Below, in pieces: positions 1-64,000 of a DNA stretch of 64,000 nucleotides. Every line of letters begins with the position of its first letter. The stretch's first letter is position 1. Origin of the DNA: Candidatus Poribacteria bacterium (GTDB taxonomy: Bacteria > Poribacteria > WGA-4E > WGA-3G); assembly GCA_022824265.1 (NCBI GenBank), contig JAJEAG010000014.1:1-64000 (forward strand). The letters are read 5' to 3'. A model generated the notes under the pieces. It was given only the letters and a program-made list of their open reading frames with translations, ran no database searches and had not been told where the DNA came from. A program made the translations under genes and the position numbers.

Positions 1-139
1 GCTGTCGGATAGACAGAGAGACTAAACGCCTGTGGAGTCTGAATAAGACCTCATTCGGAGGCACGAGAGACGGAAGCAGGAATCACACAGGAGAGTTGTG
101 TGCTAAAAGAAGCACACGGCTTTAGCCGTCGTGAGTATC
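1..139 (+). mobile_element. Right end of an IS200/IS605 (tnpB-type) element, rest off-window
   Basis: The first ~140 bases are not typical coding sequence. They look like the 3' end of a tnpB-carrying IS200/IS605 element: a run containing ggaagcaggaatc around 71-83, an imperfect stem (cacacaggag...gttgtgtg) and, near the end, a subterminal hairpin cacggc-ttta-gccgtcgtg at 115-133. That order of motifs is what I recall from right ends of this family. A reading frame is open from base 3 to a TAG at 123-125 (frame 3) and could be the tail of tnpB, which normally overlaps this RNA; it is too short to prove. The exact right boundary is uncertain by about 10 bases and is placed just after gtgagtatcac. 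The insertion appears to have cut off the start of the downstream gene. Confidence 0.62.
24..139 (+). ncRNA. Candidate omega-RNA (reRNA) scaffold of the TnpB element
   Basis: TnpB nucleases use an RNA copied from the element's right end; the scaffold ends at the element boundary and the adjoining host bases act as guide. The sequence here has the expected layout: alternating G-rich and pairing segments (gcctgtggagtc, aagacctcattcggagg, gaagcaggaatc) followed by the terminal cacggctttagccgtcgtg hairpin. If so, the guide would be the ~16-20 bases directly after about position 139, inside the Rpn-type gene. Assignment is by motif resemblance only; TnpB itself is not visible. Confidence 0.5.
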
Positions 140-939
140 ACACAGCGATATTCCATACAGAAGTACAAACAGACGATAGTAGAAAACCGATGTGGTCCTG
201 TCTTGCTGGGTATCACGGTTACTTAATCCAACAGCATGAAATTCCTGTCTATTGTAATGTTCTCTACCTACATCCCAACGCAGGTAGAAATGATGAAGGT
301 TTCTATGCATATAAAGGGATGGGCTACGAATATGTGCTTCGCTATAAGGTGATTAGGCTGATTGAGATAAATGGACAATCAATTTTGGAAAAGCAGATGC
401 CAGGATTACTGCCTTTTACACCTTTGATGAAACCGCCAGAAGGAATAGATGCTAATCGTTGGTTGGAGAAATGTATTGATGCAATAACGTTAGCAAGCAC
501 AGATCAAAATACAAAGGAAATATTATTCGCTGCACTCGGTGTTTTTGGCAGTTTAGTTTACGACTCACAAATGATTATACAACGTTTACCGGAGGGTATC
601 ATGCGGGAATCTCCTTTTATACAATACTGTCTTGAATTATATGCGGAAGAATATAAGCAAAAGGCTTATGTAGAAGGTATTGAACAAGGCAAAGCAGAAG
701 GTATTGAACAAGGTGAAAAGAATGGAACAATTCAAAGTATTATAGCACTACTTGAGATAAAGTTTAAACCTGATGCTGTGAAAGTATTGGAACCAACTTT
801 GCAGAGTATAGACGACATGCAACGTCTTAGAGAATTACTGATTGCAGCTCCACGCGTTGAAAGTCTTGAAAGGTTCATGCAGTTTTTGTCGAACGGAAAT
901 GCTATTGAATCAGAGAATGACGGAACACTACACTTATAG
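100..939 (+). pseudogene. Rpn/PD-(D/E)XK family nuclease-transposase, N-terminally truncated
   Basis: The 279-residue product has the core of Rpn-like (PDDEXK_2/YhgA-type) proteins: an FHTEVQTDDS segment carrying the E-x-Q part of the PD-(D/E)XK site near residue 21, a conserved middle ending in LLPFTPL, and a C-terminal stretch with two near-identical EGIEQGK/EGIEQGE repeats and a predicted helical tail. The family normally has some 50-80 more residues before the E-x-Q motif, including the first catalytic aspartate; here they are missing. The first ~13 codons (GTG start at 100, Shine-Dalgarno-like aggaga at 89-94) lie in IS200/IS605 right-end sequence, so the insertion seems to have removed the native start and supplied a new one. 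It is 8 bases upstream of pyrB and may be co-transcribed. Probably inactive as a nuclease. Confidence 0.7.
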
Positions 940-947
940 AGGAGACG

Positions 948-2027
948 ATGCGGCACCTCGTAACACTTGACGATTTATCGAATTTTGAAATTGAACAGAT
1001 TTTTCGATTGGCTGCAGGGATGCAGTCACAACACGACACATGGGCAGGTATCTGTAGAAGCAAATTGCTTGCGACCCTATTTTATGAACCAAGTACTCGC
1101 ACACGGCTCTCCTTTGAAAGTGCAATGGAACGATTGAATGGTGGAACACTCGGCTTTTCTGATCCAAGTTCTACATCTGTGACAAAAGGGGAAACCCTTG
1201 CCGACACGGCTCGGATGGTCACGAATTATGCTGATGTGATTGCTGTACGACATAGTTGGGCAGGTTCTGCACGGGTTATTGCAAGTCATGCAAACATCCC
1301 AGTCATCAATGGTGGGGACGGTAGCCATACGCATCCAACCCAGGCACTAACAGATCTCTATACAATTATCCGCCGAAAATCGCAAATAGAGGGACTTACA
1401 GTTGGAGTCTGTGGTGATCTGATGTATGGTCGTGCAGCACATTCGTTTGCCTTAGCAGTATCTCGTTTTGGTGGAAACCTTGTTCATATAGCCCCAAAAG
1501 GGTTACAAATGCCTCCTTGGATACTCAAACGATTAGCGCAAGTCCACGGTCAGATACCCGTTGAAGTAGAAAATGTAACAGAGGTGATTGAAACGCTTGA
1601 TGTCATTTATGTTAATCGTCTTCAAGAGGAACGGCTGCCTCCAAGTGTGGACGCTGAGACTGTTCGCGGAAGTTATCTGTTGAACGCAGCGGTGATGAAA
1701 AATGCCAAACCCGATGCGATGATCATGCATCCACTTCCTCGCGTGAATGAACTCGCGTATGAGTTAGATGAGGACCCACGTGCGGCATATTTTGAACAAT
1801 CTGCAAATGCTGTACCGATAAGGATGGCACTTATTGCAAGCTTATTAGGTTTGGAACAACTTATCTTGACACAACCTCCAATCCGAAACATTGAAGAGTC
1901 ATCACATCAATGTAAAAACCCAAACTGTGTGACCAATCACGAAACCTATCTGGTATCCGAACAAGAAACATTCAGAGGGAATGAAGACGTGAATGCGTGT
2001 GCATATTGTGGTCAATTGGTTGCATGA
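948..2027 (+). CDS. pyrB: Aspartate carbamoyltransferase with C-terminal PyrI-like zinc module
   Basis: Catalyses carbamoyl phosphate + aspartate to carbamoyl-aspartate, the committed step of pyrimidine synthesis in the cytoplasm. The carbamoyl-phosphate loop FYEPSTRTRLSFE is at residues 45-57 and the HPLPR active-site motif lies near 263. The catalytic chain usually ends near 310 residues; this one is 359. The extra tail holds Cys322-x4-Cys327 and Cys351-x2-Cys354, the spacing of the zinc domain of the regulatory chain PyrI, while the nucleotide-binding domain of PyrI is absent. The start has a good site (gaggaga, 940-946) 8 bases after the upstream stop. The activity is secure. The role of the tail, probably subunit contact rather than allostery, is inferred. 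Confidence 0.95.
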   Translation: MRHLVTLDDLSNFEIEQIFRLAAGMQSQHDTWAGICRSKLLATLFYEPSTRTRLSFESAMERLNGGTLGFSDPSSTSVTKGETLADTARMVTNYADVIAVRHSWAGSARVIASHANIPVINGGDGSHTHPTQALTDLYTIIRRKSQIEGLTVGVCGDLMYGRAAHSFALAVSRFGGNLVHIAPKGLQMPPWILKRLAQVHGQIPVEVENVTEVIETLDVIYVNRLQEERLPPSVDAETVRGSYLLNAAVMKNAKPDAMIMHPLPRVNELAYELDEDPRAAYFEQSANAVPIRMALIASLLGLEQLILTQPPIRNIEESSHQCKNPNCVTNHETYLVSEQETFRGNEDVNACAYCGQLVA

Positions 2028-2064
2028 GATAGACTATTATTTATCTATTTCACAGAAATGTATT

Positions 2065-3540
2065 TTATTCCTCTTCAGTTTCTTCTTGTGGTTTAGGGAT
2101 CTTTGAAACTAATCCGTCTTGCTCTATGATAGCAGTTCTTGAAAATTGCCAGAGATGTCCGTTAGGACTTGTTGCCTGCCATCCTCCTTCAAAAATTGGT
2201 ACTGTTGCAACAAAATCCTTTTCAGTATCTGGAGAATTGTCAGGAAACATTTCGCGTGTTGACCAGTTTGTATATGTGACAGGTTCTCCGCTATCCCATT
2301 GCCATATACCCTCTTTTTCAATATCGTTGAGTCCTATCCAGTAGCCTGATCTACCAAAGATTGTGTCAATCCAGAACTGTTCGTCTTCATCGTTTATTGA
2401 TACAAGATGCGCGTCTTCCTTAATTGCCTTCTGTTGGGCATCATGCCAATCCCGACAAGATATTTTTGCATAGGCGTGTCCATTGGCAGGATTTATTATC
2501 CAAACTAATTTTTTAGGTTTTGCTTGCGGATGGATATTTGGGATACCAACTTCAGTGCGAACAACTCTAACACGATTCTTTTGATTAAGTAATTTATTTA
2601 CAATATCACGTGCTTTCTCATTATCGATCTCTTTATTATCACCAGTTGGTCGCTTAGGTTTAGCAGGGTTTCCGTCAAGTTTTATTACTATGTTTTCAGG
2701 ATGTTCATCATTTTTAAGTAGAAAAGGACCTGCTCCACCTGAGAAACCCTTAAATTCTACTGTAAGTGTATAATACCCAGGTTCCTCCCTATATTCTGTA
2801 AAATAACCTTCTGCATCTGTGTAACAGTCTGTTCCGTGAGTACCGCCGCCGCCACCAAATTCTCTACCGTTAAAACGCATTGTAAGGTCTGCTTGGATAT
2901 TTGCAACAGGTGTGCCATCAGCATAGACTATCTGTGCCCGTATCTTTAGACGTTTCTTAACGGTAATTTTTACATTTTCAATGTTTGTTCCGGGTTTAAG
3001 CTGAAAGGATAAACCTCGTAAATGTGGAGGACCTTCATGTGTATAGAAAAAAGTCACATTATTTAATCTTATGGAGAGTATCTGATATTCTGACTGTAAT
3101 CCTTCAAATTGAATCATTTCCATACGAATTTGTTCTGCAAGTTTTTGATTGTTGGGTTCCATACCTTGTATGGCATTCAACTTCTTCTCAGAAACAGGAT
3201 TGATATATAAATATCCGGGACGGATATTGGAAGTACTGAAGTCTCCTTTTGCATCAGTTTTAACCTGTGCCATCTGATGTGGCATTCCTTGATGGTTCAT
3301 TATATGTGGAGGAATCATAACGCCTTGAGGAAACACCATCTCTGGGTTGTCTGTAGATCGTATGGTAAATGTGAAGTTAGGCATCGGTTCACCCTCTACG
3401 TCCACAACTTTTCCTGTCAGTCCAATAGTCTTATTGACTTCAGGTTCAACAGGATTTTCTTGAGCAACACTCTCCGATAAGAACATAATCAATATGAATA
3501 GGATTGTTGCATGTATTTTAATCGTATCGGCAAGTTTCAT
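2065..3540 (-). CDS. Secreted C-type lectin-like domain protein (paralogue 1)
   Basis: A 491-residue exported protein. Residues 1-26 form a signal peptide ending SESVAQ. There follow two carboxypeptidase-regulatory-like beta-sandwich stretches (about 40-120 and 195-290), recognisable by patterns such as GKVVDVEGEPMPNF and ADGTPVANIQADL. The C-terminal ~135 residues form a C-type lectin-like fold with the hallmark sequence GYWIGLNDIEKEGIWQWDSGEPVTYTNW split by the usual spacing. The tail is acidic (EETEEE). A likely function is extracellular binding of glycans or protein; the ligand is unknown. An AAGGAG site precedes the ATG. The gene at 4112-5395 is a paralogue with the same domain order, and an IS200/IS605-type island lies between them, so the pair probably arose by tandem duplication before the insertion. 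Confidence 0.82.
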   Translation of the reverse strand: MKLADTIKIHATILFILIMFLSESVAQENPVEPEVNKTIGLTGKVVDVEGEPMPNFTFTIRSTDNPEMVFPQGVMIPPHIMNHQGMPHQMAQVKTDAKGDFSTSNIRPGYLYINPVSEKKLNAIQGMEPNNQKLAEQIRMEMIQFEGLQSEYQILSIRLNNVTFFYTHEGPPHLRGLSFQLKPGTNIENVKITVKKRLKIRAQIVYADGTPVANIQADLTMRFNGREFGGGGGTHGTDCYTDAEGYFTEYREEPGYYTLTVEFKGFSGGAGPFLLKNDEHPENIVIKLDGNPAKPKRPTGDNKEIDNEKARDIVNKLLNQKNRVRVVRTEVGIPNIHPQAKPKKLVWIINPANGHAYAKISCRDWHDAQQKAIKEDAHLVSINDEDEQFWIDTIFGRSGYWIGLNDIEKEGIWQWDSGEPVTYTNWSTREMFPDNSPDTEKDFVATVPIFEGGWQATSPNGHLWQFSRTAIIEQDGLVSKIPKPQEETEEE

Positions 3541-3571
3541 TGGAGTATCTCCTTGTATTGCTTGTTATCAA

Positions 3572-4106
3572 GCGTTCCGTGTCAAAACCCCGTTCCTTTA
3601 GGTCGGGGATGTAGACACGGCTAACGTCTCTATTGTTGAAAAAGTCCTTAACTTTTTCGCTGCGTCATGGTATTCTGTTACCAGTCACTTGGTTGAGAGT
3701 TGTAACTTCCGCACCCTTGCGGATGTCTCAACCACCCCTTTACAATGGGGCAGAGTGATTGTGGCACATACCACCAAAAAGTGAAAAATCTTGTTTCAAG
3801 TCTGAAAGATGACGGACCCTTGTATTTTTCATATTTTGAAACTGCATAAGGCAGTCAAGTATCAGTCATCGTTGCGAACAACAACTTTGTCTGTAGCGTG
3901 CAATATGGCCCGCACCGCAGGATTACACCTGTGTCGTCCAGTTTCGGCTGGAAACAGACTCAAGAGGACTCCGTGTTAGCGGTTCATACCTAAAGAAGTC
4001 TGAAGATGGTCCCATAGACAAAAACATCACGTGGATGTGCGTCTAACCCCTAATTGTTCGGATGAGGTTCAAAGAAACCCCGTCCTCAAGGGCGGGGAGC
4101 GGTCAT
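3572..4106 (+). mobile_element. Non-autonomous IS200/IS605-type element with omega-RNA-like right end
   Basis: This 530-bp island holds no credible gene but is full of hairpins. At the left, a 7-bp outer stem ccgtgtc/gacacgg (3577-3583/3614-3620) encloses a ccccg/cgggg hairpin (3588-3608). At the right, ccccgtcc-tcaa-gggcgggg forms an 8-bp stem (4078-4097). The stretch before it, including gtgttagcggttcat and aacccctaattgttcggatg, resembles right-end omega-RNA sequence of IS1341/tnpB elements as I remember them. Internal hairpins lie at 3690-3733 (ggttgaga...tctcaacc around ccgca/tgcgg) and 3734-3752. The element ends within ~8 bases of the stop codon of the lectin-like gene at 4112. Transposase genes are absent, so it would depend on TnpA in trans. 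The boundaries are approximate. Confidence 0.65.
3930..4106 (+). ncRNA. Candidate orphan omega-RNA/reRNA at the right end of the island
   Basis: The final ~175 bases of the island show stem-forming segments (ccag-tttcgg-ctgg at 3939-3952, the 8-bp terminal hairpin at 4078-4097) in the layout of a TnpB guide-RNA scaffold, with the element boundary next to the end of a host gene. A guide read from the flank would begin near 4107 and match the 3' end of the gene at 4112. No tnpB is next to it, so any activity would need a TnpB encoded elsewhere. This rests on pattern resemblance; covariance-model scanning is the decisive test. Confidence 0.4.
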
Positions 4107-4111
4107 ATGAG

Positions 4112-5395
4112 TTATTCTGAATCTTCTTCTGGTAGTGGTAAACCGATAATAAGATCTTTTTTCTCAAGGATTGCTTGTTCAGTTAATCCTGCGACAGGAT
4201 TCTCGGTACGAATCCGTTGCCATTTTCCAGTTACTCCGATGAGTACAGTATATAATTTATCTATGTTCTCTTCGTTTTCAGTTGGTTTATTAGTATCAGA
4301 AATTAGATTATTGGAATCCCAATTTTTGTAAGTGATTGTATCTCCATTATCCCATTGATTTTTGTCGTCATTTCCGTCTGATGTTAATCCAATCCAATAG
4401 TTTTCTTTCCCGAATACAGCAAGTATCCATTCTTGTTCTTCTTTGTCATTGATAGCAATGAGATGGGCATTATGAGTTTTTGCGATAGCGATAGCATCTT
4501 CTGGAGATTGACATTGGATTTTTCTATATGCATGTCTGTTAGTAGGGTTAATTGCCCATACACCTTCCTTTTGACGTTTAAAAACAGCCTGCATACGTTC
4601 AGGATCAGGTGGAATGTTTGCCGGTTGTTTTTGGATATTAGGTTTCTGAGGTTGTATTTTTTCGTCAAAGGTCAATGTCAGTCCATCCATTCTTTGACCT
4701 TGTTCAAGCAATATCTCTTTGGATTCTACGGTCTGTCCTTGATATGTTACAGAAATGGTATAATTTGCAGGTGAATCAACATAACGTGTAAATCCGCCTT
4801 TTTCATCAAGCGTTTGAGTTCCACCGCTACTTCCTCTACCTGAACCAGTTATGCTTCGCCTTCTTACCATAAGGTCCACGCGTGCGTTGCTCAAAGGTGT
4901 GCCGTCAGCAGCAAGCACTTGTCCACGTATTCTCATCCGAAGTCGGACGGTAAACTTAACCTTTATTTCCTCTGTTTCCTCTTCAATTCCGAATGGAAAT
5001 CCATCTAACCAATGAAACTGATGTCGATGTACATTGAATCTTATGCCTTGAATTTCAATTGAGCGAATTTCATAATCTGACTCACCACCTAAAGACAATT
5101 TTAATAGATTTATTGAGGGGGAGTTGATGTTTTCTATAGTGAAAGCACCTGTTACGTCAGTATTACTCGGTTGTGGCGGTGGGAAAATTTGTTCATTCAT
5201 ACGCATATGCCGTCTACCATGTAGCAGTTTCCCTTTATATGACATTATGTTGACAACGACATCTTCCACAGGGTTTCCGTTTTCGTCTACAATCTTTCCT
5301 GTAATCTTTGATGCTTGTGTCTCAAAGGATATTGCAGATAGGAATACTAAACTTACTAAGAGAACAAAATAGTGAGTAATGTGAGATTTTTTCAT
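4112..5395 (-). CDS. Secreted C-type lectin-like domain protein (paralogue 2)
   Basis: A 427-residue exported protein with the same plan as the gene at 2065: signal peptide (1-28, ending SFETQA), a carboxypeptidase-regulatory-like repeat starting GKIVDENGNPVEDV, a second one (RGQVLAADGTPLSNARVDL), a linker rich in P and Q, and a C-terminal lectin-like domain with NYWIGLTSDGND and WDNGDTITYKNWDSN. The lectin-like domain lacks an obvious calcium-binding EPN/QPD plus WND set, so sugar binding cannot be assumed. The product should be periplasmic or extracellular. The stop codon is within 10 bases of the right end of the IS200/IS605-like island, which therefore inserted without damaging the gene. 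The upstream region 5396-5517 separates it from a small gene in the same orientation. Confidence 0.82.
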   Translation of the reverse strand: MKKSHITHYFVLLVSLVFLSAISFETQASKITGKIVDENGNPVEDVVVNIMSYKGKLLHGRRHMRMNEQIFPPPQPSNTDVTGAFTIENINSPSINLLKLSLGGESDYEIRSIEIQGIRFNVHRHQFHWLDGFPFGIEEETEEIKVKFTVRLRMRIRGQVLAADGTPLSNARVDLMVRRRSITGSGRGSSGGTQTLDEKGGFTRYVDSPANYTISVTYQGQTVESKEILLEQGQRMDGLTLTFDEKIQPQKPNIQKQPANIPPDPERMQAVFKRQKEGVWAINPTNRHAYRKIQCQSPEDAIAIAKTHNAHLIAINDKEEQEWILAVFGKENYWIGLTSDGNDDKNQWDNGDTITYKNWDSNNLISDTNKPTENEENIDKLYTVLIGVTGKWQRIRTENPVAGLTEQAILEKKDLIIGLPLPEEDSE

Positions 5396-5517
5396 TGGGG
5401 TGACCTCTTAATTAAATTATGGTAAGTATATGGTGTTGAGTTAGTGTTTTAATTATACCATAGTCAAATTACTATTGACAACATCATCGTACAAAGGCAC
5501 TTAATGAAATCTGTCCC

Positions 5518-5724
5518 CTACAATGCAGACAAGACAGGTGAGAAAGTCTTGCTCCTATGATGGGAATGGGGTGAAAGGCTTGGGTGTTTTTGGTTCATGG
5601 ACTGGTTGGGATTGGGTAAGTCGTGTGAGAATTCTTTTATGAATGCTTGCGCGACTCGTTTGTTTGTCCTGAATTTTGCGTAAGATTTGACGGCGAATTG
5701 TTTGTGCTTTTCTTGTAAATACAT
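5518..5724 (-). CDS. Small DUF2280-like protein (possible helix-turn-helix)
   Basis: A 68-residue product with a strong site (agaaggag, about 10 bases before the ATG). The first ~40 residues, with the pattern KHKQFAVKSYAKFRTNKRVA followed by QAFIKEF, resemble the start of DUF2280 proteins, small putative DNA-binding proteins often linked to phage terminase or mobile DNA. The last ~30 residues are Ser/Pro/His-rich and look unconstrained, so the gene may be a shortened or frameshifted member of its family. Directly upstream is a set of inverted copies of a 16-bp sequence (5743-5869) that could be its operator. The family match is from memory and tentative. Confidence 0.45.
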   Translation of the reverse strand: MYLQEKHKQFAVKSYAKFRTNKRVAQAFIKEFSHDLPNPNQSMNQKHPSLSPHSHHRSKTFSPVLSAL

Positions 5725-5742
5725 CGGTTATTTGCTCCTTCT

Positions 5743-5869
5743 AAAAACGTACACAAAACGGGCGTTTTTCGTTTCTGTGTACGTTTTGGTTTTTGGGGTT
5801 ATACCAGTATGGAACTGGATTTATAGGGGTTTTTGAAAAATTTGAGATTTTCATTTTGTGTACGTTTTT
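5743..5869. repeat. Perfect 16-bp inverted repeat upstream of the small gene
   Basis: aaaaacgtacacaaaa at 5743-5758 recurs as its exact reverse complement at 5854-5869, with a shorter third copy (gtgtacgtttt) at 5777-5787. The repeats start about 20 bases upstream of the ATG of the gene at 5518-5724. They could be operator sites, or part of an intergenic mobile repeat. Confidence 0.7.
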
Positions 5870-6365
5870 ATTTGCTTGGTTTTGGTCGGTTTTTGGGTGG
5901 ACATTTTTTGGGTGACGGGTGCCGGTTTTTGTTGTGCATATGAGGTGTAAACGGTTTCTGTTTTTCATAGTGGTAGTATTATAACAGGTGTTAAGAAGGG
6001 ATGGAAGGGGTTCTGGGGATGGGAACAATATATATCCAATAAGTTTCATGTCCGTTTCGGATTTTTTGGTTTTTTTGGGGTTTTTTGTTGTCTGAACCAA
6101 GATTTTCAAGATTTCAGGATTTTCAGGATTGGAGTTTGGGGTATTGTAGTCTGTTTCATAGGATAATAAGATATTGTGGCGTGGGTGCGGAATGGCACAA
6201 ACTGGAAAGTTTGTGCTACGAATATCGGGCGGGGAAACCCTGCCCCTACGATATATGCATGGAATAATTGACATAGCACAAAAGTTAGTCCGAACCTATA
6301 TTGAGATGTAAAAAATAAAAATGAAAACCGAAAACTATATAAAGTTTCAACTGGATTAATCAAAG
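5870..6365. repeat. Gene-free intergenic DNA with dispersed-type palindromes
   Basis: There is no credible gene here; the long minus-strand frame (5741-6274) is low-complexity and lacks any domain. Visible elements are an oligo-T/G stretch (6055-6090), a run of aagattttcaag/aggattttcagg units at 6101-6130, a 9-bp hairpin gcacaaact-ggaa-agtttgtgc (6195-6216), and gggcggggaaaccctgcccc (6227-6246). The last resembles palindromes at 21644-21667 and 54863-54888. These look like short dispersed repeats. Confidence 0.6.
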
Positions 6366-6394
6366 TTGACTTGAGATAGGAGATGTGATATAAT
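6366..6394 (+). promoter_or_regulatory. Sigma70-type promoter of argS
   Basis: TTGACT (6366-6371), a 17-base spacer, then TATAAT (6389-6394), with the argS start 57 bases downstream. This is a near-consensus housekeeping promoter. Confidence 0.75.
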
Positions 6395-6450
6395 TCCTTC
6401 ATTGCAATTTATAGATAACTCACAGAAAATACAAATCTGGTTACTCAAAT

Positions 6451-8160
6451 ATGGATGGAATCAAAGAAGAAATAAACAATATTTTAGAAGGTGCGATACG
6501 CAAAGCAATCGAGATAGGTGAACTTCAAATATCTGAAGTGCCTACAATCCCGTTTTCACCAACTAAGACTCCTGAACACGGTGACTTAGCAACCCCCGTT
6601 GCATTAGGTTTAGCAAAACAAGCGAAGTTGCCACCAAAACAGATAGCAGAAACTATAAAAAAACATGTCGATTTGGATGAACACCCGATCATTCGCAATA
6701 TTGAAATTGCAGGACCGGGTTTTCTTAATGTCTACCTGTCTAACGATTGGTTATTTGATACTCTACAGGCAATATATGAGTTGGAGGAGAATTACGGAAC
6801 TTGTAATAAAGGCATGGGAGAACGCATTCAGATTGAATTTGTCAGTGCAAATCCAACTGGACCGCTAAATATAGTCAGTGGACGTGCGGCGGCAGTAGGT
6901 GATACCCTCGTAAATCTGTTTAACGCTGTCGGTTATGATGCTATCCGTGAATATTATGTCAATGATGCAGGTGGACAAGTTGAGAAACTTGGAGAATCAA
7001 TAGATATTCGCTATAGACAAGCATTAGGTGAAGAGAAGTTAGAAATCCCAGAAGGTGGGTATCAAGGGGACTACGTGCAGGAATTTGCTGAAGCCATTGT
7101 TGATGAAAATGGAGATGACCACCTTAAACTTAGTCAAGATGAACGTATAGCATATTTTCGAGATATTGGTATTGAATATCTACTTGGACAGCAAAAAGTC
7201 TCATTGGAACGTTTTAGAGTTTGTTTTGATGTCTGGTCAAGTGAAAAAGCAATTCGTGAAAGTGGGAAACCCGATGAAATTATAGAGATGTTTCGTGAAA
7301 AGAAATACCTATATGAAGCGGATGGGGCAACCTGGTTTCGGATGACTGATTTTGGTGACGACAAGGATTGTGTCGTAATCAGAACAAATGGCGAATATAC
7401 CTATTTCGTTCCAGATGCAGCATATCACCGCGATAAATACGACCGTGGATTTCATAAGGTTATTGATCTTTTTGGTCCAGACCATCAAGGTCATGTTTTC
7501 CGACTCAAGAACTTTGTAAAAGCACTCGGTTTGGAGGATGATTGGTTAGAAGTTGACATTATACAGCAAGTTAACCTTGTTGACTCTGATGGCACACGAT
7601 TGGATATGTCAAAAAGGAGTGGACAATTCTTCACACTTGATTCACTGATTGACGAACTGGCAGATGCAGTCGGAGAACAGTTTGCTGTCGATGTAGCGCG
7701 TTATTTCTTCCTCATGCGTGCGAATAATACACACTTGGATTTCAATGTTGAATTGGCGATTACACAAGCAAATGAGAATCCAGTATTCTACATACAGTAC
7801 GCACATGCGCGCTGCTGTAGCATTTTTCAACAAGCAAAAGAGCAACAGATAAAGTTAAGGTCCCTTGACGATATTGATCTGGAATATCTTACTGAACCTT
7901 CTGAACATGAACTTATTCGAAAATTGGCTGAATATCCATCAATTGTCTTATCCAGTGCGGAGGGACGAGAAGCACATCGTATTCCACATTATCTGCATGA
8001 ATTATCAGGACTGTTCCATCCATTTTACAATCAACATCGTGTCTTAGATACCGATAATATGGATAGAACACAAGCAAGACTCATCCTTATCCAAAGTGTG
8101 CAAACAGTGTTAGCAAATGGCTTGAGACTGATAGGTATCTCTGTGCCTGAATCAATGTAA
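6451..8160 (+). CDS. argS: Arginyl-tRNA synthetase (class I, HIGH motif replaced)
   Basis: Charges tRNA-Arg with arginine in the cytoplasm. The 569-residue chain has the N-terminal Add-1 domain (about 1-110), the class I Rossmann core opening with VSANPTGP at 131-138, an MSKR signature loop at 386-389 (LDMSKRSGQ), and the C-terminal DALR anticodon domain (about 450-569). The ATP-binding HIGH motif, usually HVGH right after NPTGPL in this enzyme, reads NIVS at residues 140-143, while the following GRAAAVGD matches the family. I recall ArgRS subfamilies in which this motif is altered, so the enzyme may still be active. No strong Shine-Dalgarno is seen before the ATG. The preceding promoter is near-perfect, as expected for an essential gene. 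Confidence 0.93.
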   Translation: MDGIKEEINNILEGAIRKAIEIGELQISEVPTIPFSPTKTPEHGDLATPVALGLAKQAKLPPKQIAETIKKHVDLDEHPIIRNIEIAGPGFLNVYLSNDWLFDTLQAIYELEENYGTCNKGMGERIQIEFVSANPTGPLNIVSGRAAAVGDTLVNLFNAVGYDAIREYYVNDAGGQVEKLGESIDIRYRQALGEEKLEIPEGGYQGDYVQEFAEAIVDENGDDHLKLSQDERIAYFRDIGIEYLLGQQKVSLERFRVCFDVWSSEKAIRESGKPDEIIEMFREKKYLYEADGATWFRMTDFGDDKDCVVIRTNGEYTYFVPDAAYHRDKYDRGFHKVIDLFGPDHQGHVFRLKNFVKALGLEDDWLEVDIIQQVNLVDSDGTRLDMSKRSGQFFTLDSLIDELADAVGEQFAVDVARYFFLMRANNTHLDFNVELAITQANENPVFYIQYAHARCCSIFQQAKEQQIKLRSLDDIDLEYLTEPSEHELIRKLAEYPSIVLSSAEGREAHRIPHYLHELSGLFHPFYNQHRVLDTDNMDRTQARLILIQSVQTVLANGLRLIGISVPESM

Positions 8161-8182
8161 TCTGTATTGGAGGTTTCCTTCT

Positions 8183-9535
8183 ATGGATAATAATTATAAT
8201 GAAATAGATAAGTCCTATGTTTGGCATCCACTGTTCCAGCACCAACGATTGGAAGAAACGGACTTGATGGTTTTTAAATCAGCGCACGGAACAACAGTTG
8301 TAGATGAGGATGGACGCGAATATTTAGATGCATATTCAGCCCTATGGAATGTAAATGTTGGATACGGAAGGAAAGAAATTGCAGATGCTGTATATGCACA
8401 AATACAAGAATTACCTTATTATCCACACTCGCAGATTAATGTCCCTGCTACTGAATTAGCTGAACAGTTAGCGGAATGTCTTCCGGGTGATCTAAATCAT
8501 GTGTATTTCTGCAACAGTGGATCTGAAGCGAATGAAACTGCAATTAAGATTGCAAGACAGTATGGTAGACAGACCTATCCAAGTGAAAATCGGTATAAGA
8601 TAATCAGTCGATATCGCGGATATCACGGATTTACTTACGGAGCGATGTCTGCAACTGGACAGGTACGTAGAAAGAAAGCATTTGAACCATTAGTACCAGG
8701 CTTCCATCACGCGAGTCCTCCATACTGCTATAGGTGTCCACTCGGTTTGGATTACAAATCGTGTAATTTGGCGTGTGTAGATGAGATTGAACGTATCATT
8801 CTATCGGAAGGGGTTGAAACTGTAATTGGCGTTATTGCTGAACCTATTATTGGGGGAGGCGGTGTAATCGTACCGTCGGACGATTATTTCCCAAAATTAC
8901 GGGAAATCTGTGATAAATACGGGTTATTACTTATCCTTGATGAAGTCATTACCGGTTTCGGTAGGACAGGAAAAATGTTTGCCTGTGAACACTGGGAAAT
9001 TCAACCTGATATTATCACGCTTGCTAAAGGGTTAACAAGTGGTTATATCCCACTCGGTGCGTGCGTTACATCCTCAACCGTATTCAATACCTTTTTAGGT
9101 GAACCGGATGAGAATAAAGAGTTTGCTCAAGTCTGTACTTATGGTGGACATCCAGTTGCATGTGCAGCAGGTGTTGCTAATCTGAAAATACTACAGGAAG
9201 AACGACTCTGGGAAAACGCTGAGAAAATTGGAACATATTTACTTGAAAAACTCAAGACTTTAGAAACTTTACCAAACGTAGGAGAAGTGCGTGGTAAGGG
9301 GTTAATGTTAGCAGTTGAGTTTATTAATACAGATAAAACACAACTCAGCACATCAGATACTAATAAAATTGTCGGACAGTTGAGAGAAAAGGGGCTTATT
9401 GTTGGGAAAATCGGTCATGCTGTTGATGAACCAGAAAATATCATTTATATAGCACCCCCTCTAATTCTGACTGAAACGGAAGCAGAGTTAATTTTCAACA
9501 CATTAAGCGAGGTACTTATCCAATATAATTTTTAG
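8183..9535 (+). CDS. Class III pyridoxal-phosphate aminotransferase (taurine/beta-alanine--pyruvate type)
   Basis: A 450-residue fold type I aminotransferase acting on an omega-amino group. Signature features are NSGSEANE near 112-119, the YRGYHG motif near 153, LDEVITGFGRTG with the PLP-ring aspartate, and the Schiff-base lysine Lys282 in LAKGLTSGY. A CYRC-x8-9-C-x3-C stretch around residues 182-198 is shared with the taurine:pyruvate/adenosylmethionine-type branch as I recall it. The substrate cannot be fixed from sequence; taurine, beta-alanine, putrescine or 7-oxononanoate relatives are all possible. It sits 22 bases after argS behind a good site (ggagg, 8169-8173). Its last 33 bases overlap the convergent MTA phosphorylase gene. 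Confidence 0.85.
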   Translation: MDNNYNEIDKSYVWHPLFQHQRLEETDLMVFKSAHGTTVVDEDGREYLDAYSALWNVNVGYGRKEIADAVYAQIQELPYYPHSQINVPATELAEQLAECLPGDLNHVYFCNSGSEANETAIKIARQYGRQTYPSENRYKIISRYRGYHGFTYGAMSATGQVRRKKAFEPLVPGFHHASPPYCYRCPLGLDYKSCNLACVDEIERIILSEGVETVIGVIAEPIIGGGGVIVPSDDYFPKLREICDKYGLLLILDEVITGFGRTGKMFACEHWEIQPDIITLAKGLTSGYIPLGACVTSSTVFNTFLGEPDENKEFAQVCTYGGHPVACAAGVANLKILQEERLWENAEKIGTYLLEKLKTLETLPNVGEVRGKGLMLAVEFINTDKTQLSTSDTNKIVGQLREKGLIVGKIGHAVDEPENIIYIAPPLILTETEAELIFNTLSEVLIQYNF

Positions 9536-10366
9536 TTGATGTTTCTTGGTAATTGGAATCTTGTCAGGATTTGTTGCGATCGCATATTGTAATGCATTAG
9601 CACAAGCACAATTGCGTTCCTCATCAGCCATTTTGGAAACCATATTCTTTACAATCTGTTTTGATACTTCTACATTAGACCTTAGATTATCCAATATCAT
9701 CTCAGTTGTAACGTTATCATGTTCAGTATGCCAACAATCATAATCAGTTGAACAAGCGAGGATTGCATAACACATTTCTGCTTCACGGGCAAGTTTTGCT
9801 TCCGGTGCAGCTGTCATGCCGATAATATCAAAACCGAGGTGTCTATAGACATTGGATTCTGCTTGCGTGGAGAAACCAGGACCTTCCATACAGATATATG
9901 TGCCACCATTATGAACATGTGCACCGACTTCAGTTGCAGCATCATATATTTGACTGCTTAGGTGTGAACAAAACGGGTGTGCCATGCTAATGTGTGCAGC
10001 GATACCATCTCCAAAAAAGGTAGAGATACGGTTCTTTGTGTGATCGTAAAGTTGATCAGGCACAACAAAATGACGTGGTTCAATTTCCTGTTTCAGGCTA
10101 CCTACAGCACTGACAGAAATAATCGTTTCTACACCAAGAGATTTTAATGCATATATATTTGCACGGACATTAATATCTGAAGGAAGAAGAGGATGACCGA
10201 CCCCATGTCTTGGTAAAAAGACAACCTGGTGTCCTTCAAGATTTCCCTGAATAAACGCATCACTTGGTTTACCAAAAGGAGTATCAATTTCTATATTTTT
10301 TATATCTGATAAGCCTTCAATCTGATAAAAACCACTGCCACCTATTATGCCGATTTTGACATGCAT
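9503..10366 (-). CDS. mtnP: S-methyl-5'-thioadenosine phosphorylase
   Basis: A 287-residue member of the PNP/MTAP phosphorylase family. It splits methylthioadenosine (a by-product of polyamine or quorum-signal synthesis) with phosphate into adenine and methylthioribose-1-phosphate. Visible motifs are the N-terminal phosphate loop IGGSGFYQ (8-15), LPRHGVGHPLLPSDINVRANI around 50-70 (split signature), EGPGFSTQAE with the substrate-binding residues, and IGMTAAPEAKLAREAE, where the MTA-x-PE pattern and an aspartate a little downstream (STDYDCWH) separate MTA from inosine/guanosine enzymes. The 3' end overlaps the plus-strand aminotransferase by 33 bases; the 5' end faces the MBL gene across 51 bases. 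Full length for the family. Confidence 0.92.
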   Translation of the reverse strand: MHVKIGIIGGSGFYQIEGLSDIKNIEIDTPFGKPSDAFIQGNLEGHQVVFLPRHGVGHPLLPSDINVRANIYALKSLGVETIISVSAVGSLKQEIEPRHFVVPDQLYDHTKNRISTFFGDGIAAHISMAHPFCSHLSSQIYDAATEVGAHVHNGGTYICMEGPGFSTQAESNVYRHLGFDIIGMTAAPEAKLAREAEMCYAILACSTDYDCWHTEHDNVTTEMILDNLRSNVEVSKQIVKNMVSKMADEERNCACANALQYAIATNPDKIPITKKHQLKIILDKYLA

Positions 10367-10417
10367 CTATTTCTATACTCCAAAGGAAAGCAATAACTAT
10401 TGCGAAATTAAATTACT

Positions 10418-11239
10418 ATGACATTGTTACAATGTGGAAATTGGATTCTTGAAGGTAAGTCCAGTTCAGCGGTCGCAACTTATATTCGGATAAAGGAATT
10501 AGATCTGATATTCGATTTGGGCAGATGTCCAATGCGGTTTATCGGAACTAACCATATATTTATATCACATTTTCATCTTGACCATTATTTTGGGTTACCG
10601 ATTTATATTAGTCAACGTTGGCTTGCTGGTATGCCACCCGGTAATATCTTTGTGCCGCAGAATGGACATAAACAATTGCGGAACATTCTGAACAAAATAT
10701 CTTCATTAGATAGAGGTAAGGAATGGGGTTATCAACTAACACCAGTAGAGGTTGGAGATACTATCCATTTTCGTCAGAATTTAGTCGCTCATATCCTACC
10801 TGGGAATCACAGTGTACCCGCGGTTTCCTTCCTAATATGTGAAATTCGCAAAAAATTGAAGCCTGAATACCGAAATTTATCTGAAAGAGAAATCGTGGCA
10901 CTCAAGCAATCAGGTGTTGAAATTACGAATGAAGTACAATTACCTTTAGTCGCATATTTAGGAGACACCCGCGGTATTTCTGTTGATTCACATCCATTGC
11001 TCAAGAAATGCAAACTATTGATATGTGAATGTACATTTATAACACCTGAACATCGAGAACGAGCAAAGAGAACGAAACATTTACATCTGGATATGATACC
11101 GATTCTCTTAGAAGAATTTGAGAGCGAACACATCGTTCTAAATCACTTTTCACGGCGTTACACTCCGGAATTCATCCGCCACGAAATATATAAAAGGCTG
11201 CCTACCTCTGAACATTTAAGAGTTAAACTGTTATTGTAG
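10418..11239 (+). CDS. Metallo-beta-lactamase-fold hydrolase, RNase Z-like
   Basis: A 273-residue MBL-fold protein. The di-zinc motif HFHLDH is at residues 52-57, and later ligands appear in PGNHS (~131), LGDTRG (~183) and NHFSRRY (~248). The order of motifs, including the C-terminal HFS, resembles tRNA 3' endonuclease RNase Z/ElaC. It also has an ECTF segment with a HLHL after it, as in ElaC-type enzymes. RNase Z removes 3' trailers from tRNA precursors. The chain is somewhat short, the RNase Z exosite is not clearly visible, and another MBL phosphodiesterase function is possible. It is divergent from mtnP. Confidence 0.72.
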   Translation: MTLLQCGNWILEGKSSSAVATYIRIKELDLIFDLGRCPMRFIGTNHIFISHFHLDHYFGLPIYISQRWLAGMPPGNIFVPQNGHKQLRNILNKISSLDRGKEWGYQLTPVEVGDTIHFRQNLVAHILPGNHSVPAVSFLICEIRKKLKPEYRNLSEREIVALKQSGVEITNEVQLPLVAYLGDTRGISVDSHPLLKKCKLLICECTFITPEHRERAKRTKHLHLDMIPILLEEFESEHIVLNHFSRRYTPEFIRHEIYKRLPTSEHLRVKLLL

Positions 11240-11312
11240 TATATCACTGTCTGAAGGATATATTGATAGATTCGGTATTCCATCCTTATTTGACAAAACC
11301 CGACAATTATTC

Positions 11313-11345
11313 GTAGGTTGGATTGTTATGCTTAACCCAACCTAC
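11313..11345. repeat. Palindrome gtaggttgg...ccaacctac
   Basis: 9-bp arms at 11313-11321 and 11337-11345 around a 15-base loop, between two convergent genes. The arm sequence recurs at 58278-58310 and a relative is at 56924-56963, so this is a member of a dispersed palindrome family rather than a classic terminator. Confidence 0.65.
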
Positions 11346-11407
11346 TCAATACAGTTTCCATATAGTTACAACTATTTTCCTTGAAAATCATATACCAACA
11401 AATTACT

Positions 11408-12811
11408 CTAATTTCCTGATTCTGGGTGTGAATTTGGATCTTGGTCAGATGTGCCAACCTCCTGTTCCTCATAGAACATATAGCCATCCTCATCTTGGTC
11501 CAATTCATATTGGCGAACGATCTGTTCGGCTTCTCGGAAATGTGGTGTATCGCCTTTTGTTATGCTCATATATGCTTTGAAACCTTCATACGCAGCACGG
11601 AATTCCCGTATAGCTCGATAACAGACTGCTTGTTGGTAGACACACTCATTCCGCCAAGTGGACTCAGCTGCATTTTGAAGAAGGTCTTCAAATGCTTGAA
11701 TAGCACGTTCATATTCACCACTTTGTTGATACAGTGAACCGATCTTGTATAGAGAATCGGCAACAGCAAATTTTTTGTGAGAAAGATCGCGAACTATAGC
11801 TTTATTTGTTTCAATCGCATTTGGATAGTTACGTAGTTTTTCCCAGTTATTCGCTATCTGTTGGTAATTTTGAACGATTAGATCAGCCTTTCCCTGTATC
11901 CATTTTTCAGAGGGAAGCACATAACGACCAAGTTTTTCGTACTCCATCGCTTTTTTGCTTTTATTCCGCTGAATTTCATCTTGAAGTCCCTTGATTTCTT
12001 TCAATAGGGCTTCAGTTTTATTTAATTCAATAATTACCTGCTTAGCTTCAAAAGTGTCAGGAAACTTTTGAGCAACTGCTACATACGCACCCCAACCACC
12101 AGCATTGGTATAATCAAATAATTCGTAGAAGTATAAGTTACCAACTTGAAGTTGGGCTTGTACTGCTTTTTCATGTTCTGGAAACTCAGAAACCATCCGT
12201 TCATAAGTTGCAATAGCTTGAGGGTAATTTTCCAAAGATTCATAAGCTTTAGCAACTTTATATAGGGATTCCGCAGCAATGCTATACGTTTCTTTAGACT
12301 GCTCTGTATCATAGAGTGCTTTATAGTTCTGATAATTTGCTAATTCAGTATCAATTTGTTGTCGGTTTCTACGAATCCGTGCAATCCCACTTTTTGCTTC
12401 ATTGGCATAATAACCAGTGGGGGCAAGTTCAATGATTGCTTGGTAATGTTCGTTAGCCTTATCCCACTCATAATGTTTCGTGTAGATTTTAGCGATTTGA
12501 TGATGTGCACGTTGTGCATATTTACCATCGGAATCTTGCTGAATTATTTCAAGATATATAGACCTTGCCCTATCATATAGTTTACGTTGTTCGGCTATAG
12601 CTTTATCTCTCTTTTCAGGATCATCAGAATGTATTGATATTGCTTCTGCATCAGCAAAGGCATTATCAGCATTCTGGATTTTCGCACTTAACGGGACGAG
12701 ATTAATGCCTGTCCCGCATCCAACTGTTGCTATGACCAGCACACCGAGCAGTAGAATAATCAGGTAGCTTCGATCTATTCTTAGAACGAAACTGGGTATA
12801 AAACGGGTCAT
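11408..12811 (-). CDS. TPR outer-membrane-type lipoprotein
   Basis: A 467-residue lipoprotein: hydrophobic stretch at residues 17-29 and a lipobox IATVGC with Cys32 as the lipidated residue. The mature part is almost wholly helical TPR units, for example RSIYLEIIQQDSDGKYAQRA, NEHYQAIIELAPTGYYANEA and QAIATYERMVSEFPEHEKAV. These resemble BamD/YbgF-type periplasmic scaffolds, with a tail rich in Glu/Asp. It probably acts as a protein-protein scaffold on the periplasmic face of the envelope; the partner is unknown. It is a single transcription unit with its own promoter (12894-12921). Confidence 0.82.
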   Translation of the reverse strand: MTRFIPSFVLRIDRSYLIILLLGVLVIATVGCGTGINLVPLSAKIQNADNAFADAEAISIHSDDPEKRDKAIAEQRKLYDRARSIYLEIIQQDSDGKYAQRAHHQIAKIYTKHYEWDKANEHYQAIIELAPTGYYANEAKSGIARIRRNRQQIDTELANYQNYKALYDTEQSKETYSIAAESLYKVAKAYESLENYPQAIATYERMVSEFPEHEKAVQAQLQVGNLYFYELFDYTNAGGWGAYVAVAQKFPDTFEAKQVIIELNKTEALLKEIKGLQDEIQRNKSKKAMEYEKLGRYVLPSEKWIQGKADLIVQNYQQIANNWEKLRNYPNAIETNKAIVRDLSHKKFAVADSLYKIGSLYQQSGEYERAIQAFEDLLQNAAESTWRNECVYQQAVCYRAIREFRAAYEGFKAYMSITKGDTPHFREAEQIVRQYELDQDEDGYMFYEEQEVGTSDQDPNSHPESGN

Positions 12812-12893
12812 CGTTGTTAATCCTCCTAAGGTATGAATAATGAAAACCTTCCGGTCAGTAAATGAATTACCATAATATTATATTTCTACTTTT

Positions 12894-12921
12894 AGTATAG
12901 CAAATTTGCGAAAATAGTCAA
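12894..12921 (-). promoter_or_regulatory. Sigma70-type promoter of the TPR lipoprotein gene
   Basis: Read on the minus strand: TTGACT (12921-12916), 16-base spacer, TATACT (12899-12894). It lies 83 bases upstream of the ATG at 12811. Confidence 0.65.
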
Positions 12922-12924
12922 GAG

Positions 12925-13135
12925 AAAAGAAATACAAATGATATAAAGTTATAATATGCATAAAACTATTTCTTCAACAGATTCATTCAATTATCGATTT
13001 TTCTGTCTGAATCACGGAAGACGCGGAGTCCACGGAAAACGCAGTAGGAAGAGGAAAACATGTAATGCGTGATTCAGGTAGAAGTGCCTATGGGTAGAAA
13101 CCCTTCTACATGATTACTACGCGACAATTCCATAT
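12925..13135. repeat. Intergenic region with palindromic dispersed repeat
   Basis: No gene is seen. ctgaatcacg (13007-13016) and cgtgattcag (13068-13077) are 10-bp inverted arms around an acggaagacgcggagtccacgg-type filler, and gtagaagtgcctatgggtag...cttctac follows. gattactacgcgacaatt at 13112-13129 recurs, inverted with one mismatch, at 54727-54744, next to another tgaatc/gattca palindrome. This looks like a dispersed repeat family. Confidence 0.55.
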
Positions 13136-13159
13136 CTTTGAATGCTTCAATAAAACTTA

Positions 13160-13188
13160 TTGACAAATCAGTATAAAATCTATAGAAT
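13160..13188 (+). promoter_or_regulatory. Sigma70-type promoter of the dehydrogenase gene
   Basis: TTGACA (13160-13165), 17-base spacer, TAGAAT (13183-13188). The TTG at 13160 begins the longest open frame but is the first base of this -35 box, which argues that translation starts at 13247. Confidence 0.65.
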
Positions 13189-13246
13189 TATTTTATTCAA
13201 TAACATTAGTCACAGAATGTGCGAACATAAATATATGGAGGGGAAT

Positions 13247-14149
13247 ATGGCAAACGCAGATTATAAAATAGGGGTTGTCGGTGTTGGGAGGATGGGTGCA
13301 AATATCGCAAGACACCTCAATGATGAAGGATTTAACGTTGTCGTTGTATATGACGTTGCAAGTGAACGTGCAGAAGAACTGGCAACAGAACTTAACGCAA
13401 CGGCTGCTAACAAGTTATCACAAGTCACCGAACTTGCAGATTACATCATCACGGTTGTAACAGATGACAATGCAATGCGTCAGATATACTCCGATAATGC
13501 AGAAGATAGTCTGCTTAAAGGAGCATCAGGAAAAGTTTTTATCAATTGTGCTACGTTAAGTCCACAGGTTCATGTAGACATTGAAGGTCTTGCGAAAAAA
13601 CATGGTGCTGAAAGTCTTGAAGGATGTATGGCAAGTAGCATTACACAAGCACGAGAAGGCACGCTTTATCTAATGTGCGGTGGTAAGAAAGAAACATTTG
13701 ATAAAGTAAAAACTATTCTGGATTCAATGAGCGTATCGTTACGTTATATCGGTGAAGCAGGTAAAGCAGCTCAGGTCAAAGCACTTGTTAATATGGTGAT
13801 GAATATCAACACAGCTGGTCTTGCCGAAGGCTTGGGATTAGGTGCTGCGCTTGGTTTGGATTTGGAAATGCTGCAAGAGGTATTCGCTCAAACTGGTGCA
13901 AATTCCCGTGTTTTAGAGACAGATGGTGAAGACATGCAGATTCGTGATCATGAATGTTATTTTTCTGCTGCACATGCTTCTAAAGATTCAGGTATTGCTC
14001 TTGACCTTGCAGATGATGCTGGTATCTCTCTACCACTGGCACAAGCTACTAAAGACCAATATGACCGTATGATTGAACAAGGATTAGGAGATTTAGACAA
14101 GTCCGGAATAGCAGAATTGACCTTCCCCGGACGCGGCAAAAACGCCTAA
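13247..14149 (+). CDS. NAD(P)-dependent beta-hydroxyacid dehydrogenase (3-hydroxyisobutyrate / tartronate semialdehyde type)
   Basis: A 300-residue cytoplasmic oxidoreductase. The N-terminal Rossmann fold carries GVVGVGRMGANIARHL (GxGxxG), then DVASERAEEL after strand 2, then the substrate-loop region. The catalytic lysine lies in GKAAQVKALVNM (about residue 170), and a helical dimerisation half follows. The family reduces or oxidises small beta-hydroxyacids such as 3-hydroxyisobutyrate, 2-hydroxy-3-oxopropionate or succinic semialdehyde; which one is not decidable here. The start is the ATG at 13247 behind ggagggg (13237-13243). Starts further upstream would overlap the promoter. It precedes a nucleotidyltransferase/glycosyltransferase pair by 62 bases. 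Confidence 0.88.
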   Translation: MANADYKIGVVGVGRMGANIARHLNDEGFNVVVVYDVASERAEELATELNATAANKLSQVTELADYIITVVTDDNAMRQIYSDNAEDSLLKGASGKVFINCATLSPQVHVDIEGLAKKHGAESLEGCMASSITQAREGTLYLMCGGKKETFDKVKTILDSMSVSLRYIGEAGKAAQVKALVNMVMNINTAGLAEGLGLGAALGLDLEMLQEVFAQTGANSRVLETDGEDMQIRDHECYFSAAHASKDSGIALDLADDAGISLPLAQATKDQYDRMIEQGLGDLDKSGIAELTFPGRGKNA

Positions 14150-14170
14150 GGTTGAAATAAGAGGGTATTT

Positions 14171-14198
14171 ATGAGATTCTTGAAATGATGAATCTCAT
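14171..14198 (+). terminator. Hairpin between dehydrogenase and RmlA-like genes
   Basis: atgagattc (14171-14179) pairs perfectly with gaatctcat (14190-14198) around a 10-base loop, 22 bases after the dehydrogenase stop. There is no clear T-run after it, so it may be a weak terminator, an attenuator, or an RNA-stability element. Confidence 0.35.
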
Positions 14199-14211
14199 CA
14201 TAAACTGATAT

Positions 14212-14955
14212 ATGTCGGATAACATAAACAATGAAACGCTCAAAGGGGTAATTCTTGCAGGTGGTTTAGGAACACGATTATACCCACTTACCAAGGTAAC
14301 GAGTAAACACTTATTGCCAGTTGGAAACGAACCGATGGTGTTTCACACCATCCAACTACTTACAGAAGCAGGTATCAACGATATTCTCATTGTTACAAAT
14401 CCAATTCATGTTGGTGATTTTGTCAATGTGTTAGGTAGTGGTAAAGAATTTGGATGTGAATTCACATATCGGGTTCAGGAAGAGGCAAAGGGAATTGCAC
14501 ATGCACTCGCATTAGCGGAAGGCTTCGCTGCAGGTGGATCCACCGTTGTTATGCTTGGAGATAACATTTTTGAGTCATCAATTAGACAAGTTGTTCAGGA
14601 TTTCAAAACTCAACAGAATGGTGCACGTGTACTCCTTAAACAGGTTGACGATCCTGAACGGTTCGGTGTAGCAAATTTTAACGGCAACAAAATCGTTTCT
14701 ATTGAAGAGAAACCTGATCACCCTAAGAGTAATTTCGCTGTAGTCGGAGTTTATATATACGATTCATCAGTATTTGAGATTATAAGAACTATTGAACCTT
14801 CACAGCGCGGTGAATATGAAATAACATCTGTCAATAATGTATATATTGAGCGCGGGCAACTTAGTTATACTATATTACAAGGTGAATGGGTGGATGCTGG
14901 CACTATTGATTCACTTGCAGAAGCACACAGGATAATTCTAAATCGGAAGGAGTAG
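14212..14955 (+). CDS. Glucose-1-phosphate thymidylyltransferase-like nucleotidyltransferase
   Basis: A 247-residue sugar nucleotidyltransferase that joins a sugar-1-phosphate to an NTP (commonly dTTP + Glc-1-P) to make an activated sugar. The signature ILAGGLGTRLYPLT is at residues 14-27, with SKHLLPVGNEPM after it, VMLGDNIF near 117 (metal/phosphate), and VEEKPDHPKS-like text near 165. It is the short RmlA-type form lacking the C-terminal beta-helix found in longer acetyl-coupled enzymes. It is followed three bases later by a GT2 glycosyltransferase, so the pair probably feeds surface polysaccharide or glycolipid synthesis. Confidence 0.85.
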   Translation: MSDNINNETLKGVILAGGLGTRLYPLTKVTSKHLLPVGNEPMVFHTIQLLTEAGINDILIVTNPIHVGDFVNVLGSGKEFGCEFTYRVQEEAKGIAHALALAEGFAAGGSTVVMLGDNIFESSIRQVVQDFKTQQNGARVLLKQVDDPERFGVANFNGNKIVSIEEKPDHPKSNFAVVGVYIYDSSVFEIIRTIEPSQRGEYEITSVNNVYIERGQLSYTILQGEWVDAGTIDSLAEAHRIILNRKE

Positions 14956-14957
14956 CA

Positions 14958-16181
14958 TTGAACGCTACACAAAAACCATATTTATCGATTATAGTTCCAG
15001 TTTATAATGAGGAGGAAAATGTCCGCCCACTGTATGAGAAAATTCGTTCTGTATGTGAATCAATAGGCAAATCATACGAAGTTCTGTTTGTTGATGATGG
15101 GAGTCAAGATAAAACCTTTGATGTACTTTCAGAAATACGAGAATATTCGCCTAATTTATCTGTAATTAGATTTCAAGAGAATGAAGGTCAGACTTCTGCG
15201 ATGGCAGCCGGGTTTGAATACGCCCAAGGTGAGTTTATTATCAGTATGGATGGTGACTTGCAGAACGATCCAGCAGATATACCGCAATTGCTTGAAAAGC
15301 TTGATGAGGATTACGATCTTGTCTGCGGATGGCGGAAAGAACGGCAGGACAAATTTTTTACAAGACGATTACCTTCTGTCGTTGCAAACTGGATCATTAG
15401 CAAGGTGACCGGTGTAGATATTCATGACAACGGATGTTCATTGAAGGCATATCGTGCTGAAGTAATTAAACAAGTTCCACTATATGGAGAAATGCATCGA
15501 TTTATTCCTGCAATGTCAACTGTTGTAGGTGCACGTATTGCTGAAATTGTCGTCAAACATCATCCTCGACGGTTTGGAACAAGCAAATATGGACTTGGTA
15601 GAATATGGCGAGTATTTCTTGATATATTAGCGTTTAAGTTGATCCTTTCTGTCTTTGCACAAAAGTCTAATCATAATCGCCACCAATCAACAGAACAGCC
15701 ATTTCGTCAGCAAATAATTCCTAAATACAACGTATACCGCATCGCGGCCTACTTAAGTTTGCCTTTCTTCATAATTGGATGTGTTTTTATCAATGCTGCT
15801 ATTATTGTCGCTATAAGTAGTATAATCTTAGGTATTTTGCTTATAGGAATCAGTTTTATTACTGTTTGGTCACTTTCAATAGCACAACGTGATGTTGCCG
15901 AATTAAGTCCACTTTCATCTTTTTTTATATATCGCTGTGCGAGGCGACCTATAAGAAGTTTTGGTCCTATAGGAGTGTTTGTTTCAATATTGGGGGCTGT
16001 ATTAATGGTTGGATTCCCTCACATCGGACCTATACTTATGAATACGGGTATTCTGATATTCTGTAGTGGTTTATTCGGTGAAACTATTGCTTACGCGAAT
16101 GCTAAAAGGGTTGTTGATTACAGGATTGAGATCTTTTTGGAATCAAAGAACAATGGGAATCGACTTGAAAATGTTATCTGA
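14958..16181 (+). CDS. GT2 family membrane glycosyltransferase (dolichyl/undecaprenyl-phosphate sugar type)
   Basis: A 407-residue protein with a TTG start preceded by ggaaggag (14945-14952). Residues 1-230 are a GT-A fold related to DPM1/ArnC/GtrB: SIIVPVYNEEENV, VDDGSQDKTFD, and MDGDLQNDPADIP with the metal-binding DxD-like site. The C-terminal part has at least four hydrophobic segments (about 265-310 and 340-385), placing it in the cytoplasmic membrane. Such enzymes move a sugar from an NDP-sugar to a polyprenyl phosphate carrier. The RmlA-like gene directly upstream may supply the donor. The downstream aminotransferase gene overlaps its end. Confidence 0.82.
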   Translation: MNATQKPYLSIIVPVYNEEENVRPLYEKIRSVCESIGKSYEVLFVDDGSQDKTFDVLSEIREYSPNLSVIRFQENEGQTSAMAAGFEYAQGEFIISMDGDLQNDPADIPQLLEKLDEDYDLVCGWRKERQDKFFTRRLPSVVANWIISKVTGVDIHDNGCSLKAYRAEVIKQVPLYGEMHRFIPAMSTVVGARIAEIVVKHHPRRFGTSKYGLGRIWRVFLDILAFKLILSVFAQKSNHNRHQSTEQPFRQQIIPKYNVYRIAAYLSLPFFIIGCVFINAAIIVAISSIILGILLIGISFITVWSLSIAQRDVAELSPLSSFFIYRCARRPIRSFGPIGVFVSILGAVLMVGFPHIGPILMNTGILIFCSGLFGETIAYANAKRVVDYRIEIFLESKNNGNRLENVI

Positions 16182-17301
16182 AAAATGGAGAACCGAATTT
16201 CCGGTCTCTAAATCCTATGTTTATATGAACCATGCTGGTGTTGCGCCCCTGTCTCGTCGAGTTATGGATGCAATGAAAAGTTTCGTAGAGGATGCTACTA
16301 TGAATGGTGCTGTAAACGTAGAATCTTGGGTGGAAACTGCAGAAATCTGTCGGTCACTTGCAGCCAACTTAATCAATTCTGATCCGACCGAGATAGCATT
16401 CATGAAGAACACTACGCAAGGTATACTGATCGCAGCGAACGGTATTGATTGGAAAAAAGGGGATAATGTTGTCACTACTTCTGTTGAATTTCCTGCAAAT
16501 GTCTATCCATGGTGGAGCCTGAAACAACGATATGGAGTGGAAACCCGTATGGTAACCGAAAAGGTTAGTAGGATCAATCTTGATGATATAATTGATGCAA
16601 TCAATGAACGGACACGAGTTGTTACAATTAGTCATGTAGAATTTGCGTCAGGTTTTAGAAACGACATTAAAGCGATTGGAGAGATTTGTAAAGATCGTGA
16701 TATTTGGTTTGTTGTTGATGCAATTCAGAGTCTTGGCGTGATAGAGGTGGATGTCCAGTCTTGTCATGTTGATATTCTCGCAGCAGACGGACACAAATGG
16801 TTGCTGGCACCTGAGGGAGCAGCGATTTTTTATTGTAATCGTGAAAAACTAGATAAACTTATAAACACAAACATTGGATGGGCAAGTGTTGTAAACCCAC
16901 GCGATTTTCTTAGTTACGATTTAACACAAAAACCGGATGCGACACGTTTTGAAGAAGGTTCCTATAATACTGTTGGTCTATACGGACTTAAGGCTGCGAT
17001 TGAGTTGTTACTTAAAATTGGTATTTCCAAGATAGAGAACCGCGTCCTTGCACTTACTGCAACTTTAATTACTGGTTTGAAATCTAAAGGTTATAAAGTA
17101 ATTACACCTAACGACGATTTTGATCGTGCTGGAATTGTGGTTTTTGAAAGTGAAAAACACTCTCCGACTGAACTATATGAACTCCTTTTTGACCATAACA
17201 TTATTACTGCAGAACGGGGGAGTGGTCTTAGAGTCTCACCCCATTTTTACAACACTGAAGCCGAAATAAGCCGTTTACTTGATGTTCTACCTGATGTATA
17301 A
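16153..17301 (+). CDS. Class V PLP aminotransferase (cysteine-desulfurase/isopenicillin-epimerase-like)
   Basis: A 382-residue fold type I PLP enzyme. YMNHAGVAPLSRRV is the N-terminal substrate region, FMKNTTQGI the phosphate cup, and VVDAIQSLG plus ADGHKWLLAPEGAA carry the PLP aspartate and the Schiff-base lysine in HKW. The relatives I recall include CsdA-like desulfurases and isopenicillin N epimerase-like enzymes. The loop cysteine of a true desulfurase is not evident; the RGSGLRVSPHFYN tail matches the aminotransferase/epimerase side. The ATG at 16153 is chosen (28-base overlap with the GT2 gene); ATG 16171 is a close alternative, and neither has a strong ribosome site. The substrate is unknown. 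Confidence 0.78.
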   Translation: MGIDLKMLSEKWRTEFPVSKSYVYMNHAGVAPLSRRVMDAMKSFVEDATMNGAVNVESWVETAEICRSLAANLINSDPTEIAFMKNTTQGILIAANGIDWKKGDNVVTTSVEFPANVYPWWSLKQRYGVETRMVTEKVSRINLDDIIDAINERTRVVTISHVEFASGFRNDIKAIGEICKDRDIWFVVDAIQSLGVIEVDVQSCHVDILAADGHKWLLAPEGAAIFYCNREKLDKLINTNIGWASVVNPRDFLSYDLTQKPDATRFEEGSYNTVGLYGLKAAIELLLKIGISKIENRVLALTATLITGLKSKGYKVITPNDDFDRAGIVVFESEKHSPTELYELLFDHNIITAERGSGLRVSPHFYNTEAEISRLLDVLPDV

Positions 17302-17344
17302 ACAGATTATATTATTACAGCAAGTTACCCATAGGAACAAATAA

Positions 17345-18781
17345 TTGACTATTCATAAAAAAGATCACAACACACTAATAAGATTGAAATGCGCTCTTTG
17401 TTTTGTTCTGACTGTTCTATTATTTTACACAAGTTGTTCACTTCCAGGTGGTAACCAGAATACGAACCGTATCCGTTTTACCATCCAAAATACACTTAGG
17501 ATTGAGCGTAAAAATATCCCAATTGTGTTGACTTTAGACCAGTTACAAAAGGTTAGTGCAGACTTTTCATTGAATGCATATTCCGTTGTTACAGGTAAAT
17601 CTCCTCAAGAAGCGATGATTCCTGCACAAGCAGATGATTTGGACTATGACGGTGTACGTGACCAGTTAGTTTTCCTCATAGACCTTGAAAAAGAAGAAAC
17701 AAAAGAGTTCTCTATCCTTTATGACCCGAATGTAAAAGCAACATTTACACTTGATGTGAACAAACTTACTCGGGCTGGAATTTTCCCTGAACTCAATGCA
17801 TTCGCTGCAATCGAATCAGACTTGATCGCATATCTCCTAAAGCCAAATGGGTCTGTTATTGCCTATGGCAAAAAACGACAAGGGTTATTCAGCGTTAATA
17901 GTATGTTTCAGGGTGAATTAGATATGGAACAGCATCTTTCACAAGAGTTTAGACTCCATTTTGATCGTAACGGAATTGCTCTAACACAAAACCCAAACGC
18001 ACTTGGTATAGATAGTGGGGACAGTGATAACCGATGGATAATAAGTGATCTGGAAAATCAGGAGAATTACTTTATCCGAAAGGAAGAAGAACAACTTAAT
18101 CTTTACAAATCAATTGGTATATCACTGAATGATCTCCTTGATGCGGAAAACACTACTATGATTAGATTAACTTCTAATAAAGACTTGATCGGTTGTGGCG
18201 GATATGCCCTATGGAATAACGAGAACAGGGAGTTAATTCCGATTTCAAATGAAGGTGATTATGTGCGAATTCTTGCTAATGGTGCTATACGGTCGATTGT
18301 TCAAAGGATTCTACCAAGTTGGAACATCAACGGTGATACATATCATTTAACCTCAACTACATATATTTATGGTGGGAATCAATGGATTGAACGGCATATC
18401 AATGCTGATAAGGAATTACCACAGGATTACACTATCGCTGTAGGAATTCCAAAGATTGGTGATTCTTATGATGTTGACGATGAACAGAATCTGATGTGGA
18501 GTTGGGGAACAGATCCAGCTGGTGCATATCCTCTTGGCGTGGCATTAACTTATTCGGAAACACAGACAGACAGTCAAATTGATACAGACCCGAATATGTT
18601 GTCAGTTGTCTTGCATCCCGATGAAGAAGGACAGATAAAATATCGCACCTTAGCCATTTGGGAAGGGGGCATTAAGGGGATACAAACGGAATCAGAATTC
18701 ATACAACATCTTAATATAATGACAACGAAAATGTCAAATCCACCTATAATAAAGTTTCTACCGAAAGATGATAAGAAATAA
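17345..18781 (+). CDS. DUF4861-like lipoprotein
   Basis: A 478-residue product starting at a TTG with aggaac nine bases upstream. An export signal (16-30) ends in a lipobox FYTSC with Cys31. The mature chain resembles DUF4861 proteins: it opens with a normal-sounding NTLRIERKNIPIVL segment, then DDLDYDGVRDQLVFLIDLE, the calcium-loop-like stretch that typifies the group, then long beta-rich domains. DUF4861 proteins are often found near carbohydrate catabolism in environmental bacteria; no reaction has been assigned that I know. It stands before the TPP enzyme with only 30 bases between, so co-transcription is likely. Confidence 0.68.
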   Translation: MTIHKKDHNTLIRLKCALCFVLTVLLFYTSCSLPGGNQNTNRIRFTIQNTLRIERKNIPIVLTLDQLQKVSADFSLNAYSVVTGKSPQEAMIPAQADDLDYDGVRDQLVFLIDLEKEETKEFSILYDPNVKATFTLDVNKLTRAGIFPELNAFAAIESDLIAYLLKPNGSVIAYGKKRQGLFSVNSMFQGELDMEQHLSQEFRLHFDRNGIALTQNPNALGIDSGDSDNRWIISDLENQENYFIRKEEEQLNLYKSIGISLNDLLDAENTTMIRLTSNKDLIGCGGYALWNNENRELIPISNEGDYVRILANGAIRSIVQRILPSWNINGDTYHLTSTTYIYGGNQWIERHINADKELPQDYTIAVGIPKIGDSYDVDDEQNLMWSWGTDPAGAYPLGVALTYSETQTDSQIDTDPNMLSVVLHPDEEGQIKYRTLAIWEGGIKGIQTESEFIQHLNIMTTKMSNPPIIKFLPKDDKK

Positions 18782-18811
18782 GTATTACTTGTTTACATAG
18801 ATGGAGAAAAG

Positions 18812-19414
18812 ATGCTCATTAAGGAAGAATATCTACAACTCATATCTTCACAGCGAACAGATGAAGTCGTGATAACCACGATGGGAATGGCAGTACCATG
18901 GGCAGAAATATCGACCCATCCACTTGACTTTGCGTCTGTCGGGAGTGCAATGGGACACGCCGCAGACTTAGCATTAGGTATTGCACTTGCAAAACCAGAT
19001 AAAAAAATAATAATTCTTAATGGTGATGGAAGTATGCTGATGTGCTTAGGAACACTTGCAACGATTACTGGCTTAAGTGAACCACCGTCCAATTTCCTCC
19101 TATTTGTATGTGATAACGGAACGTATGAAGTTACAGGCAACCAACCAGTTCCGCGCAATCCTGATTTCAAATGGACGACAATTGCAATGGGTACTGGTTT
19201 TCAACAGGTTCACGAGTACGATGATATTGAAACACTGGAAACTGATTTACCAAGTATCCTAAAAAAACCTGGACCTACTTTTGTGAATCTACTAACAGAA
19301 CAAGCAAACGAACCTCCACCGGATAGGTGGGGTGGATTCCAATATCCGTATTTGCAAGAATCACTTGCAGCATCAGCACACAAGTTGCGAAAGGAACTCG
19401 CAAGTAGTATGTAG
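18812..19414 (+). CDS. TPP-dependent decarboxylase, C-terminal (PP) half only
   Basis: A 200-residue protein equal to the TPP-binding half of a thiamine-diphosphate enzyme. The motif GDGSMLMCLGTLATITGLSEPPSN-F spaced at about residues 71-95 is the GDG...N signature that holds Mg-TPP. Its size and sequence resemble the beta subunit of sulfopyruvate decarboxylase (ComE) or the C-terminal half of phosphonopyruvate decarboxylase. The matching PYR-domain subunit, which supplies the catalytic glutamate, is not next to it; the only other TPP gene in the window (55330) is a full-length enzyme. It may pair with a distant partner. Neighbours are a DUF4861 lipoprotein and an aldo/keto reductase. The substrate is not determined. 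Confidence 0.78.
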   Translation: MLIKEEYLQLISSQRTDEVVITTMGMAVPWAEISTHPLDFASVGSAMGHAADLALGIALAKPDKKIIILNGDGSMLMCLGTLATITGLSEPPSNFLLFVCDNGTYEVTGNQPVPRNPDFKWTTIAMGTGFQQVHEYDDIETLETDLPSILKKPGPTFVNLLTEQANEPPPDRWGGFQYPYLQESLAASAHKLRKELASSM

Positions 19415-19455
19415 ACTCTGTTCTGTTATACATACACTTTTGAGAAAATACACTT

Positions 19456-20355
19456 ATGGAACAAACAAAATTAGAAACTCGACGAATGGGACGAACTGAG
19501 ATGCGTCCAAATTCATTGGCACTGGGTGCTGCATGGATCTGGAGTAAAGGAGATAATGAAGTTATAAGTGGAATCAGGCGCGCTATTGAACTCGGTATGA
19601 ATTATATTGACTCTTATCCAGGTCACTCTGAGCATCTATGGGGTGAAGCACTGTCTGGAGGATTAAGAGAAAAGATCTACCTACAAGCAAAAGTTGGAAC
19701 ACATCCTGAACGCAGAAAGGATTTCACCGCTGATGGTACACGTTGGAGTGTGACTAATAGTCTCAAAGATTTTCGTACAGACTATTTGGACTCAGTGTTG
19801 ATACACGACCCGTTAGACATGGAAAGTATTTTAGATAAAGGTCAGGCGTTGGATACGCTACTTGAAATGAAGGATGAAGGTCTGATCCGAAATATCGGTG
19901 CGGGGGTACGTTCCCATGATTTTCACAAACAATTGATTGAAACTGGTCATATTGATATAATACTCACTTTCTTGGACTATACACTATTATCGCAATCTGT
20001 AACAGAAACGACTTTACCTTTGACGCGTCAGCATGATGTTGGTATTATTCTTGCAAGTCCGTTAGGCATGGGGAGTCTGACAGGAACAGAACCAAACGTT
20101 GAAGAGGAGCGAAGGCGAAATCCGAATGCAGAACCAAAAGCGCATGCAATGTGGAAATGGTGTCAGGAACATAATGTAAATATCCGCCATTTAGCAATGC
20201 AATTTTGTCTCGCTGCCCCGATTGATGGCGTTGTAATGTTCGGTCCCGCTGATAAAGCACAAGTTGAAGATGGATATGAAGCTGCTACATCTGAAATATC
20301 GGAAGAAATATGGGAAGCATTTGAGGCAGAATTTGGAATCAATCGTGGAATGTAA
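19456..20355 (+). CDS. Aldo/keto reductase family protein, catalytic Tyr apparently replaced
   Basis: A 299-residue TIM-barrel oxidoreductase. The family tetrad Asp-Tyr-Lys-His maps to Asp52 (NYIDSYPGHSE), Lys79 (LQAKVG) and His117 (VLIHDP). The tyrosine five residues after Asp52 is a histidine here (His57), with a Tyr instead at 54. The NADPH-end segment GIILASPLGMGSLTG is normal. It may therefore be an atypical reductase, a dehydrogenase, or a non-catalytic relative. Closest relatives by feel are the D-threo-aldose/galactose dehydrogenase-like AKRs. It lies 41 bases after the TPP gene. Confidence 0.8.
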   Translation: MEQTKLETRRMGRTEMRPNSLALGAAWIWSKGDNEVISGIRRAIELGMNYIDSYPGHSEHLWGEALSGGLREKIYLQAKVGTHPERRKDFTADGTRWSVTNSLKDFRTDYLDSVLIHDPLDMESILDKGQALDTLLEMKDEGLIRNIGAGVRSHDFHKQLIETGHIDIILTFLDYTLLSQSVTETTLPLTRQHDVGIILASPLGMGSLTGTEPNVEEERRRNPNAEPKAHAMWKWCQEHNVNIRHLAMQFCLAAPIDGVVMFGPADKAQVEDGYEAATSEISEEIWEAFEAEFGINRGM

Positions 20356-20607
20356 ACAAAATTATTGTTAGATACTATTACAATTTTCTTGCATTAAATA
20401 ATCAAAAATGTTATAATTCTTCAGAATTCAATACTGTGATATGTATTTTTTCATGCAATCACGAAAATAAAACACAATTTCGGTATAGCTAGCAAGCCGA
20501 AATATTCAAATATTAGTTTTTATGTTGCTCAATTTGGTATTTTAGGAAGCGCGCTTCTTACCTAATATAAGCAAATTTAGCATACTGAATAAGGAGATCT
20601 CTTAACT

Positions 20608-21348
20608 ATGAAAAAATTGGCAATTCTTCTTACAATTGCTTGTCTGATCATCGCACCAACTGCATTTGCACAGGACTGGCAACCGGCTGGTGACCAATGG
20701 ATTGAAAAATGGTGGGCACTTGATTTAGTTATTAATACAGGTGGTTTCGCGGCATCTGCCGAACGTGACTACCTTTCTGATGGTACTAATGGGGAACTCA
20801 CAAATGTGAATGCCTCTACCCGCTACGGTGCTGGACTCTCCGGACAAATGGCTGTACACCTTCCTCCAAATAATGGTGGGGTACTTGGTTGGTCTGTAGT
20901 CTCACTGCAGTTAGATAGTACAAACAACATGTATAAGAGTCATGGTATCGCAGATAATGCACCCGGTATGTATAGGGACAATATAACTTGGCACGGAATT
21001 ATTCTCATCTTGTCTCCTGATGATAGGACAACAACGATGTATCCCGCCCATGATGACCATGCAGAGATTTGGCTCAACGGTGAAAAGGTATACAACAATC
21101 CAAACTGGACTGGTGGGGCTCAAGTAGCAACTCAACCCACCGAAATTGACCTGATTCAAGGCGAAAACTTCCTTCACTTCAAATGCGGTGAAGGTGGTGG
21201 TGGAGATTATGTCAATCTTCGTCTTGATGAAGCTGATGAAGACCTTCAGATTGCACCTACACTTGATGGTCAGTTCCTGAATGTTTTGACACCTGTTGAA
21301 CCTCAAGGTAAAGTTACAACTACTTGGGCTGATATTAAACGTAGATAA
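20608..21348 (+). CDS. Secreted beta-sandwich protein (jelly-roll, carbohydrate-enzyme-like module)
   Basis: A 246-residue exported protein: Sec signal 1-21 (ending TAFA-Q). The mature part is a beta-sandwich. DDHAEIWLNGEKVY near 150 followed by LIQGENFLHFKCGEGGGGDYVNLRL is the same pattern found twice at the C-terminus of the giant protein at 38779-43299 (DQAKVWLNGKEVYANP...LNAGKNTILVKVCN). In glycoside hydrolases such NGxxV...GxNxlxlk modules are sugar-binding-type jelly rolls. No catalytic residues can be assigned. The gene has a gga(gat)-type site (aaggag, 20591-20596), a 250-base AT-rich leader with a gaagcgcgcttc palindrome at 20550-20561, and a strong terminator, so it is a monocistronic and perhaps highly expressed unit. 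Confidence 0.75.
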   Translation: MKKLAILLTIACLIIAPTAFAQDWQPAGDQWIEKWWALDLVINTGGFAASAERDYLSDGTNGELTNVNASTRYGAGLSGQMAVHLPPNNGGVLGWSVVSLQLDSTNNMYKSHGIADNAPGMYRDNITWHGIILILSPDDRTTTMYPAHDDHAEIWLNGEKVYNNPNWTGGAQVATQPTEIDLIQGENFLHFKCGEGGGGDYVNLRLDEADEDLQIAPTLDGQFLNVLTPVEPQGKVTTTWADIKRR

Positions 21349-21370
21349 AAAATTATAGAGTATCTAACAC

Positions 21371-21401
21371 AAAACCCGTATCACTAAAGGATACGGGTTT
21401 T
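21371..21401 (+). terminator. Rho-independent terminator of the secreted protein gene
   Basis: A perfect 12-bp stem (aaaacccgtatc/gatacgggtttt, 21371-21382 and 21390-21401) with a 7-base loop, followed by tgttattt. The A-tract on the left makes it usable in both directions. Confidence 0.88.
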
Positions 21402-21436
21402 GTTATTTATAACGTGAGTTCAGAATAAGTTATACC

Positions 21437-21747
21437 ATTTCTAAATAATAACTTCTCATTAACAAAAAACGCGTTCGTAGTTGTGCAATTCACGCGCCTC
21501 TTATTCAAATCTAAATGGGAAAATAATTTATAGAATTGGTATTACATTCTGTAGGAGCGATCTCCGAATCGCGACCCTACCACAAGGACATCAAGTCTCG
21601 GAGAAGCAGCATGCTCTTATGGCATTTGTCGCCTCAGGCACATCGTAGGGGCGGGGTTTCCCCGCCCACATATAATGCTATTTCTAAATAATAACTTCTC
21701 ATTAACAAAAAACGCGTTCGTAGTCGTGCAATTCATTGCGCCTCTTA
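21437..21747. repeat. 66-bp direct repeat flanking a GC-rich palindrome
   Basis: A ~66-bp unit beginning atttctaaataataacttc is present at 21437-21502 and again at 21680-21747 with only a few changes. The 178 bases between include ctgtaggagcgatctccgaatcgcgacc-type sequence (about 21549-21577) and the cgtaggggcggggtttcccc palindrome at 21644-21667. There is no coding sequence. Confidence 0.75.
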
Positions 21748-21806
21748 GATTTGGATTTATTAGAGTCTCAAATGTTGTTTTATTTATTAGAATTAGTATA
21801 ACTTAC

Positions 21807-21990
21807 GGAATCGGCTGAATCCACATCCTAAATTCCGTTGGCATTGTTTTATGTAGAAGCATCCGAATTTTCAGAGTCATTCTTGACTAAATAGGTCATA
21901 ATAGCCCCATAAAACCATACTGAATATAAGTTCGTGGCACATGATAAAATTGTGAAAATTTCCCTTTGACTCTGAAAACTCTGAATCTTT
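21807..21990 (+). repeat. 184-bp dispersed repeat with inverted ends, copy A
   Basis: The sequence from ggaatcggctgaatccacat to ctctgaatcttt is repeated in opposite orientation at 48121-48303 with clear similarity through its whole length. Inner ends are inverted: ccgaattttcagagtca (about 21864-21880) against tgactctgaaaactctgaat. It encodes nothing and looks like a miniature inverted-repeat element. Confidence 0.75.
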
Positions 21991-22099
21991 AGAACGTAAG
22001 TAATGTAAATATCAGCATATCAATGGGTTTCCTACACTGGCACACAATACTATCATTAATCGAACTCACGTTATTTATACTAAAATTAGTAATTACTTA

Positions 22100-22180
22100 T
22101 ACACTTTGGCAGGTTCAGTATCCTAACCGAACCTGTGTAAATAGTGCGGTTAGAAACCGCACCTACTAGGGAGTGGGAAC
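22100..22180. repeat. Palindromes of the aaccgaacct/gcggtt family
   Basis: aggttcagtatcctaaccgaacct (22111-22134) is an imperfect palindrome and gtgcggtt-aga-aaccgcac (22144-22162) has 8-bp arms. Both resemble the 18-bp palindrome at 56924-56963. Confidence 0.6.
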
Positions 22181-22222
22181 ATATTTTTCAATTTCACTAT
22201 AAGGACGACACGCAAATTAGAA

Positions 22223-23893
22223 TCATTCTGTCTCTGTAATCTTCAGAATCTGATTTACCTCAACATCTTCTAATTTTTGTATATTACCAGATTGCCATAT
22301 AACTGTAACACTCTCTACTTTTTCAACATCCGTCACACCGAATAACAGCCTGATGTCACTTCCTGACGCATAACTTGATCCGCTCTTTACTTCGGCAATC
22401 TGTGTTATTCCACCAGCAATTATTTTCACCTTTGACCCAATACCGTCTCGATTGCTTTTCTTGCCAATAAGTTTGATTCCTAACCAGTTATTTCGGTTTC
22501 CTCCCTCATTTTTCAAGAATACCGCACGCTGGTTTGAATTCATGACAACTAAGTCGATATCACCATCGTTATCATAGTCTGCTGATGCGGCTGCTCTACC
22601 GACAAGTTCCTCGGAAAAGTAAGTGCCAGAGGTTTTTGACACCTCTACAAATGTGCCATCACCGTTGTTGTGAAAAAGTTGATCTCTTTGAGCATAAGTT
22701 TCATAATCCGTCAATTTCTCAATTACTGCTTGTGGATGTCCATTTGCACTGAAAAGATCAATATGACCGTCGTTATCATAATCAATAAAAAGTGGACTAA
22801 AACCGACTAATGGTAATGTCGGTTGTTGTAATTGACTTTCCACAGTCGCATCAGAAAAGTAGAATCCACCAGAATTTTGTAGTTTATAGAGTGTTGCTTT
22901 CTCCGAATTAGCAACAATGATGTCAAACATACCATCATGGTTGTAATCCCCGTAGTCTACTCCCATAGACCCTTCTGCAACCCCATTCTCATCATATCCA
23001 GTACCGAGAAACAAGCTTTCTTCAGTAAATGTACCGTCACCATTGTTATGATATAGAAAATTGCGACTGGTATCGTTAGCAACGTAGATGTCTGGATATC
23101 TGTCATTATCGTAGTCAAGAGCCACAGCAGCCATACCGCGTCCTTCACTCGGATTTACCAAACCTGCTTCCTCCGCAACATTTGTAAATGTCCCATCTCC
23201 ATTATTCCTGTAAAGCACATCCGGTGTTCCTTCATAACTTCGTGGATGTCCATACCCGACAATCCCCTTATAAGTCGTCACTGGCATTGACAGATTATAG
23301 ATGAGATAATTCACTACGAATATATCCAAATCTCCATCTATATCATAGTCCAAGAATACAGCTGCAATACTCCAAAGCTCATTATCAATTCCTGCGATCT
23401 TTGTGATGTTGGTAAATGTCCCATCACCGTTGTTTCGGTATAAGTTATCTTGACCAAAGTTAGCAACATACAGGTCAGCATCACCATCGTTATCAATGTC
23501 ACCAGCAGATGCAGCCATACCGTAACCTGTATCTCCACAACCTGCAACACCAGTAACATCAATAAAACGTCCGTTTCCTTCATTACGATAAAGCACATTT
23601 TTTGCAGTTTCTTGAATTATCTTCTTTGAGACACCTTCCACAGGAACAACACCGCTGTTTACAAGGTACAGGTCAACGTTGCTGTCACCGTTATAATCAA
23701 AAAAGACAGCCCCAGAACCCATTGTCTCAATAATATGCTTATGTTCGGTTTTACCGTTGTTATGCTTGAAATCTATACCTGCTTCTTTGGTGACATCAAC
23801 GTATATAGGCAATTGTTTGGCAGCAGCAAATGCGACAAACAGTGTAGAAAGAATTAGGTATATAAGTACTGATATTGACTTGTAAGATTTCAT
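22223..23893 (-). CDS. FG-GAP/VCBS repeat protein with C-terminal ASPIC/UnbV domain
   Basis: A 556-residue exported protein (signal 1-26, ending FAAAKQ). After a lead segment YVDVTKEAGIDFKHNNGKTEH it contains six or seven FG-GAP/VCBS blades, each with a calcium-type loop DYDNDGDxD or DxNxDGD (for example DIDNDGDADLYVANFG, DYDIDGDLDIFVVNY), so it should fold as a beta-propeller. The last ~90 residues are an ASPIC/UnbV domain (NNWLGIKLIGKKSNRDGIGSK). The group is often called CRTAC1-like. The role is probably extracellular adhesion or surface display; no enzymatic residues are seen. It is the last gene of the operon TPR - SUMF1-like - ASPIC, 14 bases after the SUMF1-like gene. Confidence 0.86.
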   Translation of the reverse strand: MKSYKSISVLIYLILSTLFVAFAAAKQLPIYVDVTKEAGIDFKHNNGKTEHKHIIETMGSGAVFFDYNGDSNVDLYLVNSGVVPVEGVSKKIIQETAKNVLYRNEGNGRFIDVTGVAGCGDTGYGMAASAGDIDNDGDADLYVANFGQDNLYRNNGDGTFTNITKIAGIDNELWSIAAVFLDYDIDGDLDIFVVNYLIYNLSMPVTTYKGIVGYGHPRSYEGTPDVLYRNNGDGTFTNVAEEAGLVNPSEGRGMAAVALDYDNDRYPDIYVANDTSRNFLYHNNGDGTFTEESLFLGTGYDENGVAEGSMGVDYGDYNHDGMFDIIVANSEKATLYKLQNSGGFYFSDATVESQLQQPTLPLVGFSPLFIDYDNDGHIDLFSANGHPQAVIEKLTDYETYAQRDQLFHNNGDGTFVEVSKTSGTYFSEELVGRAAASADYDNDGDIDLVVMNSNQRAVFLKNEGGNRNNWLGIKLIGKKSNRDGIGSKVKIIAGGITQIAEVKSGSSYASGSDIRLLFGVTDVEKVESVTVIWQSGNIQKLEDVEVNQILKITETE

Positions 23894-23907
23894 TGAAGGA
23901 AGGATTA

Positions 23908-24771
23908 TTATTTATCTGATTTTTCTACTGATTTCGCTACTCGGAAACCGACAAAGGATGTTTTCAGTGAAGGATATAAATAAAAACGAAAAGTCGTACT
24001 ACACCGTGCAATCTTGTCGATCCAAGAACCACCTCTGAGGATACGCCAACTCCCGACATCAGGACCTTTTGGATTTCTATTTGGACTGTGTGTATAATAT
24101 ACATCACTGTACCAATCTGCTGTCCATTCCCATACGTTACCTGCCATATCCATTACGCCAAAAAAACTCTTACCCTTTGGATAACTACCAACGGGAGCGA
24201 TCATGTTATCATAACCGTCATTTTGCTCCGATGTATTTGCATGTGGAAGCATAGAATTACCCCAGGGCCATATCCTATCTGAATAACCGCGTGCCGCTTT
24301 TTCCCACTCCGCTTCTGTTGGCAGACGCATTCCTTTCCATTCAGTATAAGCCTTCGCATCATGCCATGAGACACCGACAACCGGATGATCCGGTAATTTT
24401 GTTGCACGTTCAGGCCAGTCACCTATATGCGGAAGATGTGAGAAGTTTTCAGGAGTGTGTAGATTTCCTTCAGTTCCATTCTCAGTATTTTTCTTTTGTA
24501 AATCAATCCAAAATTCATAATATTCAGCATTTGTTACTTCATACTTACTAATATAGAATGCATCAAGAAAAACTTTGTGGGCAGGTTTTTCATCCTCAGA
24601 ACGACTTGTACTACCCATGGTAAATGTTCCTGCTTGAATTAGTATCATCATATTCTCTTTCTCTTCAGCGGAAACATCGATTGAAATCCCCGTAGAAAAA
24701 GAGAACATGAAAATAATCACCGAAAATCGTCTAATATTCAAAACAATTAGTTCCTGTTGTGCTAAATTCAA
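23908..24771 (-). CDS. SUMF1/formylglycine-generating-enzyme-like protein, second active-site Cys missing
   Basis: A 287-residue protein of the FGE-sulfatase fold with an N-terminal hydrophobic stretch (15-35) that may export it. Family landmarks are IQAGTFTMGS (46-55), FYISKYEVTNAEY, HPVVGVSWHDAKAY, MRLPTEAEWEKAARG, MAGNVWEWTADWY, WRILRGGSW and FVGFRVA at the end. True FGE oxidises a sulfatase cysteine using two redox cysteines after RGGS; here there is only one (ARCSTTF). It is more likely a formylglycine-unrelated SUMF1-fold protein (binding module) or uses a different chemistry. It is placed 3 bases after the TPR gene and before the ASPIC protein, and the three probably act together in the envelope. 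Confidence 0.83.
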   Translation of the reverse strand: MNLAQQELIVLNIRRFSVIIFMFSFSTGISIDVSAEEKENMMILIQAGTFTMGSTSRSEDEKPAHKVFLDAFYISKYEVTNAEYYEFWIDLQKKNTENGTEGNLHTPENFSHLPHIGDWPERATKLPDHPVVGVSWHDAKAYTEWKGMRLPTEAEWEKAARGYSDRIWPWGNSMLPHANTSEQNDGYDNMIAPVGSYPKGKSFFGVMDMAGNVWEWTADWYSDVYYTHSPNRNPKGPDVGSWRILRGGSWIDKIARCSTTFRFYLYPSLKTSFVGFRVAKSVEKSDK

Positions 24772-24774
24772 TAC

Positions 24775-25971
24775 CTATTTTTGAGCCTTTTTTTGTTGTA
24801 ATAAGAAATGCTCATAAGCTTGATAATGTTGATCACCAAGTTTGTGATTACCAATACTTTTATAAAGTTTGGAAAGGTTCAGATGGTAGTACGGCTGTTC
24901 TTCATTCAATTCAACTGCTTTACGGAAAACTGAAATTGCATTCTGTACATCTCCCAGCATTGCGTAAACACTACCGAGAGTGTTATAAAATCGGTCTTGT
25001 GTTGGCAATAATTGAATAGCTTTCTGGGCAGGTTCCAGTGCTAACTTCGGATATCTGATATTGATAAACGCTTGACTGAGTCCATGATAATAACTGGCTA
25101 TTGCACCCGTAGGTGCATTTTGTGCGTTGCCGATTTCAATACATTTCTGAAAGACCGGTATCACCCTTTTATACTTTTTTTGACGCATCATCACACCTGC
25201 TAATCCTGTCCATCCATCAAGATTATTTGGATCAACACGTGTTAGACGGGTAAAACGTTCATAATCTGCAGCCTCTTTCTGGAGACGTTGATATATCTGC
25301 ATCTCTTCTCTGCTTTTATCTCTATTGCCAATTCGTTGGTAGGCTGTGCCAAGTCCGAAGTGAGGGTCAGCAAAATCTGGTGGTCCATACTGTATTGCTT
25401 TTTTAAAATAGTCTATAGCTCCTGGATAGGATTTTAAGTTTAGGTGTGCATTTCCAAGTTCATAATAATTTCCTGCTGCGTTAGGTTTTAATACAATGGC
25501 TTTATTCAATACATCAACTGCATCTGTATACTGACGAAGTTTGACATAGACCTTTCCAAGCACCTCATATGCTCGTGCATGTTGAGGAGATAAAGAAATG
25601 ACAGATTTGAGCGGTTCAACGGCATCCTCCCACTGATTTAACTTGAAATACACGATTGCCAAAGAATACAATAACTCAATATTATCTGGTTTTAAAGCTA
25701 AAGAACGGTTATATACTTCAACCGCCTTATTCCAAGACGAATCCGATGCATACGACATCCCTAAATAGTGCAAGATTTCATAACGATTTGGATCAATAGC
25801 AAGGGCAGACTCAAATGCTTTTATAGTTGCTTGATTATCACCTTGAAAAAGATATAGAAATCCTTGTTCTACTTGCTTCACATATTCGGCATGATCATCA
25901 TTTTCTGCAGAAAGTTGAGATATTGATAAACACAGAAGAAGTATTAGCAAGATGATTAGACTATTTCGCAT
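24775..25971 (-). CDS. Exported tetratricopeptide repeat protein
   Basis: A 398-residue protein with signal peptide 1-22 (ending SQLSA-E) and about ten TPR units, for example AIKAFESALAIDPNRYEILHYLG, KAVEVYNRSLALKPDNIELLYSL and NAISVFRKAVELNEEQPYYHLNL. These form a superhelical scaffold for protein contacts in the periplasm or outside. It leads the operon with the SUMF1-like and ASPIC proteins; the promoter at 26030-26058 drives it away from the plus-strand hydrolase gene. The partner is unknown; co-expression suggests an envelope complex with the two neighbours. Confidence 0.86.
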   Translation of the reverse strand: MRNSLIILLILLLCLSISQLSAENDDHAEYVKQVEQGFLYLFQGDNQATIKAFESALAIDPNRYEILHYLGMSYASDSSWNKAVEVYNRSLALKPDNIELLYSLAIVYFKLNQWEDAVEPLKSVISLSPQHARAYEVLGKVYVKLRQYTDAVDVLNKAIVLKPNAAGNYYELGNAHLNLKSYPGAIDYFKKAIQYGPPDFADPHFGLGTAYQRIGNRDKSREEMQIYQRLQKEAADYERFTRLTRVDPNNLDGWTGLAGVMMRQKKYKRVIPVFQKCIEIGNAQNAPTGAIASYYHGLSQAFINIRYPKLALEPAQKAIQLLPTQDRFYNTLGSVYAMLGDVQNAISVFRKAVELNEEQPYYHLNLSKLYKSIGNHKLGDQHYQAYEHFLLQQKKAQK

Positions 25972-26029
25972 CCGAGTATCCTTATATATGCTTTTTACTG
26001 TAAATATAACGGTAAGCCTTATATGTTAG

Positions 26030-26058
26030 ATAATATCTGAATTATCAAAAAAAATCAA
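26030..26058 (-). promoter_or_regulatory. Promoter of the TPR-SUMF1-ASPIC operon
   Basis: On the minus strand: TTGATT (26058-26053), 17-base spacer, TATTAT (26035-26030), 58 bases before the ATG at 25971. It is divergent with the promoter at 26090-26118. Confidence 0.6.
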
Positions 26059-26089
26059 TCAGATTCTTTTCGGATATGGTTCAAAAGGG

Positions 26090-26118
26090 TTGACTTTGGA
26101 ATGGGTTTGTAGTATAAA
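26090..26118 (+). promoter_or_regulatory. Promoter of the FAH-family hydrolase gene
   Basis: TTGACT (26090-26095), 17-base spacer, TATAAA (26113-26118), then a caggagga site before the GTG at 26146. Confidence 0.75.
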
Positions 26119-26145
26119 ATAACCATTGCAATCAGGAGGAATATT

Positions 26146-27093
26146 GTGAAACTTGTTTCTTTCAAAAATCCTAATAATGAAGATGTCAAATTAGGTGCGT
26201 TAATCAGTAATGATAGAATCATTGAATTTACATTACCTGTTTCTGATATGATTCAGTTTTTTGAACAAGATTGTATTCAGCAAGCACAAACTACTTTAGA
26301 TACAATTCAACAACAACTCAATAACGGTGAAGACATTTCTAATGAAGTGTTCTCACTATCTGATGTTGAACTTTTAGCACCATTTCCGCGTCCAGCAAGT
26401 TTGCGTGATTTCGGTGTATTTAAAATCCACATGGATGCTGCTTCACGAATTACAGGCAAGGAAATATCACCTGAATGGTACAAATTACCAAACTATTATC
26501 GGGGTAGCACAAGTCCTGCATCCATAGCAGGACACGAAGCGGTTGTTACGTGGCCAAACTATACCGAAAAACTTGATTTTGAGCTTGAATGGGGTGTTTA
26601 TATAGGCAAAACTGGTAAGAATATACCTATAGAAGAAGCACCTAATTACATAGCAGGATACACTATTTATAACGACATCAGCGCGCGTGATATTCAATTC
26701 CGTCACATGACCCTCTCACTCGGTCCTGCAAAAGGCAAAGATTTTGACAACAGTAATATCATGGGTCCATGTCTTGTTACACCAGATGAAATTGGAGATC
26801 CATATAATTTGAAAATGACAGCACGAGTCAATGGTGAGACATGGTCAGAGGGGAATACTTCCGATATGTATTATTCCTTCGCTGAAATGATTTCTTTCGT
26901 TTCACAGTCAGAAACGCTATTTCCAGGTGAATTTTTGGGATCAGGAACTGTAGGAAGAGGATGTGGTTGGGAACTTGACAGATGGATTCAACCTGGAGAT
27001 GTCATAGAACTTGAGATCGAAAACATAGGTGTTTTGAGAAATAAGATTGGCGAACCAGAAGATAATCCAGCTGCTTGGAAGGAAAAAGTATAA
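26146..27093 (+). CDS. Fumarylacetoacetate hydrolase family protein
   Basis: A 315-residue protein with a GTG start and a strong site (caggagga). The C-terminal FAH fold is evident: DFELEWGVYIGKTGKNI with the metal-binding Glu pair, YTIYNDISARDIQFRH, KGKDFDNSNIMGPCLVT (the Lys/Asp substrate pocket) and the ETLFPGEFLGSGTVGRGCG end motif. FAH-family enzymes cleave C-C bonds of acylpyruvates or decarboxylate oxaloacetate-like acids and need Mg/Mn. The exact substrate is not given by sequence; fumarylpyruvate or 2-keto-3-deoxy-sugar acid routes are options, in keeping with the SDR gene just downstream. Confidence 0.87.
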   Translation: MKLVSFKNPNNEDVKLGALISNDRIIEFTLPVSDMIQFFEQDCIQQAQTTLDTIQQQLNNGEDISNEVFSLSDVELLAPFPRPASLRDFGVFKIHMDAASRITGKEISPEWYKLPNYYRGSTSPASIAGHEAVVTWPNYTEKLDFELEWGVYIGKTGKNIPIEEAPNYIAGYTIYNDISARDIQFRHMTLSLGPAKGKDFDNSNIMGPCLVTPDEIGDPYNLKMTARVNGETWSEGNTSDMYYSFAEMISFVSQSETLFPGEFLGSGTVGRGCGWELDRWIQPGDVIELEIENIGVLRNKIGEPEDNPAAWKEKV

Positions 27094-27095
27094 TT

Positions 27096-27845
27096 GTGCG
27101 ACTCAATGGTAAAGTAGCAATCATCACTGGTGCAGCCTCAGGAATTGGTAAAGCCACTGCTATTCTCTTTGCAGAACAGGGCGCGAAAATCGTTGTTGCT
27201 GATATAGATAAGGATGGTGGAAAGAAGACTGTTGCAGATATTCAAGATGTAGGAAATGATGCAATTTTTGTGAATACTGATGTGACAGTCAAATCAGACA
27301 CAGAACAGATGGTTGAACAGACTATCGCTTCTTATGGAAAACTGGATATTCTCTTAAATAACGCTGGGATTGCGATGCGTTTGCCTGTAGCAGAACTTTC
27401 AGAAGAGGATTGGCATCGTTGTTTAGATGTTAACCTGACAGGTGTTTTTCTGTGTTCAAAGGCAGCTATACCAGCAATGCAGAATAATGGTTGTGGTTCA
27501 ATCATCAATCTGTCCTCTATCTACGGAATTGTCGGGGCTGATGTCCGGGCTGCCTATGTCGCTTCTAAAGGTGCTGTTACCAACCTGACACGAGGTATGG
27601 CACTTGATTATGCATCAGACAATATACGTGTTAACTGCATCTGTCCAGGTTTTGTAGAAACACCATTAGTCGCTGGAGTTGTCAAAACACCTGAAGAATA
27701 TCAGAAACTTGCTGACAAACACCCGCTGCGTAGATTGGGACAACCTAAAGAAATAGCCTATGGAGCATTGTACCTCGCATCTGATGAATCTGCCTTCGTT
27801 ACAGGGATTGCCTTGCCGATTGATGGTGGTTATACAGCAGGATAA
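27096..27845 (+). CDS. Short-chain dehydrogenase/reductase (classical SDR)
   Basis: A 249-residue NAD(P)-dependent oxidoreductase. TGAASGIG (cofactor loop), DADI-like strand-2 aspartate (VVADIDKDGG, favouring NAD), NNAGIAMR, catalytic Ser in NLSSIYG and YVASKGA (Tyr-x3-Lys) are all present, and the C-terminal GYTAG is typical. The GTG at 27096 is preferred because the ggaagga site (27077-27083) sits ~12 bases before it and the chain then begins at the family's first strand. The longer TTG start at 27075 would overlap the end of the FAH gene by 19 bases. It is probably coupled to that gene, oxidising or reducing a sugar-acid intermediate. Confidence 0.88.
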   Translation: MRLNGKVAIITGAASGIGKATAILFAEQGAKIVVADIDKDGGKKTVADIQDVGNDAIFVNTDVTVKSDTEQMVEQTIASYGKLDILLNNAGIAMRLPVAELSEEDWHRCLDVNLTGVFLCSKAAIPAMQNNGCGSIINLSSIYGIVGADVRAAYVASKGAVTNLTRGMALDYASDNIRVNCICPGFVETPLVAGVVKTPEEYQKLADKHPLRRLGQPKEIAYGALYLASDESAFVTGIALPIDGGYTAG

Positions 27846-27898
27846 GAACAAATTCAGCATAAGTGATGACACACTACATTCAACATTTCATATAACCT

Positions 27899-30574
27899 AT
27901 GCGCAAAATTTCTATTTACATCTTCCTATTATTGCTCATCAACAGTGCCTATCTTTTCAGCTTTGGTGAACCGACATTATTTTACATATCAAACGTTTTA
28001 TTCCATTTAGCACTCGGTATAATCCTAATAATCCCATTCAGTATCTATATCTACCAAAAATTCAGAAACATATCATATCTTGGATGGGTTAGCATTGTTA
28101 ATTTAACAATTGGAATAGTTAGTGGTGGTTATCTCATGGTAGTCGGGGCAACCACTCCATATCGTTGGCTATTAATAACACACATCGTCACCATTAGCAT
28201 TGGTAGTATTCTCTTTTGCCTTTACCTGTTGAGAGACATTACCAATCTATCACCCAGATTCAAGAGCACTATTCTTGTTATTCTGATCGGTGTTTTGTTT
28301 TTCCCGATTGGAGCAAAACTATCCCAACATTTTTTTCCGAACAAAGACTATCTCGTCGTAAACCCAGCATTACCACCTGCGAGTATGTATGACGAAGGAG
28401 GTGGTACAACTGGTCATTTTTTTCCTGCATCCGTTGAAACGGAAACAGGCAACCTCATTCCAACTGACTTCTTTCTCACATCAGAAACCTGCGCATCTAA
28501 GGGATGCCATCCTGACATCTACAAGCAGTGGAATGAATCAGCACATCATTTCTCTTCATTCAATAACCAATGGTATCGTAAGTCTATCGTCTATATGCAG
28601 GAAGTTAACGGTATTCAGCCGTCAAAATGGTGTGGAGGATGCCATGATCCCGCTATACTACTCAACGGTGTTATGGATAAGCCGATTCGAGAAAACCTTC
28701 ATACCCCTGCAGCACAAGCAGGATTGGCTTGTACAGCATGCCACTCAATAGAACGCGTCAAGGATACGATGGGTAACAGTGGATATGTAATAAAATACCC
28801 TCCTCTCCATGATATAGCATCAAGCGACAATCGTATCATCCGCAGTTTGCACAACTATCTCATTCGTCTTGATCCTGAACCACATCGCAAAAGTTTCCTA
28901 AAACCATTTCATCGCGAGAACACTGCTGAATTCTGTTCAACTTGCCATAAAGTTCATTTAGATTTTCCTGTAAATAATTTCAAATGGGTGCGCGGTTTCA
29001 ACGACTATGATCAATGGCAAAAAAGCGGAGTTTCACATCAAGGTGCACTCTCCTTCTACTATCCCGATAAACCTAAGAAATGTGTTGATTGCCACATGCC
29101 CTTAGTTGACTCTAAGGATGCTGGAAACATAAACGGTAAAGTACATAGTCACCGTTTTCCTGCAGCAAACACCGCCTTGCCCTTTGTTAATCAACATCCT
29201 GAACAACTTCAAACCGTTATAGACTTTCTACAAAATGATGTTATCACATTAGATCTATTTGCCAATGGTGTTCCAATCCCAAAAGATGGCGTTGAAATCA
29301 ACCGTGGAGATGACCCACTAATTGAGGTCGTGGTTCGCACACGCGGTGTCGGTCATCAATTTCCTGCTGGAACAATTGATGCCTTTGACATCTGGCTTGA
29401 GGTGAAAGCTACAGATGAGAACGGAAAGATTGTGTTTTGGAATGGAAGAATCGTTGCACCGGATGGAAATGGTCCAGTTGATCCAAGTGCTCATTTCTAT
29501 CGTGCTTATATGTTGGATGAACACGGAAACCTGATTAACAAACGTAATGCTTGGGCGATGCGTACTGTCTTATATTCACGCACCATTCCACCCGGTGCAG
29601 CCGATACTGTTCGGTATAGGTTAGAAATTCCTGAAGATTGTGGAGATACACTCAATTTAGAAGTGAAACTTAACTACCGGAAATTCAACTGGTGGCATAC
29701 ACAGTGGGCTTATGCTGGCGTTCGCGATCCAGAGGATACTGACTATAAAGTCGATAAAGGTTATGATGATGGAAAGTGGGTATGGACTGGAAACACATCG
29801 GATGTGGCAGGAAAAATAAAGGAAATTCCAAACCTACCAATTACTGTTATGGCAGATACCAATGCAACACTCCGTGTCGTACCTGCTTCACAGAATATCA
29901 ATATACAAAATACAGATGAAGTAAATGACCGTGAACGTTGGAACGATTACGGCATAGGGCAGCTATTACAAGGAGATCTCAGAAAAGCAATAAGTGCATT
30001 TAAAGAAGTAACAAATATAGAACCGGAATACTTAGATGGGTGGGTGAATATAGCACGATGTCACATCAAAGAAGGTGATATGCAGAATGCGGAAAAAATG
30101 CTTGTTAAGGCGTTTAAAATTCAGGAAACGTTACCACATGATAACCCGCATCGCGCAAAAGTTCACTACTTTTATGCATTAGTTCAAGAGTCTTACGGCA
30201 ACTATGATATAGCAATACAACATCTTCAACATGCAATTTCCCAATTCCCGCGTGATACTCGTGTTCTCAATGAATTAGGACGTGTTCATTATCTGAAACG
30301 GGAATATGAGACGGCTTTGGGGCATTTCCAGAACACGCTTCAAGTGGATCCGGAAGATTTGGATGCACATTACAATATGATGCTGTGTTATAGCGGACTA
30401 AAAAATCCAGCTATGGCTGCTAAATCACGGAAACTTTACTTACGGTTTAAAGCGGACGAGTCAGTTGATGCCATAACGGGTATTACTCGTCGCGCGGATC
30501 CTCATGCTAACCTTGAACGACAAACAATCCATGAACATGTCAACAGTTATTATACTGACAAGGAAAATGACTAA
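27899..30574 (+). CDS. Membrane multiheme cytochrome c fused to TPR domain
   Basis: An 891-residue protein in three parts. Residues 1-150 have about five hydrophobic segments (an integral-membrane N-terminus). Residues 195-400 hold heme c sites: CASKGCH at 198-204 (a CX4CH form), CGGCH 245-249, CTACH 278-282, CSTCH 346-350 and CVDCH 395-399, with nearby extra histidines as distal ligands (the QWNESAHHF type of cytochrome c-554). Residues 480-650 form a beta-rich region with a GHQFPAG segment, and 680-870 are TPR units (LKRAISAFKEVTNIEPEYLD-like). It probably transfers electrons outside the cytoplasmic membrane. CX4CH is rare and might bind heme or be non-heme. It lies 54 bases after the SDR gene. 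Confidence 0.84.
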   Translation: MRKISIYIFLLLLINSAYLFSFGEPTLFYISNVLFHLALGIILIIPFSIYIYQKFRNISYLGWVSIVNLTIGIVSGGYLMVVGATTPYRWLLITHIVTISIGSILFCLYLLRDITNLSPRFKSTILVILIGVLFFPIGAKLSQHFFPNKDYLVVNPALPPASMYDEGGGTTGHFFPASVETETGNLIPTDFFLTSETCASKGCHPDIYKQWNESAHHFSSFNNQWYRKSIVYMQEVNGIQPSKWCGGCHDPAILLNGVMDKPIRENLHTPAAQAGLACTACHSIERVKDTMGNSGYVIKYPPLHDIASSDNRIIRSLHNYLIRLDPEPHRKSFLKPFHRENTAEFCSTCHKVHLDFPVNNFKWVRGFNDYDQWQKSGVSHQGALSFYYPDKPKKCVDCHMPLVDSKDAGNINGKVHSHRFPAANTALPFVNQHPEQLQTVIDFLQNDVITLDLFANGVPIPKDGVEINRGDDPLIEVVVRTRGVGHQFPAGTIDAFDIWLEVKATDENGKIVFWNGRIVAPDGNGPVDPSAHFYRAYMLDEHGNLINKRNAWAMRTVLYSRTIPPGAADTVRYRLEIPEDCGDTLNLEVKLNYRKFNWWHTQWAYAGVRDPEDTDYKVDKGYDDGKWVWTGNTSDVAGKIKEIPNLPITVMADTNATLRVVPASQNINIQNTDEVNDRERWNDYGIGQLLQGDLRKAISAFKEVTNIEPEYLDGWVNIARCHIKEGDMQNAEKMLVKAFKIQETLPHDNPHRAKVHYFYALVQESYGNYDIAIQHLQHAISQFPRDTRVLNELGRVHYLKREYETALGHFQNTLQVDPEDLDAHYNMMLCYSGLKNPAMAAKSRKLYLRFKADESVDAITGITRRADPHANLERQTIHEHVNSYYTDKEND

Positions 30575-31037
30575 CGTTTTGATGCGATTAAAACGGTGAC
30601 ATAGTTGAAATCGTATGAGTCGGATGCATTATATTTGGCTTCATATTTTGCATTTATCAACAGAAGATTCTTAAATCTAAACAAACTGCTTGTAGCAATA
30701 ACCCAACCTTCATGCTTGACCTGATATTGTATTGATGATACTATTCTATATGCATAATTGCAGAAGGACAGCATGTGATGACCCCAGATGTTATTGTAAC
30801 TAAGATATGTCACGCTAACATTTCGTCCATACGCACACAAGTTGAACATGCGATTGTGGATGTTAAAAGATACCGCATCGAAAAAGATAAACTGCACAAC
30901 GACAAGAAAGGGTTCACGGACATTATCAAGGTAAGTTGTGTGGGTTACACAACTTACGGCTAAACTTCAGTCTTTATGCACACATACCGCATTAAACATA
31001 ACCTTTAATTTCACCATCGTGCAATAGGAGAAATGAC
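30575..31037. other. Intergenic region, one doubtful small ORF
   Basis: No clear gene. A 62-codon plus-strand frame at 30775-30963 (GTG/ATG start, gaagga site seven bases before) encodes a charged peptide with no domain I recognise; an overlapping minus-strand frame (30571-30897) is the alternative. Either could be noise. No terminator is evident. Confidence 0.4.
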
Positions 31038-31799
31038 ATGTCAAAAAGAATCTTCTGGGGGTTGAGCGTCCTCATTATACTCATCGTTGGTGGAGCTATA
31101 TTCCTGGTCATCAAAAACCAAGCAGAAATCAGGGAATTGAAAAGACAGTTAGCTGAAGGCGAACAGGGACATTCCCATGCGGATGGTACTTTACACCACG
31201 GACCGTCTGACGAAGACGAGTCATCTACTGATGTGTCTAATGATGATGTCCGTCCTGCAAAAATAGCAAAATCAGGTTATGTGCCGAAGATAAACCCCGA
31301 TCCCGTGTCGAAAGAAGAGGCACGCAAGCCGAAACTGAAAAAGTTGTATACCGGTCCTTTGACGTTTCACGAGGAATTGCTGAAAACGAATCCTGTGAAA
31401 GCCCTTCGTTTGCAACAAGAGGAACGTGGACATTGGAGCGCGGCATGGATTCCGCCGTTTCCGCCCGATGATACAGAAGCGCAAGAATTCGCAAGGGTGG
31501 TGTATCTGCGGAAATACTATATTCAGACCTATGGCGACCTGTTAGAAACTCCTGAATATGGAAAGGAGACAAAGGCATTCTATAAGGCTCTCGCTATTTC
31601 TAAACAAATGTTTGATACTATTATGTCATATCCGTATGGTGCACGTAAATATGATTTAATGAAACTCACATGGCCCTCATTGAGTGATACGGTTAGTGTT
31701 AGCTACAGCGACGGCACCGTAGATGCCAATCCATCGGAATATTTTGGTGACCCAGAAGTGCGAGCATTCGCGAAACAGGCGGGTACGTGGGATTATTAA
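31038..31799 (+). CDS. Membrane-anchored His-rich protein of unknown function
   Basis: A 253-residue protein with a single N-terminal membrane segment (7-27), a coiled-coil-like stretch (NQAEIRELKRQL), a His-rich acidic linker (GHSHADGTLHHGP, residues ~47-59), then a soluble domain with WSAAWIPPFPPDDTEAQEF. The linker suggests metal binding. The domain is not recognised. It starts at ATG with an ataggaga site. Codon use looks richer in G/C than in flanking genes. The frameshifted small gene downstream is 15 bases away, so they may have been one unit. Confidence 0.6.
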   Translation: MSKRIFWGLSVLIILIVGGAIFLVIKNQAEIRELKRQLAEGEQGHSHADGTLHHGPSDEDESSTDVSNDDVRPAKIAKSGYVPKINPDPVSKEEARKPKLKKLYTGPLTFHEELLKTNPVKALRLQQEERGHWSAAWIPPFPPDDTEAQEFARVVYLRKYYIQTYGDLLETPEYGKETKAFYKALAISKQMFDTIMSYPYGARKYDLMKLTWPSLSDTVSVSYSDGTVDANPSEYFGDPEVRAFAKQAGTWDY

Positions 31800-31814
31800 T
31801 TTGGAGGGTTTTTG

Positions 31815-31980
31815 ATGTTTGTTAGAAATACTGCGTTATGTGTGATTATATTTTGTCTTACGTCGCTTATCGTAGGTGTGCCTTTTGCATTAGACGCACC
31901 TTGGTACACAAAGTGAAGAACACCCATTAGAAGAATCTGAGGATAACCGAGATTACGCGTATGTCCAAGATGAGAAATGA
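31815..31980 (+). pseudogene. Frameshifted small secreted protein gene
   Basis: A ggaggg site (31803-31808) precedes an ATG whose first ~28 codons form an export-signal-like peptide (hydrophobic run ending GVPFALD). The frame then stops at a TGA (31914-31916). Shifting by one base near 31895 gives a continuing acidic peptide (GTQSEEHPLEESEDNRDYAY...) that ends at a TGA, 31978-31980. The continuity suggests a ~55-residue secreted protein broken by a single-base indel, or an error in the sequence. It follows the His-rich gene by 15 bases. Confidence 0.5.
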
Positions 31981-32186
31981 GAGACCTGTCATAATCAGGC
32001 AAAACCTGCATTTCTAATCCACGGTTTAGCACGGATTGCACTCATGAAACTTAATAGAAACTATATTCTTGCCCCAAATTACACTTATCGTTAATTTAGT
32101 CAAGACGAATACTTATTTTTAACATTTAATCACTTTACCATTTATTATTTGAGTCTATGGATTCAACAGAAAATGAAAGGAAAATT

Positions 32187-32963
32187 ATGGCACGAGTACC
32201 AATTGGTTTAGAGTTATTTTCAGTACGTAACGAGTTAGCAGAAGATGCACGTGGCACTATAAAAGCTGTTGCGGAGATGGGATATGAAGGTGTGGAATTT
32301 GCTGGTCCCCCACAACATTCTGCAAAGGAATTAAAAGGTTACCTTGACGAATTTGGAATTGTCTGTTGTGGATGGCATACACCGTTTAATCTTGTTCAGG
32401 AAGAAAAACTCGCGGAAACAATTGAGTTTAACAAAATCCTTGAGAACAAATATATCATTGTTCCCGGTATCCCAGGTGAACTGCGTCAATCACGCACAGA
32501 TTGGTTGAAATTAGCTGATTATTTTAATGACCTTGCAGATAAACTTGCACCACACGGCATGGTAACTGGCTATCATAACCACCACGTAGAATTTTCACCA
32601 ATGGATGGAGAAATACAGTGGGACACATTCTTCGGAAATACTAACGAGGGTGTTGTGATGCAACTGGATATGGGGAATGCTCTCAGTGGTGGGGCAGATC
32701 TTGTTGCAATATTGGAGAAATATCCTGGACGTTCAGGAACAGTACATCTCAAACCTTATACCATTTCAGATGACGAGTCCGAAAGACATGCCGGTTTTCG
32801 ACCCATCATTGGCGAAGATAGCGTTCCTTGGTCAGATATATTCCGTGTCTGTGAAACGACTGGTGGCACAAAATGGTATATCGTTGAATATGAAAGTGAT
32901 GCTTTTCCACCATTGGAAGCGGTTGAACACTGCCTGAAAGCATTACAAGCAATGGGTAAATAA
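32187..32963 (+). CDS. TIM-barrel sugar phosphate isomerase/epimerase
   Basis: A 258-residue AP-endonuclease-2/xylose isomerase-like TIM-barrel protein. VPIGLELFSVRNEL opens strand 1, VEFAGPPQHSA is in the second loop, NHHVEFSPM carries metal-ligand histidine/glutamate, QLDMGNAL contains the Asp ligand and VEYESDAF the final Glu. Such enzymes interconvert sugars or inositol derivatives (IolE/IolI type) using one divalent metal. The ATG at 32187 with aaagg (32176-32180) is chosen over the longer start 30 bases upstream. A second member of the family follows 24 bases later. Confidence 0.82.
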   Translation: MARVPIGLELFSVRNELAEDARGTIKAVAEMGYEGVEFAGPPQHSAKELKGYLDEFGIVCCGWHTPFNLVQEEKLAETIEFNKILENKYIIVPGIPGELRQSRTDWLKLADYFNDLADKLAPHGMVTGYHNHHVEFSPMDGEIQWDTFFGNTNEGVVMQLDMGNALSGGADLVAILEKYPGRSGTVHLKPYTISDDESERHAGFRPIIGEDSVPWSDIFRVCETTGGTKWYIVEYESDAFPPLEAVEHCLKALQAMGK

Positions 32964-32987
32964 TAGGATTGTAGTTGGTATATATAT

Positions 32988-33749
32988 ATGAAAGCCTACT
33001 GTGTAAGTACCCTTCCATTTTCTCAATTTCAATTGACAGAGTTTGTGGACTTGATCTCTCAAGCAGGAATCTCTGCCTTAGAACTTGCTCAAAGTCATTT
33101 TTCGCATGTGGAAGCGGAAACTATCGTTACACTTCAAGATGAGATCGGTATCCATTTCAAATCTTTACTCAGCACTGTGCAAGTTGACGCACCTGATGGA
33201 CTTGATGCACTTATCTCAATCCTTGATACTGCACAAAAGCTTTCTATTTCAACAGTCAGTATCGCGAGTGGTGGAAATGAAACCGCTACCACTCGTGAAG
33301 TTGACAAGATAATTAGCCTTCTCAAAACGGTTTGTGTAGAAGCCCTATCTCGAAATCTTGATCTTGCGCTATATGCCCACGAAGGGAGTCTTGCCTACAA
33401 TCTTGAACGCACGCAACAACTTTTTGACGCGATCTCCTACGATAACTTTGGCTTTTATTATAGTGCATATCATTTTCACCGTGCAGGAGATAATCCTGTT
33501 ATGGCTTTACGAACTTTGTCAGAACGGTTATTCAGTGCGTATTTCAACTGTGGCGTTGATTCAACGACAGAAAGTGAACCGTTTTGGGCACCAGAAATGG
33601 ATTTTTACGGTATCTGCAAGGAAATAGACCGTATCGGTTATAATGAGGAAATTATGTTAATCTATTTAGGATTGAAAACAGATTCTCCACAACCGATTAT
33701 TGATGGTGTCTTGAATGCGCGGACGAAGTTAGAAACCTATTTTAGTTGA
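32988..33749 (+). CDS. TIM-barrel sugar isomerase-like protein (second copy)
   Basis: A 253-residue protein of the same xylose-isomerase-like barrel family as its upstream neighbour, but only distantly similar. KAYCVSTLPFSQFQL, ALELAQSHFSHVEAE and LALYAHEGSL fit strands 1, 2 and 5. The metal ligands are less clear: YAHEGSL may supply His/Glu, and the usual final Glu motif is not obvious. It may be a weak or non-metal-dependent homologue. It is translated in the same unit as the preceding isomerase, so both probably act in one sugar or cyclitol pathway. Substrate unknown. Confidence 0.68.
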   Translation: MKAYCVSTLPFSQFQLTEFVDLISQAGISALELAQSHFSHVEAETIVTLQDEIGIHFKSLLSTVQVDAPDGLDALISILDTAQKLSISTVSIASGGNETATTREVDKIISLLKTVCVEALSRNLDLALYAHEGSLAYNLERTQQLFDAISYDNFGFYYSAYHFHRAGDNPVMALRTLSERLFSAYFNCGVDSTTESEPFWAPEMDFYGICKEIDRIGYNEEIMLIYLGLKTDSPQPIIDGVLNARTKLETYFS

Positions 33750-33817
33750 ATGTACTTCACTTTGCGGAAATAGCAAGGCACAGAAACCTTCCTACATTAA
33801 AGGTGTTAGAGCCAACA

Positions 33818-34591
33818 TCAAGAGGCATCAACTGCAGCAAAGAAATCAGGATTTGATGCACTGAAACCGTATTGCTGTTCTACCTCACGAATAGCGATTT
33901 CTGTTGTGAAAAGATTGTCATAAGTATCTGGGAACTCAACACCTGTTGTTGCATCACGAAGTAGGATAATGTTATATCCATATCTTGACATTGAACGTAT
34001 ACCGTAATCTCTCCCCAAAACACACCAGTTCGTAGCAAAGCCTGCAAATATCAGGTGTAGAATGCCCTTTTCCTCACACAATTCATGCAATTGCTGTCCA
34101 GTTGCAATAACATATTCATCCTCTTGTACATCAATTGCTGGTGACATAGAAAGTTGGGATGCAAGTTTGTCCCAGTGTATTCCGATACCTGGGGGTTGAC
34201 TGCGTGGTCCACGGTAAACTGCATATTCTCCCTGTCTTCCTCGGAATTCTGAAGGGGGCCAAGATGAAGCCGTGGAGGGTTGAGGTGGTTTGTGCCGTTT
34301 GAGTTGAGGATATTGTGCTGCTACAGATGGAGAAGGGGCATGAACAACTGTCATGCCTGCCTTTCGCGCCGTATCTATAACCGGCACAACGCAATCCTCT
34401 GTTACCTGTTTAGCGCGTTCAATCCAAGTTTCTATGAAATGCACGTTCCACAAATCCACGAGAATCAATGCAGTTTCATCAATTGGCAACGGCATTTCAA
34501 ACTCGCGTCGGATAAACTCAGTCTCACGACACGGCACATCTGCAGGTGTACTATCTTGAAAGTAACGGACTTGTAAATTTAATGTGTTCAT
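33818..34591 (-). CDS. Isochorismatase-like cysteine hydrolase
   Basis: A 257-residue alpha/beta hydrolase of the cysteine amidohydrolase family. The acidic residue of the triad is Asp46 in ILVDLWN, and the nucleophile lies in ATNWCVLGRDYG, with a basic residue after the middle strand. The group includes nicotinamidases, N-carbamoylsarcosine amidases and isochorismatases, which split amides or ureido groups; the substrate here is unknown. Its ATG overlaps the stop of the upstream M16 peptidase gene (ATGA), so it is the last cistron of an M16 operon. No export signal is seen. Confidence 0.82.
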   Translation of the reverse strand: MNTLNLQVRYFQDSTPADVPCRETEFIRREFEMPLPIDETALILVDLWNVHFIETWIERAKQVTEDCVVPVIDTARKAGMTVVHAPSPSVAAQYPQLKRHKPPQPSTASSWPPSEFRGRQGEYAVYRGPRSQPPGIGIHWDKLASQLSMSPAIDVQEDEYVIATGQQLHELCEEKGILHLIFAGFATNWCVLGRDYGIRSMSRYGYNIILLRDATTGVEFPDTYDNLFTTEIAIREVEQQYGFSASNPDFFAAVDAS

Positions 34592-36735
34592 TTTTCTATC
34601 TCAAATAGTGTTTCATCAAGTTCAGCGTTAAACTCTATACTACTGATGCGATTTTCAATGTATGGGTTTCCATTCACTGTCTGCACGATGTGATATGGCA
34701 TTTTTACACCGTTTACATCACGATAGTCGGAGAAGTTTTGTTCTTTATTGAGAGTGACGCCTTGTTCAGTTTCACGAAAGGCATATTTTACGATAAGATG
34801 TGTCTCTTCACTGATAAAGATTTTTAGCATTTCTCCAGAAGGTTGTTGCACAAGTAGAATTGCTGCAGGATTACCTTGTACCTCTTCTGTTCCAGAATAT
34901 TGGACAGGGATTATATTCTGTGCAAGGTTAATTAGGAGTGGGATTGTTTCTCTGAAGACAGAATTATTAAATGACTTTGATATTTCAGGAGGCAATGGCT
35001 GAGTTCCCATACTTGAAACCACATAAACCGTTTTTCCATCAAATACATAACTCATTTTACCCTGAGGTGTCTCGACATCTTGTCGTAATTTGTCTGGAAA
35101 GAGATGAAGGAATTTTACCTGCAAATCTGCTTTGCCAGCAGGTGTATTAACTGTAGAGTTTGATTCTGAAACAGCATTTTTCACAGCAGTCAAATTATCT
35201 AATCCACCGTGTGCATCAACCGCAGCGGCAAGGATTTCCTTTGCCTTAGCGATGTTACTCTCACTTGCTTCAGGTATCGGTTCAGCAGGTGTGGGTTCGG
35301 ATTGTTTTATCTCAATCTCATTCACATCACCGAATTCGCTCAATGGTCTGTCAAAGTTCTCCTGATTACCGACAGTGACGATAGTGAGTGCGTCAGGATG
35401 TAGGTATTTCTGTGCGACATTTTGGACATCTTCTGCAGTGACCTTAGCGATATTGTCTGTGAAGGTTTCAAGGTAACCGGGGGCATATCCGCGGAAATCA
35501 AGCATCATCTGCTGAAAAGCAATTTGTGAACTGCTTTCAAAACCGAATACAAAGGAATTGATAAGTGAATCTTTGGTGCGTTGTAGTTCATCTGATGGTA
35601 CAGGATTTTCTCGTAGATCACGTACAATATCTATAATAAGTGAAATTGCTTCTGCGGTTTTCTCAGTGCGGGTTTGCGAATATGCAAACCATTCACCTGG
35701 ATTCGTATATAAACTTGTCTGCATCAGGCTTCCCACCATGTAGGCAAGACCATGTTTTTCACGTACCTCTGACATTAAACGGGATGTAAAGCCTCCTTCA
35801 CCGAGAATATCATTCATAACGCGTAAGGCGTATATATCAGGGAAATCGGGAGACCTTTTGATACCGTAATGTCCAATCAACATTGTTGTCTGTGGTAGTT
35901 CCTTGTGAATATGGTTGACAGAAGGAATTGGAGTGTTTTCAATAGCAGCTATATTTGGAAATTCAATTTCAGCCTTTACCCACCCATCAAACACATTCTC
36001 AAGTTGAGTAATCAAAGTTTCAGTATCAAAATCACCTGTAATGGAAAGCATAATGTTGTTCGGATGATAGTATTTTGTATGGAATGCCTTAAGATCATCA
36101 ACCGTTATGCTCTCAACGTCTTCTATTTCTGAGTACCATCCGAATGGGTGATCAGTACCGTATAAAATAGCAGAGAAGTTACGCCATGCCAGTTGAATGG
36201 GGTTGTCGTTTCTTCTGCGAATTGATTCAACTGCTTGCTGTTTTCTCAGTTCCAATTTATCTTCACGGAAGGCAGGATTGCGTAAAACATCGGCAAAGAT
36301 TTCCAATCCTTTCTCTATATCTTCAGCCATCGTTGATAGACTGACCGAACCGTATTCGGGAGACATCCCGACTTCCACGGATGCAGCCATAGATTCAAGC
36401 TCTTCGTTTAATGCATCTGGCACTCTTGATTCAGTTCCACCTGTTCGCATGACACTTGCGAATATAGATGCCAAACCGATCTTGTCTATAGGATCGTAAA
36501 TAGTTCCTGTTTTGACGAGTCCGCTAATGTTGAATACTGGTAACTCGTGATCTTCAATTAAATACAAGACCATTCCATTTGACAATGTGTGTTTTTGTGG
36601 AACAGGCGGTTTGAATTTAATTGGTTCAAATACCAAATCTTCATGTGGTTTAGCATAAGTGAACAAAGCGGATGTAAAAAGAAAACAAAAAATTAGGGTA
36701 GATATAATCAGTAGGTGTGTGAATTGTCTGTGCAT
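34588..36735 (-). CDS. M16-family protein without HxxEH (non-catalytic partner) plus C-terminal LolA-like domain
   Basis: A 715-residue exported protein (signal 1-28). Residues ~40-470 form two M16 (insulinase/MPP-type) halves, with LAFHTKYYHPNNIMLSITGDFD-like ends and the R/Y pair of the C-terminal half. Where a peptidase has HxxEH this one reads LASIFASVMRTGG, so it cannot bind zinc there. Residues ~495-715 are an additional domain (AKEILAAAVDAHGG... SYVFDGKTVYVV...) reminiscent of LolA/lipoprotein-carrier-like beta folds. M16 peptidases commonly work as catalytic plus non-catalytic heterodimers; the catalytic partner is the next gene upstream, overlapping by one base. Confidence 0.86.
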   Translation of the reverse strand: MHRQFTHLLIISTLIFCFLFTSALFTYAKPHEDLVFEPIKFKPPVPQKHTLSNGMVLYLIEDHELPVFNISGLVKTGTIYDPIDKIGLASIFASVMRTGGTESRVPDALNEELESMAASVEVGMSPEYGSVSLSTMAEDIEKGLEIFADVLRNPAFREDKLELRKQQAVESIRRRNDNPIQLAWRNFSAILYGTDHPFGWYSEIEDVESITVDDLKAFHTKYYHPNNIMLSITGDFDTETLITQLENVFDGWVKAEIEFPNIAAIENTPIPSVNHIHKELPQTTMLIGHYGIKRSPDFPDIYALRVMNDILGEGGFTSRLMSEVREKHGLAYMVGSLMQTSLYTNPGEWFAYSQTRTEKTAEAISLIIDIVRDLRENPVPSDELQRTKDSLINSFVFGFESSSQIAFQQMMLDFRGYAPGYLETFTDNIAKVTAEDVQNVAQKYLHPDALTIVTVGNQENFDRPLSEFGDVNEIEIKQSEPTPAEPIPEASESNIAKAKEILAAAVDAHGGLDNLTAVKNAVSESNSTVNTPAGKADLQVKFLHLFPDKLRQDVETPQGKMSYVFDGKTVYVVSSMGTQPLPPEISKSFNNSVFRETIPLLINLAQNIIPVQYSGTEEVQGNPAAILLVQQPSGEMLKIFISEETHLIVKYAFRETEQGVTLNKEQNFSDYRDVNGVKMPYHIVQTVNGNPYIENRISSIEFNAELDETLFEIEK

Positions 36736-38252
36736 TATTCAGCTTCCTCCTCGTCAACTATTTCCTCAGGTGGCTCTTCTTTCTTTATCAGCGTTGCAAC
36801 TGTGCGATTACTCTTTGTAAAATAAGTGTTAGCTACTCTCATGATGTCGTCAGTAGTAATTTCATACATTTTTTCACGCCAATCGAGTATGTATCGCCAG
36901 TCCCCTGCGATTCCTTCATAGAATGCAAGTTGATTTGCCATACCGGAATTTGAACTAAGAGCACGAATAAATCCTGCATCAATCTGTTTTAAGATACGTT
37001 TAAACTCCTTGTCTTCAACAGGTTCTGTTTTTAGTTTTTCCAGTTGTGTATAAATAGCATCTTCAACATCTGCAGTTGTATTCGGAGAACGAGGTGTAGC
37101 AGTGACTACAAAGAGATTATTGTATCGTGCTCCTGGGTAACCGTTTATTGAATCAACTGATACAGCAATACCTGTTTCAACGATGTTCTTGTAAAAACGT
37201 GATGTACGTCCATCCGAAAGGATAGCACTTATCATATCAAGTACATAGTCGTCAAAATGTGGAATAGTAGGTTTGTGGAATCCGATCATCATCTGTGGTT
37301 CAGCGTCAAATTCGACTTCAATTCTTCGTTCACCTTCTTGTTCAGGTTCACGAACAGTAACCTCTGCTGGAAGTGGCTGTGACGGTATATCTCCAAAGTA
37401 CTTTTCAATCAATTTAATCGTCTTATCAGGATTAATATCACCGACAATAACCATCACAGAATTATTTGGGGCATAGTGTATCTTAAAAAATTCTTCAGCT
37501 TTTTCGCGGTTAAGCATTGCAATGTCCGAGGGCCATCCGATTATTGGCATTCCATAAGGGTGTGCGGTGAATGCAGCAGCCATAAACTGTTCGTATAGTT
37601 TCCCACCAGGACGTGAATCAACCGCCATCCGACGTTCCTCTTTGACCGCTTCGCGTTCAACATAAAATTGTCTAAGAACTGCATTCTTGAGCCTATCAGA
37701 TTCCAGCATTGCCCATAGTTCTAATTTGTTAGATGGTAATTCCACGGTATATATTGTATAGTCAACTGATGTACCAGCGTTAAATCCGGTGCTACCGTGT
37801 TGTGTGTAAATTTCAGTATATTCACCAGAGACTACCCATTCTTTAGCTGCTTCCTGTTTCACCTTGAGTTGTTCTTCTAATTCCGTGATTTTTTCAGCGT
37901 CTGCTTTTGTGCCTTTTGCACGCTCCATGTCAAGCATATCACCAATTTTATCAATTTCTTCAAGTACAGTCTTCTCTTTACCATAGTCAGTTGTTCCAAT
38001 AGTTTTTGTGCCTTTGAACAGCATGTGTTCAAGCATGTGTGCGATTCCGCGTGAATCATCAGATTCATCCACAGAACCCGCTTTAAAAAGAATGTATGGA
38101 GCAACAGTGGGAGAAGTATGACGTTCTATCATCAAGAGTTTTAAACCGTTAGGGTATGTGTGTTCAACCACTCGGTCTGCGAGGTTTTGGGCTGATGCTA
38201 ATCCGTGTAAAACTACAAGGAACAGGATCAGCATATAACGGATTTTTTTCAT
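36735..38252 (-). CDS. Zinc-dependent M16 peptidase (catalytic subunit)
   Basis: A 505-residue exported protein (signal ending at Ala21). The inverted zinc motif HMLEH is at residues 72-76 in SRGIAHMLEHMLFKG, and the third ligand lies in VEREAVKEERRM some 100 residues on, after an inserted coiled coil (KADAEKITELEEQLKVKQ). The rest has the two-lobed mitochondrial-processing-peptidase fold. It should cleave peptides or misfolded proteins in the periplasm. It is translationally coupled (TAATG) to the zinc-less M16 protein, so a heterodimer is likely. It is the first gene of a three-gene operon ending with an isochorismatase-like hydrolase. Confidence 0.9.
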   Translation of the reverse strand: MKKIRYMLILFLVVLHGLASAQNLADRVVEHTYPNGLKLLMIERHTSPTVAPYILFKAGSVDESDDSRGIAHMLEHMLFKGTKTIGTTDYGKEKTVLEEIDKIGDMLDMERAKGTKADAEKITELEEQLKVKQEAAKEWVVSGEYTEIYTQHGSTGFNAGTSVDYTIYTVELPSNKLELWAMLESDRLKNAVLRQFYVEREAVKEERRMAVDSRPGGKLYEQFMAAAFTAHPYGMPIIGWPSDIAMLNREKAEEFFKIHYAPNNSVMVIVGDINPDKTIKLIEKYFGDIPSQPLPAEVTVREPEQEGERRIEVEFDAEPQMMIGFHKPTIPHFDDYVLDMISAILSDGRTSRFYKNIVETGIAVSVDSINGYPGARYNNLFVVTATPRSPNTTADVEDAIYTQLEKLKTEPVEDKEFKRILKQIDAGFIRALSSNSGMANQLAFYEGIAGDWRYILDWREKMYEITTDDIMRVANTYFTKSNRTVATLIKKEEPPEEIVDEEEAE

Positions 38253-38366
38253 GTTCTCATTTCGGCATTTTCTGTATAAGGGAATGAGATCAATAATGCC
38301 GGTTCCTTTCTATTGTTGTTTTTGATTGTATCATGTGATATTTGGATAGTGTGAATGAACAAGAAG

Positions 38367-38394
38367 AAGCCCCGACAATTTCAATCGGAGCTTG
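38367..38394 (-). terminator. Hairpin after the rubredoxin-like gene
   Basis: aagcc-ccga/tcgg-agctt arms with one mismatch around caatttcaa, just past the stop codon at 38402, followed by a weak T-rich stretch (ttcttcttg on the minus strand). This is a plausible intrinsic terminator. Confidence 0.4.
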
Positions 38395-38401
38395 TAATTC
38401 T

Positions 38402-38659
38402 CTATTCTTTCTGTAGGTCACCGAGTAAACCAACCAATGCAAATCTGATGTGTGATGAAAGTGCAGAATTTTCTGCTCTAAGGTCTGCTCCTTCTTCATC
38501 AGGATACATTACGTGTGCTGCAACTGCACGTTTTACCCACCGTTCTGCACGATCATCATAAGGGATGTATTTTTCTTTAGGTGCGGTGCATGCTGGACAT
38601 TCATCGGGTGGTTCATCTGCTTCTTTCCACAAATAACCGCAAGCTATACATACAAACAT
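38402..38659 (-). CDS. Rubredoxin-like zinc/iron ribbon protein
   Basis: An 85-residue protein. The N-terminus FVCIACGYLWKEADEPPDEC-PAC has Cys4-x2-Cys7 and Cys21-x2-Cys24, the ligand set of the C-terminal rubredoxin of rubrerythrin and of stand-alone rubredoxin-like electron carriers; it binds one iron or zinc. The remaining 60 residues are helical and polar without a diiron motif (no ExxH). The ATG at 38659 is chosen, with aaagga about six bases before; the upstream in-frame start adds fourteen unlikely residues. It stands alone, with its promoter region probably in 38660-38778. Confidence 0.75.
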   Translation of the reverse strand: MFVCIACGYLWKEADEPPDECPACTAPKEKYIPYDDRAERWVKRAVAAHVMYPDEEGADLRAENSALSSHIRFALVGLLGDLQKE

Positions 38660-38778
38660 AGTATTATCCTTTCTTTTATTATACGCAATGAGTGTTAACA
38701 ATCTATAAGAAATAAACCATCAATGTTGGCATTTTAGCAAATATTGTTTGGTAATGCAACGATTTAAATCAAATTGAA

Positions 38779-41700
38779 TTATTGGTTATATGCGTTACCA
38801 ATTTTCAGATCATCTAACGGTTTTCCGTCAACATCTGTAATCCTAAGATAGAAACCCCAACCCAATTCCTCGTTGCATACTTTAACAAGAATGGTGTTTT
38901 TGCCTGCATTGAGTGTAACAGGAATAATGTTATCGTCAATTATTGCCCACCTAAATTGTGGATTCGCATAGACCTCTTTTCCATTTAACCATACCTTCGC
39001 TTGATCATCACTACCAAATCGTAGTTGTACTTCACGTTCATCAGGTGAAGTGACTGTTGTCCATGCATAAGAAACTTGCCAATTTAGGTTTCTACCAAGA
39101 TCAATATATCCGTTGAAGGCATCATCAGTAAACTGTTTCCAACCAATCTGTCCATTTGCACTTTCATATTTTGCTGTAATGTCAATTGGTATAGTATCTT
39201 CAGAGATGTAAGCAGTGTTATATCCGATTCCCGCAGTATTATCAAAAGGACCAAGAGTCATCCATGCATTTTCATGTATGATACCAGTTTGTCGCATCTG
39301 CTCCATTGCTTTATTAGGATCGTTGTTTTTGCTATAGTATTCAGCCATACCAAGAAGAGACATTACGTTGAATGTTGGTTTAGGTGGCGGAGCATTTAGC
39401 AACTCATCAGAAGTTTTAAATTTCAGGTCCTTAATAGGATTACCGATAGAGTCTGTAAGACGTAAATAAAATCCCCACGTCTCTTTTGCATTGCATATCT
39501 TGATAAGGATAGTGTTTTCTCCCTGCTTTAGTGTGACAGGTATAGTATAGCGGTCAAACGATATTCTACCGGTCCTATCATGCCTAAACGCCTGTTTGCC
39601 ATTTAACCAGATTGTCCCTTGGTCATCGCTATCAAACCGGAATGTTATGTCTCGTTCATCAGGGGAAATAACAATTGCCCATACATAGGCTGTGCTCCAA
39701 TCCTTATTGTCACCGAAATTGTAATGTCCGTCCAATTGTACATACTCTGATTTTTTCCAATTGATGAGTCCATGCTTTCCATAGTATTTTGCTGTAGTGT
39801 CAATCTGTGTTGTCTCCTCTGGGATAAAAGCGTTTCGATGACCCATAGTGTCAATGTTGTTAAATGGACCAAGAGTTAGCCAACGCGTTTCTGGGACAAA
39901 ACCTGTTTTTGAAAATAGGTAGTTTTCAACGTTCTTAGCTTTATCATTCTTACTATAATATTGCGTCAGTAATCTGTATGCTAAAGCGCGATTACTTATA
40001 TTTTTTGATGGGATTGAATTCATCAAAGTTTCCAGCATTTGGTAATAACTATCTTTATCTTCTGTATATTTGATTGCGTCTCTGATTCCATCCCAAAAAT
40101 TATCCAATGAAGACTTGCTTGATATGATACTGATACCGTGTAAGTAATAATTTAATGCATCATCGAATTGTCCATTGGCAATATATGTATGACCAAGCAA
40201 TGCGGAATAGTCAGAATTAGAAGCAGTATTCCTCTGAAATGCACGTTTTGCGTATTTAAGTGCAGTTTCTGGAAAAAGTCCTTTTTTAAGCAATGCCTCT
40301 GCAAAATATCGATAAGACCTTGCATTTTCTGTATTGTTTAGTGCTTTCTGCCGAATTTGCAGCCACTCATTGTATGCGATTTTTGATTTGTTCACATCAC
40401 CTATCTTATTGTAGAGGTCACCTAAGAGTTCATGAAGGACAGCACTATTTTCCATAAAGGGTTTTATTTCTTCAAGTACAGCGATAAATTTGTGGTCTTG
40501 TCCTTTGTCAGCATAAAGTTTTGAAATCTCACGAATAGCAGAATCGTAGTTACTTTGTGTCATAGGTGCATCTAATGCACGTCGATATATCGCTTCAGCA
40601 TCCGAAGTCATTCCTTTTCTTATGTATAGTTTTGCTAATTGATCATAATTTTGGAATGAGATAGGATCAAATTCAATTGCAGTTTGATAAGCAGTAATTG
40701 ATTTATCTAAATGTTCTGACTTAGAACTATTGAATATTTTTCGTGTATAACTTTCAAGTTTTGCGTTTCCGATTAGTATTCCATCGTTTTTATTAGGTGA
40801 AGAATCAAAGATATTTCCATCAATCTCTGCATCAAAATTCCAATATCCGACTAAACCGAATTCATCTCCATTCAATTGTTTATTCATATCAGCCTGAATT
40901 TCTGCTTCAGTACGGGGGATGTTCCATACACGCACCTCATCTATTTGTCCGATAAAAGAGGTGTTTTGAACCTGATCTTTGATATGTGTGACTCCTATGC
41001 GTAGCGGTAGATTGCATTTAACAAATCGGTCTTCTCCATTAAAGTGTCTATGACCAGATTCATGTCCATTCACGAATAGTTTCATGTAATCTTTCTTGGC
41101 ATCAATGACACCTGCAATGTGAGTCCATGTATTTAATTTTATGAGACCTGGTGGAGAATAAAGGGATGCATACCCTTCATCTTTAGGTGAGGAAGCGATT
41201 TTGAGTTTTCCATCCGATCTGATAGCAAGGATGTAACTTCGTTGTCTATAATTCTGTTTTTGCTCATCACTTCTGAAGATAATACGTATATAATTGTTTG
41301 GGAATTCGGTAGGTTTTATCCATGCAGACACTGTCACCTGATCCGTAATGTTATCTAAAGACTCGCTGTCTGCCATTTCAACGTAACTCCCATTTCCACT
41401 AAGTGTAAGGGCAGTACCTTCAATAGACTCACCCGTTTCTCGTATCACTACAGGTAGATTTTTATATAGATTTCCAAGTTTTTTGTGCCACTGCGCGTTT
41501 TCTGGTTCCAGTGTTGATAGTTTTTCGTATTGCTCAACAGCCTTCGTAAATTTGTTTGTGTTTTCGTAACTTTTAGCAAGTTTTAAGATAAACTGGGTAT
41601 CGTTGGGATTTTGCTCAACTTTTTTCAGTTGTTCAGGTATCCATTTTTCATATAGATTTGCTGTTTTTGCTATTTTATCCATTTCAGATTCTGCTTGATC

Positions 41701-43299
41701 ACGCATATAGCTACTATCAGAAGCATCTGCCATTTTCTGATATGTTTGATACGCATCTTCATATCGTTTCGTACCGAGATAGCTTTTCCCAAGAATCTGA
41801 TACAGATACTCCAGTTCCCAACTGTTGTCAGATTTCACAGCTTCGGTGACAGCGTCATCAGCGAGTTTTTTTGCTGGTTCATACATTTCATTATTGAGAC
41901 AAATAGTGGCAAGGGCACCGAGAAATGACTCGTCCCTATTTTTGTTGTTGGATCTAAGCGCGTTGTTGGCTTGGTTTAATACAACTTTCACCATATCAGG
42001 TTGGTTACTTTTGTGGAAGGCTGCTGCAGCGAAGTAAAAGCTGCGAACATTGTTCGGTTCTACTTTACTAAGAAGGTGATAGGATTCTGCAGCTCTTTTA
42101 TAGTCGTTATTTTCCCAATAAATCTTTGCAAGCATTTCAATGACATTAGGATTGTCGTCATCCTTTTCTTGTTTACTTTCAAAAAGTGTTTTCAATGCAT
42201 TAAGTTCACCTTGATTTTTGTGTGCGTTTATCAATGTTTTGCGTGCATTATCCCCACTAAGTGTGATATTAATTCCAGATGAACCATAAGATGTAACAAT
42301 CGTTCTTAACCTTGGCTGTTTAGATGCATCGGTTTCGTAGAATTCTAACGCAAGGTCTGTTCTGTCTTGTTTTAGGTATACCTTGAGCAATTCCTCAACG
42401 ACACTATTACGATTATAACTGCTATTGGTCATTTCGAGTGCTTTCTTAAATGAATTTGCTGCTTTTTCAAATTCATTATTATTGAGAAAGTGTCTTGCAA
42501 GTGCTTTTTGCAACTCAAATGTTATTGTACCATCTTCATCCGCCTGCTGCAGTCTCTGTGCTAAATTCTCTTGATAACGATATAGGTTTATTAATTGCCT
42601 TTCAATTTTTTCTCTTTCCCATTCTGATTGAGTATGAATAATAGCCTTCTTCAATGCGTTTTCAGTTGCATCTATGTCATCATCAATGAAATAAAGTTCT
42701 GCGAGTTTGAGATATGTCTCTCTATCAGCATGTCCATATTCAACCGCTTTTTTATAGTTTGTGATCGCAACATCGTCTCTACCTTGTGCGGTCTGAAGTT
42801 TTGCAAGACGTGCATAATGAACACCAACTTCTGGGTCAGTTTGAATATATGTTTGAGCAAGTTCCAACGCTTCGTCGATTTTACCTGCATTTTGAAAACA
42901 TTTAAAAAGTTCATCTTGATAGCTTCTATTCTCTGGTTCGGTATCAAGCAGTTTGATCCAGATTTCAGACGCTTTTTCGTGTAATTTCGAACGGGTGTAA
43001 AGTTCTGCAAGTTTTTTTTGGGAATTTATGTCTTCAGGGAAGGCAATTGTAATTCGTTTGTAGATATCAATTGCTTCATCAATTTGGTCTTTCTTTTCGA
43101 ATTCTTGTGCCATTTTAATGAATTCTTGTGCTACTTCTTGTTTTGCTTCATTGTTATTCTCTTGGGCATCAAGTCCTACAACAAAAGCAACTACAGTGCA
43201 TAACATTAAGATGACTAAAAAGAGAGATGAAATATTTAATTTATTGAGATTATTGCAGTTTTTACTATTTCTTTTACTTCTGTTTTGGATTTTCATCAT
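38779..43299 (-). CDS. Giant exported TPR protein with LamG and two tandem jelly-roll modules
   Basis: About 1,506 residues. A hydrophobic signal region (~27-45) after a basic head directs export. Next come about a dozen TPR units (~60-600; for example EAIDIYKRITIAFPEDINSQKKL, KAVEQYEKLSTLEPENAQWHKKL), a LamG/concanavalin-like domain (~620-830: GTALTLSGNGSYVEMADSES... GLVGYWNFD), then more TPRs. The C-terminus has two ~150-residue modules, each with TLGPFDN/TLGPFNN, SPDERxxxxRFxSDDQ, VWLNGKxV and GFYLRxTD. The TPRs should bind protein, the LamG and jelly rolls sugars; no catalytic residue was found. The start at 43299 uses gagg six bases upstream. The previous gene ends at 43312. Confidence 0.83.
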   Translation of the reverse strand: MMKIQNRSKRNSKNCNNLNKLNISSLFLVILMLCTVVAFVVGLDAQENNNEAKQEVAQEFIKMAQEFEKKDQIDEAIDIYKRITIAFPEDINSQKKLAELYTRSKLHEKASEIWIKLLDTEPENRSYQDELFKCFQNAGKIDEALELAQTYIQTDPEVGVHYARLAKLQTAQGRDDVAITNYKKAVEYGHADRETYLKLAELYFIDDDIDATENALKKAIIHTQSEWEREKIERQLINLYRYQENLAQRLQQADEDGTITFELQKALARHFLNNNEFEKAANSFKKALEMTNSSYNRNSVVEELLKVYLKQDRTDLALEFYETDASKQPRLRTIVTSYGSSGINITLSGDNARKTLINAHKNQGELNALKTLFESKQEKDDDNPNVIEMLAKIYWENNDYKRAAESYHLLSKVEPNNVRSFYFAAAAFHKSNQPDMVKVVLNQANNALRSNNKNRDESFLGALATICLNNEMYEPAKKLADDAVTEAVKSDNSWELEYLYQILGKSYLGTKRYEDAYQTYQKMADASDSSYMRDQAESEMDKIAKTANLYEKWIPEQLKKVEQNPNDTQFILKLAKSYENTNKFTKAVEQYEKLSTLEPENAQWHKKLGNLYKNLPVVIRETGESIEGTALTLSGNGSYVEMADSESLDNITDQVTVSAWIKPTEFPNNYIRIIFRSDEQKQNYRQRSYILAIRSDGKLKIASSPKDEGYASLYSPPGLIKLNTWTHIAGVIDAKKDYMKLFVNGHESGHRHFNGEDRFVKCNLPLRIGVTHIKDQVQNTSFIGQIDEVRVWNIPRTEAEIQADMNKQLNGDEFGLVGYWNFDAEIDGNIFDSSPNKNDGILIGNAKLESYTRKIFNSSKSEHLDKSITAYQTAIEFDPISFQNYDQLAKLYIRKGMTSDAEAIYRRALDAPMTQSNYDSAIREISKLYADKGQDHKFIAVLEEIKPFMENSAVLHELLGDLYNKIGDVNKSKIAYNEWLQIRQKALNNTENARSYRYFAEALLKKGLFPETALKYAKRAFQRNTASNSDYSALLGHTYIANGQFDDALNYYLHGISIISSKSSLDNFWDGIRDAIKYTEDKDSYYQMLETLMNSIPSKNISNRALAYRLLTQYYSKNDKAKNVENYLFSKTGFVPETRWLTLGPFNNIDTMGHRNAFIPEETTQIDTTAKYYGKHGLINWKKSEYVQLDGHYNFGDNKDWSTAYVWAIVISPDERDITFRFDSDDQGTIWLNGKQAFRHDRTGRISFDRYTIPVTLKQGENTILIKICNAKETWGFYLRLTDSIGNPIKDLKFKTSDELLNAPPPKPTFNVMSLLGMAEYYSKNNDPNKAMEQMRQTGIIHENAWMTLGPFDNTAGIGYNTAYISEDTIPIDITAKYESANGQIGWKQFTDDAFNGYIDLGRNLNWQVSYAWTTVTSPDEREVQLRFGSDDQAKVWLNGKEVYANPQFRWAIIDDNIIPVTLNAGKNTILVKVCNEELGWGFYLRITDVDGKPLDDLKIGNAYNQ

Positions 43300-43311
43300 G
43301 ATATTCCTCAT

Positions 43312-43944
43312 CTATTTTTTATGTCGTTTTTGGAATTCTGTGTCGGTGAGTCGCCACCCCATTATATCTTTATTCAGTGGACATTTTTCAACTTTTCCTT
43401 CTTTAACTAACAAAGAGAGAAGTATACGAGTCGTTGGACTTCTCCAATCATACCTTAACTTAGAATTTGCACTTACTCTTCTTTCAGGTGGTCCTGGCAG
43501 TTCAAGACTTTTATAAATAGTGACGTGTTTAATACATTCGTCATTTTTGAGTCGGACTTGATACAACACCTCTAATATTGCTTCTTTTAGATGAGATAAT
43601 CCTATACTGGCTTGTTCGCGTATTTCTTCATTACCTAACTTGTGTCGTTTTTGGAATTCTGTATCGGTGAGTCGCCACCCTTTTACGTCTTCATTTAGTG
43701 GACATTGTTCAACTTTTCCTTCCTCAAGTAGCACTGAGAGAAATATATGAGTCATTATACTTCCCCAATCATACCTTACACTTGTTCTTCTTTCAGGTGT
43801 TCCTGGAAGTTCAAGTCTTTTGTAAACAGTAGCTCGTTTAAGACATTCGTCATTGTTGAGTCTGGCTTGATACAACACCTCTAATATTGCTTCTTTTAGA
43901 TGAGATAATCCTATACTGGCTTGTTCGCGTATTTCTTCATTCAT
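43312..43944 (-). CDS. Two-copy tandem-domain protein, possibly winged-helix
   Basis: A 210-residue protein built of two ~104-residue repeats that are nearly identical: each runs NEEIREQASIGLSHLKEAIL...LELPG-PERR...VEKCPLN-D...GWRLTDTEFQKRHK. The pattern (helical half, then LTDTEFQKR) suggests a winged-helix or tandem HTH module, but I do not recognise a named family. The second repeat has a short insertion (SANSK). The high identity points to a recent internal duplication. Overlap of ATGA with the upstream WD40 gene and direct abutment with the giant TPR gene shows translational coupling. No signal peptide, so it is likely cytoplasmic. Confidence 0.65.
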   Translation of the reverse strand: MNEEIREQASIGLSHLKEAILEVLYQARLNNDECLKRATVYKRLELPGTPERRTSVRYDWGSIMTHIFLSVLLEEGKVEQCPLNEDVKGWRLTDTEFQKRHKLGNEEIREQASIGLSHLKEAILEVLYQVRLKNDECIKHVTIYKSLELPGPPERRVSANSKLRYDWRSPTTRILLSLLVKEGKVEKCPLNKDIMGWRLTDTEFQKRHKK

Positions 43945-45833
43945 TGTGTATTGCTTTCTTTATCCAGAGCGACTAAATCCCACAATAGCACCGTGCCATC
44001 ATTACTTCCGCTCGCGAGTATCTTGCCATCAGGACTAAACGTAATACTGTATACATTACGATAATGACCAGTAAGGATTTGAGGTGGATTATCTGTGAAT
44101 ACCTCCCAGAGACGTATAGTATTATCATCACTTCCACTTGCAAGAGTTTGACCATCAGGACTGAATGCAATGCTGCGTACCCATCCGGTATGTCCTGTGA
44201 ACGTATGAAGGTATTCTCCTGTCTGCGGATGCCACAGTCGTATCGTTCCATCGGCACTACCACTTGCTAATATGCGACCATCCGGATTGAATGTTACAGT
44301 CAATATATCCGCTGAATGCCCTATAAGAGTGTGTAGTTGAATTCCAGTTTCCGTATTCCAAATATGGATGGACCTTTCATTTCTACCACTGCCACTTGCC
44401 AATGTTTTTCCATCTGGACTGAAGGCAACAGCATTGACCCAATCGGTATGTCCTAAAAGAGATTTGAGCATTTCACCGTCCTCAGTATCCCACAGAATTA
44501 TAGTGTTGTCACCACTGCCACTTGCGAGGATTTGTCCATCTGGACTGTATGCAATGCAATTAATCCAATTGGAATGTCCAATAAGAGTATCAAGAATTTT
44601 GGTTTCATTAAAATCCCACAGAATTATAGCATTATCACGACCACCACTGGCAAGTATTTTACCGTCAGGACTAAACGCTACTGTGCCTACATAATGTGTA
44701 TAACCAATGAGAGAGTGCAGTTGTTGTCCTGTACTTGTATCCCATAGGCGGACGGTGTTGTCTTTACTGCTACTTGCTAATATTTTACCATCAGGACTGA
44801 ATACCACACTATACACCACGTCTGGATGCTCAGCAAGGAAACGCAATGGTTTTCCTGTTTTCGCATCCCAAAGACGTATGGTCCCATCCAATCCCTCACT
44901 GACGATCATCTGTCCATTAGGACTGAACATAACATTTTCTACATTATCTGTATGACCGATGAGGGTATGAAGCAGCTTACCTGAATTTGTTTCCCATATA
45001 TTGATGTTATTATCATCACTACCACTGACAATCATCTTTCCATTTGGACTGAATGCTATACTACGAACCCAATCCGTGTGACTAGAGAAAGTGTTTACAG
45101 ATTCTTGTGTGTTTGAATTCCACAGAGTAACATTCATATCTTGTCCACCACTTGCGAGAGTTTTTCCATCTGGACTGAATACTACGTCATTGACCGGAGC
45201 ACTTGTGCGGTTAATGAGAGTGAAATTGATATAATTAGTACCTGATTTTATTGTCCATAAACGTATGGTTTCATCCTCACTTCCACTTGCAAGTAATTTG
45301 CCATCTGGACTGAACGCCACACTATTGACCACATCAGTATGTCCAGTAAAAATCTGATATTGTTTACCTGTCTTTGTATCCCATACCCGGACAGATTTAT
45401 CCTCACTTCCACTTGCAAGTAATTTGCCATCTGGACTGAATGCCACACTATAAATGGAACTATTATGTCCAGTTAAAGTATGAAGTAGTTCGCCACTATC
45501 TACCTCCCATAGACAGATAGTCTTGTCAAAACTACTACTTGCTAAGAACTTACCATTTGGACTATAACTGACACTCAAGACAGCATCTGAATGTCCAGTC
45601 AGCAGTTTTAGTGCTTTGCCGGTATTGACATCATATATCCAAATCCCTTTACTACTGCCAACAGCAAGGTGTGTACCATCGGGAGAATAATCTATCTCAG
45701 TACTCCAACCATTGCCAAGACGCATTACCGCCCCTTCGGGTAAAGGTAGGAGTGGGGATTGAGCCAAACTGGATGGTAAAAATCCAATTATCGTGAATAA
45801 GATAACAAAATTCAAAGACAACTTGATTTTCAT
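43941..45833 (-). CDS. Exported WD40-repeat protein (14 repeats)
   Basis: A 630-residue protein with signal peptide 1-24 (ending SLAQ) and fourteen WD40 units, each with the pattern S(V/I)AFSPDGKxLASGSxDxTIxLWDxxTG at ~42-residue spacing. Fourteen units suit two seven-bladed propellers or one large double ring. These are protein-interaction platforms; no kinase or other domain accompanies them. The product should be secreted or outer-surface exposed. It lies 9 bases downstream of uvrB and overlaps the next gene by 4 bases, so it belongs to the uvrB to giant-TPR transcription unit. DNA-level repetition between units is high, making this a likely site of recombination. Confidence 0.88.
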   Translation of the reverse strand: MKIKLSLNFVILFTIIGFLPSSLAQSPLLPLPEGAVMRLGNGWSTEIDYSPDGTHLAVGSSKGIWIYDVNTGKALKLLTGHSDAVLSVSYSPNGKFLASSSFDKTICLWEVDSGELLHTLTGHNSSIYSVAFSPDGKLLASGSEDKSVRVWDTKTGKQYQIFTGHTDVVNSVAFSPDGKLLASGSEDETIRLWTIKSGTNYINFTLINRTSAPVNDVVFSPDGKTLASGGQDMNVTLWNSNTQESVNTFSSHTDWVRSIAFSPNGKMIVSGSDDNNINIWETNSGKLLHTLIGHTDNVENVMFSPNGQMIVSEGLDGTIRLWDAKTGKPLRFLAEHPDVVYSVVFSPDGKILASSSKDNTVRLWDTSTGQQLHSLIGYTHYVGTVAFSPDGKILASGGRDNAIILWDFNETKILDTLIGHSNWINCIAYSPDGQILASGSGDNTIILWDTEDGEMLKSLLGHTDWVNAVAFSPDGKTLASGSGRNERSIHIWNTETGIQLHTLIGHSADILTVTFNPDGRILASGSADGTIRLWHPQTGEYLHTFTGHTGWVRSIAFSPDGQTLASGSDDNTIRLWEVFTDNPPQILTGHYRNVYSITFSPDGKILASGSNDGTVLLWDLVALDKESNTQ

Positions 45834-45842
45834 TGTGAATTT

Positions 45843-47906
45843 TTACTTCTGTTCAGTGGTCTTTTCTTTTAGTTCCGCAATTTGGTCGCGTAATGAAGCA
45901 GCAAGCTCAAACTCCAAGTCTATTGCAGCTTTATGCATCTGACGCGTTAAATCATCAATTGTTGCTACTATATATTGTTCGTTTGCTTCTTCAATCATTG
46001 GTACTGGCTTTATATCTTCTGGTTTCTTGGTAACATATTCCTCATTAGATTCAGAAATAAGTTGTTCAATTGCTTTCTGAATCGTTGCGGGTGTAATATT
46101 GTTTTCCTCATTGTATTTTAATTGTATATCACGTCTTCGTTGAGTCTCAGCGATTGCGTCTGCCATTGCATCTGTGATTGTGTCACCGTATAGCAGGACT
46201 TCACCGTCAACATTTCGAGCTGCACGTCCGGATGTTTGCACTAACGAGGTTACTGATCGAAGGAAACCTGGACGGTCTGCGTCAAGGATAGCAACGAGTG
46301 AAACTTCAGGTAGATCAAGTCCTTCACGAAGTAGATTGATACCGATGAGTACATCAAATTCCCCCTCTCGAAGTTGCCGCAAGATTCTTGCACGGTCAAA
46401 TATATCTATTTCAGAATGCATATAGTTTGCTCGGATACCTGCCTCTATAAAATACTCGCTTAAGTCCTCTGCCATCCGTTTTGTAAGTGTTGTCACGAGT
46501 ACGCGCTGTTTCTGTTTTACTCGTTCGCGTATTTTTCCTATAAGGTGGTCAATTTGCCCGCGGACGGGATGGACAGATATTTGTGGGTCAATCAATCCTG
46601 TAGGACGTATAATCTGCTCAACAATTTGTCCGCCACCTTTTTCTTCTATCTCATACTTACCAGGAGTAGCGGAAACAAAGATGACTTGATCAATGTACGC
46701 TGCTACTTCTTCAAACTGTAGTGGTCGATTATCTAATGCTGAAGGTAAACGGAATCCGTATTCTACCAATGTCAGTTTTCTTGAACGGTCACCACGATAC
46801 ATTCCTTTCAGTTGTGGAACTGTCACGTGTGATTCGTCAATGAATAATAGAAAGTCCTCAGGAAAATAGTTTAGTAGACAGTAAGGTGGTTCGCCGGGTT
46901 GCAAACCAGAAAGGTGGCGTGAATAATTTTCAATACCTGAACAGTACCCTACCTCTCGGAGCATCTCTAAATCAAAACGTGTTCGTTGTTCAATTCGTTG
47001 TGCTTCTAACAGTTTATTTTCTTTTTCAAAAGTAGCTATTTGTTCATGTAGTTCAAGTTCAATGTTTATGAGTGCTTCTTCAAAAATATCTGCATCCGTC
47101 ATAAAGTGTTTTGCGGGGAATATTTCAAGTGTATCCTGTTTTCCTAATATCTCACCAGTAGTAGTGTCAATTTCACATATTCTATCCACTTCGTCACCAA
47201 ACAACTCAATACGAAATGCACTTTCGCTGTAGGCTGGAAACACCTCAATCACATCCCCTCGTACACGGAACGTGCCTTGCCAAAAATCAACATCGTTTCG
47301 GACGTATTGTATATCTACCAATTCCCTGAGGAATTCATCTCTTCTGATGATTTTACCTATTTCTAAGTCAATTTTTTGTCCTTCAAATTCGCGTGGTGAA
47401 CCGAGTCCGTATATACATGAAACACTTGCAACAATAATAACATCGCGCCGAGACATTAAGGATGCTGTTGATGCAAGCCGCATCCGAGTAATTTCTTCGT
47501 TAATACGGACATCCTTTTCAATGAAGGTATCAGTTGATGGGATATATGCCTCTGGTTGGTAATATTCATAATCACTGACAAAATAGTGAACAGCGTTGTG
47601 AGGGAAAAAGGTTTTGAACTCATTGTAAAGTTGTGCTGAAAGGGTTTTGTTTGGGGAAATGACGAGGGTTGGACGTTGAACATTCTGGATCAAATTTGCC
47701 ATAGTGTATGTTTTACCAGAACCAGTGACACCCAGAAGTGTTTGAGCTTTATCACCGCGTAGGATACCATTTGTCAACTTTTCAATTGCTTGCGGTTGGT
47801 CGCCTTGTGGATCAAAATCGGAGACTAATTCAAATGGTTCTGATGGTATCTCAGGATTTACATTAATAGGCGAGATTGATGGACGTACATCAAGTTGCTC
47901 TCTCAT
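45843..47906 (-). CDS. uvrB: UvrABC excinuclease subunit B
   Basis: A 687-residue DNA-repair helicase-like subunit. Walker A GVTGSGKT (~59-66) and the following TYTMANL, the beta-hairpin SDYEYYQPEAYIPSTDTFIEKD that clamps damaged DNA, DESHVT motif II, the ATS-like motif SATPGKYE, and motif VI (QTSGRAARN) are in order. The C-terminal UVR coiled coil for UvrC contact is at ~645-680 (MHKAAIDLEFELAASLRDQIAELKE split). With UvrA and UvrC it recognises and incises DNA around lesions in nucleotide excision repair. Standard length. It is the first gene of the minus-strand unit that continues with the WD40 and tandem-domain genes. Confidence 0.97.
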   Translation of the reverse strand: MREQLDVRPSISPINVNPEIPSEPFELVSDFDPQGDQPQAIEKLTNGILRGDKAQTLLGVTGSGKTYTMANLIQNVQRPTLVISPNKTLSAQLYNEFKTFFPHNAVHYFVSDYEYYQPEAYIPSTDTFIEKDVRINEEITRMRLASTASLMSRRDVIIVASVSCIYGLGSPREFEGQKIDLEIGKIIRRDEFLRELVDIQYVRNDVDFWQGTFRVRGDVIEVFPAYSESAFRIELFGDEVDRICEIDTTTGEILGKQDTLEIFPAKHFMTDADIFEEALINIELELHEQIATFEKENKLLEAQRIEQRTRFDLEMLREVGYCSGIENYSRHLSGLQPGEPPYCLLNYFPEDFLLFIDESHVTVPQLKGMYRGDRSRKLTLVEYGFRLPSALDNRPLQFEEVAAYIDQVIFVSATPGKYEIEEKGGGQIVEQIIRPTGLIDPQISVHPVRGQIDHLIGKIRERVKQKQRVLVTTLTKRMAEDLSEYFIEAGIRANYMHSEIDIFDRARILRQLREGEFDVLIGINLLREGLDLPEVSLVAILDADRPGFLRSVTSLVQTSGRAARNVDGEVLLYGDTITDAMADAIAETQRRRDIQLKYNEENNITPATIQKAIEQLISESNEEYVTKKPEDIKPVPMIEEANEQYIVATIDDLTRQMHKAAIDLEFELAASLRDQIAELKEKTTEQK

Positions 47907-48120
47907 ATTCTACCTTATATATAAATTTATAGAGTTTTCAGTGGTTGGTAAATGATCTAAATGCTAATGGTATTGTATGAGTAGTATAGCATGTTTTGAG
48001 GAGAATGTATAGGTAAAGTATTAGTATGATGTGGGGCAAATGTGATTATGATATATAATTGAAATAATTAGACAGAATAGTGTCCAATTAATTCTATAAT
48101 TCACCATGCTTTCATTCCGA

Positions 48121-48303
48121 AAGATTCAGAGTTTTCAGAGTCAGAGGGAAAATTGCACAAATTTGTCATGTGCTATAAACCTATATTCTATATGGGTTAG
48201 AAGGGTATTTATGACTTATTTAGTCAAGAATGACTCTGAAAATTCGGATTATTTTACCAAACACAGTGATAACGAATTTTAGGATGTGGATTCAACCAAT
48301 TTC
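48121..48303 (-). repeat. 184-bp dispersed repeat, copy B (inverted relative to 21807)
   Basis: The reverse complement of this stretch matches 21807-21990 along its length, with the ends attcagagttttcagagtca/ccgaattttcagagtca inverted. It lies in the gene-free 47907-48374 interval, in which nothing else coding or structured was seen. Two copies 26 kb apart with small differences support a mobile or replicative origin. Confidence 0.75.
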
Positions 48304-48374
48304 AAATGCAATTTATTGCGAATTCACGTTCCAAAACCTATATCATACCTATCTCATAATAATTGCAATTATAG

Positions 48375-50876
48375 TTAATGTTGGTCACAGATTTTGGTAG
48401 GTTCTTGTCCTTTGATGAAAGGTTCATTGCTTATGTTTTCTGGTGGGCATGTATCTTTATTTTTAAGTAGACCTGTGGTTTTATCAATTTCCCAGAATTC
48501 TATTCCTTCAGGTACAGGAAATGTCTTTTTAGGACCTCTCGCTGCTTCAGCCATGAAGCGTATCCAAATAGGTAATGCAGCTTTTGCGCCTTCTTGATTG
48601 TAGTTTTTGCGATTGGAACGTTGTCTATCAAGTCCAACCCAAACACCAACAACAAGATCAGTTGAATAACCAACGAACCAAGCATCTACGTTGTCATTCG
48701 TAGTTCCAGTTTTTCCAGCTACCTCCCATCCATTAAAAGCAGGATTTCTTGTTGCGCGTATTCCTGTTCCTTCCGTTATTACACTCTGTAAAAATGAAGT
48801 AATTTGGTATGCCACCTTTTCGTCTAATACACGGGTACGTTCAGGTTGTTTATGATAAAGAGGTTTCCCATCAGAATCTACGACATATTCAACATAACTC
48901 GGTTCAACCCGAATACCTCGATTGGCAAACACACCATAAGCAGCAGTTAGTTCAGCTACCTTCAAACCAGATGCCCCTAATGTAAGTGCTGGAACGGGTA
49001 TCATAGGACTATCAATCCCCATTCGTTTTGTTAATTTTACAATACGATTGATACCTTCCCATAGTCCATCTTCATTTTTAGATGTTTCAAGTGCGGCTCG
49101 GACAGTTGGAACGTTTATTGATCGTTTTATGACATCTCGAATAGTAAGTGGACCTTTAAAAGTGTTACTGTAGTTGTCTGGATACCACATTGGTTGCCCG
49201 GGTGCAGGTATCATTCCCCAGCTTTCATCTACGAGAATTGTTGATGGCGTAACAATGGCAGGTTCCTCCATCAGTGCGGCAAAAACGATCGGTTTAAATG
49301 CCGAACCTGGTTGTCTTCGGGCAGGATCACGTTTCGTTCCCAATGTTCGATTAAATTCGTTTTTATTTGGCTTATCTTTAAAATCCTTGTCAGTAATAAA
49401 GAAATCTCTACCACCAACCATTGCTTTTACTTGTCCGGTTTGCGGTTCAAATGCGATAAGAGCAGCCTGTAGATAATTAGTTATAGGGTGTATACCGTTT
49501 ATATTTTCTTTATTGGTATCGTAATTTGGTAAGTGCTTTCCCCATATTCTATCCATATATCGCAAGTGGTCACCAATTGCATTTACGCCTACTGTTTGCA
49601 TTGACATATCAATAGTGGTGTAGACCTTCAAACCTTCTTTATATAAACTTTCTTTTAAATCCGGTATTTTTTCAAGTTCTGACTTGATGTGACGTATAAA
49701 GTGTCCTGCGGTATACTCTTTTGCTTTGACAGAAGATTCAGATGAATGTTGTACCGTTATGGGTTGATTCCGATTTTCATTATACTCTTTCTCTGTAATG
49801 AATCTTTGGTCAAACATTACCCTAAGGACGGTATTACGTCGTCTCCGTGCATTTTCAGGATTCTTAGCAGGAGAATACATGGTAGTTCCCTTTGGAATTG
49901 CAGCGAGTAAAGCACATTCATGGTAATCGAGTTCTGATACTTCTTTTCCAAAGAACTCCATAGCAGCTTTTTGAACACCAAATAGTTGCTGGTGGTTGAA
50001 TCGTCCGAAATCAATATAATTGAGATATCCTTCCAATATTTGATCCTTGGATAGTTGTTTTTCAATCCTGAAGGCGAGTAACATTTCACGAACTTTTCTT
50101 TGTAGATTTCGTTCTTTGCCTAAGTAGACGTTCCGTGTGAGTTGTTGTGTTAATGTGCTTGTTGCCCCAATTTCATTTCCAGTTCCAACAAAGTCTTTAA
50201 TTGCCCCTACCAGTCTCACAACATCTATCCCAGAATGTTGATAAAACCGTCTATCTTCAATTGCAATAAAAGCGTCCTTTAATTTAGTTGGCATATCTAC
50301 AAGTCGGATTATTTTACGTTTAGTCCGTGTGTCATCTTCGGTAGGTTCAGCGATTAATTCCGGTTCAAGATAAAAACTGCGGATAGTATTACCAGAATCG
50401 TCGTGCATGAGTATTATCTTTCCACTATTTACTGTAAGATAAATCCGTTTTACTAAGGACTCATCTTCCGTATATGGATAATCAAAATGTCTTGTAAACA
50501 GTTCAATAGAACCATTTTGTTTTCCTGTTTCTCCTCTCAATTGCACCAAGTATTGACCAGGATCGTTTATGCCTTTGTTTCCGGGTAAGACTTTTTCGTA
50601 TTCCAGTCGTTCCAATTTATCAATTAAAAAGACTGTTGTATCCTGTAGTTGCACTTCACAAATTGACGAGTATACCTCAAGATTTTGTCGCCAAGTCTGT
50701 GTATCCTGTTTGTATTCTAATTTTTGAAGATCGAGGGAGGCAACATCTTCCCAACACCCAAACATAAATCCACCTGCAACACCTATACCAAAACAGATGA
50801 CAAAAAAGAGCATGATGCAAGCAACAAGGATGAGACTGATGATGACTTGTAAGGTATGTGAAAGGAAACGTAGCAT
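48375..50876 (-). CDS. Class A penicillin-binding protein (bifunctional transglycosylase/transpeptidase)
   Basis: An 833-residue peptidoglycan synthase with a single N-terminal membrane anchor (10-37). A regulatory segment (UB2H-like, ~85-150, YLTVNSGKIILMHDDSGN) as in PBP1b precedes the GT51 transglycosylase: EDRRFYQHSGID, GATSTLTQQLTRN, RNLQRKVREM, KDQILEGYLN. The transpeptidase carries SAFKP (Ser-x2-Lys), SINVP (SxN) and KTGTT (KTG) motifs. It polymerises and cross-links peptidoglycan at the outer face of the inner membrane. It is longer than minimal enzymes because of the extra N-terminal module. A gene of its own with a 47-base gap to the redoxin gene upstream. Confidence 0.93.
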   Translation of the reverse strand: MLRFLSHTLQVIISLILVACIMLFFVICFGIGVAGGFMFGCWEDVASLDLQKLEYKQDTQTWRQNLEVYSSICEVQLQDTTVFLIDKLERLEYEKVLPGNKGINDPGQYLVQLRGETGKQNGSIELFTRHFDYPYTEDESLVKRIYLTVNSGKIILMHDDSGNTIRSFYLEPELIAEPTEDDTRTKRKIIRLVDMPTKLKDAFIAIEDRRFYQHSGIDVVRLVGAIKDFVGTGNEIGATSTLTQQLTRNVYLGKERNLQRKVREMLLAFRIEKQLSKDQILEGYLNYIDFGRFNHQQLFGVQKAAMEFFGKEVSELDYHECALLAAIPKGTTMYSPAKNPENARRRRNTVLRVMFDQRFITEKEYNENRNQPITVQHSSESSVKAKEYTAGHFIRHIKSELEKIPDLKESLYKEGLKVYTTIDMSMQTVGVNAIGDHLRYMDRIWGKHLPNYDTNKENINGIHPITNYLQAALIAFEPQTGQVKAMVGGRDFFITDKDFKDKPNKNEFNRTLGTKRDPARRQPGSAFKPIVFAALMEEPAIVTPSTILVDESWGMIPAPGQPMWYPDNYSNTFKGPLTIRDVIKRSINVPTVRAALETSKNEDGLWEGINRIVKLTKRMGIDSPMIPVPALTLGASGLKVAELTAAYGVFANRGIRVEPSYVEYVVDSDGKPLYHKQPERTRVLDEKVAYQITSFLQSVITEGTGIRATRNPAFNGWEVAGKTGTTNDNVDAWFVGYSTDLVVGVWVGLDRQRSNRKNYNQEGAKAALPIWIRFMAEAARGPKKTFPVPEGIEFWEIDKTTGLLKNKDTCPPENISNEPFIKGQEPTKICDQH

Positions 50877-50925
50877 GTTTTATCCTAATGAAGTATATTA
50901 AACGTTATTCATTGTGATGTGAATA

Positions 50926-51546
50926 TTATGGTGTTCGATCTAATTCCGCTTTTCTGACCCGTTTTATAGTGCATCCTATTGCGCGGGTCTTTTTCTGTTT
51001 TTCTGGTATAATTTTTCCATCTAATACCAGATCCAAAACTGGTCTAAGATACTGTTTTTTAGGTTTCTCACGACTATCGTCAATTGCTCCTCTATAGAGG
51101 AGTATGTTTTCGTTATTTAATACAAATACTTCAGGTGTTCTACGTGCATTAAAATAGTCTGCGATATTGTTTTTTGGGTCTAACAGAATAGGGAATTCAA
51201 GTTTATGTTTCTCCCTATACTGTTTGATTTCTTCAAGTGTTTCATGTTTGTTAGAATGGATTCCAACTAACTGAACATCTTTCTCTTTGTAATCCTTGAA
51301 TAATGTATTAATGCGTTCAATATAATCATCAACCACTGGACATTTTGTTGCAAGAAATATCAGAACAATAACCTTTTTTTCTTCTTTAAGTTTCTTCAGA
51401 GAACGACTTTTGTCATCTGTGTCTTTTAAACTCCACTCTTTGACTTTTTCATCAATCTTGACTGATTCTTCTGTCTTCTGCTCTGCGACAACTACAAAAA
51501 AGGAACATAGGAAAATAACAATTCCATGTATGAATAATTTCCTCAT
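50926..51546 (-). CDS. Exported redoxin (AhpC/TlpA-like) protein
   Basis: A 206-residue protein with signal peptide 1-21. The thioredoxin fold follows: KVIVLIFLATKCPVVDDYIERI has a lone cysteine where TlpA-type proteins have CxxC; the sequence PEVFVLNNENILLYRGAID and a C-terminal IGCTIKR are the typical remainder of this subgroup, so a second cysteine near the end may be the resolving residue. It probably reduces peroxides or disulfides in the periplasm. Its substrate is uncertain. It may be transcribed with PBP1 (49 bases apart). Confidence 0.78.
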   Translation of the reverse strand: MRKLFIHGIVIFLCSFFVVVAEQKTEESVKIDEKVKEWSLKDTDDKSRSLKKLKEEKKVIVLIFLATKCPVVDDYIERINTLFKDYKEKDVQLVGIHSNKHETLEEIKQYREKHKLEFPILLDPKNNIADYFNARRTPEVFVLNNENILLYRGAIDDSREKPKKQYLRPVLDLVLDGKIIPEKQKKTRAIGCTIKRVRKAELDRTP

Positions 51547-51618
51547 TTATGTCACTCCTTTATGTTAAAACGATTCAAACTAAATTTCGTTTATAATGCA
51601 GTTGGACTCAATAGAAAC

Positions 51619-52374
51619 TTATACTGAGGTTATGTTGGATGAAAGAAAATCGGTCAGTTCATGCAGATGGTTAAGTTGGACATCTACAAAGGACAGGTCT
51701 GGACATTCTTTCGTCTGATTTCCTACCATCCATGCGGTCCACATTCCAACATTCTTTGCGCCTACCATGTCTGCTTTATAGCTATCACCGACATAGATTG
51801 CTTCTGCTGGTGCTACATCCAATTCCGACAAAGCTGCTTCAAATATTTTTGGATCAGGTTTTGCTACACCAAAAGCAGTGGAATCTATGATAACATCCAT
51901 TAATGGTGTAAGTTGGTATTCATCACACCATCCGCTTGTATTGCCGAAATTATTGCTGATTACACCGAGTTTATATGTTCCGTGAAGTGTTTTGAGCCAT
52001 TCGGAGTTCTTTGAGAGACTCTCGGACACTCCTTTGCAAAACCACTCAACATATTCATCTTTCAATTCTTCACTTAAATCAAGTCTGGCAAATACTCCTG
52101 TTCCGATAGCATCTACAGTTTCTCTTAGTGTGCATTCTGCTGCAGCACTATTTGCTACTGCTCCGATAGGCAACATTGAGCCTTCTTGATATGACCAATC
52201 AACTGCGGTATCACCAAATGCAAATTCTGAGATTGTTGCTTTATCCGCAACGTCAAAAGCCTCGCGAGTGATTGCAGGATGGTGTTTATTTATAAACTGA
52301 TATGTGCGTTCTAACCAATGTATTCCGTTTCCATCTAAAGTTCCACCAAAATCAAAGATTAATGCTTGAATCAT
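51619..52374 (-). CDS. HAD-like hydrolase
   Basis: A 251-residue cytoplasmic protein of the haloacid dehalogenase superfamily. Motif I is FDFGGTLD (the nucleophile Asp9 with Gly where the second Asp often lies), motif II appears in GVISNNF, the Lys of motif III in ...GVAKPDPKIF and motif IV in YVGDSYKADMVGAKNVGM. The cap is helical (C1 type). It is probably a phosphatase for a sugar or nucleotide phosphate; the substrate is unknown. It lies 134 bases downstream of a GT9 gene, with only a short A/T-rich spacer. Confidence 0.82.
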   Translation of the reverse strand: MIQALIFDFGGTLDGNGIHWLERTYQFINKHHPAITREAFDVADKATISEFAFGDTAVDWSYQEGSMLPIGAVANSAAAECTLRETVDAIGTGVFARLDLSEELKDEYVEWFCKGVSESLSKNSEWLKTLHGTYKLGVISNNFGNTSGWCDEYQLTPLMDVIIDSTAFGVAKPDPKIFEAALSELDVAPAEAIYVGDSYKADMVGAKNVGMWTAWMVGNQTKECPDLSFVDVQLNHLHELTDFLSSNITSV

Positions 52375-52508
52375 GTTGATTCTTACTTCCTTTAAAATAT
52401 TTTACTATATGGTATCTTGTATTATGATTCTTGTTGTTAAATCAGTGTGTCGATTGGATTCAACACAGAAACCTAATAAGATTGTATCTGATCAATCAAT
52501 TACCATCT

Positions 52509-53597
52509 TTAGATTTCCTCGCTTAAATCCAATCCACCTGTTTTCTGACTTAATATTGTCATTATTGATTTCACGACTTCGTCTACTTTTATTTCCTGCA
52601 TACACAAATACGGTTGATCCTGTCGGTGGCAGGTACGTTTGTAACAAGGTCTACACGACACAGTTTTTTCAATGACGGTATGTCCTTTACCGTAAGGTTT
52701 GTGTCGTACTGGATCTGTTGGACCGAAAAGTGCGACCGTGGGAGTTCCAACAGATGCAGCAATATGCATAGGACCACTATCACAGGTTAGACATACATCA
52801 CAACGTTCCAATAATGCGCCAAGTTGCATCAGATCTGTTTTCCCGACAAGATTAATGGTTGAATCTGATAATTCCAATTGTTCTACAAAATTAAGTTCAT
52901 CAGTTGAACCTATTAAAACAATTTTGATTTCTGGTGTAGAATCTGATATATATTTGATTACATCTGCCATATTCTTAACATTCCACTGTTTTGAACGCCA
53001 TGTTGTCCCCAAATTCACAACGATCAACCGATCTTCTGTAGATACACCTTCTTTTTTTAGTAAGTCAAAGAGTGATTCTCGGTTCTCATCTGTATGCCAA
53101 TATTCTAAATATGATGTTGTTTTGTATTGCTTATCGGTATTAGTTTTTGTCTTAGGATCAATATATTTTTTTAGAAGTTGTATCACTTGTAGATATCTAT
53201 CTACTTCGTGTATATTGATATTATCTTTGGACGAAGAGGTAAGAAATAGTTTGCGTCCTTTATAGTTTGAACCAACACGAATCGGTATCCGGGCAATGAA
53301 TGGCAATAGAACGTTCCTGAATGAGGAAGGATGTAGTATAACAGCAATGTCAAATTGATTTTCTCGTATGCGACGGTATAATTCCATAAAAGAACGGTTA
53401 GTGTCATCCGTTTTTCTATCAAGAATATAGTTGTCAACATACGGGTTTGATTTCATCAGATCGGCAACAAGTGGTCGCAGAAGAAAAGTCAGGCTTGAAT
53501 TTGGGTATGCCTGCTTTAGCGCGCGCAGTGCTGGCGTGAGAAGGACCATGTCACCGATCCATGCCCCTGTATGACACACGAGAATCTTAGTCATCAA
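52509..53597 (-). CDS. GT9 family glycosyltransferase (ADP-heptose:LPS heptosyltransferase-like)
   Basis: A 362-residue cytoplasmic glycosyltransferase. The N-terminus MTKILVCHTGAWIGDMVLLTPALRAL is the GT9 signature (GDxxLxTPxLxxL), and the C-terminal half has CDVCLTCDSGPMHIAASVGTPTVALFGPTDPVRHKPYG, the nucleotide-sugar and D-S-G-P loop. It would add heptose or a related sugar to lipopolysaccharide core. Cys-rich segment SCRPCYKRTCHRQD near the end is present in many of these. The start overlaps the upstream PHP gene by 4 bases. The neighbouring PHP-domain and HAD genes may be in the same envelope pathway. Confidence 0.85.
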   Translation of the reverse strand: MMTKILVCHTGAWIGDMVLLTPALRALKQAYPNSSLTFLLRPLVADLMKSNPYVDNYILDRKTDDTNRSFMELYRRIRENQFDIAVILHPSSFRNVLLPFIARIPIRVGSNYKGRKLFLTSSSKDNINIHEVDRYLQVIQLLKKYIDPKTKTNTDKQYKTTSYLEYWHTDENRESLFDLLKKEGVSTEDRLIVVNLGTTWRSKQWNVKNMADVIKYISDSTPEIKIVLIGSTDELNFVEQLELSDSTINLVGKTDLMQLGALLERCDVCLTCDSGPMHIAASVGTPTVALFGPTDPVRHKPYGKGHTVIEKTVSCRPCYKRTCHRQDQPYLCMQEIKVDEVVKSIMTILSQKTGGLDLSEEI

Positions 53598-54469
53598 AAA
53601 AAGAAAGGATTCGACCAGGCTTTCTTACCAGTTACATCGGTTACTTCAATACGAACATATTTTGTATGTGCGGGGACAGAATAAGATGCTTCAGTCAGGA
53701 GTGTTCCATTTGATGCTACGAAACGTCTACCACGACTACGTTCTGCTTTAAATACGATTGATTGTGCTTCTGAACACTTGACAGAAATCTGGTTGTCTTG
53801 AAGGTCTATGTCAATGATTTCTGGTCCAAGAGTTGAATAAAACGCACCGGTTCGGAGAGATTCCATGATGTTATCAAGAGTCAATTCTTCAGCTTTTACC
53901 ATTATCCACCCGTGGAAACAGTCATGTTCCGTACCGTGTGAATCATCGGAAGCAATACCGAGTACAGGTCCACCTTTATCCAACAGATCATCCCACGATT
54001 GTTCCGAAAATCCTTTGCCAATTCCCATACAGGTATCGTTATAGACTTCAATTGCGAAATAATTGCGCAATGGTAGGTAATCAGTAATCGTATGTCCACA
54101 CCAATAGGGGTGACATAAAACCGCTTCACCACCTTGTTCTTTGATGTCATCAAGAACTGCATTCGGATGCATCTTCGAACAATTCACGGGCGTATGAATA
54201 TTTATAGCTACAAAGTGGTATACCGGTCCTCCATAAGGATTTGATGGGTGTACTTCGCTTCCCGATATCGCCAGAAAGTCAGATGAACTATATGCACTCA
54301 CATCGTTAACCTTTCGGTGATCTGTTAGCACAAGGAAATCGTATCCCGCATCTTGATAGGCTGAGAAACGATCAGCGATAGGGAGTTTTCCATCGGATTC
54401 TGTACTGTGGCTATGTGTATTACCTCGATACCATTTTCCTGATTGACGAAAAGGGTTATTACTGAACAT
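53594..54469 (-). CDS. PHP-domain phosphoesterase, CehA/McbA-like
   Basis: A 291-residue protein of the PHP superfamily. Metal motifs are NTHSHSTESDGKLP (residues ~17-30, HxH), LVLTDHRKVND (the Asp-His pair), a SGSEVH stretch, CHPYWCGH and ASDDSHG (histidine near 160-180), which together bind up to three metals. The C-terminal ~70 residues are beta-rich (VKCSEAQSIVFKAERS..). CehA-type proteins hydrolyse phosphoesters or carbamates; the actual substrate is unknown. The ATG has a ggaggca site upstream (54475-54481). Co-translated with the GT9 gene. Confidence 0.82.
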   Translation of the reverse strand: MFSNNPFRQSGKWYRGNTHSHSTESDGKLPIADRFSAYQDAGYDFLVLTDHRKVNDVSAYSSSDFLAISGSEVHPSNPYGGPVYHFVAINIHTPVNCSKMHPNAVLDDIKEQGGEAVLCHPYWCGHTITDYLPLRNYFAIEVYNDTCMGIGKGFSEQSWDDLLDKGGPVLGIASDDSHGTEHDCFHGWIMVKAEELTLDNIMESLRTGAFYSTLGPEIIDIDLQDNQISVKCSEAQSIVFKAERSRGRRFVASNGTLLTEASYSVPAHTKYVRIEVTDVTGKKAWSNPFFF

Positions 54470-55329
54470 TGTTGCCTCCTTGAAGATTCTGTAATTTCTG
54501 GTTAATTAAAGATGATACATAGTTGTTTCTAACATATATATCTACGTGTAAACACCGCATGACAATACATAATTTTAGCACGTTCCCAACCCTCTTGTCA
54601 ATGTCTACTACCATGTTGAGTTCCTAAGTATTACCTTACCTACATTAACGTTTGTGATAAAATGCATCAGAAAAACCGAAAACTAAATAATCCTGATGCC
54701 TTTGTGTGTGATGACCAAAGACCTGCAATTGTCGCGTAGTTATCTTGCAGGGGGTTCCTATTCTGATTACTTACTGCCTGAATCACAAATTACGCGATTC
54801 AGAAATTCCTCCATTCCATCCGTATGTGCGAGGTTTCCTCGTCCGCATATTTATGACAAAACGGGCGGGGAAACCCCGCACATACGAGGGATAACCTCTT
54901 CCGCGCCTTCAGCGACTTCCGCGATTCTGACAATACTCTGTATGTGCGAGGTCTCCTCACCCGATCTTTTGTCAGAATCGCTTGTTCGCTGAACCAAGAT
55001 ACACTGGATTACAGGAAAACAGATTTGTATACAAATGTTACTTTTCAAAAGGTAACATTTCATCCTTTACAACCGAATCTATAAACAACTCACAACGATG
55101 AATTCAGAGAATAATGCTTGACAGAATCTTGAATATAAAGTAACTTTCATTATAGAATTTTCATATCCATGTTATATATATAAAAATAAATTGAACAAAA
55201 TATGCAAATTGGACAAATCTTTGTAATGGTCTAAGGTATTGGTAAACATATATATTATGGAATGGTTGATAATTTACTGATGTCTTAGCAAATTTCATCG
55301 TATTAGACTGAATTACTGAGAGGAATAGA
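54470..55329. repeat. Gene-free intergenic region with palindromic repeats
   Basis: No gene is supported in this 860-bp divergent gap. Visible elements: aattgtcgcgtagttatc at 54727-54744 (inverse of 13112-13129), ctgaatcacaaattacgcgattcag at 54779-54803, gtgcgaggtttcctcgtccgca (54825-54846), gggcggggaaaccccgcacatacgag (54863-54888), and a near-perfect palindrome aaatgttactttt...aaaaggtaacattt at 55033-55060 beside ttgtatacaa. A candidate promoter TTGACA (55118-55123) plus TAACTT (55141-55146) lies 180 bases before the TPP enzyme gene. Confidence 0.6.
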
Positions 55330-56889
55330 ATGACTGGCGGGAATTATTTTGTCGAATGTTTGAAAGCACAAGATGTTGAGGTGATATTTGGTCTACCGGG
55401 TAATCACCTTGATACAGTTTATGAGGGATTGTATAACAACCGGGAAAATATTCGGCACTATGTAACTCGGCATGAAGGTGGAACTGCTTTTATGGCGGAT
55501 GGGTATGCGCGTGCAACCGGTGATGTCGGTGTCTGTATGACAGTGCCAGGACCGGGTGCTAATAATGCTTCCATTGGGATTTGTGAGGCATATACAGCGT
55601 GTTCACCAGTGCTTTGGATTACAGGACAAAACCCGTCATACATGGCGCAGAAAGACCCAAAGAAGAGTTTTCACGGGTTGGACCAAAAAGCAGCATTTGC
55701 CCCGATGACAAAACATATTGAAATTGTGCACAGAGTTGATCAGATTCCAGGTGCAGTTAATCGTGCTTTCAGGTCACTTCGGTCTGGGCGTCCAGGACCA
55801 GTACTGATGGAATTAGCAACCGATGCTTTGCAAGCTGAAATGGATCTACCGATTCCACCGAAAAATAACGGAGTTCAAACGATGGCATGTTCTGAGGATA
55901 TAGATGCAGCAGTTGCCTTAATAAGCGAATCAGAACGTCCGTTGATTATTTCTGGAGGAGGAATTAATCATACACGTGCATCTGAAGAAATAATGCAATT
56001 TGCACAAATACTTGATGCACCAATCGTGATGACAGGTATGGGTAAAGGTTCAGTACCAGAAGATTCACCATATTCTATCGGCTTATTCCGAGATGGAGTA
56101 GCACAAGCAGCGATGAAAGCCTCGGACCTGATAATTGCTATCGGCACACGATTTACTTATCGTGACACTGGGAGTTGGTCATTGCAGATACCACAACCTT
56201 TATTACATATTGAAGCAGATGTTGATGAAATTCACAAAGAATATCCTGCTACCGTTGGAATTGGTGCAAATCCGAAATTAGTTCTACAACAGTTGAATGA
56301 TGCTATTAGTAGTGAACAACTCAAAAGTTCTTGGGGTGAAGGATTACAACAACTCAGGAGTCAATTTATATCAATTGAACCGCCACGAATCCTGAAAGAG
56401 ATGCGTGATGTCCTGCCGCGGGATGCTATTCTTTCAGTTGATGTAAACGTTACAGGATATGGTGCACTTTCCCATTTCCCAACATATTCCGCAGGAAGTT
56501 ATATTTTTTCTGGTATATCAGTTGCGATGGGAATTGGGTTGACAGCAGCTATCGGCGCGCAAGTTGCGTATCCAGATCGAAAGGTTGTTGCACTCAGTGG
56601 GGATGGTGGATTTTTAATGACAAGTCCTGATCTTGCAACTGCCGTGATGTATGATCTGCCTGTTGTTACGCTTGTTATGAATGATAATCAGTATACCTCA
56701 ATTGAACGTGGACAGTTACGACGTTTTGGTAAACGTATCGGTGTAGAATTAGTGAATCCAGATTTTGTTCAGTTTGCAGAGTCATTTGGAGCAATCGGTT
56801 TACGTGTAGAAGATATGGATGATTTTAGACCAATGTTGGAGAAGGCACTTGCTTTGGACAAGACAGTAGTATTAGAAGTAATTAAATAG
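55330..56889 (+). CDS. Full-length TPP-dependent enzyme, acetolactate-synthase-like
   Basis: A 519-residue thiamine-diphosphate enzyme with PYR domain (1-170, catalytic Glu in RHEGGTAFMADGYARATG), middle domain (~185-330) and PP domain (~345-519) with LSGDGGFLMTSPDLATAVMYDLPVVTLVMNDNQ spanning the GDG...N Mg-TPP motif. It is related to acetolactate synthase large subunits and to decarboxylases/lyases such as benzoylformate decarboxylase or glyoxylate carboligase. FAD-site residues were not assigned, so the reaction is uncertain. The chain is shorter than IlvB (~560-600) and there is no IlvH small subunit gene nearby. A monocistronic gene after a repeat-rich leader. Confidence 0.82.
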   Translation: MTGGNYFVECLKAQDVEVIFGLPGNHLDTVYEGLYNNRENIRHYVTRHEGGTAFMADGYARATGDVGVCMTVPGPGANNASIGICEAYTACSPVLWITGQNPSYMAQKDPKKSFHGLDQKAAFAPMTKHIEIVHRVDQIPGAVNRAFRSLRSGRPGPVLMELATDALQAEMDLPIPPKNNGVQTMACSEDIDAAVALISESERPLIISGGGINHTRASEEIMQFAQILDAPIVMTGMGKGSVPEDSPYSIGLFRDGVAQAAMKASDLIIAIGTRFTYRDTGSWSLQIPQPLLHIEADVDEIHKEYPATVGIGANPKLVLQQLNDAISSEQLKSSWGEGLQQLRSQFISIEPPRILKEMRDVLPRDAILSVDVNVTGYGALSHFPTYSAGSYIFSGISVAMGIGLTAAIGAQVAYPDRKVVALSGDGGFLMTSPDLATAVMYDLPVVTLVMNDNQYTSIERGQLRRFGKRIGVELVNPDFVQFAESFGAIGLRVEDMDDFRPMLEKALALDKTVVLEVIK

Positions 56890-56923
56890 AGATATTATAG
56901 TGATACCAAATATCAGTGCACAC

Positions 56924-56963
56924 GCTACGGTAGGTTCGGTTAGAAAACCGAACCTACCGTAGC
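56924..56963. repeat. 18-bp perfect palindrome (REP-like)
   Basis: gctacggtaggttcggtt (56924-56941) pairs perfectly with its complement at 56946-56963 around a 4-base loop (agaa). There is no T-run, so a dispersed REP-type repeat is more likely than a terminator. Relatives are at 22111-22162, 11313-11345 and 58278-58310. Confidence 0.85.
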
Positions 56964-57056
56964 ATGTAAATAATTATGGATTCTACTATAAAACAGCATA
57001 GTTCTGTTCATCATATTTGGAATATTATTTTTTATTATGTTAGATAGGAGATTTTA

Positions 57057-58259
57057 ATGAGAAAAAAGATAGGTGTTCTCACTGGCGGGGGCGATACAAG
57101 TGCGCTCAATGCTACGCTCAAAGGTATTGCCTTAAAGTCCGAAGAACTCGGTTTTGAACTTATCGGTTTCATGGAAGGGTGGAGAGGAGTCTTGGAAGGT
57201 GGACGATACCTAACCCTGACACCAGATATGATTGATGAGAATCATGGTGGTACCATACTGAAGAGTTCTCGGACAAACCTCATCGCTATGGACAAGTTAG
57301 ACGAAGCAATTGAGAACCTAAAAAAATTGAATATCAGCGGACTTATACCTATCGGAGGTGATGATACCCTTACGGTTGGATCAACACTTTCAGAGCAATT
57401 TACGACAGTATTCGTTACAAAAACGATTGACAACGATGTGGGAATGAATCCTCCTGAAGGCGATGCCGTTGATTATTCAAAAATGGTCAACTATTTCTGT
57501 CCCGGTTTCCCAACTGCTGCAAGTAGAGTAATTAATGCTGTCAGTGACTTACGAACAACGACATATTCTCACGACCGCATAATCGTTGTAGAAGCAATGG
57601 GGAGAGATGCTGGATGGCTCACACTCTCCGCTGCCTACGGATTGGCAGACCTTATCGTCGTACCAGAAGTGCCGTATCAACCCGATAGGTTGGCTGAAGC
57701 AATACGAGAAAAACATGCACTACAAGGCAATGTTATCGTCGTTGTTTCTGAGGGAATACGGAATGACGATGGAGAATTAATGATTACTTCACAGGCTGAA
57801 CTTGATGCCTTTGGACACACGAAGCCAGGTGGGTGTTCTGAAATTATCGTGGAAGCGATGAAGAAACGACTCACTGATATACCCAGTTCAGCCTTACGGG
57901 CTTTGATTCTTGGATATATGCAAAGATGTGGTAGTCCGATAGAATTGGATAGAGATACTGCTATCAGTGCAGGATCCCTTGCTGTCCGCTCACTTGCAGA
58001 TGGAATGGTAAATGGGGTAGCAACAATCACGCGGACGGATGCAGGCATTGAGCCTATAATGTTACCAATTGAACAAGTATTGAAACGAGATGATACCGGA
58101 CACGTCATAAGACGCAGTCTCGACCCTCGATTTTATGATGCAGATAGATACCATCTATCACCAGAAGGGGCAGGTTATTTCCGTCCTCTCTTTGGTGACC
58201 TTCCTCGACGGAGAAGATCATTGGAAGAACGTGACATTGATATTGGTATAATAGATTAG
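57057..58259 (+). CDS. 6-phosphofructokinase, PPi-dependent type
   Basis: A 400-residue cytoplasmic enzyme phosphorylating fructose-6-phosphate at C1. GVLTGGGDTSALNA opens the fold. The determinants of phosphate donor are diagnostic: GGDDT at residues 100-104 has Asp where ATP enzymes have Gly, and TKTIDND has Lys122 where ATP enzymes have Gly. Both are the pyrophosphate-type states, so PPi is the likely donor and the reaction reversible. MGRDAGWL and PGGCSE are further family motifs. The length fits the longer PPi-PFK/TP0108-like forms. The site taggagat lies 8 bases before the ATG. It works in glycolysis/gluconeogenesis. Confidence 0.88.
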   Translation: MRKKIGVLTGGGDTSALNATLKGIALKSEELGFELIGFMEGWRGVLEGGRYLTLTPDMIDENHGGTILKSSRTNLIAMDKLDEAIENLKKLNISGLIPIGGDDTLTVGSTLSEQFTTVFVTKTIDNDVGMNPPEGDAVDYSKMVNYFCPGFPTAASRVINAVSDLRTTTYSHDRIIVVEAMGRDAGWLTLSAAYGLADLIVVPEVPYQPDRLAEAIREKHALQGNVIVVVSEGIRNDDGELMITSQAELDAFGHTKPGGCSEIIVEAMKKRLTDIPSSALRALILGYMQRCGSPIELDRDTAISAGSLAVRSLADGMVNGVATITRTDAGIEPIMLPIEQVLKRDDTGHVIRRSLDPRFYDADRYHLSPEGAGYFRPLFGDLPRRRRSLEERDIDIGIID

Positions 58260-58277
58260 AAAATCAATTGATATGAT

Positions 58278-58310
58278 GTAGGTTGGGTTCGTCTATATAT
58301 CTCAACCTAC
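58278..58310. repeat. Palindrome gtaggttg...caacctac
   Basis: 8-bp arms (58278-58285, 58303-58310) between two convergent genes; same arms as at 11313-11345. Confidence 0.6.
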
Positions 58311-58315
58311 AATAC

Positions 58316-59377
58316 CTACAAAGGCAGCGATATTGGAATTCCAGATTCAGATGAACGATAGGTAGCCTCTGCCAATTCTATGCCATCTCTGCCTATCTGT
58401 CCATGTGTGGTTGGTTCTGCTTCACCAGCAATACATTGTAGCCAATGATCAATGCTTGCCCCTTTTGCTGCTATTCCCCAATAGCGTTGATTCCGTTGTG
58501 CTTCTGGTATATTGCGATAGGAGTTATCATCAGGTATAGGTGCAGTAAATTCCTCTGCTGATTCCATATCGTGTGTTTTCCAACGCAAACCGTGTCTTCC
58601 TAAAGTTGCTGAGCCATTACTTGTGACAAGACCGCTGCCACTATGTCCGACTTGTGCTGCCCAACTCTTTATCATCATACCAATGCCCCCATTTTTGAAA
58701 TGAACGGTCAACACTGCATTGTTCTCCACTGCTTCCTCAGCAGGAGGGTATGTGCCACCAAGTGGAACATGACTCGCATAACCGTAGACTGAAGTAGCGG
58801 GTCCAAATAACCACAACCACAAGTCCAAATGATGGATTGCTTGCTCTACCAACATACCACCCGATTCCTCCTTGACAAACAGCCATGGGTGACGTTCGGG
58901 TGAAAAGTATCCGATCTGATTATTATATGCCATCTGCAGAGTACCGAGAGTACCATCATCCAACAACGATTTCAATTTCATATATCCCGGATCAAACCGC
59001 ATCATATAGGCGACCATCAAGAGAACACCAGCATCTTCTGCTGCGGCAACCATTTCGTCACCCTCTGCAACGTTACAACACATCGGTTTTTCCATGAGAA
59101 TATGTTTCCCAGCATCTGCAGCTGCAAGGGTTATTTCAAGATGTGGACGTGGATGTACACAAACATCAACTGCATCTATGTCATTCCTATCCAAAAGTGC
59201 GTGATAGTCTGTGTAAGCATCTGCACCAAAACGTTCTGCTTGTTCGTTTGCTGATGCCTCGTTTATGTCAGCGATTGCGACAATGTCTGCGCGTCTTGTC
59301 GGTTCTTGGTAGTATGGGGAGTGGAGATTACGAAAGATGCCACCACATCCGATAATACCGACTCTAATTCTATCCAT
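58316..59377 (-). CDS. Gfo/Idh/MocA family dehydrogenase (1)
   Basis: A 353-residue NAD(P)-dependent oxidoreductase of sugars or cyclitols. VGIIGCGGIFRNLHSP has the Rossmann GxGGxx, MEKPMCCN the lysine-containing EKP loop, and EQAIHHLDLWLW near 186 the conserved His/Asp catalytic region. Start ATG at 59377 with a gaaagg-type site. It is the last gene in the minus-strand unit that begins with another member of the family (61316-62341), although 73 bases separate it from the lipoprotein gene. The substrate is unknown; members act on myo-inositol, glucose, or N-acetyl sugars. Confidence 0.87.
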   Translation of the reverse strand: MDRIRVGIIGCGGIFRNLHSPYYQEPTRRADIVAIADINEASANEQAERFGADAYTDYHALLDRNDIDAVDVCVHPRPHLEITLAAADAGKHILMEKPMCCNVAEGDEMVAAAEDAGVLLMVAYMMRFDPGYMKLKSLLDDGTLGTLQMAYNNQIGYFSPERHPWLFVKEESGGMLVEQAIHHLDLWLWLFGPATSVYGYASHVPLGGTYPPAEEAVENNAVLTVHFKNGGIGMMIKSWAAQVGHSGSGLVTSNGSATLGRHGLRWKTHDMESAEEFTAPIPDDNSYRNIPEAQRNQRYWGIAAKGASIDHWLQCIAGEAEPTTHGQIGRDGIELAEATYRSSESGIPISLPL

Positions 59378-59450
59378 TCTGTTCCTTTCTGCTTATTGTT
59401 GGTAAATGTAAGGATTAACTACTCCAAATATAAACTACCAAGAGTAAATA

Positions 59451-60569
59451 TCAGCGCGTATTTAGGTCTTGCAATCTTTTGAAAGGAATACTACCGTCGC
59501 TATACAACAGCATAACCTGATCAATAAATTCGTATTTTACATTTGAAGATAAACGAAGTTTGTTCGGATAGATAATATAATATGCGACGCTTTCCGCCCA
59601 ATCCTCATTTGGGTTTTTTGCGTATGCATAATCTGTAACAAATTCTTTTCGTTCTTTTGTCTTTGTCCACCCAAACCTATTATTTCGGTCTTTACGCCAT
59701 CCTCCAAATTCAGACCATTCCTTTCTGAGTTTCCCATTTAGTGCATACTCCCATAAGAAATGTGCTTTTTCATGCAGAATAACACGTTGAAATTCCTTTT
59801 GATTCTTTATTTTGAAAGTCCGTTTGGTATATTCAACGCAATCTGCAACGATCCATGCTGAACCTGCATAAGGTGCTTTCTGGCTACAAAGCAGATATTT
59901 TAATTTCGGTATTTTGTGCATTCCTATAGGGAATTTTTCATAAATTGACATTAGCATCATCAGTTCTTGATTTGTAAATTGTGATATTTTCACTTCTCCT
60001 ATATACTTCCGTAATTTCTGTCTAATTTTTTCGGTTTCTGGTGTATCCGTAAGAACCAAACTGAGACCATACATTTCTTTCAAAACAAGTTCTATTGCAT
60101 ATCTGTCTGTCCCATCTTTGAGTATAAGTTTCACTGCGTCAATCTTTGTCCAATTTTCAGTTATGACTTGCGCGACAGCTCGGAAAAGTTGTTTGTTGTA
60201 TAGGAATTCATCTTGAGTATTATTTGTTAATGATTCTCCATTTGAAAACACGTCACTACTGATAGTAATATGTTTTATGTTTTCCACAGTTTCTATCATT
60301 ATATCATTTTGATTAGCTTCTTTACTTATCTTCCATATAGAAGCCGGTATCGTTTGTGTTATATCAGAAGATTGTTGATATATTGATTCATAAGTGTTTA
60401 ACAGCATCTTTGCTTGTTCTTCAGTCCAAGTAGTTTCTACATTTACAGAATACTTTTGTTGTAACTGTGAAAATAGAGTTTTCCTCGGATTTTGTATAAG
60501 CAACACATAACAACTTGATTGAACAATTAGAATTAAAAGGACAATTGCATGTTTAATAGTTCGGATCAT
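59451..60569 (-). CDS. Putative lipoprotein metallopeptidase (HExxH, zincin-like)
   Basis: A 372-residue protein with export signal and lipobox IVQSSC (Cys20). The chain is mostly novel, but near the C-terminus HEKAH at 266-270 is an HExxH zinc motif, and DWAESVAYYI with Glu326, ~60 residues further, fits the glutamate ligand of gluzincins such as the anthrax lethal-factor-like group. W/G-rich WSEFGGWRKD lies between. It is anchored outside the cytoplasm if the signal is right. The ATG overlaps the end of the UGA-containing gene (ATGA), so its synthesis is tied to the selenoprotein. Function as a peptidase is inferred from the motif only. Confidence 0.65.
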   Translation of the reverse strand: MIRTIKHAIVLLILIVQSSCYVLLIQNPRKTLFSQLQQKYSVNVETTWTEEQAKMLLNTYESIYQQSSDITQTIPASIWKISKEANQNDIMIETVENIKHITISSDVFSNGESLTNNTQDEFLYNKQLFRAVAQVITENWTKIDAVKLILKDGTDRYAIELVLKEMYGLSLVLTDTPETEKIRQKLRKYIGEVKISQFTNQELMMLMSIYEKFPIGMHKIPKLKYLLCSQKAPYAGSAWIVADCVEYTKRTFKIKNQKEFQRVILHEKAHFLWEYALNGKLRKEWSEFGGWRKDRNNRFGWTKTKERKEFVTDYAYAKNPNEDWAESVAYYIIYPNKLRLSSNVKYEFIDQVMLLYSDGSIPFKRLQDLNTR

Positions 60570-61309
60570 TTTTCTTCTCTCTGTTGGCTTACTTTTAAAA
60601 TTGGTGGTTCATCATCACACTCAAAGAGTGCTAATGTCTCTGCGATAATCGCGTGTTGTAATACTGGATTGTTCGGTTCACCAAGAGGGTACCCCAAATT
60701 ATATGGCACAAGTAAAGCACGTGGTGGTTTCACTTTCTTCGTAATGTCTTCTAATAATGTTATTGAAACTGTTGATATTCCAACTTCTTCAATAGCACGT
60801 TGTATCAATCCTACAGACTGATTACACATTGGTCAGACAGGGGTTAAGAAGACAACATCAACACTATCCGCTTTGAGTATCTGTGCAACTTCTGGTGCAG
60901 TATTTTTTATGAGTGCCATCGGTTTTGTAATTGAACCCATAAAACTAAAGTGTCTATGGTTTAGGGAACCGATTTTACCTTCTGCTTCCAACTCCCTGAA
61001 TCTATCAAGTGGAAACGCAAGATTCGGATCAGTTTCAATACCCTGTTCATCATAAGCCGAACTTTTATGTCCACCTTTTAGTTTATCTGTTTGAATTGAA
61101 TTTGGGATCTCTCGGTATGAACAATCATTCAGTTCAAAAGGATTCTGTCCATCAAGAAAAAAACCTGCTGTCGTGATTAGAGCAACTTTGCATTCATTCA
61201 ACGGTATACGTAGCGGGGTGTGCGGTGTCGTATTGTATTGCTTTCCGGGATAAAACCTCATAAAGAATCTGATTAAAGGGTTAAGTTCGCGCAAAAATGG
61301 CATACCCAT
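60566..61309 (-). CDS. Selenoprotein of the PrdB/GrdB (D-proline/glycine reductase B) family, in-frame UGA = Sec159
   Basis: The reading frame is open on both sides of a single TGA at 60833-60835. Upstream 158 codons (VALITTAGFFLDGQNPFELNDCSYREIPN; ADSVDVVFLTPV) and downstream 88 (MCNQSVGLIQRAIEEVGIST; LGYPLGEPNNPVLQHAI) together match the D-proline reductase PrdB/GrdB-like fold, in which the site reads U-x2-C: here Sec159-Pro-Met-Cys162. Reading UGA as stop would end the protein exactly at the family's catalytic Sec. Full length 247 residues. It sits 6 bases after a Gfo/Idh/MocA gene and overlaps the lipoprotein gene. The exact substrate (a proline- or glycine-like reduction, or a redox role) is unknown. 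SelA/SelB genes are not in the window. Confidence 0.85.
60806..60824 (-). promoter_or_regulatory. Candidate bacterial SECIS hairpin after the UGA
   Basis: On the mRNA, 8 bases after the UGA, UAAUC (60824-60820) pairs with GAUUG (60810-60806) around the loop AGUCUGUAG, which has the GU expected in a bacterial SECIS apical loop, about 15-23 bases downstream of the codon. The stem is short (five pairs, one wobble), so this is suggestive rather than proven. Confidence 0.45.
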
Positions 61310-61315
61310 ATCAGA

Positions 61316-62341
61316 TTACCCGTTAGCAAAGATCAGTCTTTTTCTGTTTTGACACGGAAGATTGATCGTCTGTCCAGTTATACTACTTTCAATTGTAGCA
61401 AAACCGATTTCATTGACTGCTGTATAATCATCCCTTGAACAATCGGGAGGAGATCCCCCATCAAGATAGTCGGTTATCTGTTTATACGCAACCTTAAACG
61501 GACTCGCGTTTTCAGGAAGATCAAGTGTAGCATTATCAACCAACTTACCACCTTTATGAACAGTTGTACTGCTATAGAATCCTGTCTGAACAATTCCATC
61601 GCTGCCAAGAATGTCTACGGAAAATCCACCTCTAACACCATGTTTTCCAACATGAAATCCGATAACACCGCTTTCAAAGTGGATTGTTGAACCTACGATT
61701 GCTGGTTCATATTCGTAAGGTTCTGGGACATCACCACTACCCTCAACAAATCCTGTAACTGAAATAGGATCGTATCCAGCGAATTGGCAAATCATATCTG
61801 TAGTGTGTATTGAAAATGAAAGGATACCTCCACCACAATACCCAATGACACTCTGTACCTCACCGATTAGTCCATCCTTTATTAACTTTTGAAGTCTGAT
61901 AAGATGCGGTCCCCAATGTCTCGTATAGTCTACAACAATTGGAATACCTTTGGCATCTGCACCTGCGGTCATAGTGTCTACTTCTTCAAGTGAACATCCA
62001 GCAGGTTTTTCAAGAAAGATTGCTTTGATGTCTGCTCGCAAGACATTTTGCATTACCTGAAAATGATGAGGACCACGCACACAGACTGCGACTATATCCA
62101 ACTTTTCACTTTCAAGCATTTGTGTATCAGATTCGTAGTAATTGATGGAATTATCTGGGAATCCAGGTCCCCAAGTGCTTTTAAAGTCTGCTTGCCGTTC
62201 TGGTGACATATCTGCTACAGCGACCAATTGGGTGGTGTCACATAGACGAATACCACCTGCATGGCAGTAGGGATAAGCATCATCTGGTGTTGAATATCTG
62301 GAAGCGATGCTGCCTAAACCGATTATACCGACACGATACAT
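61316..62341 (-). CDS. Gfo/Idh/MocA family dehydrogenase (2)
   Basis: A 341-residue oxidoreductase: VGIIGLGSIASRYS (GxGxxx), LEKPAGCS with the EKP lysine, and SIHTTDMICQF where the family usually has a catalytic His and Asp. It differs from the enzyme at 58316 in the N-terminal insert (STPDDAYPYCHAGG). It is probably NAD-dependent and acts on a sugar or cyclitol. It leads the unit Gfo/Idh - selenoprotein - lipoprotein zincin (gaps of 6 bases and a 4-base overlap), so its activity may be linked to that of the selenoprotein. The site is weak (aaggagt, about 8 bases before). Confidence 0.86.
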   Translation of the reverse strand: MYRVGIIGLGSIASRYSTPDDAYPYCHAGGIRLCDTTQLVAVADMSPERQADFKSTWGPGFPDNSINYYESDTQMLESEKLDIVAVCVRGPHHFQVMQNVLRADIKAIFLEKPAGCSLEEVDTMTAGADAKGIPIVVDYTRHWGPHLIRLQKLIKDGLIGEVQSVIGYCGGGILSFSIHTTDMICQFAGYDPISVTGFVEGSGDVPEPYEYEPAIVGSTIHFESGVIGFHVGKHGVRGGFSVDILGSDGIVQTGFYSSTTVHKGGKLVDNATLDLPENASPFKVAYKQITDYLDGGSPPDCSRDDYTAVNEIGFATIESSITGQTINLPCQNRKRLIFANG

Positions 62342-62443
62342 TAGTATTACTCCTTATTTCAATGATTGGCAAAAAGCATAGCATATATATGTGAAATTGG
62401 CAAGGGAATAGTAGGGTTAACCCTGTTTACATTTTATAAGGTA

Positions 62444-62472
62444 TTGACACATGAACAATTTCATGTTATATT
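62444..62472 (+). promoter_or_regulatory. Sigma70-type promoter of recJ
   Basis: TTGACA (62444-62449), 17-base spacer containing a catgaacaatttcatg palindrome (62449-62464), TATATT (62467-62472). The leader to the ATG at 62560 is about 80 bases. The palindrome within the spacer might be an operator. Confidence 0.65.
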
Positions 62473-62559
62473 TATATGAAAGTATGCGTTTGCAATATAA
62501 ACTGACAAACATTATCCGTATGTATGTTACAAATTGCAAATTATAGAGATTTGGATATA

Positions 62560-64000
62560 ATGAATAACCTACCATCCAAGATATGGCAATATCAAGACCC
62601 AGATATAGAATTGAGTCTTACCTTCGCGGCTGAACTCAATATCCCATCCCTAATTGCGCGTCTTATTGTAAATCGCGGCATAAAATCCGTTGATGAGGCG
62701 AAAACTTATTTATATCCGACGTACGCTGACCTTCATTCTCCATTTAAAATGGCAGATATGGAGAAAGCAGTTGAACGCATTCAACAAGCAATAAGAATAG
62801 GTGAGAAAATATGCATTTATGGGGATTATGATGCTGACGGTACAACATCTACAGCACTATTGGTAAATGCATTTCGTCATATTGATTATCCTGTAGAATA
62901 CTACATTCCGCATCGCTATGATGAAGGTTATGGTCTCAATATGGATGCAATAAAAGAGATTGCATCCAATGGATGTACTTTGATGATCACTGTTGATTGT
63001 GGTATTACTTCCATCAATGAGGTTAAACTGGCAAATGACTTGAGTATGGATGTAATCCTTACCGATCACCATCAACCTCCAGAAACTGATCCGCCTCCTG
63101 CTTATGCTATCATTTCTCCTAAAGTTGCTGGGAATGAATATCCGTATCCTGAATTGGCAGGTGTAGGATTAGCATTCAAATTAGCACAGGGTTTGATTGA
63201 CGATAAGACATTTTTGACATCGCTGCTTGATCTCGTCGTGTTAGGTACAGTTGTAGACATTGCACCACTTACTGGTGAAAATCGAACGTTAAGCAGACTT
63301 GGTCTGGCAGAAATCAACAAAAAACAACGTATCGGCATACAGAAATTGTGTGAAGTGGCAGGTTACAATGGTAAGCCATTGATGGGACATACTTTATCAT
63401 TCGTTTTGGGACCTCGTTTAAATGCAGCTGGACGTATGGACACCGCAAAAATAGTTGTTGAACTCCTAACAACTGACTCATCTGATTTTGCAATGAAACT
63501 TGCACAGAATTTAGATGCATTTAATCAAGAACGAAAAGACATTGAGAATAAAATACAAGAAAAAGCGATAGAACTTCTCAACAAAGATGATAACTTTGAA
63601 CAAACTAAGGGATTGGTGGTAGCAAGTAGTTCTTGGGGTGAACACGCTAAAGGTATTGTTGGGATTGTTGCTTCACGTTTGAAGGAGCAGTTTTACCGTC
63701 CGGTTTTTGTGCTAACAATTGATGGTGACGAAGCATCAGGTTCGGGTAGAAGTATTGATGGAATGAATCTTGCTGATAGTTTAAACAGTTGTTCCAATCT
63801 TCTTATCAAACATGGCGGACATAAGGCTGCAGCAGGAGTCACGCTAAAGACTGAGAATCTCACTAAATTTAAGAACGCCTTCAATAAATTTGCTTGCGAA
63901 CACCTTACTGAAACTGACTTGATACCTAAACTTGACTTTGATTTTGAAACAAATTTATCATCCCTAACGTTAGAAACTTTAGAACAGTTCAAACTACTTG
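62560..64000 (+). CDS. recJ: Single-stranded-DNA exonuclease RecJ, 3' end off-window
   Basis: 480 codons are in the window and the frame is still open at the edge. It begins MNNLPSKIWQYQDPD. The DHH phosphoesterase motifs are in order: YGDYDADG (~88), TVDCGI (~148), TDHHQP (~169), and RLNAAGRMD (~290). DHHA1 signatures SGSGRS (~393) and GGHKAAAG (~419) follow. The OB-fold/C-terminal part starts near the edge. The enzyme degrades single-stranded DNA 5' to 3' in recombination and mismatch repair with Mn/Mg. The ATG lies ~80 bases after a strong promoter; no strong Shine-Dalgarno is seen (ttggata). Confidence 0.96.
   Translation, partial: MNNLPSKIWQYQDPDIELSLTFAAELNIPSLIARLIVNRGIKSVDEAKTYLYPTYADLHSPFKMADMEKAVERIQQAIRIGEKICIYGDYDADGTTSTALLVNAFRHIDYPVEYYIPHRYDEGYGLNMDAIKEIASNGCTLMITVDCGITSINEVKLANDLSMDVILTDHHQPPETDPPPAYAIISPKVAGNEYPYPELAGVGLAFKLAQGLIDDKTFLTSLLDLVVLGTVVDIAPLTGENRTLSRLGLAEINKKQRIGIQKLCEVAGYNGKPLMGHTLSFVLGPRLNAAGRMDTAKIVVELLTTDSSDFAMKLAQNLDAFNQERKDIENKIQEKAIELLNKDDNFEQTKGLVVASSSWGEHAKGIVGIVASRLKEQFYRPVFVLTIDGDEASGSGRSIDGMNLADSLNSCSNLLIKHGGHKAAAGVTLKTENLTKFKNAFNKFACEHLTETDLIPKLDFDFETNLSSLTLETLEQFKLL

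Follow-up and report, generated by a model that had tools for sequence, protein, structure and literature searches.

A TnpB element that splits an rpn-like gene in a Candidatus Poribacteria genome, from a family that appears to replace start codons

Among described systems, ISDra2, an IS200/IS605 element of Deinococcus radiodurans, offers the closest comparison for the element considered here. Its TnpB is paired with a reRNA that derives from the right end of the element and overlaps the 3' end of tnpB, the guide being taken from the flanking DNA (PMC8612924). The element found at the start of our window (the whole 64,000-nucleotide stretch of DNA that was analysed) is alike in having a TnpB homologous to that of ISDra2 along its entire length, RuvC D/E/D residues included, and in inserting 3' of a short motif; a right-end RNA that overlaps the 3' end of tnpB and has a flank-derived guide is predicted for it. 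The motif is TTGAT in ISDra2 and (W)TGAA in the present element, which, unlike ISDra2, lacks tnpA, closes at its right end in an in-frame GTG and has copies that are enriched at start codons.

IStrons, which combine a group I intron with an IS605-type transposon, provide a second parallel: there, too, expression of the gene entered by an IS605-type element is spared from harm (PMC4227781). An IStron is removed from the RNA by splicing, whereas the present element has no intron, takes away the native start and offers a GTG in its place. IS1341-type (tnpB-only) elements and their MITE derivatives resemble it in a third way, having tnpB without tnpA and copies with internal deletions; in the present family, two MITE-like copies (L013:4150-4441 on contig C73 and L014:2250-2548, at 12.7 kb on C85) have tnpB deleted at a shared GGGAT. 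To our knowledge, start-codon replacement is undescribed for IS1341-type elements, and a literature search, covering papers open without subscription, found no report of it for TnpB elements. We consider it very probable that the locus is to be explained by insertion, exchange between element copies, an ordinary guide and membership of a family enriched at start codons; the mechanism in the window would for the most part be standard TnpB biology, to which the exchange adds a single step.

The element right end at the window's edge

Base 1 of the window is base 1 of contig C10, of which the window forms the first 64 kb. The source genome (G000) is a draft metagenome-assembled genome (MAG) of 4.45 Mb in 100 contigs, 96.7% complete, and the relatives with which it was compared are Candidatus Poribacteria, which are sponge-associated. 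The features of the window's first bases are as follows.

1..12, + strand: 3' end of tnpB, its last three codons (A V G) and TAG stop; the same bases close a complete 358-aa TnpB on C6 and C85
13..141, + strand: element right end, putative omega-RNA (reRNA) scaffold, from its repetition in other right ends and its folding against shuffles
89..93, + strand: AGGAG, a conserved Shine-Dalgarno-like run of purines, 37 nt 5' of the terminal GTG
99..116, + strand: hairpin 1, TGTGC(TAAAAGAA)GCACA, paired in 99% of cells across 27 distinct copies
117..128, + strand: hairpin 2, CGGC(TTTA)GCCG, immediately 5' of the terminal GTG, from covariation
131..141, + strand: GTG AGT ATC AC, with which the element ends, unchanged in 51 of 52 copies
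142..157, + strand: would-be 16-nt guide from the rpn flank, placed next to the right end by analogy with the ISDra2 reRNA
142..939, + strand: rpn-like gene, 3' portion, beginning right after the split (about codon 58), still open, 82% identical to the intact orthologue in G009
100..939, + strand: 279-codon ORF, 14 element codons (100-141) and then rpn
948..2027, + strand: pyrB, aspartate carbamoyltransferase with a fused PyrI-type C-terminal domain, from Pfam and its position 3' of intact rpn in seven relatives

Window bases 1-141 are found again, whole or in part and at 85-100% identity, at seven other sites in the genome, and the copies part ways after GTGAGTATCAC, which ends at window base 141. 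The junction at 141 is true sequence common to many copies, and not chance. Bases 1-12 read GCT GTC GGA TAG, with the remainder of tnpB past the contig end; in sibling copies the 141-base block sits directly after a complete 358-codon tnpB. A sequence-only reading of the window had expected a tnpB upstream, and it is in these siblings that it can be seen, as the contig ends here. The copies on C6 and C85 match Pfam PF01385, PF07282 and PF12323 (OrfB_IS605, Cas12f1-like_TNB), and the TnpB matches that of ISDra2 with an E value of 2.6e-46. Aligned to 8bf8 and 8h1j, they keep the RuvC D, E and D residues (in GIDVGI, GIETLK and DRDVNAA), and the zinc ribbon is present. These two copies thus identify an ISDra2-like TnpB of the IS200/IS605 type, of which the window has only the last codons.

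Insertion at a fixed motif without target duplication was confirmed by empty sites at rpn, larA-ubiX and gfo, and TGAA precedes nearly all of the left ends examined. The element has no Y1 transposase TnpA and belongs to the tnpB-only group, mobilised in trans or in the past. A single weak PF01797 match was detected in its own genome (26.9 bits, at G000:C37:49704-49955, L106) and a strong one of the IS200 type in the sister genome G009 (128.9 bits); the elements in the window's genome may be stranded without a transposase. Searching plasmids with the right end returned only marginal mycobacterial matches, and plasmid TnpBs are less than 43% identical.

The right end is repeated at least eight times in its own genome and about 45 times in the relatives, mostly 3' of tnpB or of a tnpB relic. 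It folds better than shuffled sequences (z -3.2, and -5.1 for the last 60 nt), hairpin 2 has one pair that is altered on both sides (GC, AU, CG), and covariation of the whole structure lies above all 500 shuffles. The position 3' of tnpB and the covarying hairpin 2 match what would be expected of a structured right-end RNA. An Rfam search of the first 3 kb of the window matched no known RNA. The minimum-energy fold, in which AGGAG is partly sequestered, was rejected, its alternative helix being without covariation support. A comparable purine pentamer lies 34-39 nt from the GTG in 51 of the 52 copies, from which we infer that AGGAG may be a ribosome binding site. The invariant TCAC at 83-86 could pair with GTGA in a helix that would mask the start; such a helix never varies among the copies.

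Copies at start codons

To describe the family, 52 right ends with 50 distinct flanks were gathered from about ten genomes (loci L010, L014, L015 and L177-L225; genomes G000, G004, G005, G006, G007, G009, G010, G011, G013, G016 and G017), and 51 of them close exactly in the same terminal sequence as the window copy. The frame GTG-AGT-ATC-AC|N is open for at least 150 codons into the flank in 27 of the 50 distinct copies, compared with 8.6% expected from WTGAA sites in the window (p about 2e-16). Chance coding at such sites is commonest in another phase (29.6%), which was observed in just 5 of the 50. The excess stays when the copies are set against a neutral pool of start-codon and intergenic sites (p about 1e-12), the count of start codons in this pool being generous and the 27 including a few false start landings, such as that at yqgF. 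The yqgF copy (C79a) was rejected as a true start landing: although its GTG phase is open, the gene's own ATG is some 50 bases downstream.

The resulting fusions read V-S-I-T and then continue with the protein, picked up near residue two or three. Alignment to the profile starts at residue 5 in UbiX, TsaD and PyrR, 10 in MnmG, 3 in GcvT, 7 in PanB and 9 in a sulfatase, and the fits for UbiX, TsaD, PyrR, GcvT, PanB and MnmG support landing at the start codon. A native ATGAA or TTGAA start is split at ubiX, panB and gfo, and probably at tsaD and mnmG likewise; the empty gfo site of G009 reads CCTATGAA|AACATATCG and the empty ubiX site TTGAA|GCGG. Among 18 sites with both flanks known, joining the flanks clearly restores a native NTG-AA start at 7 (ubiX, gfo, panB, L188, L189, L209 and L220), as against about 2% of TGAA sites. 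An insertion after NTG-AA stays in phase with the terminal GTG because 5 and 11 bases leave the same remainder on division by 3. The element therefore appears to replace start codons, and in the other copies its terminal GTG probably gives the gene that follows a new start in frame (V-S-I-T). This apparent habit, to which both the statistics and the anatomy of the copies point, is the part that would surprise a specialist. The panB start codon is occupied by the MITE-like copy at 12.7 kb on C85.

These observations suggest a model in which the element recognises (W)TGAA, very often as the start codon ATG-AA or TTG-AA. The original reading would end in the left end as a short, stop-terminated peptide, and the gene would re-initiate from the GTG at the right end. 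The AGGAG-hairpin-hairpin-GTG module inside the omega-RNA would serve this re-initiation, the hairpins, if folded, bringing the purine motif near the GTG. A single transcript would then be both the omega-RNA precursor, with the 5' coding sequence of the gene as its guide, and the host mRNA. We lean moderately towards such a start-codon lifestyle of the family, re-initiation included.

To a reading in which the excess reflects survival only, with no special targeting, we give about an even chance. Intragenic insertions would be purged, intergenic ones would decay, and copies at start codons would be held by the dependence of the gene, as imprecise loss of a copy that has removed the native start would kill the gene. 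Right ends without tnpB, or with a tnpB relic, persist before tsaD, pyrR and gcvT, which would fit dependence of the gene on them. Two of these insertions, at tsaD (L191/L210) and pyrR (L192/L208), are common to two species, G005 and G004, with private variants of the right end; tnpB is lost or a relic in these copies and the right end and GTG are retained. Against survival as the sole cause, intergenic TGAA outnumber start-codon TGAA about seven to one in the window, and yet copies in the start phase make up more than half; they include copies with a full-length tnpB (L188, L189 and L209). Even under survival alone, the replacement GTG must work.

If start-codon replacement is true, the element would be a start-codon-replacing transposon, doing at translation what IStrons do by splicing. 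It would invade housekeeping genes, tsaD and mnmG among them, without harm through insertions that are hard to lose, and the guide would come from conserved coding sequence beside a TAM that is itself the start codon, which would bear on how TnpB elements choose and retain their sites. Annotation would be affected as well, such genes beginning V-S-I-T in sequence brought by the element.

The split gene and the probable separation of its halves

The window copy is an exception in this family: it landed within a gene, the target was destroyed and there was no rescue, the terminal GTG being out of frame with rpn and its frame open for only about 30 codons. Intact rpn lies between pyrD and pyrB in seven relatives. 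Its N-terminus reads ..STLKVQLRNE(I/T)AIFHTEVQ.. in the closest of these, and the window begins at AIFHTEVQ and continues into pyrB. The empty site, inspected in the DNA of six relatives, is ..(A)ATGAA|A(C/T).., so that AATGAA-A(C/T)AGCGATATTC or close variants in the relatives stand against TATCAC-ACAGCGATATTC in the window. The missing half is found on C85, where pyrD is followed by the first 58 rpn codons (MPQHYDNAV...VQLRNE, ending AATGAA), the left end GGGAATTAAC and a full element. By alignment with these sites, the insertion is exact, 3' of TGAA, and splits rpn after about codon 58.

The sequence-only reading had held that the right end of a TnpB element truncates this gene, and the observation is real, confirmed by the 141-base repeat junction and by the orthologues in the seven relatives, whose intact N-terminus is not encoded by the window bases. 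The first 14 codons of the 279-codon frame (100-141) are, as it had proposed, derived from the element. Its interpretation was partly supported. The lost N-terminal part, which it took to include the first catalytic acid, does hold D54 (G009 numbering), a residue invariant in 11 relatives whose position is that expected for the first catalytic acid in a PD-(D/E)XK nuclease. H69, E71 and Q73, invariant in the same number of relatives, remain in the window half. This conserved Asp and H-x-E-x-Q motif, spaced as in PD-(D/E)XK, and weak TIGR01784 matches in paralogues recall the Rpn/TIGR01784 nucleases, but every match is far below the curated cut-off of 52.1 bits (15 bits for the window ORF and up to 22.2 bits for paralogues), no Pfam family scored above its own cut-off for rpn, and an AlphaFold2 model on seven rpn orthologues (pLDDT 48) was too poor for use. 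The label "Rpn-like nuclease" is accordingly a weak one. In another Rpn-like gene, in G010 (L214, C1:1.10 Mb), an element sits at the very start in the GTG phase; with the window copy, the same gene family has thus been struck both harmlessly and destructively.

By the position of the guide relative to the right end in the ISDra2 reRNA model (PMC8612924), the guide would be window bases 142-157. In front of the occupied site stands TATCAC in place of the TAM, TGAA, and with no adjacent TAM this site is no target; only the empty rpn allele, in which TGAA precedes ACAGCGATATTC, would be one. The window RNA would be an ordinary omega-RNA matching this empty allele. Such matching is thought to be how TnpB elements retain themselves. 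The earlier suggestion of a TnpB specially programmed against its own insertion flank falls away, as this is normal for every TnpB element and the TAM is missing in situ.

The C85 element, which begins in rpn, is flanked on its right by a zinc alcohol dehydrogenase gene and not by rpn. To find the original partners, every orphan element end was matched by synteny in relatives. The C6 left and C41 right ends flank a larA-ubiX site that is empty in eight relatives; C6, which overlaps window bases 1-39, was on this ground rejected as the left partner of the window. The C55 left end pairs with the C79b right end and the C3 left end with the C79a right end, while the C64 left end and the C85 right end, with its dehydrogenase flank, are neighbours in G009 and G006. 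With all other ends paired, the C64 left end and that of the window are left as reciprocal partners, the link between C64 and C10 being predicted by elimination.

These pairings suggest that a tnpB-only ISDra2-like element entered rpn 3' of TGAA, between pyrD and pyrB, and that a second copy lay between a DUF1501-like gene and the zinc alcohol dehydrogenase gene. Homologous recombination between the two copies would have exchanged their flanks, yielding on C85 the rpn start to the left of a full element with the dehydrogenase gene on its right and, on C10, the reciprocal right half seen in the window, with C64 as its predicted left partner. Recombination between two element copies is the most likely cause of the separation. 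The window would then be a worked example of exact insertion, gene loss and an inter-copy exchange that parts guide from TAM, the TAM half and the guide half now being on different contigs. One observation counts against the exchange model: in G010, a more distant congener in one contig, both sites have the same orientation, which would predict excision and not simple inversion.

Should C85 instead be chimeric, through a wrong join within the repeat, both rpn halves would still flank one element. The elements are multi-copy repeats of about 1.35 kb, the C3 end and the interior of the C85 element share 140 bases, and the assembly is a MAG judged from its contigs. The actual contig breaks, however, are exact 141-base overlaps (C10/C41, C55/C64 and C79a/C79b), which is what a k=141 assembly graph would give on breaking at repeats. 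Between the C85 element and each of the other contigs compared, fewer than 141 bases are shared, so the graph has no node among those contigs at which to switch. The other ends keep their ancestral pairing and the swap involves just the four ends of two sites, the pattern that a single exchange predicts. We regard a chimera as improbable and a real exchange as much more likely, a judgement that rests on one draft MAG.

That the 279-codon frame is a functional fusion with a start recruited from the element is very improbable: the frame is open, with a dN/dS of 0.21 against G009, and the family appears to supply start codons elsewhere, but its GTG, at 100, is part of hairpin 1 and differs from the one at 131 that other copies appear to use, the invariant D54 is in the lost part, and one frame in three is open by chance, an openness that low divergence preserves. 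The ORF is probably in frame with rpn by chance. Intact pairs have dN/dS values of 0.11-0.16, and residual constraint in the remaining rpn frame is as expected of a recent disruption.

An inverted, truncated right end (L012:3513-3629, element bases 26-141) lies 1.2 kb from the full C85 element and flanks the same dehydrogenase gene. In the window, the pyrB product (948-2027) has its PyrI-type zinc-binding C-terminal domain on one polypeptide.
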